A program made the position numbers and the translations under genes. The notes beneath the pieces were generated by a model. That model saw only the letters and a program-made list of their open reading frames with translations. It was not told the origin of the DNA and did not search any database. Below, piece after piece: positions 1 to 43,695 of a DNA stretch of 43,695 nt. Source of the DNA: Vogesella urethralis (GTDB taxonomy: Bacteria; Pseudomonadota; Gammaproteobacteria; Burkholderiales; Chromobacteriaceae); the NCBI RefSeq assembly GCF_007644045.2, contig NZ_VMDW02000144.1:1-43695 (forward strand), in the 5' to 3' direction. Each line of letters opens with the position of its first letter. Within the stretch, counting starts at the first letter, position 1.

Positions 1-640
1 CTTTACTGCTTCTTGGCAACGAAAACCACGAAAAAACACGAACCTTTCTTAGCCACGGACAAAACGGAAAGCACGGAAACACACCGACACCACTGCGGCC
101 AACCTGGGTTTACTTCAGGCTCTGTCCGCGCCTTCCGCGTATTCCGTGGCAAAAATGCCTTTATCTTTTCGTGCCCTTTAGTGGGTTTCGTGGCTAACGC
201 CTTTACTGCTTCTTGGCAACGAAAACCACGAAAAAACACGAACCTTTCTTAGCCACGGACAAAACGGAAAGCACGAAAACACACCGACACCGATGCGGCT
301 AACCTTGGCAAACACTGTGCACGAAGCAAGCGCCTTGTCTGTGTTTTCCGTGTATTCCGTGGCAAAAATGCCTTTATCCTTTCGTGTCCTTTTGTGGGTT
401 TCGTGGCTAACGCCTTTACTGCTTCTTGGCCACGAAAACCACGAAAAAACACGAACCTCTCTTAGCCACGGACAAAACGGAAAGCACAGAAGCACACCGA
501 CACCACTGCGGCCAACCTTGGTTTACTTCAGGCTCTGTCCGCGCCTTCCGCGTATTCCGTGGCAAAAATGCCTTTGCCTTTTTCGTGTCCTTTTGTGGGT
601 TTCGTGGCCAACGCCTTTTATTGTTTCGTGGCTAATCAAG
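1..640. repeat. Three tandem ~200-bp imperfect inverted-repeat units
   Basis: Three direct copies start at 1, 201 and 414 (periods 200 and 213) and the third fades out near 640. Each copy begins with CTTTACTGCTTCTTGG or a variant. The left half is rich in CACGAAAA and CACGGAAA words. The right half carries their reverse complements (TTTCGTG, TTCCGTGG), so each unit could fold into a long imperfect hairpin. The centre of each unit holds the dispersed GCGGCCAAC word (95, 508; degenerate GCGGCTAAC at 295). The array probably continues left of the window. Short open frames in it encode low-complexity peptides typical of spurious translation of such repeats. No real gene is seen in this stretch. 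Confidence 0.9.
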
Positions 641-643
641 CCT

Positions 644-1699
644 TCAGCACAACTCCCGGTAAATCTGCGCAAAGCGCTGCATGTTCTGGCGATACAGGCC
701 CTTGGCCTCCACCAGCTGGCGGTTCAGCGCCGCGGCACTGGCCAGTCGTGCATTATCCCCCGCTTGCCGCAGCTGCGTCTTCAGCGCGCAGCCCAGCCGG
801 CCCAGGTCTTCCACGATGGCGCCGTTGACGCCGTCCAGCACCCACTCCAGGTTGGCCGGCAGGTTGGACAGCACCGGCAAGCAGCCGTGGCCCATCGCTT
901 CCAGCAGGCTGATGCTGGTGGCGTCGCTCATCGGCACGCTGACAAACACGCGCGCGTCGCGGTAGTGCTGCGCCAGCACATCGGGCGCCACGAAGCCGGT
1001 GAACACCACCCGCTGCAGCCCCAGCTGCTGCGCCAGCGCCTGCAAGTTGCGGGTTTCGTCGCCACTGGCGGCCACGGTCAACTGCCAGCCGGCCAGCGCA
1101 GTGTCGGCTTCCACCTCGGCCCAGGCGCGGAGAATGGCGTCGATGCGATACAGCGGTTTGTGCAACCGGCACGACAGCACCGACAGCGGCTTGGCAGCGA
1201 TGTCCGGCGGTGGCGGCAGCGCGTCCATGCCGAAATTCAGCACGTCCATGCGCGCCACGGCGGCCAGCTGGCGGCACACGGCGGCCATGTGCAGCGAATC
1301 GCTGGTGACGGCGCTGGCAGCGGCCAGGTTGGCCGCGACCATTTTTTTCATCAAGGCGTTCTGTTGCGGCAGCAGCAGCACGTCCGAACCCCAGGTGGTG
1401 AGCACCCACGGCAACTTGCGGCCGGCCAGCGCACGGCGCGCGTGCCAGGCCACGCTATTGGCCTGGTGCACGTGCACGATGTCGGGCTGCACCTCGTCGA
1501 TCAGCCGCGCCAGGCGGGCGGCGGTGCCCAGCGCCTTCAGGCTGAAATCCACCGCCAGCACACGGCCCAGGTTGGGCACCTGGTAGCGCGGTGGCAGCGG
1601 GCCATTGCTGGCCAGGTGTACCTCGCTGACGTGTGGCGCAATGCCGGCCAGGTAGCGGTGGGTGTGCACCGAGGCGGAGCCGATCAGAAGAAGCTTCAT
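644..1699 (-). CDS. GT4-family glycosyltransferase
   Basis: Predicted cytoplasmic sugar transferase of 351 aa for surface-polysaccharide assembly. It has the two-Rossmann GT-B layout of family 4. The N-terminus is a beta strand (MKLLLIGSASVHTHRY) and the acceptor half has a DIVHVHQAN segment. The C-terminal donor-binding half has the family's E-x7-E region around LLEAMGHGCLPVLS and LEWVLDGVNG. The donor sugar cannot be read from sequence. It is the most distal gene seen in the minus-strand polysaccharide cluster and ends a few bases from the tandem repeat array. The ATG at 1699 has only a weak ribosome binding site. Family assignment is firm; the linkage made is unknown. Confidence 0.85.
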   Translation of the reverse strand: MKLLLIGSASVHTHRYLAGIAPHVSEVHLASNGPLPPRYQVPNLGRVLAVDFSLKALGTAARLARLIDEVQPDIVHVHQANSVAWHARRALAGRKLPWVLTTWGSDVLLLPQQNALMKKMVAANLAAASAVTSDSLHMAAVCRQLAAVARMDVLNFGMDALPPPPDIAAKPLSVLSCRLHKPLYRIDAILRAWAEVEADTALAGWQLTVAASGDETRNLQALAQQLGLQRVVFTGFVAPDVLAQHYRDARVFVSVPMSDATSISLLEAMGHGCLPVLSNLPANLEWVLDGVNGAIVEDLGRLGCALKTQLRQAGDNARLASAAALNRQLVEAKGLYRQNMQRFAQIYRELC

Positions 1700-1717
1700 G
1701 GTTTAACCCGATTATTC

Positions 1718-1828
1718 GCCACGGAAACACGCCGACCACACGGAAGCAGGCGGTAGCCCACGCGCCACCAGCTGGGTACGCACGCTGCCAGGGCAGGATT
1801 TTCGTGTTTTTCGTGTGCTTTCGTGGCT
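1718..1828. repeat. Imperfect inverted repeat pair (CACGGAAA family)
   Basis: A left arm at about 1718-1750 starts GCCACGGAAACACGCC. A right arm at about 1799-1828 reads TTTTCGTGTTTTTCGTG and ends TTTCGTGGC. They are inverted relative to each other across roughly 50 bp. The pair fills the gap between the glycosyltransferase and the DegT-like gene and belongs to the same family as the array at 1-640. Confidence 0.75.
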
Positions 1829-1847
1829 AAAAAAATGGCAACGGTAC

Positions 1848-3059
1848 TCATGCGTCCAGCTCCGCTTGCAGCGCCGCCAACAGCCGCGCCAGCTTGCGCT
1901 CCAGCGCGGCGTCCACGCCGATGGCGATGTTGACCGGCAGGTTCAGCACGGTGGCGGCCAGCGCCTCGCCGTGCGGTGCCTGGCCGGCGCGGTAACCGTG
2001 GCGGAAGCTGCCGGCTGGGTGGATGACGTCGTCGAACCAGACGCCGATATTCAGCCCGCTGGCCACGCTAAGCCTGCGCGCCAGCGCGGCTTTGTCGGCC
2101 ACCGGGTGCGGTAGCGCAAACGGGTAGCGCACCCAGTGGGTAGCGGCATCTGCCGGCCACTGCCGCAATGCCGGCAGCGCGGCCAGCGTGCTGCGGTAAC
2201 GCGCCACCAGCGCCTGCTTGTGCGCCAGCACGGCGGGCAGGCTGGCTAACTGGCGGCGCACCAGTACGCTGGATAACAGCGGCATGGCGCGCGCCGGGTG
2301 CGGCTCGCCGAACAGCACTTCGTCGTCGCCGGAGCGGTACACCAGCCCCACGCGGCGCGCCAGCGCCATGCTGATGCGCCCGGCCAGCGGCCAACGTGCG
2401 GCCAGCAGGTGCGAGGCCAGCGTGGCCAGCAAGCGCCACTCGTCGGCACAGCGCAGCTCGGGCAAGTCGGCATCCGGCAGGCTGGCGCCGGCCGGCAGTA
2501 TGGCCAAGCCACCAATGCCGCCAGTCAGGTTCTTGCTGTATTCAAAACTGAAAAACGCGCCGTCGTGGTAGCTGCCCAGCCACTGGCCGTCCAGTTGCGA
2601 GGCAAAACCGTGGGCGGCGTCATCAACAAAACGCACCTGGCGGTGCTTCTCGCGCAGCCAGGTGGGCACCTCGCACGCCACGCCGAAATTGTGCGGCACC
2701 ACCACCACGCGGGTGGCCGGGCGGATGGCGGCGTCCAGCGCCAGCCAGTCCAGGTTGAGACCGCCGGCGGCGATATCGATAAATCGCACACGGGCGCCGC
2801 TGGGCGGCACCTGGTTGGGCACCACCACGCAGGTGAAGGCCGGCACCAGCACGTCGTCGCCGGCCTGCACGTCGTGCAGCTTCAGCAAGGCGGCAAAGGC
2901 GGCGCGGCCGCTGTCGAACAGGCGGATGCGCTCGACCGCCACGCCGAACTGGCTGGCCAGCGCTAGGCGCAACGCGGCGCGATGGCGACGACGGCCCAGC
3001 AGCATGGCCGGCAGCGCGGTAAACAGCTGGGTGAGGGTCAAGGAGTTGCCGGTCAGCAT
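1848..3059 (-). CDS. DegT/DnrJ-like PLP aminotransferase
   Basis: A 403-aa fold-type I PLP enzyme resembling DegT/DnrJ/EryC1/StrS sugar aminotransferases, but divergent. Visible marks are the substrate/cofactor region LVPAFTCVVVPNQV, the PLP-ring aspartate segment VDDAAHGFAS and the Schiff-base lysine in FEYSKNLTGGIGG. The start is ATG at 3059, because a longer upstream reading would run through the acyltransferase gene in another frame. The chosen start overlaps that gene's stop by 7 nt (ATGCTGA), suggesting translational coupling. It may make an amino sugar that the adjacent acyltransferase then acylates (inference). Substrate unknown. Confidence 0.75.
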   Translation of the reverse strand: MLTGNSLTLTQLFTALPAMLLGRRRHRAALRLALASQFGVAVERIRLFDSGRAAFAALLKLHDVQAGDDVLVPAFTCVVVPNQVPPSGARVRFIDIAAGGLNLDWLALDAAIRPATRVVVVPHNFGVACEVPTWLREKHRQVRFVDDAAHGFASQLDGQWLGSYHDGAFFSFEYSKNLTGGIGGLAILPAGASLPDADLPELRCADEWRLLATLASHLLAARWPLAGRISMALARRVGLVYRSGDDEVLFGEPHPARAMPLLSSVLVRRQLASLPAVLAHKQALVARYRSTLAALPALRQWPADAATHWVRYPFALPHPVADKAALARRLSVASGLNIGVWFDDVIHPAGSFRHGYRAGQAPHGEALAATVLNLPVNIAIGVDAALERKLARLLAALQAELDA

Positions 3060-3577
3060 AGTGCTTTCACCTTGCGCGCCGGCTGGCCGGCGTACACCCA
3101 GCCGCTCTCCAGCACGCCCTTCACTACGCTGCCGGCGCCGACCACCACGTTGTCGCCGATCACGGTGCCGGGCAGCACGATGCAGCCGGCACCGATAAAC
3201 ACATTGTTGCCGATGCGGATGTCGCCATCGACATGGCAAGCGGTAAACGGCGTGGCCGGCGCGTCGGCCGGAATGCCGTTGCTGTGGCAAAAGAACTGGC
3301 AGCGCGGGCCGATGGCGACGTGGTCACCGATGTGCAGCAGGTTTCGGCCAATCAGGCAATAAAAGTAAGGCGCCATATGACTGTGCGCGCCCAGGCGCAG
3401 GCGGCCGCCACCGTGGGCCAGTACGTCGCCGCCCCAGTACAGGCGGGCATGGGCCCCCAGCGTCAGGCTGGCCGCAGCGGCGTGCACCGACGGGTTGACG
3501 CGCGCCCCCGGCGCCAGCCGTGCCCCGCGCAAACGCAGCCAGCTGCGCCACAGCATCAGTAGTACGCGATCAAGCAT
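3053..3577 (-). CDS. Hexapeptide-repeat acyltransferase (LbH fold)
   Basis: A 174-aa acyltransferase of the left-handed beta-helix type. It shows a run of hexapeptide repeats (LTLGAH, LRLGAH, IGDHVAIG, IRIGNNVFIGAGC, VIGDNVVVGAGSVV) and the usual C-terminal AGQPARKVK segment of maltose/NeuD/WbbJ-type O-acetyltransferases. The start is ATG at 3577, because it overlaps the flippase stop by 8 nt (ATGCTTGA); an upstream extension would lie inside the flippase gene. It probably acetylates a nucleotide sugar or a glycan residue in the cytoplasm. The acceptor is unknown. Confidence 0.8.
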   Translation of the reverse strand: MLDRVLLMLWRSWLRLRGARLAPGARVNPSVHAAAASLTLGAHARLYWGGDVLAHGGGRLRLGAHSHMAPYFYCLIGRNLLHIGDHVAIGPRCQFFCHSNGIPADAPATPFTACHVDGDIRIGNNVFIGAGCIVLPGTVIGDNVVVGAGSVVKGVLESGWVYAGQPARKVKALC

Positions 3578-4856
3578 CGTGTTGTTCCCGGCGGCGCAAC
3601 AGGCGGAATACCCACGCCACGTAGGCCGCAAAATAAACGCTCATCACCAGCGACATCACGCCGAAGGCGCGCAGGGCATCGTGGCTGGCCATATACACCG
3701 CCGCAAAGGCCGCCAGGTTGACCACCACGCCGGCCAGCACAAAGACAAACGACGCGCGCTGCTGCCCCAGCACCATCGGCACCATGAAGGCGGGGCCGGC
3801 AATGAACGCCGCCGCAAAATACGGCGCCAGTACGGCGGCGATATCGCCGGCACCGTGCCAACCCGCACCGAAAACCCAGGCAAACAGCGGCCCGCCCCAC
3901 AGCCCCAGCACAGTGAACGGCACGATGGCCAGTGCGGCCAGCATCAGCAGCGCCCGCGCCAGCATGCCACGCAGCGCACGGCCATGACCCGCCGCCTCGG
4001 CCAAGTCGCGGAATACCACCTGCGACACCGCTTGCCCCACCAACGCCGCAGGCAGCTTGAGCACGCGCAGCACCAGCGCATACTGCCCCACCACCGCACT
4101 GCCGGATAATGCGGCCAACATGGCCAGCATCAAGGAATCCTGGAACGCCACCACAAAGGCGTGCGGCGTGTTGACCAGCGGAAACTCGCGATAGCGCCGC
4201 GCCTGTAGCAGCAGGCTGTCACGGCGATGGCCGCGCAGCCAGGCAAAGCGCCCCGCCACGTCGGCCCGGGCCAGCGCCACCAGCGCCAACAGCTGCCCGG
4301 CCAGCTGCGACACGATCAAGCCCGCCGCCGCCAGCCCGCTGTAACCGGCCGCCACTTGCAGCAGCGACACCCCCAGCGACTGTACCACCCGCCCCTGGGC
4401 GTTGGCCGCATAGCGGCGCTGGCGGTTATTCCACGCCGTCCACGCCGCCACGCTGCCCGCCAGCCACACGCCCAGCGGCAGCCACGGCAACCACGGTGCC
4501 AGCGCCGGTTGGCCCAATGCGCCGGCAATGGCCTGGTGCCACGGCCAGAACAGCAACAGGCACAGCGCACACAGCGCGGTGTTGATCAGCAGTGCCAGAC
4601 GCATCAGCCGTGCGGCGTCGGCATCGTCCGCTGGCAACACCACCGCCATGTCGTAGCGGGCGGTGGCCACCACGGCCAGATTAGACAGCCAGGCCACAAA
4701 CACCGCCAGCACGCCGAAGTCTGCCGGCGTATACAGCCGGGTAAGCAGCGGCGCAAACAGCAAGGGCAGCGCCTGTGCCAGCGCCGCCCCGCTTGCCAGC
4801 GTGGCCACATGACGGGCAAAGCCGCCTGCGGCCAACCTTTGCCAGACAGTGGCCAA
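3570..4856 (-). CDS. Wzx-like polysaccharide flippase
   Basis: A 428-aa polytopic inner-membrane protein of the Polysacc_synt/Wzx (MOP) family. Many hydrophobic helices are visible, starting with ALAQALPLLFAPLLTRLYTP, where the L-T-R-x-Y-x-P element is typical of the family. It would move undecaprenyl-linked oligosaccharide units across the inner membrane. The start is TTG at 4856, immediately after the wbpE TAA (TAATTG), so the two genes are abutted and probably coupled. The N-terminus contains a GTTGGCCGC word encoding Leu-Ala-Ala. Family is clear; the substrate is unknown. Confidence 0.8.
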   Translation of the reverse strand: MATVWQRLAAGGFARHVATLASGAALAQALPLLFAPLLTRLYTPADFGVLAVFVAWLSNLAVVATARYDMAVVLPADDADAARLMRLALLINTALCALCLLLFWPWHQAIAGALGQPALAPWLPWLPLGVWLAGSVAAWTAWNNRQRRYAANAQGRVVQSLGVSLLQVAAGYSGLAAAGLIVSQLAGQLLALVALARADVAGRFAWLRGHRRDSLLLQARRYREFPLVNTPHAFVVAFQDSLMLAMLAALSGSAVVGQYALVLRVLKLPAALVGQAVSQVVFRDLAEAAGHGRALRGMLARALLMLAALAIVPFTVLGLWGGPLFAWVFGAGWHGAGDIAAVLAPYFAAAFIAGPAFMVPMVLGQQRASFVFVLAGVVVNLAAFAAVYMASHDALRAFGVMSLVMSVYFAAYVAWVFRLLRRREQHDA

Positions 4857-5954
4857 TTAGCTCAGCGCCTTCTTCACCGCCGCCACGATGGCGTCTTGCG
4901 TCGCCTCGTCCAGGAACGGGTGCATTGGCAGGCTCATCACGCGGCGGCCGGCGGCTTCGGCCACCGGGAAGCTGCCCTCGCCCTGGCCCAGGTGGGCAAA
5001 GGCCGGCTGCAGGTGCAGCGGAATCGGGTAATGCACGGCGGTGGGTACGCCCAGCGCCTGCAGCGCCTGCTGCACCGCTTCGCGGTTGTCTACCTCGATG
5101 GTGTACTGCGCGTATACGTGGCTGTTGCCGTCGGCAATCACCGGCACGCGCGCCACGTCTTGCAGCAGCGCGCTGTAGCGGGCGCCGATGCGGGCGCGGG
5201 CGGCTACTTCGTCCGGGAAGCTGGGCAGCTTGGCCAGCAGCACGGCGGCCTGGATGGTGTCGAGGCGGCCATTGAGGCCGATCACCGGGTGGTGGTAGCG
5301 GCGGTCCTGGCCGTGCACGCGGATCTCGCGCATTTTCTTGGCCAGCTCGTCGTCGTTGGTGAACACCGCACCGCCATCGCCGTAGCAACCCAACGGCTTG
5401 CTGGGGAAGAAGCTGGTGGTGCCGATGGTGCACAGGTTGCCGGAGCGCTTGCCGTGCTGGCTGGCGCCAAAGCTCTGCGCGCCGTCCTCGATCACCGGCA
5501 GGCCGTGCTTGGCGGCAATGGCGTTGATAGCGTCAAAATCGGCGCACTGGCCGTACAGGCTGACCGGCATGATGGCGCGGGTTTTCGGGGTGATCGCCGC
5601 CTCCAGCTTGGCCGGGTCCAGGTTGTAGCTGACCGGGTCGATGTCGACAAACACCGGCGTGGCACCCAACAGCGCGATCATCTCGCCGGTAGCAATAAAG
5701 GTGAACGGAGTGGTGATCACCTCGTCGCCGGCCTTCACACCCAGCGCCATCAGCGCGATCAGCAGCGCCTTGGTGCCGTCGCAGACGCCGATGGCATGCT
5801 TGGCGCCGGTGTAGGCGGCCAACTGCGCTTCGACCTCTTTCACCTCCGGGCCCATGATGTACTGGCCGTGATCTAGCACCGCGTGGATGCGGGCGTCGAT
5901 ATCGGCTTTCAGGTGCTGGTACTGCGCTTTCAGGTCGATGAACTGAATGGACAT
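4857..5954 (-). CDS. wbpE: UDP-3-keto-GlcNAcA aminotransferase, WbpE/WlbC type
   Basis: A 365-aa DegT/StrS aminotransferase that closely resembles WbpE/WlbC, which transaminates UDP-2-acetamido-2-deoxy-3-oxo-glucuronate with glutamate and PLP. Visible features are the N-terminal FIDLKAQY, the GVCDGTKALLIAL cofactor-binding segment, the VIEDGAQSFGA aspartate and the internal-aldimine lysine in TSFFPSKPLGCYGDGGA. Length is normal for the family. It sits with wbpD and wbpB, the enzymes acting after and before it. The wlb/wbp assignment rests on this trio as well as on the sequence. Confidence 0.88.
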   Translation of the reverse strand: MSIQFIDLKAQYQHLKADIDARIHAVLDHGQYIMGPEVKEVEAQLAAYTGAKHAIGVCDGTKALLIALMALGVKAGDEVITTPFTFIATGEMIALLGATPVFVDIDPVSYNLDPAKLEAAITPKTRAIMPVSLYGQCADFDAINAIAAKHGLPVIEDGAQSFGASQHGKRSGNLCTIGTTSFFPSKPLGCYGDGGAVFTNDDELAKKMREIRVHGQDRRYHHPVIGLNGRLDTIQAAVLLAKLPSFPDEVAARARIGARYSALLQDVARVPVIADGNSHVYAQYTIEVDNREAVQQALQALGVPTAVHYPIPLHLQPAFAHLGQGEGSFPVAEAAGRRVMSLPMHPFLDEATQDAIVAAVKKALS

Positions 5955-5973
5955 GTGCTTTAAACCTTAATCC

Positions 5974-6083
5974 GCCACGAACCACACGAAAGGCACGAAC
6001 AACGCGCTGTCAGAGGGCACCCTCATCATGGGCTAGAAGCTCGTTAGCGGTATTTTTGGTGGATTTCGTGGATTTCGTGGCCA
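5974..6083. repeat. Imperfect inverted repeat pair (CACGAA family)
   Basis: The left arm at about 5974-6001 has GCCACGAACCACACGAAAGG. The right arm at about 6054-6083 has TTTTTGGTGGATTTCGTGG and a second TTTCGTGGCC. It occupies the wbpE-wbpD gap and has the same arm orientation and overall span (about 110 bp) as the pairs at 1718 and 8219. Confidence 0.7.
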
Positions 6084-6094
6084 AATCTTGATGA

Positions 6095-6661
6095 TCAAAC
6101 CGGCGTGCAGTGGTTGCCGCCGATATCGTAACGTTGGCCGCAAGCCGCGCAGGCGTGCTGGTCGATGCTGTCCGGCAGGCGTTCGCCGCACTGGCACATC
6201 CAGCCGATGCGCTTGGCCGGTGTGCCCACCATCAGCGCGTAGGGCTTTACGTCCTTGGTGACCACGGCGCCGGCGCCGATGAAGGCGTACTCGCCGATGG
6301 TGTGGCCGCACACCACGGTAGCGTTGGCGCCGATGGTGGCACCGCGCTTCACGATAGTGCGGCGGTATTCGTTCTTGCGGCTAACGTGGCTGCGCGGGTT
6401 GTTGACGTTGGTGAACACCATCGACGGGCCGCAGAACACGTCGTCTTCCAGCGTGACCGCGTCGTATATGGACACGTTGTTCTGCACCTTCACGTTGTCG
6501 CCGATGATGACATCGTTGCCAACAAACACGTTCTGGCCAAAGGAGCAGCGGGCGCCAATGCGCGCCTGGCCGCAGATGTGTACCCAGTGCCAGACGCGGG
6601 TGTCGGCGCCGATTTGCGCACCGTCATCGATGATGGCGGTGGGGTGAACGGTGTAGCTCAT
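6095..6661 (-). CDS. wbpD: UDP-3-amino-GlcNAcA N-acetyltransferase, WbpD/WlbB type
   Basis: A 188-aa left-handed beta-helix acetyltransferase matching WbpD/WlbB, which transfers acetyl from acetyl-CoA to the 3-amino group of UDP-2-acetamido-3-amino-2,3-dideoxy-glucuronate. It has hexapeptide repeats from [17 protein letters not shown] through [13 protein letters not shown], and the family landmarks [16 protein letters not shown] and [10 protein letters not shown]. The tail carries a CxC...CxxC four-cysteine element (MCQCG, CAACG) that looks like a small zinc ribbon, seen in some WbpD relatives. It acts directly after WbpE. Confidence 0.9.
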
Positions 6662-6682
6662 TGTTTTAACTTTCTTTATCTA

Positions 6683-7124
6683 GCCACGGAAACACGCAGA
6701 AAGCACGGAAACTTATCGCACAAAGCGCCGGACCTCCGCCTTCGGGTGCCAGAAATTAATCAGCAAGCCCACATGCAAGCCTGTGGCCTTCAGGTAGTTG
6801 AGCAGCTGTGCCTCATGAGCCGATACCAGCTTTTCCTGCGCCTTGAGCTCCAGCAGCACTCGCCCCTCTACGATGATATCGGCACAATACTCACCCACGA
6901 CGGCGCCCTTGTAATACACCTGCAACGGACATTGCGCCTGTGCTGACAGGCCTGCTTGCGTCAACTCCAGCAGTAAGGCCTGTTCGTAGACTTTTTCCAG
7001 AAAACCATGCCCTAGCTGGCGAAAAACCTCAAACACACAGCCTTGTATCCTGTACGTCAGGTCTTCTTCCAGCAGCATGGCGTCACTCCTGCCTTGTCTG
7101 TGCTTTCCGTGTGCTTCCGTGGCA
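6683..7124. repeat. Inverted repeat arms flanking the GxxExxY gene
   Basis: The left arm at about 6683-6711 reads GCCACGGAAACACGCAGAAA then GCACGGAAAC. The right arm at about 7095-7124, read on the minus strand, gives GCCACGGAAGCACACGGAAA then GCACAGACA. The arms are therefore inverted copies with a few differences. They hug the small gene between them: its stop codon is 2 bases from the left arm and its start codon 17 bases from the right arm. Confidence 0.8.
6713..7078 (-). CDS. GxxExxY-family PD-(D/E)xK nuclease-like protein
   Basis: A 121-aa protein of the GxxExxY family. The naming motif is at residues 25-31 (GFLEKVY). A PD-(D/E)xK-like core follows: D66 in GEYCADIIV, then E77 and K79 in LLELKAQ. 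The HEAQLLNYLKATG helix and the LLINFW segment are also typical. The start is ATG at 7078 (MLLEEDLTYR), because the reading frame further upstream overlaps wbpB. Biochemical function is not established for the family; the nuclease fold is a family-level prediction. The gene is inserted between wbpD and wbpB and bounded by inverted repeats, which suggests mobility or association with those repeats. Confidence 0.85.
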   Translation of the reverse strand: MLLEEDLTYRIQGCVFEVFRQLGHGFLEKVYEQALLLELTQAGLSAQAQCPLQVYYKGAVVGEYCADIIVEGRVLLELKAQEKLVSAHEAQLLNYLKATGLHVGLLINFWHPKAEVRRFVR

Positions 7125-7134
7125 AATAATAAAA

Positions 7135-8193
7135 TCAGTACTCCAGCGGCAGGTTCACGCGCTGGCCGTCGCGGGCGGAGCGGTAAATGCCGACCAGCAG
7201 CTCCAGCGACTTCAGGCCTTCGCGGCCGTCGGTTTCCGGCTCGGCTTCGCCGCGCATCACGCGGATCACGTTGTCGTAGTACAGCGGGTGGCCAAAGCCG
7301 TACACGCTGGTGGTGCTGTAGCTGGCGTTCTTGATCTCGTCGTCCATCGCGTGCGGCTCGGCAAAATCCCAGTGCTGGATTTCGTTCACCGCCAGGCCGC
7401 CCACGCGCACGCTGCCCTTCTCGCCCAGGATGGTGATGCTGCCTTCCAGGTTCTTGGGGTAGGTCAGCATGGTGACGTTCATGCTGCCCATGGCGCCGCT
7501 GCGCCATTTCAGGCTCACCACGCCGGTATCTTCCGCCTCGATGTCACGCGCCAGCGTGCCGGTGTAGGCCTGCAGGCTTTCTACCGGGCCGACGATCCAT
7601 TCCAGCAGGTCCACGTAGTGGCTGGCCTGGTTCATGAAGGCGCCGCCGTCGTATTCCCAGGTACCGCGCCAGTCGGCCTGGTCGTAGTAGTCTTGCGGAC
7701 GGGTCCAGAACACGTTGACGTTGACCATGTAGATGCGGCCGAAGCGTTTTTCCTGCACCGCGCGCTTCAGCAGCTGCAGCGTGGCGTTGCGGCGGTTCTG
7801 CTTCACCACGAACAGGCGTTTGCCAGCCTGGTCGGCGGCTTTCACCATCGCCACGCCGTCTTGCCAGCGGGTGGCCATCGGTTTTTCGGTCATCACGTGG
7901 AAACCGGCGGCAAAGCAGTCGATGGCTTGCTGCGGGTGCAGGCCGGACGGCGTAGTGAGGATCACCACATCGGCCTGGCTGCTGGCCAGCAAGCTGGCCA
8001 GGGTGGCGTGGCCGACTGCGCCGGTACGCGCCACGGCGGCGGCCAGCGCGGCCGGGTCGGTATCGCACACGTCCACCAGCTCGCAGCGGTCGGCGTGTTT
8101 TTCGATGGCGCCAAAATGGTTGGCCGCAATACGGCCGCAGCCTACCAGGGCAAAGCGCAGCTTGCGGTCGGTAATCGTGTCGTAACTGATCAT
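7135..8193 (-). CDS. wbpB: UDP-GlcNAcA 3-dehydrogenase, WbpB/WlbA type (Gfo/Idh/MocA)
   Basis: A 352-aa NAD-dependent oxidoreductase of the Gfo/Idh/MocA family, resembling WbpB/WlbA, which oxidises C3 of UDP-N-acetylglucosaminuronate. Visible marks are the nucleotide-binding GCGRIAANH near the N-terminus, EKPMAT with the conserved lysine, and the substrate-loop segments GTWEYDGGAFMNQASHYVD and LLEWIVGPV. The ATG at 8193 is chosen because a GAGGTG ribosome site precedes it and the longer reading runs into repeat DNA. WbpB, WbpE and WbpD work in sequence. The preceding 6-dehydrogenase (WbpA) and the following epimerase (WbpI) are not in the window. Confidence 0.88.
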   Translation of the reverse strand: MISYDTITDRKLRFALVGCGRIAANHFGAIEKHADRCELVDVCDTDPAALAAAVARTGAVGHATLASLLASSQADVVILTTPSGLHPQQAIDCFAAGFHVMTEKPMATRWQDGVAMVKAADQAGKRLFVVKQNRRNATLQLLKRAVQEKRFGRIYMVNVNVFWTRPQDYYDQADWRGTWEYDGGAFMNQASHYVDLLEWIVGPVESLQAYTGTLARDIEAEDTGVVSLKWRSGAMGSMNVTMLTYPKNLEGSITILGEKGSVRVGGLAVNEIQHWDFAEPHAMDDEIKNASYSTTSVYGFGHPLYYDNVIRVMRGEAEPETDGREGLKSLELLVGIYRSARDGQRVNLPLEY

Positions 8194-8218
8194 GGCAGTT
8201 GTCACCTCATTACTTTTC

Positions 8219-8320
8219 AGCCACGGGAACACACGAAACGACACGGACCCTGCCCTTGCCTGGCAAGCCGCCTGGTCTGGGCGGGGTAGACTTTCGTGTT
8301 TTTCGTGTGCGTTCGTGGCC
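8219..8320. repeat. Imperfect inverted repeat pair (CACGGGAA family)
   Basis: The left arm at about 8219-8247 contains AGCCACGGGAACACACGAAA. The right arm at about 8290-8320 contains ACTTTCGTGTTTTTCGTGTG and ends TTCGTGGCC. It is the rightmost member of the family seen and sits between wbpB and the spermidine-synthase-like gene, marking the edge of the polysaccharide cluster. Confidence 0.75.
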
Positions 8321-8328
8321 GAACAAAA

Positions 8329-9129
8329 TCAAAGCAGCAGCCGGTTCTGGCTGTGCAGGTTGTTTTCTTTCAGGCGGCGCACAAACTCGCAAAACTCCAG
8401 CCCGTAGCGGCCTTCCAGCTCGTCGGCGCGTTTTTCCAGCGCGTCCCAGGTGGTGGGGGTGGGCGTGCTCTTGAACGCCATCACCGCCATATTGCCGTGC
8501 GTCAGCGCCGGCAATTCCACCACGCGGCCTTCGAATACGCCCAGCAGGCGCTCGACAAACTGGTGGTAGCGTTTGTCTCCGCTCCACCAGTTGGTAACGA
8601 ACACGCCGTCTTCGGTCAGCGCGCGCTTGCAGTCCTCGAAGAACTCCTCGGTGGTGAGCGCATCGACAATCTGCAGGCCGTCAAAGCCGTCCACCAGAAT
8701 GACGTCGGTGGACTCGCGGAACACCTTCACGTACTCGGCACCGTCGGCTTCCACGATCTGGAAGAAGTCGCCCTCTTCCGGCAGCTGAAAAAACGCCCGC
8801 GCCACGGCGATGACTTGCGGGTTGATGTCCACCGCCACGCTCACCGCGTCCGGCAGGTATTCGTCGATCCAGCGCGCGAACGAGCCGCCACCCAGGCCGA
8901 TCTGCAGGATGTGCGCCGGGTCGTCGCGCCACAGCAAGAAGCCCATCATGGCGCGGCTGTAGCTCAGTACCAGGTCGGCCGGGTCGTCGAGGTCCATCGA
9001 GCTCTGGATGGTTTCCGAGCCCAGGTGCAGCGAGCGGATATTGTCCGCCTCGGAGATTTCCACTTCCGGCAGCGCGTCCACGCTGTTGCGTACACGGCGG
9101 CGGAAGGGGTGCAGTGCCTTACCCGCCAC
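8329..9129 (-). CDS. Spermidine synthase-like methyltransferase-fold protein
   Basis: A 266-aa protein with the spermine/spermidine synthase fold. The SAM-type binding loop is [14 protein letters not shown], followed by an acidic [16 protein letters not shown] segment and the [10 protein letters not shown] and [10 protein letters not shown] stretches. It lacks a clear N-terminal beta domain, so it may not be a true aminopropyltransferase. The start is GTG at 9129, because GGGAG lies 7 bases upstream and the start overlaps the end of ttcA. The longer frame would sit inside ttcA. It is likely co-transcribed with ttcA; substrate unknown. Confidence 0.75.
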
Positions 9130-10117
9130 AGCTGTCTCCCGCCTGGCTATCGGCCTTGGGGCGCGAATCCAGAATGCTGATGGTGCGGCGCGGCTTGGCT
9201 GCGGCTGCGATCGGCTCGCCATCGTCGTCTTCGGCCAGCGCGATCGGGTCGCGGAATTCTTCCTTGTCGAAGGCGGTGTCGCCGCCTTCAAACGGGCTGT
9301 CACCGGTTTGCAGGCCGGCAAAGTCGAACAGCTTGGTATCGGCCAGGTGCGACGGCACCACGTTCTGCATGGCGCGGAACATGCTTTCCACGCGGCCCGG
9401 GAAGCGTTTGTCCCAGTCGTTCACCATCTCCTTCACCACCTGGCGCTGCAGGTTGGGCTGCGAGCCGCACAGGTTACACGGAATGATGGGGAAGGCGCGT
9501 AACGCGGCGTAGCGTTCCAGGTCCTTCTCGCGGCAGTAGGCCAGCGGGCGGATCACCATGTGGCGGCCGTCGTCGGACACCAGCTTGGGCGGCATGGCTT
9601 TCAGCTTGCCGCCGTAGAACATGTTGAGGAAGAAGGTGTGCAGGATGTCGTCGCGGTGGTGGCCCAGCGCGATCTTGGTGGCGCCCAGTTCGTCGGCCAC
9701 GCGGTACAGGATGCCGCGACGCAGGCGCGAGCACAGGCTGCAGGTGGTCTTGCCTTCCGGAATCAGGCGCTTGACGATGCTGTAGGTATCTTCCTCGATG
9801 ATGCGGTATTCCACACCGATCGATTCCAGGTACTGCGGCAGCACGTGTTCGGGGAAGCCCGGCTGTTTCTGGTCCAGGTTGACGGCCACGATGCTGAAGT
9901 TGATCGGGGCCGACTTTTGCAGGCCCAACAGGATATCCAGCAGGCCATAGCTGTCCTTGCCGCCGGACAGGCAGACCATCACGCGGTCGCCCTCTTCGAT
10001 CATGTTGAAGTCGTTGATGGCGGCGCCCACATGGTGACGCAGGCGCTTGGAGAGTTTATTGCCCTCGAACGCGGCCTTTTTGGCCTTGTCGTCGGCGGTC
10101 TGTTGCGGTTCGGACAT
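9119..10117 (-). CDS. ttcA: tRNA 2-thiocytidine synthetase TtcA
   Basis: A 332-aa TtcA that thiolates cytidine 32 of certain tRNAs using ATP and an iron-sulfur cluster. It shows the PP-loop SGGKDS at residues 51-56 and two CxxC pairs (C126/C129 in TTCSLCS, C214/C217 in PCNLCGS), the known cluster region. The conserved [10 protein letters not shown] and [11 protein letters not shown] stretches are present. The acidic, alanine-rich C-terminus beyond about residue 285 is longer than in the shortest homologues. It is followed by the overlapping spermidine-synthase-like gene. Confidence 0.95.
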
Positions 10118-10134
10118 GGGGTACGGCTAAGAAA

Positions 10135-10171
10135 TTGAAAAACCGGCTATTTTAGCCCCCGGCAGCCGGTT
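10135..10171 (-). terminator. Rho-independent terminator after the FolM-like gene
   Basis: AACCGGCT (10141-10148) pairs with AGCCGGTT (10164-10171). Read on the minus strand the hairpin is followed by TTTTTCAATTT. It lies between the FolM-like gene and ttcA, so it ends the former's transcript. Confidence 0.7.
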
Positions 10172-10239
10172 TGTACCACCGCCGCGCCGGCTTTTTTTCA
10201 CCGGTGCAGCGGGCGGCGCGGCAGCAAGGTTGGCCGCGG

Positions 10240-10992
10240 CTACAGCACCACGCTGCGGCCGCCGTCTACCGCCAGGATCTGGCCGTTGACGTAGTCGGTA
10301 TCGAACAGCAGAAAGGCCACCGCACGCGCGATGTCGTCGGGCACGCCGGTGCGTTGCAAGGGGATGGTGGCCTCGATGGCCTGGCGCTCGCGCTCGTCGA
10401 ACGACACGTCGTCTTCCGGCCACACGTTCACACCCGGCGACACGCCGTTGACGCGCACCTGCGGCGCCAGCTCGATGGCCAGGCTGCGGATCAGCTGCGC
10501 GTGGCCGGCTTTGGCCAGGTTGTACACCAGGTGGCGCTTCATCGGCCGGTCGGCGTGGATGTCGACGATGCCGACAATGGCGCCCCGGCTGGCCGCCAGG
10601 TACGGTGCCGCCGCCTGCGCCAGGAACAGCGGCGCCTTGAGGTTGCTACCCATCAGGTCGAACCAGTCCTGCTCGCTGATGCGGCCAACGTCGGTGGGGT
10701 AAAAGCTGGAGGCGTTGTTCACCAGCCCGTCCAGCCGGCCGAAGCAGCCCACGGCGTCGGCCACCAGCGCCGGCAGCGCCGCCGTATCCAGCAGGTCGGC
10801 CTGCGCCAGCGCCACCGTGTCGGGCCGCTGCGCGTTCAGCTCGGCCGCCAGCGCCTCGGCTTGCGCCCGCGAGCCGCGGTAATGCAGCACCAGCCGCGCG
10901 CCGCGTGCGTGCAGGTGGCGGGCGATGCCGGCGCCGACCCGGCGCGCGGCACCGGTAACGAGTACCACTTTGTCGTTGAGCGGATTGGTCAT
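10240..10992 (-). CDS. Short-chain dehydrogenase, FolM-like pteridine reductase
   Basis: A 250-aa short-chain dehydrogenase/reductase. The nucleotide motif TGAARRVG, with two arginines, is characteristic of pteridine reductases and FolM-type dihydromonapterin reductases. The active site is divided as in that group: NNAS, then a Y-x3-K in YNLAKAGH. The C-terminal GGRSVVL closes a classic SDR fold. AAGGGG stands 6 bases before the ATG at 10992. It is divergent from the MidA-like gene. The pteridine substrate is inferred from motif and length. Confidence 0.8.
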   Translation of the reverse strand: MTNPLNDKVVLVTGAARRVGAGIARHLHARGARLVLHYRGSRAQAEALAAELNAQRPDTVALAQADLLDTAALPALVADAVGCFGRLDGLVNNASSFYPTDVGRISEQDWFDLMGSNLKAPLFLAQAAAPYLAASRGAIVGIVDIHADRPMKRHLVYNLAKAGHAQLIRSLAIELAPQVRVNGVSPGVNVWPEDDVSFDERERQAIEATIPLQRTGVPDDIARAVAFLLFDTDYVNGQILAVDGGRSVVL

Positions 10993-11166
10993 GCAAAGCC
11001 CCTTCTGGTGTTGTGACTACGGCAAGCGCTTGGCGTCTGGGCGCCGATTAGCGACAATCCGCCATTCTAGTGGCAGTTGCCGCCAGAGACGAGAACCCGC
11101 TGCTGCCGGCACACGGCAGCCGGTGCGCCCTGCGCGCGCCGCCACCCGCCAGCCGATGCACATACC

Positions 11167-12321
11167 ATGACCCTGCCCCAGCCTTCTGACGACGCCCTGG
11201 CCATCAGCCGTACCCTGGCCACCACGCTTGCCGCCGAAATCGCCGACAACGGCGGCTGGATCCCGTTTTCGCGCTTCATGGAACAGGCGCTGTACGCGCC
11301 GGGCCTGGGCTATTACACCGCCGGCAGCCGCAAGTTCGGCGAAGGGGGCGACTTTGTCACCGCGCCCGAGCTGTCACCACTGTTTGCGCAGACGCTGGCA
11401 CGCCAGCTGGCCGCACTGCTGCCGCAAACCGCCGGCCACCTGCTGGAATTCGGCGCCGGCACCGGCCGCCTGGCAGCCGACCTGCTGGCCGAGCTGGAAG
11501 TACTGGGCCAGTTGCCGGCCAGCTATACCATCGTCGACCTGTCGCCAGACCTGATCGAGCGCCAGCGCGCCACGCTGGCCGAACGCGTGCCGCACCTGGC
11601 CAGCCGCGTACAGTGGGCGGCGGCGCTGCCGGCCGGCTTCGACGGCATCATGCTGGGCAACGAGGTGCTGGACGCGATGCCGTGCGAGCTGGTCAGCCGC
11701 AATGTGGACGGCACGCTGCAACAACGCGGCGTTACCGTGCTGGACGGCGCCTTCTGTTACGAAGACCGCCCGTTTACCGACGCGGTGCTGGCAGGGTTGG
11801 CCGCAGACCTGATTCCGGCCACCCCCGGTTACACCAGCGAGATCAGCCTGGCCAACCGCGCCTTCATCCGCACGCTGGGCCAGACGCTGCAACGCGGCGC
11901 CATCATCATGATCGACTACGGCCACAGCGCCAGCGAGTTCTACCACCCGGAACGCCACATGGGCACGCTGCTGGGCCACTACCGCCACCACACGGTGCAG
12001 GACCTGTTCTACCTGCCGGGCCTGATGGACATTACCTGCCACGTGGATTTCAGCGCGGTGGCACAAAGCGGCATCGACGCCGGGCTGGACCTGATCGGCT
12101 ACTGCAGCCAGGCGCAGTTCCTGATCAACTGCGGCATTACCGACCTGCTGTCGCACCTGGATGCGGCCAACGTCAAGCAATACCTGCCGCTGGCCAAGGC
12201 GGCGCAGCGGCTGCTGTCGCCGGTGGAAATGGGCGAAACCTTCAAGGTGATCGGTTTCGGCAAGGGCGTGGATGTGGACTGGCAAGGCTTCGCCAGCGGC
12301 GACCGCTGCTACACGCTGTAA
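11167..12321 (+). CDS. MidA/NDUFAF7-family SAM-dependent methyltransferase
   Basis: A 384-aa protein of the COG1565 family, whose mitochondrial member NDUFAF7 methylates an arginine of complex I subunit NDUFS2; bacterial targets are less clear. Visible features are the N-terminal IPFSRFMEQALYAPGLGYY, GGDFVTAPELSPLF, the SAM loop LEFGAGTGRLAADLL, GNEVLDAMPCEL and IDYGHSASEFYHP. The ATG at 11167 is the first one matching the family start; no strong ribosome site is visible. The tRNA-Met gene follows. Confidence 0.88.
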   Translation: MTLPQPSDDALAISRTLATTLAAEIADNGGWIPFSRFMEQALYAPGLGYYTAGSRKFGEGGDFVTAPELSPLFAQTLARQLAALLPQTAGHLLEFGAGTGRLAADLLAELEVLGQLPASYTIVDLSPDLIERQRATLAERVPHLASRVQWAAALPAGFDGIMLGNEVLDAMPCELVSRNVDGTLQQRGVTVLDGAFCYEDRPFTDAVLAGLAADLIPATPGYTSEISLANRAFIRTLGQTLQRGAIIMIDYGHSASEFYHPERHMGTLLGHYRHHTVQDLFYLPGLMDITCHVDFSAVAQSGIDAGLDLIGYCSQAQFLINCGITDLLSHLDAANVKQYLPLAKAAQRLLSPVEMGETFKVIGFGKGVDVDWQGFASGDRCYTL

Positions 12322-12351
12322 CGGCCGGCGCCAGAATTTGCATAAAACTTG

Positions 12352-12380
12352 TTGACAGCGCAAAAACGGCTCGGTTATAG
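12352..12380 (+). promoter_or_regulatory. Sigma-70 promoter of tRNA-Met
   Basis: TTGACA at 12352-12357 and TTATAG at 12375-12380 are separated by exactly 17 bp. The -10 box ends 32 bases before the mature tRNA. This is the cleanest sigma-70 promoter in the window. Confidence 0.85.
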
Positions 12381-12412
12381 TTCGCAGCCTTGATGCAACG
12401 CATCGGGAACGT

Positions 12413-12489
<77 letters not shown>

Positions 12490-12493
12490 ACAC

Positions 12494-12521
12494 AAAAAAC
12501 CAGCCTTCGGGCTGGTTTTTT
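12494..12521 (+). terminator. Terminator after tRNA-Met
   Basis: CCAGCC-TTCG-GGCTGG at 12500-12515 is flanked by AAAAAA on the left and TTTTTT on the right. This is a textbook rho-independent terminator with a UUCG tetraloop. Confidence 0.95.
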
Positions 12522-12556
12522 GCTTTACGTCCCCGCTTTACTGTCAACGCAAGTCC

Positions 12557-13075
12557 ATGCAGCACGGCAATATCGTCTTACGCACCATGCAAGCCGCCGA
12601 TTTCGGCGCCATCCTCGCCATCCAGGCACAAAGCTACCCCGCCAACCTGATCGAAAGCCGCGACGCACTGGCCTCGCGCCATGCGCTATCGCCCGATACC
12701 TGCTGGGTGGCCGAACACGGCGGCGAGGTAAAGGGCTATGTCTTTGCCCACCCGTGGCACGGCGACACCCCGCCGCAGCTGAACCAGCCGCTGGCCCGCC
12801 TGCCGCCGCAACACGACACGCTGTTCATCCACGACATGGCACTGTGCCGCAGCACCCGTGGCCGCGGCATCGCACCGCGTCTGCTGGCGCGGCTGCAGGA
12901 CAAGGCGCGCGAGCGCGGCCTGCGCTTTGCGCGCCTGGTGGCGGTGCAAGGCGCCCAGCACTACTGGGCACGCCACGGCTACCGCCCCTACCCGCTACCG
13001 GCGGCCAAGCTGGCCTGCTACGGCAACGACGCTACCGGCATGGTGGCGGAGTTGGCCGCATCAGGCGCCAGCTAA
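12557..13075 (+). CDS. GNAT-family N-acetyltransferase
   Basis: A 172-aa GNAT acetyltransferase. The acetyl-CoA binding region is DMALCRSTRGRGIAPRLLARL, carrying the R/Q-x-x-G-x-G/A signature, followed by the LVAVQGAQHYWARHGY strand-helix-strand. The N-terminal IVLRTMQAADFGAI is a typical GNAT opening. The substrate cannot be inferred. Its end overlaps the convergent isochorismatase-like gene by 15 nt. Confidence 0.82.
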   Translation: MQHGNIVLRTMQAADFGAILAIQAQSYPANLIESRDALASRHALSPDTCWVAEHGGEVKGYVFAHPWHGDTPPQLNQPLARLPPQHDTLFIHDMALCRSTRGRGIAPRLLARLQDKARERGLRFARLVAVQGAQHYWARHGYRPYPLPAAKLACYGNDATGMVAELAASGAS

Positions 13076-13630
13076 GGCAGCCAACACCTCGGCGGAGGTC
13101 TGCACCGTGGCGTATTCACCGTGCAGGTTGGCCAGCGCCATCGCGTGCACGGTCTGCGCGCTGTGCGCCACGCCGTCGAAGTCGTGCTGTGCGTAGGCGT
13201 AGCAGCCATCGGCCACGACCCGCACGTCAAAACCGAGGTTGCCGCCGCTGCGCGCCGTGGCCTCTACCGAGTTGTTGGTGCTGACACCCGCCACCACCAA
13301 ACGGTGAATGCCGCGCTGGTGCAGCCAGCGTTCCAACTGGCTGTGGGCAAAGGCGTCCGGTACGTGTTTGTCCACCACGTGCTCGTGCGGCAGCGGCGCC
13401 AGCGCCGGCTGCCATTCCACCCCGTCCTGCCCCGGCCAGAACGGCGAGCCTGGCGTGCGCGACAGGTGGCGCACGTGTACCACCGGCTGCCCGGCCTGGC
13501 GCCAGGCGGCCAGCAGGCCCGCGATTACCGCCTCGGCGCCGGGGTTGTTACGCGTGTGTGCCGGCATGCGCTGCATGCCTTTCTGCATATCGATGATGAT
13601 CAGTGCGCTCAGCGCGGCAAGCTGGGTCAT
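13061..13630 (-). CDS. Isochorismatase-like hydrolase lacking the catalytic Cys
   Basis: A 189-aa protein of the isochorismatase-like alpha/beta hydrolase superfamily. The catalytic Asp (LIIIDMQKGM) and Lys (VVDKHVPDAF) are present. The position normally occupied by the nucleophilic Cys in a T-D-x-C-V-x-x-T motif reads TNNSVEAT, so the Cys is Ser. Some superfamily members work without this Cys, as EntB-type isochorismatases do, so it need not be inactive. The start is ATG at 13630. It is convergent and overlapping with the GNAT gene. Substrate unknown. Confidence 0.8.
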   Translation of the reverse strand: MTQLAALSALIIIDMQKGMQRMPAHTRNNPGAEAVIAGLLAAWRQAGQPVVHVRHLSRTPGSPFWPGQDGVEWQPALAPLPHEHVVDKHVPDAFAHSQLERWLHQRGIHRLVVAGVSTNNSVEATARSGGNLGFDVRVVADGCYAYAQHDFDGVAHSAQTVHAMALANLHGEYATVQTSAEVLAALAGA

Positions 13631-13690
13631 GCGGCAGTCTCCACAGGCAAAGTGCCATTCTAGCCGTGCTTGCGGCCAACCCTGGGCGCA

Positions 13691-13726
13691 AAACAAAACC
13701 CGGCGCTGTCGGGGGACAGGGCCGGG
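13691..13726 (-). terminator. Terminator after the 2OG oxygenase gene
   Basis: CCCGGC (13699-13704) pairs with GCCGGG (13721-13726), with inner CTGTC/GACAG. On the minus strand the hairpin is followed by TTTTGTTTTG. It is positioned just downstream of the oxygenase stop. Confidence 0.8.
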
Positions 13727-13748
13727 CTGATCAGGCAGCGTGGCTGGC

Positions 13749-14591
13749 TTACATCTTCACGCCCAGCTCGCGCAGGCGTTCGGCCAGGTAGGCACCGGCG
13801 GTGTAGCGCTCGGACAGCACCACTTCGTCACGCGGGTGCAGGAACAGCGGCAGCGACACGCGGCTCTTGCTGGCGCCTTCGCCGGTGGGGTTCACCACGC
13901 GGTGCTGGGTGGACGGGTAGTAACCGCGCGACGCTTCGCACAGCATGTCGCCGATATTGATGATCAGCATGCCGAAGTCACAGGGTACGTCGATCCAGTT
14001 GCCGTTCATATCCTGTACTTGCAGGCCCGGCTCGTTGGCCGCCGGCAGGATGGTCAGCAGGTTGATGTCGCCGTGCGCAGCGGCGCGCAGCGAGCCGGCC
14101 GGCTCGTTACCGGTCAGCGGCGGGTAGCGCAGCACGCGCAGCAGGGTTTTCTGGCTGCCCTGGATCATCTGCGACAGCGGCTCGCTGTAGTTGGCCGCAA
14201 TGTCGGCCGGGGTGTACTGCTCTACCCAGGCCAGCAGCTCTTGCGCCAGCGTGTTGGCGGTGTCGTAGTAGCGCATGGCGTCGTCTTTCAGCTGCGCCGG
14301 AATGCGCCCCCACGGGTAGATGTGGAAGTATTCCTTGATGTCTTTCTGGGTGTGGCCCTTGGCGGTTTCGGAGATTTCCGGCGAGAAGTAGCCGTCCTGC
14401 TTTTCTACCGAGAACGCAAAGTCGTGCTTTTCTTCGGTGCCGAAGAACGCCAGCCAGTTGCGGTAGATGCTTTCTACCAGGTCTTGCGGGATCGGGTGGT
14501 TGACCAGCACGCCGAAGCCGGTTTCGTGCAGGCTGCGGGTGAACTGTTCGGCCGCGTCGGGCGCGCGGTAATCGACTACGCGTACGTTCAT
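13749..14591 (-). CDS. 2-oxoglutarate/Fe(II) oxygenase, IPNS-like
   Basis: A 280-aa enzyme of the isopenicillin-N-synthase-like 2OG-Fe(II) dioxygenase family. The iron triad is visible as H and D in AAHGDINLLT and the distal H in STQHRVVNP, with the 2OG-binding Arg in SRVSLPLF. The N-terminal domain carries RSLHETGFGVLVNHPI, matching DIOX_N. The start is ATG at 14591, with GAGGA upstream. The family covers hydroxylation, desaturation and ring closure, and the reaction here is not identifiable. A hairpin terminator follows. Confidence 0.87.
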   Translation of the reverse strand: MNVRVVDYRAPDAAEQFTRSLHETGFGVLVNHPIPQDLVESIYRNWLAFFGTEEKHDFAFSVEKQDGYFSPEISETAKGHTQKDIKEYFHIYPWGRIPAQLKDDAMRYYDTANTLAQELLAWVEQYTPADIAANYSEPLSQMIQGSQKTLLRVLRYPPLTGNEPAGSLRAAAHGDINLLTILPAANEPGLQVQDMNGNWIDVPCDFGMLIINIGDMLCEASRGYYPSTQHRVVNPTGEGASKSRVSLPLFLHPRDEVVLSERYTAGAYLAERLRELGVKM

Positions 14592-14697
14592 GTCGGGTTT
14601 CCTCGTGTGGCGGCACGGCGGCCGCAAACGGGCACACCAATGCAAAGGCGGCGCATTCTACGCCGCCTTCAGGCCGTGCGGAAGTACCCCATTTGAT

Positions 14698-15474
14698 TTA
14701 CCAATGGCATATCAACGGCATGGCGCCAGGCACATTTTCACGTTTCAGCACACCGGCATCCACCAGCTTTTTCACCCGCCAGAACAAAAAGCTATCGCTC
14801 AGCCAGGCTTGTTCCTCGCGCCCCATCACTTCGCCTACCAGCCTTGCTACAGGCCATTTGCCGGCCACTTTTATGGCATTGACAAGCGCATTGTCGTAAT
14901 GATCGATCGGGTGCTGCTGTAGCGTGCCTTGCGCATCGAGGTAGCGTATTCCGTCGCCATGTTCCTGCCAGTAACGCCATTGTGCGGCCAACTGTTCGCG
15001 CTCGGCGGCCGTTAGCAAGCGGGCGCCGGCAAACAGCGCGGGCAGCGCCTGCGGCGGCTGGATACCCATGCAGCTGCGACGGCCGTCCTGCGGCACCGCC
15101 ACGTGGTACAGCGGGGTGTCGGCGTGGGCGTGCTCGGCCAGCATGCACAGCATCAGCCATTCGCCGGCATGGCCACCGGCCCAGGCGTACAACGGCACCC
15201 GGCGCTCGAAGGCCTTCAGCTGCGCCTTGCGGCTGGCCCAGTAAGCGTGCACGAAGTCTTCGTCCTGCTGTGGCCACCAGTCTTGCGCCCACAGCACCGC
15301 GTTCCAGTAACCCATGCGCGCCTGCGGGTCGATCAGGTCGCAATCGGCCAACGGGCCCTGGCTGAAATCCTCCTGGAAGCACAGCACCTCGCCCGGCAAG
15401 GTGCTGGCGGCACACAGCTGCTGCAGCGTATGCGCCGGCGACGGCAGGGCAAAGTGGATGGCGCTGGCGCTCAT
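14698..15474 (-). CDS. DUF1835-family protein
   Basis: A 258-aa protein resembling the DUF1835/DUF3658 family. It opens with IHFALPSPAHTLQQL, and GEVLCFQEDFSQGPL is the typical D-x-x-x-x-GP element. The C-terminal half ends with a short helical region (WRVKKLVDAGVLKRENVPG) resembling a winged-helix tail. No function is known for the family. The start is ATG at 15474, overlapping the cysE stop by 4 nt (ATGA), so the two are translationally coupled. There is no obvious functional link to serine acetyltransferase. Confidence 0.75.
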   Translation of the reverse strand: MSASAIHFALPSPAHTLQQLCAASTLPGEVLCFQEDFSQGPLADCDLIDPQARMGYWNAVLWAQDWWPQQDEDFVHAYWASRKAQLKAFERRVPLYAWAGGHAGEWLMLCMLAEHAHADTPLYHVAVPQDGRRSCMGIQPPQALPALFAGARLLTAAEREQLAAQWRYWQEHGDGIRYLDAQGTLQQHPIDHYDNALVNAIKVAGKWPVARLVGEVMGREEQAWLSDSFLFWRVKKLVDAGVLKRENVPGAMPLICHW

Positions 15475-16253
15475 ACGCGCTGGTCCATGTCTAGGGCCGG
15501 GGTGCCCGGACAAAGCTGCGCCACCACCCTGGCCGGTACGCCTACCACCGTGCAGTGTGCCGGCACGTCGTCCAGCACCACGCTGCCGGCGCCTACCTTG
15601 GAACAGTCGCCAATGCGGATATTGCCGAGGATGGAGGTATTGGCGCCGATCAGCACGCCATCGCCCACTTTCGGGTGACGATCGCCGTGGTCTTTGCCGG
15701 TGCCTCCCAGCGTCACGCCCTGCAGGATCGACACGTTATTGCCGATGACGGCGGTTTCGCCCACCACAATGCCGGTGCCGTGATCCAGCATGACGCCGTG
15801 GCCAATTCTGGCCGCCGGGTGGATATCGGCGCCCATTACTTCGGAGATGCGGTTTTGCAAGAAATACGCCAGCGTCTTTCTGCCTTCCTGCCACAGCCAG
15901 TGCGTCACGCGCTGGCTTTGCAGAGCATGAAAGCCCTTGAAGTACAGCAAGGGGGTGGAGTAGCTGTCGCAAGCCGGGTCGCGCTCGTAGCAGGCGGTGA
16001 TGTCGGCGCGTACCGCGTCGACGATGGCCGGGTTGGCCGCAAACGCCTCGCGGAACAGCTCCATCAGCGCACGAGCGTCCATTACCGGGCTGGCCAGCTT
16101 GCTGGACAGGTGAAACGCCAGCACGTCTTCCAGCGTGCCGTGGCGCAGCACCGTCATGTGCAGAAAGCTGGCCAGCAGCGGCTCGTCGCGTACCGCCAGT
16201 TCGGCCTCCTGCAGGATGGCCAGCCACAGCGCGTCGTGATTGCTTGCAGTCAT
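15471..16253 (-). CDS. cysE: Serine O-acetyltransferase CysE
   Basis: A 260-aa serine acetyltransferase, the first committed step of cysteine synthesis from serine and acetyl-CoA. The N-terminal helical domain (LWLAILQEAELAVRDEP...LHMTVLRH) and the hexapeptide-repeat catalytic domain (ADIHPAARIGHGVMLDHGTG, VVGETAVIGNNV, LGGTGKDHGDRHPKVGDGV) are complete. The catalytic His and Asp of the DHGTG/GDRHPK segments are present. The start is ATG at 16253, with AAAGG upstream. In the known enzyme the extreme C-terminus mediates feedback control and binding to O-acetylserine sulfhydrylase; here it ends DMDQRV. Confidence 0.94.
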   Translation of the reverse strand: MTASNHDALWLAILQEAELAVRDEPLLASFLHMTVLRHGTLEDVLAFHLSSKLASPVMDARALMELFREAFAANPAIVDAVRADITACYERDPACDSYSTPLLYFKGFHALQSQRVTHWLWQEGRKTLAYFLQNRISEVMGADIHPAARIGHGVMLDHGTGIVVGETAVIGNNVSILQGVTLGGTGKDHGDRHPKVGDGVLIGANTSILGNIRIGDCSKVGAGSVVLDDVPAHCTVVGVPARVVAQLCPGTPALDMDQRV

Positions 16254-16296
16254 GCTCTTACCTTTGCTTGTTCTGTTTGCCTGCCCGCGCAGGCAT

Positions 16297-16327
16297 GAAA
16301 AAGGGCGCTGCCTGCCGGCGGCGCCCT
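16297..16327 (-). terminator. Terminator after rng
   Basis: AGGGCGC (16302-16308) pairs with GCGCCCT (16321-16327). On the minus strand the hairpin is followed by TTTTTC. It lies in the rng-cysE gap and ends the rng/maf transcript. Confidence 0.75.
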
Positions 16328-16391
16328 CTTGATGTACCCGGTGCGCGGCCAGCCTGTGACAGCTGATGGCACCGCGACGGCCTTTCAAGGC

Positions 16392-17888
16392 CTACATCAG
16401 TACCACGTCGAATTGTTCCTGGCTGTAGGTGCTTTCCACTGCCAGCGAGATGGGCTTGCCGATGAAGTCGATCAGCATGGCCAGGCTTTGCGATTCTTCG
16501 TCCAGCAGCATGTCGATCACGCTTTGCGCGGCCAGAATGCGGAAACCCTTGGCGTCAAAGCGGCGCGTCTCGCGCACGATCTCGCGCTGGATCTCGTAAC
16601 AGACGGTTTGCGCCGTCTTGATCTCGCCGCGCCCCTGACACACCGGACACGGCTCGCACAGCACGTGGGCCAGGCTTTCGCGGGTGCGCTTGCGCGTTAC
16701 CTCCACCAGGCCCAGGCTGGTAAAGCCGTTCAGCGTGACGCGGGTGCGGTCGCGCGCCAGCGCCTTGGCCAGCTCGGCCAGCACCGCCTCGCGGTGCTCG
16801 GCGTTATCCATATCGATGAAATCGACAATGATGATACCGCCCAGATTGCGCAGGCGCAGCTGGCGTGCCAGCGCCAGCGTGGCTTCCAGGTTGGTCTTGA
16901 AGATGGTTTCGTCAAAGTTGCGGTTACCGACAAAGCCGCCGGTGTTGACGTCGATGGTGGTCATCGCCTCGGTCTGGTCGATGATCAGGTAGCCGCCAAA
17001 CTTCAGGTTGACGCGGCGCGACAGCGCCTTGTCGATCTCGGTTTCGATGCCGTGCAGCTCGAACAGCGGGCGCTCGCCGCTGTAACGCTCGATCTTGGCC
17101 ACCGCCGACTGCACGTAGGCCTCGGCAAACTCCACCATCTTGCCGTAGTTCTCGGTGGAATCGACGATCACCTTCTCGGTGTGGTCGCTCACCATATCGC
17201 GCAGCACGCGTACCGCCAGCGGCAGGTCTTCGTACAGCAGGCTCTGCGCCGGCAGGTGCTGCGACTTGTGACGGATATCGGCCCACAGTTTGGACAGGTA
17301 GCCGATGTCGGCCGCCAGCTCGTCGTCGGTGGCGGTTTCGGCGCTGGTGCGGATGATGTAGCCACGCGGCGCACCGTCCGGCAGCTTCTTTTCCAGCCGC
17401 GACTTCAGGCTGAGGCGGTCGGCCTCGTGCTCGATCTTCTGCGAGATGCCGATGTGTTCTTCTTGCGGCAGGTGCACCAGGAAACGGCCGGCCAGGCTGA
17501 TCTGCGTCGACAGCCGCGCACCCTTGGTGCCGATCGGGTCCTTGATCACCTGCACCAGCACGGTCTGGCCTTCAAACAGCATCTTCTCGATGCGTTGCGG
17601 CTCGGACGGGTGCTGGCGCTGCTCGAGTACGTCGGCAATGTGCAGGAAGGCGGCGCGCTCGAGGCCGATTTCGATGAAAGCGCTCTGCATGCCCGGCAGC
17701 ACGCGCTTCACCTGGCCCAGGTAGATATTGCCCACGATGCCGCGGCTGGCCGAGCGCTCGATGTGCAGCTCCTGCACGATGGCGTCTTCCAGCACCGCCA
17801 CGCGGGTTTCCTGCGGCGTGATGTTGACCAGGATCTGTTCTTTGGGGCGCGGCAGGTCGCGCGGCAGCGGAATCGGTTGTTGCAGCAT
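16392..17888 (-). CDS. rng: Ribonuclease G
   Basis: A 498-aa endoribonuclease of the RNase E/G family, which trims the 5' end of 16S rRNA and decays mRNAs. An S1-like domain lies near residues 45-130. The two catalytic aspartates are visible: D313 in TTIDVNTGGF and D356 in IIIVDFIDM. The zinc-link cysteines follow (C414 and C417 in PCPVCQGRG). There is no long RNase E-type C-terminal scaffold, so this is RNase G. The N-terminus is about 14 residues longer than in E. coli, and the start at 17888 has CGGAG upstream. maf lies 15 bases upstream, as in many proteobacteria. Confidence 0.95.
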   Translation of the reverse strand: MLQQPIPLPRDLPRPKEQILVNITPQETRVAVLEDAIVQELHIERSASRGIVGNIYLGQVKRVLPGMQSAFIEIGLERAAFLHIADVLEQRQHPSEPQRIEKMLFEGQTVLVQVIKDPIGTKGARLSTQISLAGRFLVHLPQEEHIGISQKIEHEADRLSLKSRLEKKLPDGAPRGYIIRTSAETATDDELAADIGYLSKLWADIRHKSQHLPAQSLLYEDLPLAVRVLRDMVSDHTEKVIVDSTENYGKMVEFAEAYVQSAVAKIERYSGERPLFELHGIETEIDKALSRRVNLKFGGYLIIDQTEAMTTIDVNTGGFVGNRNFDETIFKTNLEATLALARQLRLRNLGGIIIVDFIDMDNAEHREAVLAELAKALARDRTRVTLNGFTSLGLVEVTRKRTRESLAHVLCEPCPVCQGRGEIKTAQTVCYEIQREIVRETRRFDAKGFRILAAQSVIDMLLDEESQSLAMLIDFIGKPISLAVESTYSQEQFDVVLM

Positions 17889-17903
17889 GGCGGGCTCCGG
17901 GGG

Positions 17904-18500
17904 TCAGGGAAACTGGTAACCGAAGTTGCCAAGAATCTGGGCGGTGTCGTAGACGGGCAGGCCCATCACACCGGTGAAACTGCCTTCGATACGGCTGACA
18001 AACACCGCCGCACGGCCCTGGATGCCGTAGGCACCGGCCTTGTCGAACGGCTCGCCGCTATCGATATAGCGCTGGATTTCCGCCTCGCTCAGCGGTTTGA
18101 ACGTCACGTCGGTCACGCTGGTGCGCACCTCGACGTGATCGCCCTGGCGCACCGCCACGCTGGTAACGGCCTGGTGGCTGCGGCCGGAAAAGGCCAGCAG
18201 CATGCGGCGGGCGTCGGCGGCGTCGACCGGCTTGCCGAAGATTTCACCGTCCTGTACCACCGTGGTGTCGGCGGCCAGCAGCGGGCGCTCGGGCAGGCCG
18301 CAGCGCTGCACCACTTCCCAGCCGGCGGCGGCCTTTTCGCGCGCCAGGCGCTCGGTGTAGGTAATGGCGTCTTCGCCGGGCAACACGCTTTCATCGATCT
18401 CGGCGTGAATGCGTTCCAGGCTCAGGCCCATGCCTTCCAGGATTTCGCGACGGCGCGGGCTGCCGGAGGCCAGGTAAATACGGGAATCGTTCGTGCTCAT
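17904..18500 (-). CDS. maf: Maf-family nucleoside triphosphate pyrophosphatase
   Basis: A 198-aa Maf/YhdE-type house-cleaning pyrophosphatase, expected to hydrolyse dTTP/UTP or modified nucleotides. Conserved elements are the N-terminal YLASGSPRRREIL, the ADTTVVQDGEIFGKP loop and the C-terminal DKAGAYGIQG with SFTGVMGLPV. Length is usual. It directly precedes rng and probably shares its transcript. Confidence 0.93.
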   Translation of the reverse strand: MSTNDSRIYLASGSPRRREILEGMGLSLERIHAEIDESVLPGEDAITYTERLAREKAAAGWEVVQRCGLPERPLLAADTTVVQDGEIFGKPVDAADARRMLLAFSGRSHQAVTSVAVRQGDHVEVRTSVTDVTFKPLSEAEIQRYIDSGEPFDKAGAYGIQGRAAVFVSRIEGSFTGVMGLPVYDTAQILGNFGYQFP

Positions 18501-18551
18501 GATGGCTAAGGTTGGTCATCCAGCCAGCTAGATTACCAGAGCACGCCGCAT

Positions 18552-18585
18552 CGGCATATGCCGCAGGCTTGCGCTGGCGCAAGCC
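18552..18585. repeat. Palindrome and hairpin between bdhA and maf
   Basis: CGGCATATGCCG (18552-18563) is a perfect 12-bp palindrome. Next to it GGCTTGCG-CTGG-CGCAAGCC (18566-18585) is a perfect 8-bp stem. Neither has a T-run on either strand, so a simple terminator is unlikely. An operator or transcript-end structure is possible. Confidence 0.6.
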
Positions 18586-18621
18586 TTGGCCAAGCACGGG
18601 CTGCGGCCAACCCTGCAACGC

Positions 18622-19404
18622 TTACTGCGCCGTCCAGCCGCCATCTACCGGCAAGGCCACGCCGGTCAGGTTGTGCGCCCAGTCGCCGCACAGCATGGCC
18701 ACCGCCTCGGCGATGTCCGCCGGCTGGCTCATGCGGCCCGACGGCTGCTTTTCCAGCACCAGGTCGCGCGCGCCTTCGTCGCGGCCAACCCCCAGCTTCG
18801 CCGCACGGGCCAGGATTTGCGGCTCAATCAGCGCCGTTTCCACCCAGCCGGGGCACACCGCGTTAACGGTAACGCCCAGGCCGGCGGTTTCCAGTGCCGC
18901 CGCCTTGGTCATGCCGACAATGCCGAACTTGCTGGCCACGTACGGCAGCTTGCCGCTGGACGCCACCAGGCCGTGCACCGAGGCAATGTTGATGATGCGG
19001 CCCCAGCCGGCGGCCAACATGCCGGGCAAGCACATTTGCATCAAATGAAACGCTGCCGACAAATTGACGGCAATGATGTCGTCCCACTTCTGTGCCGGCA
19101 TTTCCAGCAACGGCGCCGCGTGCTGCATGCCGGCATTGTTGACCAGCACGTCCACCCGGCCGTAGTGCGCCAGCACCGTTTCAGCCAGTTGTCGTGTGGC
19201 ATCACCGCTGCGCAGGTCGGCACTGAAAAAAGCGGCGTCGGCAGCCCCCGCTGCGCGTACTGCGGCCAGCGTGGCGGCCTGGCCGGCCTCGTCAGCCAGG
19301 CCGTGCAAGGCGATGCGCCAGCCCTGTGCGGCCAGCCGGCAAGCGATGGCTAAGCCAATGCCGCGATCGGCACCGGTGACCAGTGCGGTTTTCTGAACTT
19401 GCAT
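18622..19404 (-). CDS. bdhA: 3-hydroxybutyrate dehydrogenase (SDR)
   Basis: A 260-aa short-chain dehydrogenase closely resembling D-3-hydroxybutyrate dehydrogenase, which oxidises 3-hydroxybutyrate from polyhydroxybutyrate breakdown to acetoacetate. It has the TGADRGIG nucleotide motif, VNNAGMQH, the Ser-Tyr-Lys site (IASVHGLVASSGKLPYVASK) and the family's AVCPGWVETALIEPQI loop. The start is ATG at 19404 (MQVQK), with CAGGAG 5 bases upstream, rather than the upstream ATG at 19419. A TTGCAT-GA-ATGCAA repeat stands upstream. Confidence 0.9.
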   Translation of the reverse strand: MQVQKTALVTGADRGIGLAIACRLAAQGWRIALHGLADEAGQAATLAAVRAAGAADAAFFSADLRSGDATRQLAETVLAHYGRVDVLVNNAGMQHAAPLLEMPAQKWDDIIAVNLSAAFHLMQMCLPGMLAAGWGRIINIASVHGLVASSGKLPYVASKFGIVGMTKAAALETAGLGVTVNAVCPGWVETALIEPQILARAAKLGVGRDEGARDLVLEKQPSGRMSQPADIAEAVAMLCGDWAHNLTGVALPVDGGWTAQ

Positions 19405-19427
19405 GCGAACTCCTGTCATTAGCGCAA

Positions 19428-19441
19428 TTGCATGAATGCAA
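19428..19441. promoter_or_regulatory. Candidate operator upstream of bdhA
   Basis: A perfect inverted repeat TTGCAT-GA-ATGCAA lies 24 bases before the bdhA start in the divergent gap with the chemoreceptor gene. Symmetry and position suggest a regulator site; no protein can be assigned. Confidence 0.4.
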
Positions 19442-19565
19442 CTTTTTCAAGTGTATGTAGTAAAAATTTCGGACAATATCGATAAGAATCACTTCTATTG
19501 ACACATTGAAGTGAAATAATGACCACCAAACCACCCACCCCTACAAAACAAGAGGTTTGCCACCC

Positions 19566-21200
19566 ATGTCCTGGCTACACCGTGTGAGCATCCGTACCAA
19601 GCTGGTCTGCCTGTTTGCCCTGCTGAATGTACTGACCATCCTGTCGCTCTCGGCGCACAGCTACCTGCGCAGCACCGAACAGGCTACCGCCATCATCGAC
19701 ACCCGCCTTAATGCAGCGGCGCGGGCCATTCCCGCCCTGTTGGGCGAGCCCTTCCTTGCCAACGTATTCACACCCGGTAGCGTCAGTCAACAGCAGATGC
19801 TGGCCAACGCCGCCACCATGGACAACTACGCCCGCCAGTTTGGCGTGAAATACCTGTACCTGCTGTGGCAGAAAGACGGCAAGGTGGTGTACCTGGCCGA
19901 CGGCGCCGGCGAAGCCGAGCGCAACAGCGACAAGTTCGGCCACCATCTGGAAGCCTACGAGGCCAGCGAGGGTCTGCAGCAGGCCTTCCAGCAAAAGTCG
20001 GTGCAGTACGACGAATACACCGACAAATACGGCACCTTCCGCTCCATCTTTCTGCCCACCACGCTGAACGGCCAGACCGTGGTACTGGCGGCCGACGTGC
20101 CGCTGGAAGCCGCCATGGCCAGCCGCCATGCCGTGCTGCGTGAAGTACTGCTGATCGGCGGCGTGTCGCTGCTGGCAGGCATGCTGGTGGCCTGGCTGCT
20201 GGCCAATATGCTGGCCGCGTCCATCAGCCGCATTACCCGCCACGTGGCCCGCCGTGCCAGCGAACGCGACCTGAGCGGCAAGCTGAACGTGCACGGCAAC
20301 GATGAAATCGCGCAGATGGCACACAGCTTCAACCAGCTGTGCCAGGCCGTCAGCCAGACCCTGCACGAAGTGTCCGACAACGCCAGCCAGACCTTCCACA
20401 GTGCCGAGAACGTGCGCCAGAGCACCCAGCACATGCGCGAAACCGCGAACCACAGCCAGCAGTCGCTGCACACCCTGCACGGCTGTACCGAAGACATCAA
20501 CCAGCTCAGCGCGCAAAGCAGCCAGATGCTGCAAGCCGCCCAGCAACAACTGGCCAGCGTGGGCCAGCAGCTGGCGCAGTCGCGCAGCGCCGTCGGCGAA
20601 CTGAGCGAAGGCATGCACCACCATGTGGCCGACAACCGTACGCTGGCCAAACGCTTCGAGGCGCTGTCCAGCGATGTGCAGAACATTACCGGCATCCTGC
20701 AACGCATTGCCGGCATTTCCGAACAGACCAACCTGCTGGCACTGAATGCCGCCATCGAAGCCGCCCGTGCCGGCGAAGCGGGCCGAGGCTTTGCGGTGGT
20801 GGCCGACGAAGTACGCAAGCTGGCCGGCCAGACCCAGGCCACACTGTCCGAAACCGACAGCTTTGTCGGCAAGCTGCTGCAAACCATCCAGGACACCGCC
20901 GGCGTCATTACCAGCCAGGCCGACGAGGCCGACAAGCTGTCCGGCTGCTCCGGCGACGTGCAACGCACGCTGGAGCAAGCGCGCCTGCTGCTGGACTCGC
21001 TGCAGCAGACCTTCGACGACAACGTCAGCCACAGCCACAGCATCCGCCAGCACGTGGCCACCATCAGCCAGCACATGCAAGCGCTGGGCAACGCCATCGG
21101 CAGCAACCGCGAAGAAGCCGCCACCCTGTCTACCGAAGCGGCCAGCCTGGAAGACTGTTCGCGTCTGCTGAACCAGTCGCTGCAAAGCTTCAAGCTGTAG
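19566..21200 (+). CDS. Methyl-accepting chemotaxis protein
   Basis: A 544-aa transmembrane chemoreceptor. The order is an N-terminal membrane helix ([16 protein letters not shown]), a periplasmic sensor of about 160 residues that resembles a single Cache domain, a second helix near residues 195-220 ([19 protein letters not shown]), a HAMP linker, and a long coiled-coil signalling domain. The conserved hairpin tip spans about residues 383-425 ([20 protein letters not shown]). The ATG at 19566 has GAGGT about 10 bases upstream; a TTG at 19557 is a less likely start. There is no C-terminal CheR-binding pentapeptide. The ligand is unknown. Confidence 0.92.
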
Positions 21201-21327
21201 ACCGTGCCCGCAACGGGCGGCCATGCTGTGGTAAAGCGCACCACTGGCCGCCCTGTACCACCAAGCAGACATACCGCCTGCGGCCAACCGTTATATAGTG
21301 CTTGCAGCACCTTTTCGATAGCGCCCG

Positions 21328-22068
21328 ATGAGCAGACTGTTTGCCTTTCTGTTGTGCCTGATGCTGCTGCCCGCCGGCGCGGCAGAAATCCGGCTGGCTG
21401 TCGGTCTGGCCAAGCCGCCGTATGTGGAAAGCGGTGGCGAGACCGGGCTGGAAGCCGCCCTGGCCATCGCCGTGCTGGCGCAAGCCGGCTACCAGACCAA
21501 GGTGGTGCAGGTGCCGCAGGCGCGCGGCCTGGCCATGCTGAAAGAAGACCTGGTGGACGCGATGCTGACGCTGACGCCGGCCGCCAGCGAAGGGCTGTAC
21601 TACTCGCAACCGCTGATCTATTACCGCAACCGCGCTATCGCCCTGCACAACAGCGGCATCGTGCTGATGCAGGTGAGCGACCTGTCGCGCTATACGGTTG
21701 CCAGCTTCCAGAACGCCCGGCTGCTGTTCGGTAACGAGTTTGCCGCCGCAGTCGCCCGGTCACCCGGCTACAGCGAACATGCCGACCAGGACACGCTGAA
21801 CCGGCTGCTGCTGAACCGTCGCGTCGACGTCATCGTCGGCGACGAATACATCTTCCGCGCCAACCCCACCCAGACCGACCTGAACGGCCAGCGCTTCAAT
21901 ATCGTCAGCTACGCACTGTTCAACAACTCGCCGCGCCACGTCGGCTTTGCCAGCCAGACACTGCGCCAGCAGTTCGACGCCGCACTGCTGAAGCTGAAAG
22001 CCAGTGGCGAATACGAGCGCATCAGCCAGTACTACCGCCAGCGCTACCGGCTGCCGGCCACGCCATAA
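21328..22068 (+). CDS. Periplasmic solute-binding protein, family 3 type
   Basis: A 246-aa exported protein with a signal peptide (MSRLFAFLLCLMLLPAGAA) and an SBP_bac_3-like body. It has the paired-lobe pattern: IRLAVGLAKPPYVESGG at the start, LVDAMLTLTPAASEGLYYSQPL in the middle and RVDVIVGDEYIF late. No ABC permease is adjacent. Stand-alone proteins of this type are common in betaproteobacteria, where they may feed distant transporters or receptors. The chemoreceptor gene just upstream makes a sensory link possible but unproven. Confidence 0.8.
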   Translation: MSRLFAFLLCLMLLPAGAAEIRLAVGLAKPPYVESGGETGLEAALAIAVLAQAGYQTKVVQVPQARGLAMLKEDLVDAMLTLTPAASEGLYYSQPLIYYRNRAIALHNSGIVLMQVSDLSRYTVASFQNARLLFGNEFAAAVARSPGYSEHADQDTLNRLLLNRRVDVIVGDEYIFRANPTQTDLNGQRFNIVSYALFNNSPRHVGFASQTLRQQFDAALLKLKASGEYERISQYYRQRYRLPATP

Positions 22069-22070
22069 GC

Positions 22071-22100
22071 AAAAAAGCCACCTCGCAAGGTGGCTTTTTC
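22071..22100. terminator. Bidirectional terminator
   Basis: AGCCACCT-CGCA-AGGTGGCT (22076-22095) has AAAAAA on the left and TTTTT on the right. It lies between the convergent solute-binding-protein and tcdA genes and can serve both. Confidence 0.93.
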
Positions 22101-22116
22101 GCTTATAAACCGGCGC

Positions 22117-22899
22117 TCAACGCTTGCGGCGCTTGCCGGCGGCCAGGTCAGACAACACGCGCGAGGCGGCAAACAAGCCGAAACTAGCGGTCACCACCAC
22201 GCTGGCGCCAAAACCGGCGCACGACAAACCCTGCGGCCCGCGCGCCTCGGCCGTGTCGCAGGCCTGCGCCTGCGGGTACACCAGCGGCTCGGTAGAGTAC
22301 ACGCAGGTCACCCCCAGCTTGCGGCCCGGCTCGCGGCTGAAACCGTGGTGGCGGCGCAACTGGTAACGCAGCTTGGACAGCAGCGGGTCTTCGGTGACGG
22401 CGCCCAGGTCGGCAATGGCAATACGGGTGGGGTCCATCTGGCCACCGGCACCGCCAGACACGATAAACGGCTGGCGCTGGCGCACGCACCACGCCGCCAT
22501 CGCCGTCTTCACGCGCAGGCTGTCGATGCAATCGACGATGTAATCGAAACCCTGGCCCAGCATGGCGTCCAGGTTGTCTTCGGTAACGAAGTCTTCCACC
22601 TCGGTCACCACGCAAGCCGGGTTGATGGCGCGCACGCGTTCGGCCAGCGCTGTTACCTTGGCCATGCCGTACAGCGGGTCTAGCGCCGGCAACTGGCGGT
22701 TGGTATTGGATTCGGCAATATTGTCGAGGTCGATCAGCGTCAGCCGGCCCACGCCGCTGCGCGCCAGCGCCTCCACCACCCAGGAGCCTACCCCGCCCAC
22801 GCCCACCACACATACGTTGGCCGCAGCAAAGGTTTGCAGCGCGGCGTCGCCGTACAGGCGGGCGATACCGCCAAAGCGGCGATCCAGATCGGCTTCCAT
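22117..22899 (-). CDS. tcdA: tRNA threonylcarbamoyladenosine dehydratase TcdA
   Basis: A 260-aa E1-like ThiF/MoeB-fold enzyme (TcdA/CsdL) that cyclises t6A to ct6A in tRNA with ATP. Visible are RRFGGIARLYGDAAL at the N-terminus, the nucleotide loop VVGVGGVGSWVVEALARSGVG, LIDLDNIAESNTNRQ and the family-specific GGQMDPTRIAIADL and KLGVTCVYSTEPL segments. GGGAG precedes the ATG at 22899. Length is normal. Confidence 0.94.
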   Translation of the reverse strand: MEADLDRRFGGIARLYGDAALQTFAAANVCVVGVGGVGSWVVEALARSGVGRLTLIDLDNIAESNTNRQLPALDPLYGMAKVTALAERVRAINPACVVTEVEDFVTEDNLDAMLGQGFDYIVDCIDSLRVKTAMAAWCVRQRQPFIVSGGAGGQMDPTRIAIADLGAVTEDPLLSKLRYQLRRHHGFSREPGRKLGVTCVYSTEPLVYPQAQACDTAEARGPQGLSCAGFGASVVVTASFGLFAASRVLSDLAAGKRRKR

Positions 22900-23051
22900 G
22901 CCAGACTCCCGTCAAAAAAACGGCCAAGCATAACCAAGCTGCGCCCGGCGCACCAGCGCGTTACCACTTGTTAGTAAAACTAAAAGAACTGGGGCATCGC
23001 AGCACGCGCTTTGCTAAACTCTTTGCATGGCCACCGGCGAAGGAGCAGGCG

Positions 23052-23660
23052 TTGAGCACCCGGGCAATACAAAAGAATTCCTCCAGCGAACTGGCCGGCT
23101 TCGTGCGGCTGAACGAAGGCATCAAGGGGGTGGTGCTGATCGCGTTCCAGATCAACATCATGGCGCTGAACGCCATCCTGCTGGCGCACCGTGCCGGCGA
23201 GGTGGCGCTGGGCTTTGGCGTCATCTCCAAGGAGCTACGCAGCCTGTCGGTCGAGCTGACCGGGCTGATGCAGGAGCTATCCAAGGACGCCTACCTGGCG
23301 GTGAACCTGATCTCCGACCTGCTGCGCCAGGAACGCCGCTACCGCCTACTGAAGAAGGCCACCGACCTGGTAGATAACCCGTCGCCGGCATTGCGCGACG
23401 TGATGACGCGACGCGAAGCCGAGTTCGAGCAAGTGAGCCTGCGCGTACGCGACGTGCGCCTACGCCTGCTGGACCGGCTGGAAGACGCGCGCAAGCTGTG
23501 CCAGTTCGGCACCGCCATTTCCCGCTCGGCCAAGATCGAAGCCGCCTACGGCCGCGAATACGGCCGCGCGCTGGCCGAGGTCAGCCAGGAATTCGACCAG
23601 AAAATCCAGAACATCCTGCCCTCGATCGAGGCGCTGTGCACAGGAATGCAAAGACGATGA
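23052..23660 (+). CDS. Cytosolic MCP-tip-like protein paired with ODP
   Basis: A 202-aa soluble, almost wholly helical protein. Residues about 28-65 (FQINIMALNAILLAHRAGEV, then GFGVISKELRSLS) resemble the chemoreceptor hairpin tip that binds CheA and CheW, but key positions are altered; for example the usual IEAARAGE reads LLAHRAGE. There are no membrane segments and no recognisable ligand domain. The start chosen is TTG at 23052, with GAAGGAG 6-7 bases before it; an upstream TTG at 22968 lacks a site. Its stop overlaps the ATG of the ODP-like gene (ATGA). I infer a signalling adaptor for that protein. Confidence 0.65.
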   Translation: MSTRAIQKNSSSELAGFVRLNEGIKGVVLIAFQINIMALNAILLAHRAGEVALGFGVISKELRSLSVELTGLMQELSKDAYLAVNLISDLLRQERRYRLLKKATDLVDNPSPALRDVMTRREAEFEQVSLRVRDVRLRLLDRLEDARKLCQFGTAISRSAKIEAAYGREYGRALAEVSQEFDQKIQNILPSIEALCTGMQRR

Positions 23661-24409
23661 AAACGGCCCAGACCATTTTCCAGGACGGCAGCCACCGTTG
23701 GGTAGTGATTGCCCGCGACCCGTCCAAACCCGACTGCGTCATCGATACCAACGAATACCTGATCAGCCGCGAAGGCGAAAACCTGCTGACCGACCCGGGC
23801 GGCAGCGAGATCTTTCCGGCCGTATTCGCCGCGCTGTCCACCATCATCGACCCGATGTCGGTACGCTACCTGTTTGCCTCGCACCAGGACCCGGACATCA
23901 TCTCGTCGCTGGGCCTGTGGCTGGAATGCAACCCCGAAATCCGCTGCTACGTCAGCCGGTTGTGGAGCAGCTTCATCCCGCACTTTGGCGGCGACGAGCA
24001 CTCGCTGACCGCCATTCCCGACGAGGGCATGAGCATGCCACTGGGCAGCGGCCATATCGAATACGTGCCGGCGCACTTCCTGCATTCGTCCGGCAACTTC
24101 CACCTGTACGACCCGGACGCGCGCATCCTGTTCAGCGGCGATGTCGGTGCCGCCTTGCTGCCACCGGAAGACGATGTCCTGTTCGTGCGCGACTTCGACA
24201 AGCACATCCGCCACGCCGAAGGCTTCCACCGCCGCTGGATGGGCTCCACCGAAGCCAAGCTGGACTGGTGCGAGCGCGCCAGCCGCATGAAGATCGACAT
24301 GCTGTGCCCGCAACACGGCAGCATCTACCAGGGCGACGACGTGATGCGCTTCATCAACTGGTTTGCCGAGCTGCCCATCGGCCTCAGCACCTTCCGCCAC
24401 CGCCGCTAG
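23657..24409 (+). CDS. ODP-type di-iron metallo-beta-lactamase-fold protein
   Basis: A 250-aa metallo-beta-lactamase-fold protein of the oxygen-binding di-iron protein (ODP) type, related to the di-iron domain of flavodiiron proteins. The ligand pattern is H76-x-D78-x-D80 (ASHQDPDII) instead of the usual HxHxDH, then H140/H143 (PAHFLHSSGNF), D162 (LFSGDVGAAL) and H220 (CPQHGSIY). No flavodoxin domain follows. In Treponema denticola an ODP acts as an oxygen/iron sensor for a chemoreceptor system. Here the gene overlaps an MCP-tip-like gene by 4 nt, which favours a sensory role over a hydrolase. Confidence 0.8.
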   Translation: MKTAQTIFQDGSHRWVVIARDPSKPDCVIDTNEYLISREGENLLTDPGGSEIFPAVFAALSTIIDPMSVRYLFASHQDPDIISSLGLWLECNPEIRCYVSRLWSSFIPHFGGDEHSLTAIPDEGMSMPLGSGHIEYVPAHFLHSSGNFHLYDPDARILFSGDVGAALLPPEDDVLFVRDFDKHIRHAEGFHRRWMGSTEAKLDWCERASRMKIDMLCPQHGSIYQGDDVMRFINWFAELPIGLSTFRHRR

Positions 24410-24478
24410 GCCAGGTGCCCATCGCGGGCGGGTGCCGGCAAATGCAACTTGCAATAAATCCGGCACATTCCTAAGTTG

Positions 24479-24514
24479 AAGAACCTCCGCTGCCAGCGGA
24501 GGTTCTTGTCTTTT
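24479..24514 (+). terminator. Terminator after the ODP gene
   Basis: AAGAACCTCCGC (24479-24490) pairs perfectly with GCGGAGGTTCTT (24496-24507) around a 5-nt loop and is followed by GTCTTTTA. It separates the ODP pair from the zinc-ribbon gene, whose ribosome site lies a few bases beyond. Confidence 0.8.
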
Positions 24515-24529
24515 ACGGGAGACCGCCTG

Positions 24530-24760
24530 ATGAAGTCACCGCGCTTTGATATCGATCTGGACAAGCACTACAAGGCCACCGTGGTCATAGAGTGCCAGGC
24601 CTGCGGCCACGAAAACCACCAGCACCTGTCCAGCCTGCAACCCGACTCCGCCCTGGCCTGCACCTGCGGCCACGACATCAGCCTGGGAGCGCAGGGCCTG
24701 CAAAGCGCCCTGGACAAGGCCGCCGCCATCAAGGCGGCCTACCACATCAACGCAGCCTGA
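24530..24760 (+). CDS. Small two-CxC zinc-ribbon-like protein
   Basis: A 76-aa protein with one CxxC ([10 protein letters not shown]) and one CxC (LACTCGHDI), the spacing expected of a small zinc ribbon. The rest is polar with an alanine-rich C-terminal helix. The start is ATG at 24530, with GGGAGA upstream; the longer frame would run through the terminator stem. I do not recognise a named family. It could precede ltaE in a transcript, though a 10-bp hairpin lies between. Confidence 0.65.
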
Positions 24761-24834
24761 ACACTGTTTTGCCAAAATCCCCTTCATGCAGCCGGCCTGC
24801 GGCTGGCACAATCGGGTAACCCCCGGTCCATTCC

Positions 24835-24858
24835 AACGGCAACCTCCGGGTTGCCGTT
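24835..24858 (+). promoter_or_regulatory. Stem-loop upstream of ltaE
   Basis: AACGGCAACC-TCCG-GGTTGCCGTT forms a perfect 10-bp stem (24835-24858) about 46 bases before the ltaE start. No T-run follows, so it may be a leader structure or a weak terminator. Confidence 0.5.
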
Positions 24859-24903
24859 GTGCATTGCGCCGCCCCACCGTTCCCCTTGTGCCCAGGAGCC
24901 AGC

Positions 24904-25935
24904 ATGTCCACCGTCATCGATCTGCGCAGCGACACCGTTACCCACCCCACCCCGGCCATGCGCCAGGCCATGGCCAACGCCGTGGTCGGCGACGACGTCT
25001 ACGGTGACGACCCCACGGTACACGAGCTGGAAACGTTGGCCGCACGCCTGCTGGGCAAGGAAGCCGCGCTGTTCGTACCCAGCGGCAACTTCGGCAACCA
25101 GCTGGCGCTGTTTACCCACTGCCAGCGTGGCGACGAAGTGATTCTGGGCGACGACTGCCACATCGTGTGGCACGAAACCGGCGGCGCCGCCGTCATTGCC
25201 GGCGTACAGCTGCGCACCATCGCCAGCGATAACGGCGTACTGCCCGCCGCCGAGGTGAAAAAACGCATCCGTGACGGCGAAGACATCCACTGGCCGCGCA
25301 CCGGCCTGATCTGCCTGGAAAACGCGCACAGCAACGGCCGCGTCATTCCGCTGGCCGACATGGCGGCGGTGTGGGACGTAGCACAACAGCACGGTGTACC
25401 GGTGCACCTGGACGGCGCCCGCGTGTTCAACGCCGCCGTGCACCTGGGCTGCGACGTCAGCGACATCACCCGCTACAGCGATACCGTGATGTGCTGCCTG
25501 TCCAAAGGCCTGGCCGCGCCGGTAGGCTCCATTCTGGCCGGCCCGGCCACCTTCATCGCCCGCGCCCGCAAAAACCGCAAGCTGCTGGGCGGCGGCCTGC
25601 GCCAGGCCGGCGTACTGGCCGCCCCCGGCCTGCTGGCGCTCACCGAGATGGTGGCACGCCTGCCGGAAGACCACGCCAACGCCCGCTACCTGGCCGCACA
25701 GCTGGCCGCCCTGCCCGGCGTGGAAGTGAACCTGGACAACGTGCACATCAACATGGTGTGGTTCCGCCTGCCCGCCGCGCTGGATAGCAACCGCCTGATG
25801 GCGGCACTGGCCGCGGCCAACATCAAGGCCAACGGGCCGGAACACGGCCTGATGCGGCTGGTGACGCACTGGCAAGTTGGCCGCAGCGAGCTGGACCGCG
25901 TCGTCGCCGTATTCGCCAGCGTGCTGGCCGCATGA
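24904..25935 (+). CDS. ltaE: Low-specificity L-threonine aldolase
   Basis: A 343-aa PLP enzyme that cleaves L-threonine or L-allo-threonine to glycine and acetaldehyde. Family marks are [18 protein letters not shown] at the N-terminus, [25 protein letters not shown] and the PLP lysine K201 in [13 protein letters not shown]. The ATG at 24904 has AGGAG 6 bases upstream. Its stop overlaps the start of the TauE-like permease by 4 nt. Length and motifs are normal. Confidence 0.93.
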
Positions 25936-26690
25936 CGCTCACCGTCGCACTGGCGCTGTTTGCCGCCGCCTTCGCCGCCGGCGGCCTCAACGCCGTGGCC
26001 GGTGGCGGCACGCTGATTACCTTCCCCGCGCTGGTAGCGGCCGGTGTGCCGCCCATCGTGGCCAACGCCACCAGCTCGGTATCGCAATGGCCCGGCTACG
26101 TGGCCAGCAGCCTCACCTTCCGCCGCGAACTCGCCGGTCAGCGCGCCATGGCGGGCATGAGCGTCGCCAGCGTGCTGGGCGGCCTGGCGGGAGGTTGGCT
26201 GGTGACGGTGGTGTCGCCCCGGCTGTTCGACGTGCTGATCCCGTGGCTGATCCTGCTGGCCACCGCCATGTTTGCCTTCAGCGCCACGCTCACGCGCTGG
26301 ATGAGCCAGCACGCGGCCAACGTGGGCCGCAGTACCGGCGCGCTGCTGCTAGGGCAGTTCGTGGTCAGCATTTACGGCGGCTTTTTCGGCGGCGGCATGG
26401 GCATCATGATGCTGGCGCTGTACAGCCTGTTTGCGCTGGATACCCTCACCCGCATGAACGCGCTGAAAACCTGGCTATCGGTGCTGATCTCGGGCGTAGC
26501 GGTGCTCACCTTCATCGTGGCCGGCCTGGTGGACTGGCCCGCCGCGCTGGTAATGCTGGCCGGCACCATCTGCGGCGGCGTCGCCGGCGCCCGCCTCGCC
26601 CGCCGGCTGCCGGCGCTGTGGCTGAAGCGGGTGGTGGTGGCGCTGGGCAGCGTGCTGACCGCCGCGTTTTTCTGGAAGGTGTACGGCTAG
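25932..26690 (+). CDS. TSUP-family (TauE/SafE) membrane permease
   Basis: A 252-aa inner-membrane protein of the TauE/SafE (TSUP) family, which exports or imports small sulfur or organic anions. It has 7-8 predicted hydrophobic segments and the two family repeats: the first in [18 protein letters not shown] with [12 protein letters not shown], the second in [19 protein letters not shown]. It is translationally coupled to ltaE by ATGA. The substrate is unknown. Confidence 0.88.
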
Positions 26691-26696
26691 CGCCGC

Positions 26697-28301
26697 TTAC
26701 GGCGACAGCACCGCCTTCACACCGGCCCAATCCAGCCCGAAACGCGCCAGATACTTGCGCAGGCGGTCGGCGTCGTTGGCCGTGCTGCGCGCCTGGCGCG
26801 ACACCGCGAACAGGCAGCGGCCCGCTTCGGACAAACTGTCGGCGTCGCGGCACGCTGCCAGTACCGCCTCCAACTGGGCCTGATCGAACAGGTCGAGCTG
26901 CGCGTCCGGCAAGACCTGCTGCCATAAGGCCGGCGCCAGCGCCGCCCCGTTGGCCACCGGCGCTTGCCAGCCATCGCGCAAGCGCGCCATTTCCTCGGTT
27001 ACCTCGGCCAGGCCGATATTACCGTCGTCGGCCAGCGTCGCCATGCGGGTTACCGACGCCGACAGCTCGCGAAAATTACCCTGCCAGCTGGCCTCGGCCG
27101 ACGTGGCAAAGGCCAGGTATGCCTCGCGGGCCTCGCGGCTGAAACGCACCCGCTCGCCGCTTTCGCTGGCGTGGCGCAGCAGCTCGAACTCCAGGTTGGG
27201 CGCAATGTCCTCGCGCCGGGCGGCCAAGCCCGGCAAGGTAAAGCGCCACAGGTTGATGCGGGCGTACAGGTCTTCGCGAAAGCGCCCGGCCGCCACCCAT
27301 TGCTGTAGGTCTCGCACCGTACCGCACACCAGCTGGAAACTGCTGCTGACTTCGCGGTCGCTGCCGTAGGGGAAGAAGCGCTTTTCCTCGATGGCTTTCA
27401 ACAGCATGGCCTGTTCGTCCAAGCCCAGCTCGCCGATTTCGTCCAGAAACAGCATGCCGCCATCGGCGCGTTTGAGCAGGCCCTCGCGCGCTTGCAAGGC
27501 GCCGGTAAACGCGCCCTTCACATGGCCGAACAGGGCCGACATCGCCCCGTCCCCGCGCAAGGTGGCGCAGTTCACCTCTACCAGTGGCCCGCTCAACTGA
27601 TGGCGTGCCTTTTTCAGCTGATACAGGCGGCGCGCCAGAAAGCTCTTGCCGGCGCCGGTCGGCCCGCACAGCAACACCGGCGCACCGGAACGGGTAGCCA
27701 CCCGTTCGATCTGGCCGATCATGCGGTTGAAGGCCTCGTTACGGGTGGCGATCCCGCTCTTCAGCAAGGCCAGCGTATCGTCGCGCTGGCGGGCAAAACG
27801 CTGCGCAATCTGGTCGTAGCGCGACAAATCGAGGTCGATCACCTTGACCGTCCCCGTGTAGCCGTCGTCGGCACGGCCGATACTGCTTTGCAGCAGCCGC
27901 CCCGGGATATGGCGCGACTCGGCCAGCAAAAACCAGCAAATCTGCGCCACGTGGGTACCGGTGGTGATGTGCAACAGGTAGTCCTCGTGCTCGCTGTCGA
28001 ACGGGTAGGCGGCGGCAAAGTCGTGCAGCGCGGCGTACACCTCTTCGAAATCCCATGGGTCACGCAGGTTGCAGGTTTCCAGCACCACCTCGGTATCGGG
28101 CGAGACACGGCGGATGTCGTCGGCAGTCAGTTGCGCCAGCTTCAGACTGTGGTTGTCGTGCAGTAAATGCAACCGGTGCAGCTGCCATTGCGGCTGGCGG
28201 CAAATGCCGACGCTGGGCCGCCATTTCTTCCAGCGCGCTTCGCCAAAACCGCCTTTGTCCAGCACCGTACCCAGAAACCCGATGGCAACCTGCTTGCGCA
28301 T
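26697..28301 (-). CDS. rtcR: Sigma-54-dependent RNA-repair regulator RtcR
   Basis: A 534-aa bacterial enhancer-binding protein of the RtcR type. Residues 1-180 form the N-terminal CARF-like sensor domain, with TIGTKG-like opening residues (AIGFLGTVLDKGG). The AAA+ domain has Walker A GPTGAGKS (213-220), the sigma-54-contact GAFTGA loop (263-268) and Walker B FLDEIGEL (D287, E288). A helix-turn-helix region closes the protein. In Salmonella RtcR is activated by damaged-tRNA ligands and turns on the rtc operon. Here it is divergent from a sigma-54 promoter that leads into tRNA-like leader RNA, slipin and rtcB. Confidence 0.95.
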   Translation of the reverse strand: MRKQVAIGFLGTVLDKGGFGEARWKKWRPSVGICRQPQWQLHRLHLLHDNHSLKLAQLTADDIRRVSPDTEVVLETCNLRDPWDFEEVYAALHDFAAAYPFDSEHEDYLLHITTGTHVAQICWFLLAESRHIPGRLLQSSIGRADDGYTGTVKVIDLDLSRYDQIAQRFARQRDDTLALLKSGIATRNEAFNRMIGQIERVATRSGAPVLLCGPTGAGKSFLARRLYQLKKARHQLSGPLVEVNCATLRGDGAMSALFGHVKGAFTGALQAREGLLKRADGGMLFLDEIGELGLDEQAMLLKAIEEKRFFPYGSDREVSSSFQLVCGTVRDLQQWVAAGRFREDLYARINLWRFTLPGLAARREDIAPNLEFELLRHASESGERVRFSREAREAYLAFATSAEASWQGNFRELSASVTRMATLADDGNIGLAEVTEEMARLRDGWQAPVANGAALAPALWQQVLPDAQLDLFDQAQLEAVLAACRDADSLSEAGRCLFAVSRQARSTANDADRLRKYLARFGLDWAGVKAVLSP

Positions 28302-28451
28302 GACAACTATCCCAAAAGATAAATTTACTAGCCAAAAGTATCATATTTCCAATGGCATGCTTGGCAAAATTGTCGACAGCAGCCTTAAGAATAAAAATAA
28401 AAACATTCAAAAACAGCCACTTGCAAGATTTTTTCAGCTTTAGCACCCCGC
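28302..28451. promoter_or_regulatory. AT-rich rtcR / RNA-repair intergenic region
   Basis: About 150 bp, far richer in A and T than its surroundings, lie between rtcR and the sigma-54 promoter. This is where RtcR upstream activating sites and a DNA-bending site would be expected. An 8-bp palindrome TGTCGACA (28371-28378) is the only clear symmetric element. No gene is seen. Confidence 0.5.
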
Positions 28452-28467
28452 TGGCACGCTATTGGCA
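28452..28467 (+). promoter_or_regulatory. Sigma-54 promoter of the RNA-repair transcript
   Basis: TGGCACG-CTAT-TGGCA matches the -24/-12 consensus (TGGCACG-N4-TTGCW) with one mismatch, and the invariant GG and GC are spaced by 10 bases. It points toward slipin and rtcB. With RtcR divergent, this is the expected target; transcription would begin near 28478. Confidence 0.85.
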
Positions 28468-28590
28468 ATAGTCAACACACTGCCCAACGCAGCACGGTGC
28501 CCACGGGAGGCGGTTGCTAGCCGCCCCGGTGCCCGGTACCAGGCCCGCCTGTCGTAGCCGGGTATGCCGCCCCTTGTTGCACGGCAGTAC

Positions 28591-28636
28591 GGCGATGGCA
28601 GTGGTTGCCACGCCGGGTTCGACTCCCGGCATCGCC
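28591..28636 (+). ncRNA. Mini-tRNA-like fold (acceptor plus T arm only)
   Basis: A 7-bp acceptor-like stem GGCGATG (28591-28597)/CATCGCC (28630-28636) abuts a perfect T arm: CCGGG (28613-28617), 7-nt loop TTCGACT, CCCGG (28625-28629). This is the junction found in real tRNAs. The D and anticodon arms are replaced by a stub hairpin GTGG-TTG-CCAC (28601-28611). It cannot decode; it is a tRNA mimic or relic. Confidence 0.75.
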
Positions 28637-28707
28637 TCCTCGGTAGCTCATTTGGTAGAGCAACAGCCTGTTCGCTGTGTGTAGCGGGTTCGATTCCCGT
28701 CCGAAAC
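28637..28707 (+). ncRNA. Full tRNA-like fold with a defective acceptor
   Basis: It begins at the base after the mini fold. It has a 7-nt acceptor strand, TA, D arm GCTC-ATTTGGTA-GAGC (28646-28661), a 5-bp anticodon-like arm ACAGC/GCTGT (28663-28678) with a 6-nt loop CTGTTC, a 5-nt variable region, and T arm GCGGG-TTCGATT-CCCGT (28684-28700). Only the inner 4 bp of the acceptor stem pair, there is no encoded CCA, and the loop is one base short, so it is unlikely to be a translating tRNA. It resembles tRNA-mimic modules of bacterial Y RNAs. Confidence 0.78.
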
Positions 28708-28765
28708 GCCCTCTCAAGGCGAGTGTGTCAATGCAGTAGCCGAGCCGGTGCGGCCAACCCGCCGC

Positions 28766-28890
28766 CACACCGCTAGCCAGCCCGCGACCCGTTGCCGCAG
28801 CAACATCCGGGGGCAGCCACCGCGTAGTCAGCGGCGCTGCCCACCCACGATGCCCCTGCCGCACCCCGTCGCCCGCCCGCTAGCGGTGTG
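28766..28890 (+). ncRNA. 12-bp-closed multi-hairpin RNA domain
   Basis: CACACCGCTAGC (28766-28777) and GCTAGCGGTGTG (28879-28890) are perfect complements enclosing about 100 nt. Inside are GTTGC-CGCA-GCAAC (28791-28804) and GGGCAGC/GCTGCCC (28811-28842). A long end-closing helix with internal modules is the general plan of Y-like RNAs. The domain ends 30 nt before the slipin start and could also act as a leader element. Confidence 0.6.
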
Positions 28891-28920
28891 CCCCCGGCTC
28901 ACCCGAACAAGGAGCCCAAG

Positions 28921-30066
28921 ATGCTAAAGAAACTGCTGGTCAAGAAAAACGAGCGCGGCCTGCTGCTGCGCGAAGGCGACTTCGAATGCCTGCTGCCGCC
29001 AGGCCGCCACTACCGCTTCGACCCCTTCGGGCAGCTGACCCTGGAAACCATCAGCCTGCAGCAGGCGCGCTTCGAGCACCCGCTGGCCGACTACCTGCGC
29101 CAGCATGCACCCGAGGTGGTAGCCGCCCACTTTCACGAGGTGTCGCTGGGCGACGACGAAGCGGCGCTGCGCTACGAACGCGAGCAGCTGGTAGAGATCC
29201 TGCCCCCCGGCCATAACGGCCTGTACTGGCAGGACCGGGTGCCGATGCACGTCGAACGCGTCAACCTGCGTGACGCCGCGGCCCTGCCCGCCGCTTTGCA
29301 GGCACGCCTGACGCAAACCCTGCTACGCGGCCGCCAGATTGCCGGCCTGAACGCGGTGCTGAATGCGCAAGTACCGGCCGGCTTTGTCGGCCTGCTACGC
29401 AGCGAAGGCGACGCGCTGCGGCTGTTGGCGCCGGGCCGCTACTGCTACTGGCGCTTCAACCGTGACATTGCGGTAGAGCTGGTCGATACCCGCTTGCAGG
29501 CACTGGAAGTCAGCGGCCAGGAAATCCTGACCCGCGACAAGGTCAGCCTGCGGCTGAACCTGAACGCCAACTGGCAGTTCCACGACGTGCTGCAAGCCTT
29601 CAGCCAGCTGCCCAAACCGGCCGAGCACCTGTACCGCGAGCTGCAACTGCTGCTGCGCGCCGCCGTGGGTACCCGCACGCTGGATGAACTGCTGGAAAAC
29701 AAGCAGCTGCTGGACCAGGAGCTGCTGCACAAGGCACGCACCCGGCTGGCCGTGTTCGGCATCGACCTGCAAGCGCTGGGGGTGAAAGACATCATCCTGC
29801 CCGGCGACATGAAGGCCTTGCTGGCCAAGGTGGTAGAAGCCGAAAAAGCGGCGCAGGCCAACGTCATCCGCCGCCGCGAGGAAACCGGCGCCACCCGCTC
29901 GCTGCTGAACACCGCCAAAGTGATGGAAGACAACCCCACCGCGCTGCGACTGAAAGAGCTGGAAACGCTGGAACGCCTGGCAGAGCGCATCGACAAGATT
30001 TCGGTGGTAGGCGGCCTGGATCAATTGCTGAACGGTTTGGTCACCCTGCGGCCAACCTCACCCTGA
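28921..30066 (+). CDS. Slipin (SPFH/band-7) protein of the RNA-repair operon
   Basis: A 381-aa SPFH-domain protein of the slipin group. The N-terminal stretch (LVKKNERGLLLREGDFECLL, then PPGRHYRFDPFG) matches those linked to RNA-repair genes; it lacks the obvious membrane hairpin of classical slipins. The SPFH core covers about residues 165-300 (VELVDTRLQALEVSGQEILT, LRLNLNANWQFHD), and a helical tail includes KVVEAEKAAQANVIRRREET. AAGGAG stands 6 bases before the ATG at 28921. Slipins next to RtcB have been noted in comparative surveys of RNA-repair operons; the molecular role is unknown. rtcB starts 12 bases later. Confidence 0.87.
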   Translation: MLKKLLVKKNERGLLLREGDFECLLPPGRHYRFDPFGQLTLETISLQQARFEHPLADYLRQHAPEVVAAHFHEVSLGDDEAALRYEREQLVEILPPGHNGLYWQDRVPMHVERVNLRDAAALPAALQARLTQTLLRGRQIAGLNAVLNAQVPAGFVGLLRSEGDALRLLAPGRYCYWRFNRDIAVELVDTRLQALEVSGQEILTRDKVSLRLNLNANWQFHDVLQAFSQLPKPAEHLYRELQLLLRAAVGTRTLDELLENKQLLDQELLHKARTRLAVFGIDLQALGVKDIILPGDMKALLAKVVEAEKAAQANVIRRREETGATRSLLNTAKVMEDNPTALRLKELETLERLAERIDKISVVGGLDQLLNGLVTLRPTSP

Positions 30067-30078
30067 CACGGAAACAAT

Positions 30079-31302
30079 ATGGATACCCGACAAGACTACG
30101 AACTGCTGCAACAGGACGGTGGCAGCCCGATCAAGATGTGGACCCGCGGTGTGCCGGTAGAAGACAGCGCGCGCCAGCAGCTGCTGCAAACGGCACAGCT
30201 GCCCTTCATCTTCAAGCACCTGGCGGTCATGCCCGACGTTCACCTGGGCAAAGGCTCCACCATCGGCAGCGTCATCCCCACCCAAGGCGCCATCATTCCG
30301 GCGGCAGTCGGCGTGGATATCGGCTGCGGCATGATGGCCGCCCGTACCACGCTGACAGCCAGCGACCTGCCGGACAACCTGGCCGGCCTGCGCAGCGCCA
30401 TCGAAGCGGCGGTACCGCACGGCCGCACCAGCGGCCCGCGCGACCAGGGCAGCTGGCACCAGCCCCCGGCCAGCGTAGACGCGGCCTGGGCCAAGCTGGC
30501 ACCGGCCTTTACCGCGCTGACGCAGAAATACCCGCGGCTGAAGAACACCAACAACTACAAGCACCTGGGCACGCTGGGTACCGGTAACCACTTCATTGAA
30601 GTGTGCCTGGACGAAGCCGAACGGGTGTGGGTGATGCTGCACTCCGGCTCACGCGGCGTCGGTAACGCCATCGGCAACCTGTTCATCGAACTGGCACAGG
30701 CCGACATGCGCCAACACATGGCCAACCTGCCCAGCCGCGACCTGGCCTACTTCGAAGAAGGCAGCCAGCACTTTGACGATTACGTCGCCGCCGTGGGCTG
30801 GGCGCAGGACTACGCCCGGCAGAACCGCATGGTGATGATGGAACACGTGGTGGCCGCCATGCGCCGCGTCATCAGCAAACCGTTTGCTGCCGACGTGGAA
30901 GCCGTGAACTGCCACCACAACTACGTGCAGCAGGAAACCCACTTCGGCCACCAGGTACTGGTCACGCGCAAGGGCGCGGTGGCGGCGCACAAAGGGCAGC
31001 TGGGCATCATCCCCGGCTCGATGGGGGCCAAAAGCTTCATCGTGCGCGGCCTGGGCAACGAGGAAGCGTTCTGTTCCTGCAGCCACGGCGCCGGCCGCCG
31101 CATGAGCCGCAGCGAAGCCAAACGCCGCTTTACCGTGGCCGACCAGATCGGCGCCACGGCACACGTGGAATGCCGCAAGGACGCCGCCGTCATCGACGAG
31201 ATCCCGATGGCCTACAAAGACATCGACGCCGTGATGCTGGCGCAGCAAAAACTGGTGGAAGTGGTACACACCTTGCGCCAGGTGGTGTGCGTGAAAGGCT
31301 GA
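30079..31302 (+). CDS. rtcB: RNA-splicing ligase RtcB
   Basis: A 407-aa GTP- and manganese-dependent ligase joining 2',3'-cyclic-phosphate or 3'-phosphate RNA ends to 5'-OH ends. Metal and nucleotide motifs are visible: MPDVHLGKGSTIG, VGVDIGCGM (D80, C83), GTGNHF, MLHSGSRGVGN, CHHNY, GSMGAKSF and the guanylylated histidine H336 in CSHGAGRRMSR. It is complete. No RtcA cyclase or archease gene accompanies it in the window. It is the last gene of the RtcR/sigma-54 unit. Confidence 0.96.
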   Translation: MDTRQDYELLQQDGGSPIKMWTRGVPVEDSARQQLLQTAQLPFIFKHLAVMPDVHLGKGSTIGSVIPTQGAIIPAAVGVDIGCGMMAARTTLTASDLPDNLAGLRSAIEAAVPHGRTSGPRDQGSWHQPPASVDAAWAKLAPAFTALTQKYPRLKNTNNYKHLGTLGTGNHFIEVCLDEAERVWVMLHSGSRGVGNAIGNLFIELAQADMRQHMANLPSRDLAYFEEGSQHFDDYVAAVGWAQDYARQNRMVMMEHVVAAMRRVISKPFAADVEAVNCHHNYVQQETHFGHQVLVTRKGAVAAHKGQLGIIPGSMGAKSFIVRGLGNEEAFCSCSHGAGRRMSRSEAKRRFTVADQIGATAHVECRKDAAVIDEIPMAYKDIDAVMLAQQKLVEVVHTLRQVVCVKG

Positions 31303-31371
31303 ACACCACGGCGCCAGCCATCGCGTCCCGCTGCTGACACGGCGGCCAAGCCCTCAAGCTTGGCCGCCGCC

Positions 31372-32061
31372 TCACGCCGCGTCGCGTTCGGAAAACACCT
31401 CTTTCGCCGCCAGTACCGCGTTGATGGCCGCCGGGAAGCCGGCGTACACCGCCATCTGCGTCAGCACCGCAATCACCTCGTCGCGGCTGCAGCCTACGTT
31501 CAGCGCACCGTGCAGATGCACCTTCAGCTGCGGCGTGGCGTAGCCCAGCGCGGCCAGCGCCGCGATGGTGGCGATTTCGCGCTCTTTCAGCGTCAGCACG
31601 TCGTCCTGGTATACCTCGCCAAACGGAAAGGCAATGGTGTACGCGGCCAAGGCCGGGGCCACGCCTTGCAGTGCGTCGATGACGCGCTGGCCGGCCTCGC
31701 CATCCACTTGCGCCAGCCGCGCCAGGCCCCGCGCGTAGCGGGTGGCACCGTCATCCGGCTGCGCGGGTGCCTGCGGTGGCAGCGTGGCCAGCGGCCAGTG
31801 CTGCTGCAGCCGGGTAAGGCCGCGCGCCTGGTAGGCCACGGTATGCGCGGCGGCGTGATGGGCGGCAAAGGCGTCGGCGTCGCGGAAGCTTTCCAGCAGC
31901 CAGAAGCCGGCGGCGTCATCGGTTTGTTGCAGTAGCTCGAAGCGCAGGCAGCCGGGCTCGCGCCGGGTGTGCCAGCACAGCTGTTGCAAGGCCTGGCGTG
32001 CCTCGTCGACGGCCACGTCATCGCACAGGCCCAGGCGGGCGATCAGGGTATACGGGGTCAT
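31372..32061 (-). CDS. ABM monooxygenase / CMD fusion protein
   Basis: A 229-aa protein with two small domains. Residues about 1-95 resemble an antibiotic-biosynthesis-monooxygenase (ABM) ferredoxin-like domain (RREPGCLRFELLQQTDDAAG, FWLLESFRDADAFAAHHAA). Residues about 135-222 match the carboxymuconolactone decarboxylase/AhpD-like family (LTLKEREIATIAALAALGYA, VHLHGALNVGCSRDEVIAVL). The single Cys of the latter means no AhpD-type CxxC. The start is ATG at 32061, with GAGGAG upstream. It is 10 bases after an SDR gene and likely in its operon. The reaction is unknown. Confidence 0.8.
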   Translation of the reverse strand: MTPYTLIARLGLCDDVAVDEARQALQQLCWHTRREPGCLRFELLQQTDDAAGFWLLESFRDADAFAAHHAAAHTVAYQARGLTRLQQHWPLATLPPQAPAQPDDGATRYARGLARLAQVDGEAGQRVIDALQGVAPALAAYTIAFPFGEVYQDDVLTLKEREIATIAALAALGYATPQLKVHLHGALNVGCSRDEVIAVLTQMAVYAGFPAAINAVLAAKEVFSERDAA

Positions 32062-32071
32062 GGCGGGCTCC

Positions 32072-32851
32072 TCAAGCAACGGTGTAACCGCCGTCCAGCA
32101 CCAGGTCGTGGCCGCTGGCAAAGCTGGCCGCAGCGGACAGCAAGAACATCACCGCGGCGGCAATTTCGTGCGACTGGCCGTCGCGGCCGGCCGGGGTGGT
32201 GGCGGTAAATGCCTCACGGCTGGCAGCATCGCCAAAACCCTGTGCCGACATGCGGCTGGCCACCACGCCGGGGCTGACACTGTTGATGCGGATACCCTGG
32301 CCGTAGTACTCCAGCGCGGCGGTGCGGGTGAGGCCCAGCAGCGCGTGCTTGCTCACCACGTACGGGCTGATGCCGCCAAAGCCCACCTGGCCGGCAATCG
32401 ACACATTGTTGACGATGGCGCCGCCACCGCTGGCCAGCAGCGCCGCGATCTGGTGGCGCATGGCCCAGAACACGCTGCGTACATTGCTGTCCAGGCTCAT
32501 CTGCAGCGCGTGGTCGTCCTGCAGGTGCAGCGGCGCAGGCGGGCACAACCAGCCGGCGTTGTTGAAGGCGCCGTCCAGGCGGCCAAAGTGGCGCACGGCC
32601 GCGTCTACCGAGGCGGCGATATCGGCTTCGCGCAGCACGTCGGTACGGTGAAACAGGGCGCGGCCGCCGGCGGCTTCGATATCGCGCGCCACGAGCGCAG
32701 CCTGTTCGGCGTCGCGTGCGGCCAACAGCACGTTGGCGCCGGCGGCGCCCAGCGCACGGGCGGTAGCGGCGCCAATGCCGGAAGCCGCACCGCTCAGCCA
32801 GAAGGTTTTACCCGCCAGTGTGCTGGCGACGGGGGAAGTGGGGGTGGTCAT
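32072..32851 (-). CDS. Short-chain dehydrogenase/reductase
   Basis: A 259-aa classical SDR. It has the nucleotide motif SGAASGIG, FNNAGW, a Ser in VSIAGQVGF, the catalytic Y-x3-K (SPYVVSKHAL) and the PGVVASRM loop. The C-terminus (ASGHDLVLDGGYTVA) is standard. Substrate unknown. It is the first gene of a two-gene unit with the ABM/CMD protein and is divergent from a LysR regulator that probably controls it. Confidence 0.88.
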   Translation of the reverse strand: MTTPTSPVASTLAGKTFWLSGAASGIGAATARALGAAGANVLLAARDAEQAALVARDIEAAGGRALFHRTDVLREADIAASVDAAVRHFGRLDGAFNNAGWLCPPAPLHLQDDHALQMSLDSNVRSVFWAMRHQIAALLASGGGAIVNNVSIAGQVGFGGISPYVVSKHALLGLTRTAALEYYGQGIRINSVSPGVVASRMSAQGFGDAASREAFTATTPAGRDGQSHEIAAAVMFLLSAAASFASGHDLVLDGGYTVA

Positions 32852-32973
32852 CGTGCATTCCCTTGCAAACAGGGCCCAACCGGGGTGGCTGTAGCCATGC
32901 TGACAGCGTAAGGCCGGCGATTACCCGCTACAATCCAGGCTATCTTTCTTGCTTTACTGAGCAATATTCACCA

Positions 32974-33873
32974 ATGACACCACCGCTGAACGAGCTGTAC
33001 GCCTTTGCCTGCGTGGCACGCCACCGCAGTTTTCGCGCTGCGGCGCAAGAGCTGGGCGTCAGCGCGTCGGCGCTCAGCCACAGCCTGCGCCAACTGGAAG
33101 CGCGGCTGCAGGTGCGCTTGCTACACCGCACCACGCGCAGCGTCACCGCCACCGAAGCCGGTGAAGCGCTGCTGGCGCGGCTGGGGCCGGCGCTGGGCCA
33201 GATTGGCGATGCGCTGGAAGCGGTCAACGACTATCGTGCCCAGCCGCAGGGCCTGCTGCGGCTGAACGTGCCGCGCACCGCGGCCTACCTGCTGCTGATG
33301 CCGCTGCTGCCGGGCTTTCTGCAGCGCTACCCCGGCATCCAGCTGGACGTGGTATGCGATGACACACTGGTGGACATCGTCAGCGCCGGTTTCGACGCCG
33401 GCATGCGCTTTGGCGAAACGCTGGCTGCCGACATGGTGGCGGTGCCGGTAGGGCCGCCGATGCGCTTTGCCGTCATCGCCAGCCCTGGCTACCTGGCGCA
33501 GCACGGCACGCCGCAGCACCCGGCGGAGCTGGCGCGGCACGCCGGCATCCGCCACCGTTTCGGCAACGGGCCGCTGTACGCGTGGGAGCTGGCCAAAGAC
33601 GGCGAGGCGCTGACGGTGCAGCCGCAAGGGCAGCTGACGCTGGGGGAACAACCGCTGATGGTGGAAGCCGCCGCCGCCGGGTTGGGCATTGCGCTGGTTT
33701 TTGAAGGCTACGCCGCGGCGGCGCTGGCCGACGGCCGGGTCACGCGCATTCTGGCCGACTGGTGCCCGGCTATGCCGGGGCTGTACCTGTACTACCCCAG
33801 CGGCCGCCACCTGCCACAGGCCATGCGCTTGTGGATCGACTACCTGAAGGCCGCGCTGGCGGCCAACACTTAA
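32974..33873 (+). CDS. LysR-family transcriptional regulator
   Basis: A 299-aa LysR regulator. An N-terminal winged helix-turn-helix (FACVARHRSFRAAAQELGVS, then ASALSHSLRQLEARL) is followed by an inducer-binding domain. The start is ATG at 32974. It is divergent from the SDR/ABM-CMD pair, the classic arrangement for a LysR target. TTGC-N8-GCAA at 32949-32964 in the shared gap may be part of the operator. Its TAA shares bases with the stop of the convergent Ivy-like gene. Confidence 0.92.
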   Translation: MTPPLNELYAFACVARHRSFRAAAQELGVSASALSHSLRQLEARLQVRLLHRTTRSVTATEAGEALLARLGPALGQIGDALEAVNDYRAQPQGLLRLNVPRTAAYLLLMPLLPGFLQRYPGIQLDVVCDDTLVDIVSAGFDAGMRFGETLAADMVAVPVGPPMRFAVIASPGYLAQHGTPQHPAELARHAGIRHRFGNGPLYAWELAKDGEALTVQPQGQLTLGEQPLMVEAAAAGLGIALVFEGYAAAALADGRVTRILADWCPAMPGLYLYYPSGRHLPQAMRLWIDYLKAALAANT

Positions 33874-34358
33874 GGTAACACCAGCGGCAGCGGGGTGCTG
33901 TCGGTGAGCTTGCCGGCCAGCGGCGAGGCGGGGTCGTTTTCGTTCTGCAGCAGTGCCTTTTGCGCCGCCGACGGCCGGCCCAGCCACAGCTGGCTGCCGT
34001 CTTCGCGGGTGTAGCGCGCCACCAGTTGCTGACGGCGCGGCTGGTACAACACCAGCAGCTGGTGCGGGCAGTTGTGCGGCTGGCACACGCTGCCGCGCAG
34101 GTACAGCTCGCGCCCTTGCTGGATAGGCAGCAGCGGCGTCATCACGCCACGCGCCACCCAGTCCGGCGCCTTGCCGCCGCTACCGCGAAACGCCGCGTAC
34201 ACCGCGGTGCGGAAGCCACGGTCGCCGGCCAACACGTCGCCAAAATAGGCACAGGCCGCCTGCGTCTTGCAGGTGGCCGCCTGGGTAGCCGTCACCGGCT
34301 TGGCCCACAGCGGGGTAGTAGCAAACAGCGCAGCAAGCAGCAGGATGACGCGACGCAT
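33870..34358 (-). CDS. Ivy-type lysozyme inhibitor, exported
   Basis: A 162-aa protein with a signal peptide (MRRVILLLAALFATTPLWA). A CQPHNC loop at residues 92-97 matches the CKPHDC protective loop of Ivy, the periplasmic inhibitor of C-type lysozyme, which plugs the lysozyme active site through its His. PDWVARGVMTPLLPI fits the preceding Ivy strand region. The start is ATG at 34358, with GGAG 6 bases upstream; an ATG at 34370 is possible but has no good site. It likely protects peptidoglycan from host or predator lysozyme (family inference). Confidence 0.8.
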   Translation of the reverse strand: MRRVILLLAALFATTPLWAKPVTATQAATCKTQAACAYFGDVLAGDRGFRTAVYAAFRGSGGKAPDWVARGVMTPLLPIQQGRELYLRGSVCQPHNCPHQLLVLYQPRRQQLVARYTREDGSQLWLGRPSAAQKALLQNENDPASPLAGKLTDSTPLPLVLP

Positions 34359-34486
34359 GGCAGCCTCCATCGAAAGGGGTACCCCTTCATTATGCCAGCA
34401 GCCTGCCCGGCTGCCTTCCCTGCGTGCGCAAACTGCCGCACAATCCGCCCATTGCTGCCTTGCGGCCAACTTTCTGCCCCGCCCCG

Positions 34487-36538
34487 ATGACCCCACACAC
34501 CGATGATTTTGCCTGGCTGGAAAGCCTGGACGACGCCGCCGCCCTGGACTGGGTAGCCGCCCAGAACGCCGCCACCCGTGCACGGCTGGACACCGACCCG
34601 CGCTTTGCCGATTTGCAAGCCAGCATTCTGGCCAACCTGCGCGACACGCGGCAGATTCCGTTCTTTGCCGAGCACGACGGCTGGCTGTACAACTTCCATC
34701 AGGACGACGCCCACCCGCGCGGCATCTACCGCCGCACCACGCTGGACAGCTACCGCGCCAACGCCCAAGACTGGCAGACGGTGATCGACATCGACCAGCT
34801 GGCCGCCGACGAAGACGTGGACTGGTACCTGGACGGCGTGTCGCACTACACGCTGCAGCCCACGCGCGTGCTGCTCAGCCTTACCCCCGGCGGCAGCGAC
34901 GCCACCGTCAGCCGCGAGTACGACCTGAACGCCGGCGCCTTCGTGGCCGGCGGCTTTGCCTTCCCCTACGGCAAGAACCACATCGCCTGGCGCGACCTGG
35001 ACAGCGTGTTCGTGTGCCCGGCCTGGGACAACAGCCAGCTCACCCGCGCCGGCTACCCGCGCGAAGTATGGCTGCTGCAACGCGGCCAAAGCTGGGCCGA
35101 CGCGCAGCCGCTGCTGCAGCTGGACGAAGACGCGATGATGGTGGCCGCGTGGCGCTTTCTGGACGCGGCCAACCCGCTGGCCGCCGGCGCCATTACCGCG
35201 TTCGACATCATCGAAGCGTCGGACAGCTTTTACAGCAAAACCTATTACCTGCTGAGTGGTGATAGCCTGATCGCGCTGCCGTTGCCGCCGCGCGCCGAAA
35301 TCGAGGCCTACAGCCACGGCGACCTGATCGTCAAACTGGCGGAAGACTGGCACTTTGCCGGCCAGCATTACACCGCCGGCAGCCTGCTGGCGGTGGCCTG
35401 CGCCGCCGACAGCGGCCAGGTTGGCCGCATCCAGCCGCTACTGCTGCCTGGCGCCCGCCAGTCGGTAGAAATGGTGGAAGCCACGCTGGACCTGCTGGCC
35501 ATCATCGTCATCGACAACGTCAAAAGCCGGCTCGATACGCTGCGCTGGGCCGACGGCCACTGGCAGCCGCACACCAACCCGCTGCCACAAGGCGGCGTGA
35601 TCGAGTTTGCCGACCAGCCATGGCACAGCAACCTGCTGTACTACAGCTACAGCGACTTCCTCACCCCCGCCGGCCTGTACCGGCTGGACCTGCTGGCGGG
35701 CGGCCAGCCCGAGGTGCTGCGCCAGCAGCCAGCCGCGTTTGACGCCAGCGGCTACGTCGCCACCCAGTACCACGCCAGCGCGCCGGACGGCACTGCCATC
35801 CCCTACTTTGTGGTGCACCGCGCCGGGCTGGCGCAGGACGGCAACGCGCCGACGCTGCTGTACGGCTACGGCGGTTTCGAAGTGCCGATGATGCCCTACT
35901 ACATGGACAACTTCGGCCCGCAATGGCTGGAAAAAGGCGGCGTGTTTGCGGTAGCCAACATCCGCGGCGGCGGCGAGTTCGGCCCGGCCTGGCACCAGGC
36001 AGCGCAGGGCGTGAACCGCCAGGTGAGCTTTGACGACTTCATCGCGGTGGCCGAAGACCTGATCGCGCGCGGCATCACCCGCCCGCGCCGGCTGGGCATC
36101 GAAGGCGGCAGCAACGGCGGCCTGCTGGTGGGCGCCTGCCTGACGCAGCGCCCTGAGCTGTTTAACGCGGTGGTGTGCGAGGTGCCGCTGCTGGACATGC
36201 TGCGCTACACGCAGCTGCTGGCCGGCGCCAGCTGGGTGGACGAATACGGCGACCTGGACGACCCCGCCGAGCGCGCCGCGCTGGCAGCCTACTCGCCCTA
36301 CCACCACGTGCGTGGCGACGCCGCCTACCCGCTGGCGCTGTTTACCACCAGCAGCAAGGACGACCGCGTACACCCGGCGCACGCGCGCAAGATGGTGGCG
36401 CGTATGCAGGCGCTGGGCCACGACGCGCTGCTGTTTGAAACCGAAGGCGGCGGCCACGGCGGCAACACCGGCCAGGCGCAAACCGCCGAGGAGCTGGCGC
36501 GAGTGCTGGTTTACCTGTACCGCCAGCTGATGGATTAG
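34487..36538 (+). CDS. Prolyl oligopeptidase family serine peptidase
   Basis: A 683-aa S9A-type peptidase. A long N-terminal beta-propeller region precedes an alpha/beta-hydrolase domain. The latter has YGYGGFEVPMMPYY, the NIRGGGEFGPAWHQA oxyanion region, the nucleophile in EGGSNGGLLVGA (Ser about 542), the Asp in SSKDDRVHP (about 624) and the His in GGGHGG (about 655). There is no signal peptide, so it is probably cytoplasmic. The start is ATG at 34487; a TGCGGCCAAC word lies 16 bases upstream. It may process short proline-containing peptides. Confidence 0.93.
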   Translation: MTPHTDDFAWLESLDDAAALDWVAAQNAATRARLDTDPRFADLQASILANLRDTRQIPFFAEHDGWLYNFHQDDAHPRGIYRRTTLDSYRANAQDWQTVIDIDQLAADEDVDWYLDGVSHYTLQPTRVLLSLTPGGSDATVSREYDLNAGAFVAGGFAFPYGKNHIAWRDLDSVFVCPAWDNSQLTRAGYPREVWLLQRGQSWADAQPLLQLDEDAMMVAAWRFLDAANPLAAGAITAFDIIEASDSFYSKTYYLLSGDSLIALPLPPRAEIEAYSHGDLIVKLAEDWHFAGQHYTAGSLLAVACAADSGQVGRIQPLLLPGARQSVEMVEATLDLLAIIVIDNVKSRLDTLRWADGHWQPHTNPLPQGGVIEFADQPWHSNLLYYSYSDFLTPAGLYRLDLLAGGQPEVLRQQPAAFDASGYVATQYHASAPDGTAIPYFVVHRAGLAQDGNAPTLLYGYGGFEVPMMPYYMDNFGPQWLEKGGVFAVANIRGGGEFGPAWHQAAQGVNRQVSFDDFIAVAEDLIARGITRPRRLGIEGGSNGGLLVGACLTQRPELFNAVVCEVPLLDMLRYTQLLAGASWVDEYGDLDDPAERAALAAYSPYHHVRGDAAYPLALFTTSSKDDRVHPAHARKMVARMQALGHDALLFETEGGGHGGNTGQAQTAEELARVLVYLYRQLMD

Positions 36539-36542
36539 GGCC

Positions 36543-37052
36543 ATGACCACAACGAATCCGCAACTGACCCTGCGGCTGGCCGAGCCGTGCGACGCCGCCC
36601 GCTGTTACGCCATCGAAATCGGCGCCTACGAAGGCGACGAGGCCGCCACCGCCGAGAAAATCGCGCTGCGCATAGCGCAGTACCCGGCCGGTTTTCTGGT
36701 GCTGGAATGCGAGGGCGAGCTGGTCGGCTTCATCAACAGCGGCTGTGCGCACCAGGTGGAAATGGCCGACGAAGCGTTCAAGGAGCTGATCGGCCACGAC
36801 CCGGCGGCGGCCAACGTGGTGATCATGTCCGTCGTGGTGGACCCGGCCTGCCAGGGCCGCGGCTACGCCGGGCTGCTGATGCGCAGCTTTGTGCAGCGCA
36901 TGCAGGCGGCCGGCAAGCAGGCCATCCACCTGATGTGCAAGCCGCAGCACGTGGCGCTGTATACGCACCTGGGCTACCGGTACGTGCGGCCGTCGGCCTC
37001 GCTGCACGGCGGCATGCAGTGGCACGAGATGGTGATGCCGCTGGGCTGCTAG
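36543..37052 (+). CDS. GNAT-family N-acetyltransferase
   Basis: A 169-aa GNAT protein. The acetyl-CoA motif is VVVDPACQGRGYAGLLMRSF, preceded by LVGFINSGCAH and followed by YTHLGYRYV. The layout resembles arylalkylamine (serotonin-like) N-acetyltransferases, with a GCAHQVEMADEAFK loop. It starts 4 bases after the peptidase stop, so co-transcription is likely. Substrate unknown. Confidence 0.85.
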   Translation: MTTTNPQLTLRLAEPCDAARCYAIEIGAYEGDEAATAEKIALRIAQYPAGFLVLECEGELVGFINSGCAHQVEMADEAFKELIGHDPAAANVVIMSVVVDPACQGRGYAGLLMRSFVQRMQAAGKQAIHLMCKPQHVALYTHLGYRYVRPSASLHGGMQWHEMVMPLGC

Positions 37053-37076
37053 GCGCTCGCGCTGGCGCAGCAAAGA

Positions 37077-37107
37077 CAAAGCCCGCTGGCAGTGCCAGCG
37101 GGCTTTT
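37077..37107. terminator. Bidirectional terminator
   Basis: GCCCGCTGGC-AGT-GCCAGCGGGC (37081-37103) is a perfect 10-bp stem with AAA on the left and TTTT on the right. It lies between the convergent acetyltransferase and yjdM genes. Confidence 0.92.
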
Positions 37108-37137
37108 GCGTCGCGGGGCCGGTTGGCCGCAGCGGTG

Positions 37138-37482
37138 TCAGGCCTTCTTCACGAACTCCGACTTCAGGCCCATCTGGCCGATGCCGTCGATCTTGCAATC
37201 GATGTCGTGGTCGCCGTCTACCAGACGGATGTTCTTCACCTTGGTGCCCACTTTCACCACCAGCGAGCTGCCTTTCACTTTCAGGTCCTTGATCACGGTT
37301 ACGCTGTCGCCGTCTTGCAGCAGGTTGCCGTTAGCGTCGCGTACCACGCGGGCTTCTTCGGCTTCCACGGCGGCGGCGCCGTCCTTGGACCACTCGTGCG
37401 CACACTCCGGGCAAATGTAGAGGCTGCCGTCTTCGTAGGTGAATTCGGACTGACAGGCCGGGCAGTTCGGGAGGGTGCTCAT
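37138..37482 (-). CDS. yjdM: YjdM/PhnA zinc-ribbon protein
   Basis: A 114-aa protein of the YjdM (formerly PhnA) family. The N-terminal zinc ribbon has two CxxC pairs (NCPACQS and ICPECAHEW), and the C-terminal domain carries [19 protein letters not shown] and [19 protein letters not shown]. No phosphonate genes are nearby, in keeping with the view that the old alkylphosphonate name is misleading. AAAGGA precedes the ATG at 37482. Confidence 0.93.
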
Positions 37483-37601
37483 GCGATTCCTTTCGGGTTT
37501 GCCTTACAGGCAAAAGGGGCATTATCCCCTGTCGGGGCACCGCTTCGCAAATCGCGGCGCCACCACCACAGCGGCCAACCCTGGCGTCATGGCGGGCCGG
37601 C

Positions 37602-38528
37602 TCAGTCCGCGCGCAGGTGCAGCTCGCTCAGCCCCCACAGCCGGTATACCCAGAAGCCTTCGTCTTCCGCCAGGCGGCGGCGCAGCTCGGCCGGGGTAAA
37701 GCCGGTAACGCGCCGCGTTTGCCGGCACAGGTGCGACTGGTCGGCGTAGCCGGTCAGGTCGGCCAGCTCGCCCCAGTTGACGACGCCGTCGCGCTCGGCG
37801 GCCACGCCTTCCAGAAACGCGCGTTCGGCGCGGCCCATGCCATTGAGTTCGCGCAGCGACTGGCCGGTCCAGGTCTTGATGCGACGCTCCACCTGCCGCA
37901 CGCTGCGCCCCAGGCCGGAGTTGGCCGCCCGCAGCGCCAGGTGCTGCACCCAGTCGCTGTTGAGGCGGCTGACCAGGCTTTGCGGCGGCCGTAGCTGCGC
38001 CCAGCGCGGCGTCAGGAACGCCTCGATCAGCGCGATGCGGGCGTCGTCGTCTGGCGCGGCCACCACGGCACGGTTCAGCTGCTGCCAGTCGTCGTCCAGC
38101 ACGTGGCGGCCGTCGGCAAAGCGGTTCAGCAGGTCGCCGGCTGGCAGGCCGGTAAGCGCCAGCAAGGCGTCCGGCGGCAACAGCAGCATCAGGCCGTGCA
38201 CCTCGCCGGACGACCAGCAACAGCTGGGGCGGGTAAACGGGCCGCCGATGCAGAAGTCGGGCAAGCGCTCGCGCCGGCTGCCCTCTGCTGGCGGCAGGCT
38301 GGCGTGCACGAAGTGACAGTCACCGTGCAGAAACCAGGTGATGCTGCACAGCGGCGACGCCGGGAAATAGGTGTAGCGCTGCGCCGCCGGCAGCGTAATG
38401 CCCCGGCTGTCGCGTGCCACCACCGCGCGCACGGCGGCGGCCAGCCCGGCGCGGGGCAGCCACATTTCATTGCGCGCCGCCGACAGCGGGCTGCCGGCAG
38501 GAAGCGGGGGCTGGTCTATCTTGAACAT
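37602..38528 (-). CDS. AraC-family transcriptional regulator
   Basis: A 308-aa regulator with a C-terminal AraC DNA-binding domain: SGLGRSVRQVERRIKTWTGQ as the first helix-turn-helix and NWGELADLTGYADQSHLCRQ as the second. The N-terminal part resembles a ligand-binding cupin-like domain. The start is ATG at 38528. A perfect TATAAT (38535-38540, minus strand) is only 6 bases from the ATG, which would give a leaderless transcript. It is divergent from the ABC operon and may regulate it. Confidence 0.87.
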   Translation of the reverse strand: MFKIDQPPLPAGSPLSAARNEMWLPRAGLAAAVRAVVARDSRGITLPAAQRYTYFPASPLCSITWFLHGDCHFVHASLPPAEGSRRERLPDFCIGGPFTRPSCCWSSGEVHGLMLLLPPDALLALTGLPAGDLLNRFADGRHVLDDDWQQLNRAVVAAPDDDARIALIEAFLTPRWAQLRPPQSLVSRLNSDWVQHLALRAANSGLGRSVRQVERRIKTWTGQSLRELNGMGRAERAFLEGVAAERDGVVNWGELADLTGYADQSHLCRQTRRVTGFTPAELRRRLAEDEGFWVYRLWGLSELHLRAD

Positions 38529-38534
38529 GACGGA

Positions 38535-38540
38535 ATTATA
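38535..38540 (-). promoter_or_regulatory. -10 box abutting the AraC start
   Basis: TATAAT on the minus strand ends 6 nt before the ATG at 38528, so transcription would start at or next to the A of ATG. No convincing -35 box is seen at 17 bp. Confidence 0.4.
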
Positions 38541-38638
38541 AAAGCGTGGCCGCATTACCGCATGTCGCAATCCTTCAATACACGCGCCGGCCGCCGCGCT
38601 AGCATGCCGTGCATTGCGGCCAACCTTGTGGAGCCTTC

Positions 38639-39328
38639 ATGCCTACCGTGCACCTGGTCGATGTGTGCAAGACCTACCATCTGGATAGCGTGGCCGTGCC
38701 GGCACTGGCCGGCATCAGCGCCGCCATCCAGCCCGACTGCTTTACCGTGCTGGCCGGCCCGTCCGGCAGCGGCAAGACCACGCTGCTGAACCTGATCGGC
38801 GGCCTGGACCGCGCCGACAGCGGCCGCATCGAGATCGCCGGCCAGGCGCTGGACGCGCTGGACGACGATGCGCTGTCGGATTTTCGTGCCCGCCACATCG
38901 GCTTCGTGTTCCAGCATTTCAACCTGCTGCCGGTACTGAGCGCCTACGAGAACGTGGAGTACCCGCTGATTCTGGCCGGCGTCGACCCTGCCGCCCGCCG
39001 CCAGCGTGTACGCGACATGTTGGCCGCCGTCGGCCTGGCCGATCGCATGCACAACCGCCCCGGCCAGCTGTCCGGCGGCCAACGGCAGCGGGTGGCCATC
39101 GCCCGTGCGCTGGTGGGGCAGCCGGCGCTGGTGCTGGCCGACGAACCCACGGCCAATCTGGACAGCCACACCGGCGCCGAGATCATCGCGCTGATGCGCC
39201 GCCTGCAGCGCGAACACGCGGTGTCGTTTGTGTTTTCCTCGCACGACGCGCAGATCATCGCCGCCGCCGACGCGCTGATTCCGCTGCGCGACGGCCGGCT
39301 GCAGCCCGCCACGGAGGGCCAGCCATGA
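38639..39328 (+). CDS. ABC transporter ATP-binding protein, LolD/MacB type
   Basis: A 229-aa ATPase of the LolD/MacB class. It has Walker A GPSGSGKT, the Q-loop FVFQHFNLLPVLSAYENV, signature LSGGQRQR, Walker B ALVLADEPTANLDS and the switch His in FSSHDAQ. The start is ATG at 38639, with GGAG upstream. It overlaps the permease by 4 nt. These ATPases power mechanotransmission-type export or lipoprotein release rather than import. Confidence 0.93.
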   Translation: MPTVHLVDVCKTYHLDSVAVPALAGISAAIQPDCFTVLAGPSGSGKTTLLNLIGGLDRADSGRIEIAGQALDALDDDALSDFRARHIGFVFQHFNLLPVLSAYENVEYPLILAGVDPAARRQRVRDMLAAVGLADRMHNRPGQLSGGQRQRVAIARALVGQPALVLADEPTANLDSHTGAEIIALMRRLQREHAVSFVFSSHDAQIIAAADALIPLRDGRLQPATEGQP

Positions 39329-40728
39329 GCACCCTGCTACTGGCGCTGCGCAACCTGCTGCGCAACCGCCGCCGCTCGCTGGCCACCCTGCTCACCATGG
39401 TGGTGGGGCTCACCGCCATCCTGCTGTTTGGCGGCTACCGCTCCAATATCCAGTACGGCGCGCTCACCGGCTTCGTGCAGTACACCGGCCACCTGCAGAT
39501 CCAGCGCCAGGGGTATTTCGAAGAAGGCAGCGACAACCCATCGGCTTACGGCATTCGCCACTACGACGCGCTGATGGCCGCGCTGCGGCGCGACCCGCAG
39601 CTGGGGCCGCTGCTGAACGAAGTCACCCCCGCGCTGCAGCTGGGCGGCATTGCCGGGCGCTTTGCGGCCAACGTGTCGCGCTCGGTACTGGTTAACGGCG
39701 TGGACGCCGCCGCCCGCAACCGCATGCTGCGCTGGAACGAGTACCACGTGGTGAGCTACGCCCAGCCGCTGGCGCTGGAAGGCCGCCCCGCCGACAGCGT
39801 GGTGGTGGGCCAGGGCGTGGCGCGCAAACTGCGGCTGTGCGGGCTGCTGCCGGCCGACATGCCGTGCACACCGTTGGCCGCAGCCGGCCAGCCGCACGCC
39901 GGCAGCGGCGACACCCCGCCCGACCTGGCCGCGCTGGCGCAGCAGGACGCCGCCCCGGCGGCCATCCGCCACGATGCGGCCAACCGTATCGAGCTGTTGG
40001 CCGCCAGCCAGCGCGGCGCGCCCAATGTGGCCGCGCTGCAGGTGGTGAAGGCCAGCAATATGGGCATCAAGGCGCTGGACGACCTGTACATGGCGATGCA
40101 CCTGCAGCAGGCGCAGGCCCTGGTATACGGCCGCGACACACCGCAGGTGACCGCCATCCTGCTGCAACTGCACCACACCGCCGACCTCGACACCGCCCGC
40201 GCCCGGCTGCACACTCTGCTGGCGCAACACGGCGCCGGCCAGGACCTGACCGTGCTGGACTTCCGCCAGCTGAACCCGATGTACGAACAGACCAACCAGT
40301 TCATGGACTCCATGTTCGGCTTTATCGCCATGCTGATCGGCGTCATCGTGCTGTTTACGCTGGGCAATACCATGAGCAGCGCGGTGGTGGAGCGCACCAG
40401 CGAGATCGGCACCCTGCGCGCGCTGGGCCTGCGCCGCGCCGGCATCCGCCGCCTGTTCCTGTGCGAGGCGCTGCTGCTGGGGCTGGCCGGCGTGGTGCTG
40501 GGCGTACTGGCGGCGCTGGCGGTGGCGGCGCTGATCAACCACAGCGGCTGGCGCTGGACGCCGCCCGGCTACGCCTATGCCTACCTGATCCTGGTGCGCG
40601 TGGGGCAGGACATCCCGCTGCTGCTGGGCAGCGTGGGCGGCATGCTGGGCGTAACGCTGCTGTCGGCCTGGTGGCCGGCGCGCCGCGCCGCCCGCCAGCA
40701 GATTGTCGACGCGCTGCGTCACAGCTGA
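39325..40728 (+). CDS. MacB/FtsX-type ABC permease
   Basis: A 467-aa permease. An N-terminal helix (LLTMVVGLTAILLFGGYRSN) is followed by a large periplasmic domain of about 270 residues and a C-terminal FtsX-type triple helix (GFIAMLIGVIVLFTLGNTMS, then LLLGLAGVVLGVLAALAVAAL, LLLGSVGGMLGVTLLSAWWP). The ERTSEIGTLRALGLRR coupling helix is canonical. It pairs with the upstream ATPase. The following LolA-like and barrel genes suggest a trans-envelope export path. Confidence 0.9.
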   Translation: MSTLLLALRNLLRNRRRSLATLLTMVVGLTAILLFGGYRSNIQYGALTGFVQYTGHLQIQRQGYFEEGSDNPSAYGIRHYDALMAALRRDPQLGPLLNEVTPALQLGGIAGRFAANVSRSVLVNGVDAAARNRMLRWNEYHVVSYAQPLALEGRPADSVVVGQGVARKLRLCGLLPADMPCTPLAAAGQPHAGSGDTPPDLAALAQQDAAPAAIRHDAANRIELLAASQRGAPNVAALQVVKASNMGIKALDDLYMAMHLQQAQALVYGRDTPQVTAILLQLHHTADLDTARARLHTLLAQHGAGQDLTVLDFRQLNPMYEQTNQFMDSMFGFIAMLIGVIVLFTLGNTMSSAVVERTSEIGTLRALGLRRAGIRRLFLCEALLLGLAGVVLGVLAALAVAALINHSGWRWTPPGYAYAYLILVRVGQDIPLLLGSVGGMLGVTLLSAWWPARRAARQQIVDALRHS

Positions 40729-40737
40729 GGACACCCG

Positions 40738-41505
40738 ATGAAACCGCTACTCATCCTGCTTCTGGCGCTGTGCCTGGCGCACACCGCCCGCGCCGCACCC
40801 GATGCCCAGGCCATCCTGGCCGCCAGCGACGCCGTGCGTAACCCCGGCTTTGCCTTCAGCCTCAGCAATACGCTGACCGAATACCGCAAGGGTAAGCAAA
40901 GCGACAGCAGCACGCTGGTGGTGTACTCGCGCGCCAGCGCCAGCGACGGCCAGTTCCGCAGTCTGGTGCGCTACCAGGCGCCGGCACGCGACGTGGGCAA
41001 GCTCATCCTCTACAACGGCCGTGACCTGTGGTTTTACGACCCGGCCAGCAAGGCCAGCGTGCGGCTGTCGCCGCAGCAGCGGCTGCTGGGCCAGGCGTCC
41101 AACGGCGACGTGGTCACCACCAACTTTGCCCGCGATTACCGTGCCACCCAGGCGCTGGCAGAAGACACGCTGGACGGCGACCGCCAGCCACGCGCCAGCT
41201 ACAAGCTGCTGCTGGAGGCCAGCGGCGACGGCGCCAACTATCCGCGCATCGAGATGTGGGTGAGCCAGGACGGCGCCCGGCCGATCAAGGCGCGCTTTTA
41301 CGCCGACAGCGGCAAGCTGCTGAAAACCGCCTACTACCGCCGCTACCAGCGCTGGCTGGGGGTGGAACGCCCCACCGAAACGGTGATCATCGACGGCCTG
41401 GAGCCGGACTGGATTACCGTGATGCGCTATAGCGACTGGGTAAAACGCGAGGTGCCGGAAGCCTGGCTACAACGCGACTACCTGCCGCGCTTCCAGCCGG
41501 AATGA
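40738..41505 (+). CDS. LolA-like outer-membrane lipoprotein-sorting protein
   Basis: A 255-aa exported protein with a signal peptide (MKPLLILLLALCLAHTARAA) and a LolA-like half-barrel body of the type labelled outer membrane lipoprotein-sorting protein. It has repeated strands (LVRYQAPARDVGKLILYNGR, DLWFYDPASKASVRLSPQQR) and the YYRRYQRWLGVERPT segment. It would shuttle a hydrophobic cargo through the periplasm. It lies in one operon with the ABC pair and a barrel protein, coupled by ATGA to the latter. The cargo is unknown. Confidence 0.85.
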   Translation: MKPLLILLLALCLAHTARAAPDAQAILAASDAVRNPGFAFSLSNTLTEYRKGKQSDSSTLVVYSRASASDGQFRSLVRYQAPARDVGKLILYNGRDLWFYDPASKASVRLSPQQRLLGQASNGDVVTTNFARDYRATQALAEDTLDGDRQPRASYKLLLEASGDGANYPRIEMWVSQDGARPIKARFYADSGKLLKTAYYRRYQRWLGVERPTETVIIDGLEPDWITVMRYSDWVKREVPEAWLQRDYLPRFQPE

Positions 41506-42734
41506 GCCGCCTGCCCGCCACCTTGCTGGCGCTGGCCACCCTGCCGGCGCTGGCACAAACACCCGCCACCAACGCGCTGCCCGACCCGGACGCCGCCGCG
41601 CTGGCGCTGGCCGACGCCACGCCGGAGGCCGCCTCGCCACCCGCCCACGACGGCCTGCGCTTTATCGAGCTGGCGCACGAGCACAGCCAGTGGCAGCTGC
41701 CCGCTTACCACGCCGACAGCCAGCGGCTGTCGCTAGCGTGGCGCGGCCAACGTACCGCCGGCGACGGCCTGCTGCTGGCCTGGGCGGCGCGTCAAGACTG
41801 GCGCCAGCCCGCTAATGGCCAGGCCGGCAGCGTGCTGACTGTCAGCGACGCCTACGCCGCCTGGCAGCCGGACAGCACCCGCCAGCTGGCGCTGGGCCGC
41901 ATCAACGTGCGCTACGGCGTGGCCACCGGCTTCAACCCCACCGACTTCCTGCGCGACAGCGCGGTGCGCAGCGTGATTTCCGCCGACCCCGCCAGCCAGC
42001 GCGACAACCGCCAGGGCACGGTAATACTGCGCGCCCAGCAATGGTGGGACGGCGGCGCGGCCAACCTGCTGCTGGCGCCGGCGCTGGAGCACGCACCGGC
42101 CAGCCCCACGCTGCAGCCGGACGCCAACGCCACCAACCAGCGCCAGCGCTGGCTGGCCAGCGTCAGCCAGCCGGGTTGGCCGCTGTCGCCGCAATGGCTG
42201 CTGTACCACGCCGCCGGCAACGGCAGCCGGCTGGGGCTGAACCTCAGCAGCGTGCTGGGCCAGGCCACGGTACTGTACGGCGAATGGGCCGGCGGCCGGC
42301 ACCGCAGCCAGGGCTGGCGCAACCAGCTGGCCAGCGGCGTGCAATACACGCTGCCCGGCAAGCTGACGCTGGGGCTGGAATGGCAATACGACGGTAGCGC
42401 GCTGGACGAGGCGCAATGGGCGGCGCTGGCGCGGCAACCGGCCGCCTACCTCGCCTACCGCCTGCAGCAACAGCAGCGCGGCAACCTGCCCAGCCGCCGG
42501 CAATGGCTGCTGCAAGCGCGCTGGCAGGACGTGCAGCCACGGCTGGACCTGGCCCTGCTGCAGCACCGCGACCAGGCCGACGGCAGCACGCGGCTATGGC
42601 TGGAAGCGCGCTGGCGCGGCGACCGCGCCGACTACGCCGTGCAATGGCTGCAACAGCAAGGCACGCCCGGCAGCCAGTACGGCGCACTGCCGCAGCAACG
42701 CAGCGTACAGGCGCTGTGGCGCGCGTTCTTTTAG
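41502..42734 (+). CDS. Predicted outer-membrane beta-barrel protein
   Basis: A 410-aa exported protein with a signal peptide (MSRLPATLLALATLPALAQ). Amphipathic strands alternate throughout (RLSLAWRGQR, LALGRINVRYGVATGFNPTDF, LTLGLEWQYDG), and a terminal phenylalanine (RAFF) matches the barrel insertion signal. GFNPTDFLR resembles DUF1302-like porin families. The start overlaps the LolA-like gene by 4 nt. I infer it is the outer-membrane partner of the ABC/LolA-like system; the exact family is uncertain. Confidence 0.7.
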   Translation: MSRLPATLLALATLPALAQTPATNALPDPDAAALALADATPEAASPPAHDGLRFIELAHEHSQWQLPAYHADSQRLSLAWRGQRTAGDGLLLAWAARQDWRQPANGQAGSVLTVSDAYAAWQPDSTRQLALGRINVRYGVATGFNPTDFLRDSAVRSVISADPASQRDNRQGTVILRAQQWWDGGAANLLLAPALEHAPASPTLQPDANATNQRQRWLASVSQPGWPLSPQWLLYHAAGNGSRLGLNLSSVLGQATVLYGEWAGGRHRSQGWRNQLASGVQYTLPGKLTLGLEWQYDGSALDEAQWAALARQPAAYLAYRLQQQQRGNLPSRRQWLLQARWQDVQPRLDLALLQHRDQADGSTRLWLEARWRGDRADYAVQWLQQQGTPGSQYGALPQQRSVQALWRAFF

Positions 42735-42827
42735 CCCAGGCCTCCCTGCTGGCGACGCGCCGCACTTATCATATCGATGAAATGAACCAGGCCGGCACCG
42801 CGCCGGCTACCTGACGAGGGAGCCACC

Positions 42828-43523
42828 ATGTCCCGCCTGTTTGCCCCTTTGCTACTGGCACTGGCCATCAGCCAGTCTGCCCTCGCTGCCCCTTGCCAAC
42901 CCGATACCCCCGTCGGCAGTTGGTGCGACACCACGCTGGCCGCGCTGCACCCCACCCAGGGCGGCATAGGCCAGCTGCAGGTAGACGACGAAGCCGCCAG
43001 CCTGCGGCAGCTGTCCGCCGACAAGCTGGCCGCACACATCCGCAAAAAGGCCATCCCGGTGGTGATCGGCCCCGGCGGCCAACTGTATCTGGTAGACCGC
43101 CACCACTTTGCCAGTGCGCTGCTGCGCGTGGGCGTGACCCAGGCGCCAGTGCAGGTGATCGGCAAGCTGCCGCAAGCCGATGGCTTCTGGGCTCAGATGC
43201 AGGCACGGCACTGGGCCTGGCTGTATAACCAGCAAGGCCAGCCGCTGGCGCCGGCGCAACTGCCCGCCACGCTCAGCGCACTGCCCGACTACCCGTACCG
43301 CAGCCTGGCCGGCTGGCTACAAGACGACGGCTACTTCAGCAAGAAAGACGATGTGTATTTTGTAGAATTTGCCTGGGCCAGCTGGCTGGGCAACAAGATG
43401 GGCTGGGCCGACGTCACAGCCGCCACGCTACCGGCACGGCTGGCGCAAGCGCAACAGCTAGCCTGCAGCCCCCAGGCCAGCACCCTGCCCGGCTACCCTG
43501 GCAAGGCGTGCAAGAAGTGGTAA
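42828..43523 (+). CDS. Secreted ParB/Srx-like protein
   Basis: A 231-aa protein with a signal peptide (MSRLFAPLLLALAISQSALA) and a ParB/sulfiredoxin-like domain of the ParBc_2 type. Visible are SADKLAAHIRKKAIPVVIGP, then YLVDRHHFASALL, where the D-R-H-H loop is the family's hallmark. A C-terminal region includes YPYRSLAGWLQ and KKDDVYFVEFAWASWLG. Several cysteines fit a periplasmic setting. The biochemical role of these exported relatives is not known. Confidence 0.8.
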   Translation: MSRLFAPLLLALAISQSALAAPCQPDTPVGSWCDTTLAALHPTQGGIGQLQVDDEAASLRQLSADKLAAHIRKKAIPVVIGPGGQLYLVDRHHFASALLRVGVTQAPVQVIGKLPQADGFWAQMQARHWAWLYNQQGQPLAPAQLPATLSALPDYPYRSLAGWLQDDGYFSKKDDVYFVEFAWASWLGNKMGWADVTAATLPARLAQAQQLACSPQASTLPGYPGKACKKW

Positions 43524-43683
43524 GGAGAGGATGCCCAAAGTGGGATCAACGTAATGTGGCGAGCACGGCATGTGGGGTGAACGTCGACTACATCAAAAAC
43601 ACAAAAATGACATTGATCTTTGAATCGCCCTCACTTTCCTAGATACCTCGTGAGCCTCACACTAGGCCCTACAAGGAGGTGTC
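43524..43683. other. Intergenic region, no gene seen
   Basis: About 160 bp, more AT-rich than its surroundings, with no convincing promoter or terminator by eye. It ends with an AAGGAGGTG ribosome site for the next gene. Confidence 0.5.
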
Positions 43684-43695
43684 ATGAGCAAGCCG
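43684..43695 (+). CDS. Start of a truncated gene at the window edge
   Basis: ATG AGC AAG CCG follows a near-perfect ribosome binding site (AAGGAGGTGTC). Only four codons are in the window, so no product can be named. Confidence 0.6.

What the first reader, a model, noticed from the sequence alone, without database searches (positions are those of the whole stretch)
28452..31302. RNA-repair operon whose leader encodes tRNA mimics but no Ro60/Rsr protein
A sigma-54 promoter divergent from rtcR leads into about 440 nt of structured non-coding RNA and then slipin and rtcB. Known RtcR-controlled loci such as Salmonella rsr-yrlBA-rtcBA carry Y RNAs with a tRNA-mimic module that work with the Ro60 orthologue Rsr. 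Here the mimic RNAs appear without rsr and with a slipin in its place. The RNAs could be RtcB substrates, decoys for the damaged-tRNA sensor RtcR, or guides for the slipin complex.
Basis: partly seen in the sequence, partly recalled or inferred. Interest (0 to 1): 0.9.

Follow-up and report, generated by a model that had tools for sequence, protein, structure and literature searches.

The report
tRNA-mimic RNA paired with slipin
Upstream of a slipin gene in a bacterial RNA-repair operon lies a long folded RNA with two tRNA look-alikes; related bacteria, E. coli strains among them, keep such an RNA next to this gene, which suggests a so far undescribed RNA-protein partnership.

Summary
A sigma-54 promoter (28452) divergent from rtcR leads into a ~440-nt structured leader, then slipin and rtcB; searches of the own genome found no TROVE/Rsr and no RtcA. 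The leader holds two tRNA-like modules: 28591-28636 (acceptor plus T-arm) and 28636-28711 (cloverleaf with a 6-nt anticodon loop, lowest-scoring of 57 tRNA matches in its genome).

In a 24-sequence alignment 54 of 78 predicted pairs show double compensatory changes. A T-arm precedes this slipin in 96 of 99 scored loci, a tandem pair in 70 of 99, against 3 of 358 control segments. The RNA follows slipin, not rtcR or rtcB: 22 of 23 loci with neither nearby have it, as do 13 of 13 genomes where no RtcB was found. E. coli carries a reduced form in 1624 of 5426 complete genomes. About half of the modules have odd loops or anticodons bacteria do not use and most lack CCA: mimics rather than spare tRNAs.

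Best reading: the leader is the RNA partner of a soluble, three-module SPFH protein, in the place of Y RNA/Rsr in other RtcR operons. Trans action, processing and binding are inferred, untested. The cis-regulatory rival is not excluded. RtcB-substrate and RtcR-decoy readings fail as general explanations.

The parts
26697..28301 (-). rtcR, RNA-repair transcriptional activator (RtcR domain plus sigma-54 AAA+ domain)
   Evidence: PF06956 E 1.9e-79 and PF00158; NF038308 806.9 bits, cut-off 650
28308..28321 (.). palindrome TATC-N6-GATA, probable RtcR upstream activating site, 144 nt before the -24 element
   Evidence: exact in 20 of 36 rtcR-linked relatives, within one mismatch in 33 of 36; 20 of 1800 mononucleotide shuffles (exact)
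28452..28467 (+). sigma-54 promoter TGGCACG-N4-TGGCA
   Evidence: a TGGCAC site before slipin in 36 of the 42 rtcR-linked loci, mostly near -500, -306 to -345 in enterobacteria
28478..28571 (+). 5' domain of the leader RNA (hairpin followed by an interrupted helix)
   Evidence: model R1 64.5 bits (training sequence); R1 finds 23 of 57 non-training loci at E <= 0.01, all on the slipin strand; only hit in the own genome (strict filters)
28591..28636 (+). tRNA-like module 1: acceptor stem plus T-arm plus short hairpin, no D/anticodon arms
   Evidence: mascRNA-menRNA 35.2 bits, below cut-off 42.5; T-arm helix covaries in A4 (helix 4)
28636..28711 (+). tRNA-like module 2: D-, anticodon- and T-arms, 6-nt anticodon loop, no CCA
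   Evidence: ARAGORN; Rfam tRNA 41.0 bits; lowest of 57 tRNA matches in the genome; helices 5, 7 and 8 covary, helix 6 (D-stem) never varies
28708..28722 (+). short hairpin after module 2 (CGCC...GGCG)
   Evidence: helix 9, 91.5% of cells paired, 3 of 4 pairs with double changes
28739..28902 (+). 3' domain of the leader RNA (helices 10-12; borders approximate)
   Evidence: 26 of 30 pairs with double changes; lower pairing (85.5-87.7%)
28921..30066 (+). slipin-family SPFH/Band-7 protein, about 381 aa, predicted soluble: two extra N-terminal SPFH1-like beta modules, SPFH domain, long C-terminal helix
   Evidence: PF01145; AlphaFold2 mean pLDDT 84.6; maximum 19-residue hydropathy 1.41
30079..31302 (+). 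rtcB, RNA ligase
   Evidence: PF01139 E 5e-128

Best explanation
The leader is a distinct structured RNA with a 5' domain, a tandem pair of tRNA-like modules and a 3' domain, and it belongs functionally to the slipin encoded just downstream. When RtcR senses damaged tRNA it fires the sigma-54 promoter, and one transcript makes the RNA and the slipin (plus rtcB here, RlaP or other repair genes elsewhere). The tRNA-like modules keep the tRNA elbow (D-loop GG and T-loop TTCGA) but have given up the anticodon. They probably let RNase P and 3' processing release the RNA, and let the soluble, probably oligomeric slipin bind it as a scaffold or tRNA-mimicking subunit, as Y RNA does for the Ro60 protein Rsr. 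Shown here: the conserved fold, its link to slipin, the loss of usable anticodons in about half of the copies, the promoter motif, the three-module SPFH model without a membrane segment. Inferred: processing, trans action, slipin-RNA binding, handling of damaged tRNA, oligomerisation.
For: Linkage: a T-arm upstream of slipin in 76 of 79 plus 20 of 20 loci, a tandem pair in 52 of 79 plus 18 of 20, against 3 of 358 control segments; 72 of 72 ARAGORN-700 nt before slipin lie on the slipin strand. It follows slipin, not rtcR or rtcB: T-arm in 40 of 42 loci with rtcR, 36 of 37 without, 22 of 23 with neither rtcR nor rtcB in the stretch; where rtcB lies upstream of slipin (L084, L092, L096, L101) a module still sits about 370-410 nt before slipin; rtcR loci starting with rtcB lack it, 0 of 7. 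Fold. Loss of decoding: 34 of 72 leader modules have a non-7-nt loop or an anticodon not used by bacteria, against 3 of 84 tRNAs further upstream; CCA 13 of 72 against 74 of 84. Parallel: in L104 a sub-threshold YrlA-like tRNA mimic stands between rtcR and a TROVE gene. SPFH model. A regulon with the same three elements in Anabaena: TrcR represses the trn tRNA operon, rtcB and a slipin (PMC10272220, passages).
Against: No transcript, binding or phenotype data. A leader always in cis to slipin is equally expected of a cis-regulatory element. No terminator was found between the RNA and slipin in the window, so a free RNA needs processing. Enterobacterial copies keep only one T-arm. L062, L076 and L082 gave no T-arm under the strict test (the looser pattern finds one in L062), and 29 of 99 loci show no tandem pair. 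About half of the leader modules (38 of 72) pass the anticodon test. The slipin start is uncertain in four loci. Of three Rsr-type rtcR loci only one has the mimic in that leader.
Confidence: 0.5

Rival explanations
1. Cis-regulatory leader: the tRNA-like pair is an operator in the slipin mRNA (as tRNA-like operators in some synthetase mRNAs, recalled). Slipin, RtcB or a tRNA-processing enzyme binds or cuts it and so couples expression or mRNA stability to the state of the tRNA pool.
For: Directly upstream of slipin on the same strand; no terminator between RNA and gene in the window; RNA and gene move together when the operon order changes.
Against: The RNA is long (about 440 nt) with several covarying domains, and the consensus helices end before the ribosome-binding site; sigma-54/RtcR already offers control in rtcR-linked loci.
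Confidence: 0.27
2. Anticodon-nuclease bait: the modules are cut by invading or host tRNases in place of real tRNAs, sparing tRNAs or giving 2',3'-cyclic ends that feed RtcR.
For: In four close Pseudomonas leaders the anticodon loop changes fastest of the parts compared (0.67 mean pairwise difference, 0.05 in its stem, 0.12 overall); anticodons differ widely between loci; [quoted passage not shown]
Against: In the other three groups compared the loop is not the fastest part (Burkholderia 0.17, D-loop 0.56; termite-gut beta 0.38, stem 0.53; Undibacterium 0.43 against 0.42 overall). Burkholderia copies L029, L030, L032, L034 and L088 have a GNRA tetraloop. Module 1 of the window and the enterobacterial copies have no anticodon arm. 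The RNA persists in genomes where no RtcB was found. YrlA's tRNA-like domain is reported not to be a substrate of the anticodon nuclease, although a competitive-inhibitor role is suggested there.
Confidence: 0.12
3. Processing punctuation only: the modules are RNase P/RNase E cleavage signals that separate a 5' RNA from the slipin mRNA and have no further role.
For: Acceptor plus T-arm is the minimal RNase P substrate (recalled); T-arm is the part kept longest.
Against: Does not explain the tandem pair at 61-81 nt spacing in 70 of 99 loci or the kept D-loop and anticodon stem.
Confidence: 0.08
4. Spare tRNAs: the modules are ordinary stress-induced tRNA genes that replace damaged tRNAs.
For: Whole tRNA arrays with normal anticodons lie further upstream in several loci (L044, L055, L068, L086, L090, L091, L093, L095); TrcR regulon in Anabaena; 38 of 72 leader modules have a 7-nt loop with an anticodon in use.
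Against: 34 of 72 leader modules cannot decode normally, few encode CCA; the window module has a 6-nt loop.
Confidence: 0.03

Closest known systems
rsr-yrlBA-rtcBA operon of Salmonella and bacterial Y RNA (YrlA, RF02553)
   Same: RtcR control, tRNA-mimic RNA, a neighbouring ring-forming protein (Ro60 type; ring form recalled), RtcB (operon: PMC7790460, passages). In L104 a YrlA-like RNA sits in the same leader position.
   Different: Protein is a slipin, not TROVE (0 of 37 genomes with TROVE); RNA scores far below the YrlA cut-off (29.6 of 69 bits; 0 of 37 genomes over the cut-off); two tandem tRNA-like modules plus 5' and 3' domains rather than one permuted module on a Y stem.
PaFlo8, the SPFH protein in the rtc locus of Pseudomonas aeruginosa (PMC13086221, passages seen)
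   Same: An SPFH protein encoded in an rtcR/rtcB/rtcA locus; probably the same protein family (inferred from its place, not compared).
   Different: The passages seen describe no RNA; 'tRNA' occurs 0 times in the main text.
Vault particle: major vault protein with vault RNA
Anabaena TrcR regulon (PMC10272220, passages seen)
   Same: tRNA genes, rtcB and a slipin under one regulator responding to translational stress.
   Different: Different regulator, genes not linked, 26 tRNA genes in an operon rather than a mimic pair; whether that slipin is of the same subfamily was not compared.

Membership tests
YrlA / bacterial Y RNA (RF02553) | Covariance score at or above 69 bits | tested here: not met
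   Window 29.6 bits; 0 of 37 relative genomes over the cut-off.
YrlA / bacterial Y RNA (RF02553) | Linked to a TROVE/Rsr (Ro60) protein | tested here: not met
   0 of 1 own genome, 0 of 37 relatives. TROVE sensitivity limited: the L112 Rsr-like protein matched only the Ro60 vWA model.
YrlA / bacterial Y RNA (RF02553) | T-arm followed by D-arm forming a permuted tRNA mimic | tested here: inconclusive
   Module 1 T-arm is followed by module 2 D-arm and YrlA aligns across this junction, weakly; weak YrlA matches also occur in 7 of 14 control genomes, plausibly tandem ordinary tRNAs (not checked).
YrlA / bacterial Y RNA (RF02553) | Stem that binds Ro60 | not testable with these tools
   -
tRNA gene (RF00005) | Cloverleaf at or above the gathering score | tested here: met
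   Module 2: 41.0 bits, cut-off 29.
tRNA gene (RF00005) | 7-nt anticodon loop with a usable anticodon and a CCA end | tested here: not met
   6-nt loop, ARAGORN type '???'; no CCA after the acceptor stem in the sequence.
SPFH / slipin | Band-7/SPFH domain | tested here: met
SPFH / slipin | N-terminal membrane anchor | tested here: not met
   Maximum 19-residue hydropathy 1.41 in the window protein; 74 of 80 relatives below 1.6. Hydropathy only; peripheral membrane contact not excluded.
Major vault protein | Series of MVP repeats before an SPFH-like shoulder | tested here: inconclusive
RtcR-controlled RNA-repair operon | Divergent rtcR, sigma-54 promoter, rtcB | tested here: met
RtcR-controlled RNA-repair operon | RtcA cyclase | tested here: not met
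   No PF01137 match in the own genome; present in at least one relative, L033.

The most novel reading that the evidence does not exclude
A bacterial ribonucleoprotein of a new kind: a soluble SPFH cage or ring with a ~440-nt RNA subunit that carries two tRNA mimics, switched on by damaged tRNA and spread across Pseudomonadota, a vault- or Ro60-like particle that captures, sorts or shelters broken tRNAs for repair by RtcB or RlaP, and that works without RtcB in some hosts.
Probability: 0.33. Interest if true: 0.93.

Novelty: new variant of a known kind. Interest (0 to 1): 0.8.

Why it matters
Functions of bacterial Y RNA and of most SPFH proteins are open. A conserved RNA tied to one SPFH subfamily without a membrane segment, in operons that answer to damaged tRNA, gives a direct way to test both: pull down slipin and ask whether this RNA comes with it. 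The reduced form in 30% of complete E. coli genomes, without annotation in the 12 rows seen, makes it accessible. It would also show that the RNA/ring-protein part of RtcR operons is exchangeable (none, Y RNA/Rsr, or this RNA/slipin).

Tried and rejected
Rejected: (1) ordinary tRNA gene for the window copy: loop, CCA and score, and for about half of the other copies. (2) YrlA/Y RNA member: score and TROVE tests. (3) The RNA as a property of RtcR operons in general: 0 of 7 rtcB-first rtcR loci. (4) RtcB substrate as the general role: no RtcB in 13 of 28 genomes whose slipin locus lacks a nearby rtcB, all 13 with the T-arm. Several are MAGs, so absence there is uncertain; L065, L067, L070 and L103 are titled as strains, not MAGs, and also gave no RtcB. 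RtcB is present in 36 of 114 class genomes, so 15 of 28 shows at most weak enrichment. (5) MVP orthology: N-terminal modules do not single out MVP.

Led nowhere: the scan of 369 class genomes with model R1 found only the window, but strict filters were used and 20 other slipin genomes of that sample gave no hit, so it is no evidence of absence. No phage record encodes this slipin at the limit used. Sigma-70 and terminator scans gave nothing above shuffles. In L114 (rtcR locus) no ORF of 80 aa was listed on the leader side.

Limits and rows dropped: loci are related and not independent. A4 holds the window and 23 of the 35 loci listed; left out were L032, L034, L038 (near copies), L048 (no second module) and the eight enterobacterial loci. 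A6 also leaves out L049. Helix 1 (2 pairs) involves the promoter, which is not transcribed, and is spurious. In the phylum set of 23 the window (L128), the truncated L141 and L023 were not scored, leaving 20; the 21 loci were not added to the T-arm count. L074 was dropped because its contig has no upstream DNA. ARAGORN, the T-arm pattern and the CM differ in sensitivity: 58 of 80 against 76 of 79. Two of the three odd 'array' tRNAs (L066, L088) are leader modules displaced by an uncertain slipin start, so that comparison is conservative. For L061, L066, L076 and L088 the slipin start was set from the fetch coordinates. Shuffles were mononucleotide. The slipin alignments used 57 (A2) and 45 (A3) of the 81 sequences at hand. 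RF02553 and PF05731 were searched in 37 of the 80 named genomes, PF01139 in 28. Whether E. coli carriers also have rtcR was not tested genome by genome (one search counts mix in related activators).

Literature: searches (open-licence PMC only) listed no paper that, by title or the passages I opened, describes a structured leader or tRNA-like RNA before slipin. Burroughs and Aravind 2016, the most likely place, is not held and was not seen. Papers seen as passages found by terms: PMC7790460, PMC9650030, PMC10272220, PMC13086221, PMC8619066, PMC6514570; others as search listings only.
Full report
WHAT IS THERE. rtcR lies at 26697-28301 on the minus strand, slipin (PF01145) and rtcB (PF01139) follow on the plus strand to 31302. 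Between them stand a palindrome TATC-N6-GATA at 28308-28321, a sigma-54 site at 28452 and a leader of about 440 nt (28478-28917) that folds at -210.5 kcal/mol, z -3.5 against 100 dinucleotide shuffles. The slipin start is probably ATG 28921 with AAGGAG before it. Rfam and ARAGORN find a tRNA-like element at 28636-28711 with a 6-nt anticodon loop; a second, smaller one at 28591-28636 has only the acceptor stem, T-arm and a short hairpin (mascRNA-like, 35.2 bits, below its cut-off). The genome has 57 tRNA matches and the window element is the lowest, 41.0 bits. No TROVE and no RtcA match was found in it. Only 2 of 13 genomes of the genus gave a match to this RtcB.

THE RNA IS CONSERVED AND FOLDED. 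A scan of genome contigs with 20 aligned slipins gave 80 named loci, the best of 459 relatives. In 58 of 80 ARAGORN calls one or more tRNA genes 200-700 nt before slipin, 72 of 72 on its strand, 1.8 per kb; more than 3 kb upstream and in the 1-7 kb downstream the density is 0-0.08 per kb, and 0.1-0.7 per kb at 0.7-3 kb upstream, where arrays lie. Of the other 22 loci, seven hold a full D-arm-to-T-arm element by pattern, L046, L048 and eight enterobacterial loci a T-arm only, L061 and L066 T-arm(s) (L066 has an ARAGORN tRNA further up), L074 has no upstream DNA, and L076 and L082 have none. Spacing is 61-81 nt, median 73. Controls: 1 of 65, 2 of 72, 0 of 80, 0 of 63 and 0 of 78 segments, 6 of 1560 shuffles. 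A 24-sequence alignment gave 78 pairs in 12 helices, 54 with double changes, 91.9% of cells paired, covariation score 0.480 against 0.196 +/- 0.008 shuffled and 0.07-0.11 slid. Caveats: the structure comes from the same alignment, the rows are related, and helix 1 (2 pairs, none with double changes) involves promoter bases and is spurious. A covariance model of the 5' domain alone finds 23 of 57 loci not used to build it at E <= 0.01 (rough E-values), all on the slipin strand, 13 of them without rtcR in the fetched stretch. Enterobacterial leaders keep the T-arm, 5'- and 3'-domain-like parts and lose the second module; of the eight, three match R1, and only at E 0.13-0.75, the others not up to E 1.

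MIMICS, NOT tRNAs. Among 72 leader modules 20 have a loop other than 7 nt and 14 an anticodon that bacteria do not use (rule recalled: A34 except ACG, or a stop); the other 38 pass this test. Among 84 tRNAs further upstream in the same loci the counts are 2 and 1 (Fisher p 4e-11, loci not independent). CCA is encoded in 13 of 72 against 74 of 84. Burkholderia copies L029, L030, L032, L034 and L088 end the anticodon stem in a GNRA tetraloop; modules of Pseudomonas L027, L042 and L081 carry UUCG. In four close Pseudomonas leaders the anticodon loop is the fastest-changing of the parts compared (0.67 against 0.12 overall) while its stem hardly changes (0.05); in the three other groups compared it is not the fastest. 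The T-loop TTCGA and D-loop GG that build the tRNA elbow are nearly invariant.

THE RNA GOES WITH SLIPIN. T-arm upstream of slipin: 40 of 42 loci with rtcR in the stretch, 36 of 37 without, 22 of 23 with neither rtcR nor rtcB. In L084, L092, L096 and L101 rtcB lies upstream of slipin, yet a module lies 370-410 nt before slipin. Of 13 rtcR loci found in 12 of 369 class genomes: slipin first, 2 of 2 with two or three T-arms (one is the window); rtcB first, 0 of 7; TROVE/Ro60-type protein first, 1 of 3 (L104; others L107, L112); L114, no ORF of 80 aa on that side, none. Of 28 genomes whose slipin locus lacks a nearby rtcB, 13 gave no RtcB at all, and all 13 keep the T-arm; the base rate of RtcB is 36 of 114 class genomes. 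In five enterobacterial loci (L064, L065, L067, L069, L070) slipin is followed by a nucleotidyltransferase-like ORF without rtcB; the L065 copy was tested and is RlaP, PF10127; L064 and L069 have RtcB elsewhere. In E. coli 1624 of 5426 complete genomes carry the locus. In IAI39 it lies next to yjbD, in PapRG-06-5 in the yjbD-lysC interval; both have slipin followed by a nucleotidyltransferase-domain gene and no rtcR in the 11-kb stretch; the sigma-54 motif is kept in both, the palindrome only in IAI39. The leader is unannotated in all 12 rows listed.

HOW IT MAY WORK. [quoted passage not shown] In L104 a YrlA-like tRNA mimic (37.9 bits, below the cut-off of 69) lies between rtcR and a TROVE protein, the same order as here; a sigma-54-like site before it (TTGGTACG...ATGC) was read by eye and was not listed by the pattern. 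I therefore read the slipin leader as the RNA partner of slipin, in the place of Y RNA/Rsr. Shown: conservation, fold, linkage, loss of decoding in about half of the copies, the window's among them. Inferred: release by RNase P, trans action, binding, role in sorting or sheltering damaged tRNA. A cis-regulatory element remains the main rival, since RNA and gene are always in cis in what I saw.

NOVELTY. tRNA-mimic RNAs in RtcR operons are known with Rsr; an SPFH protein in the rtc locus of P. aeruginosa is known (PaFlo8, PMC13086221, passages). I found no description of this RNA in the searches named under Tried and rejected, with the caveat that the main survey of RNA-repair systems was not available. 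No Rfam family reaches its cut-off on the leader except tRNA.

Noticed in passing
L144:4970-5316 and L145 (E. coli): About 30% of complete E. coli genomes (1624 of 5426) carry a reduced leader RNA, unannotated in the rows seen, with a sigma-54 motif in both copies read, before slipin and a nucleotidyltransferase gene, away from rtcR; it may be a second RtcR target.
   Followed up: partly
L104:1142-1247, minus strand: rtcR locus with a sub-threshold YrlA-like RNA in the leader of a TROVE gene, the same arrangement as the slipin leaders.
   Followed up: partly
L044, L055, L068, L086, L090, L091, L093, L095: Arrays of 5 to 14 tRNA genes, nearly all with normal anticodons, on the slipin strand within about 4.3 kb upstream: perhaps stress-induced tRNA sets.
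   Followed up: no
28308-28321 and rtcR-linked relatives: Palindrome TATC-N6-GATA 102-147 nt before the sigma-54 site, exact in 20 of 36 loci; probable RtcR binding site.
   Followed up: partly
L036:7172-7570, L039:7174-7620, L040:7239-7712, L039:8901-10313: Accessory genes of slipin operons: treble-clef proteins, a PNKP-type phosphatase, a HEAT-repeat protein.
   Followed up: no
L061, L066, L076, L088: Slipin matches are longer (about 1.5 kb) and the best piece begins inside the protein: an insertion or an altered N-terminal part.
   Followed up: no
window 12413-12489: Ordinary tRNA-Met gene, 67.4 bits.
   Followed up: no
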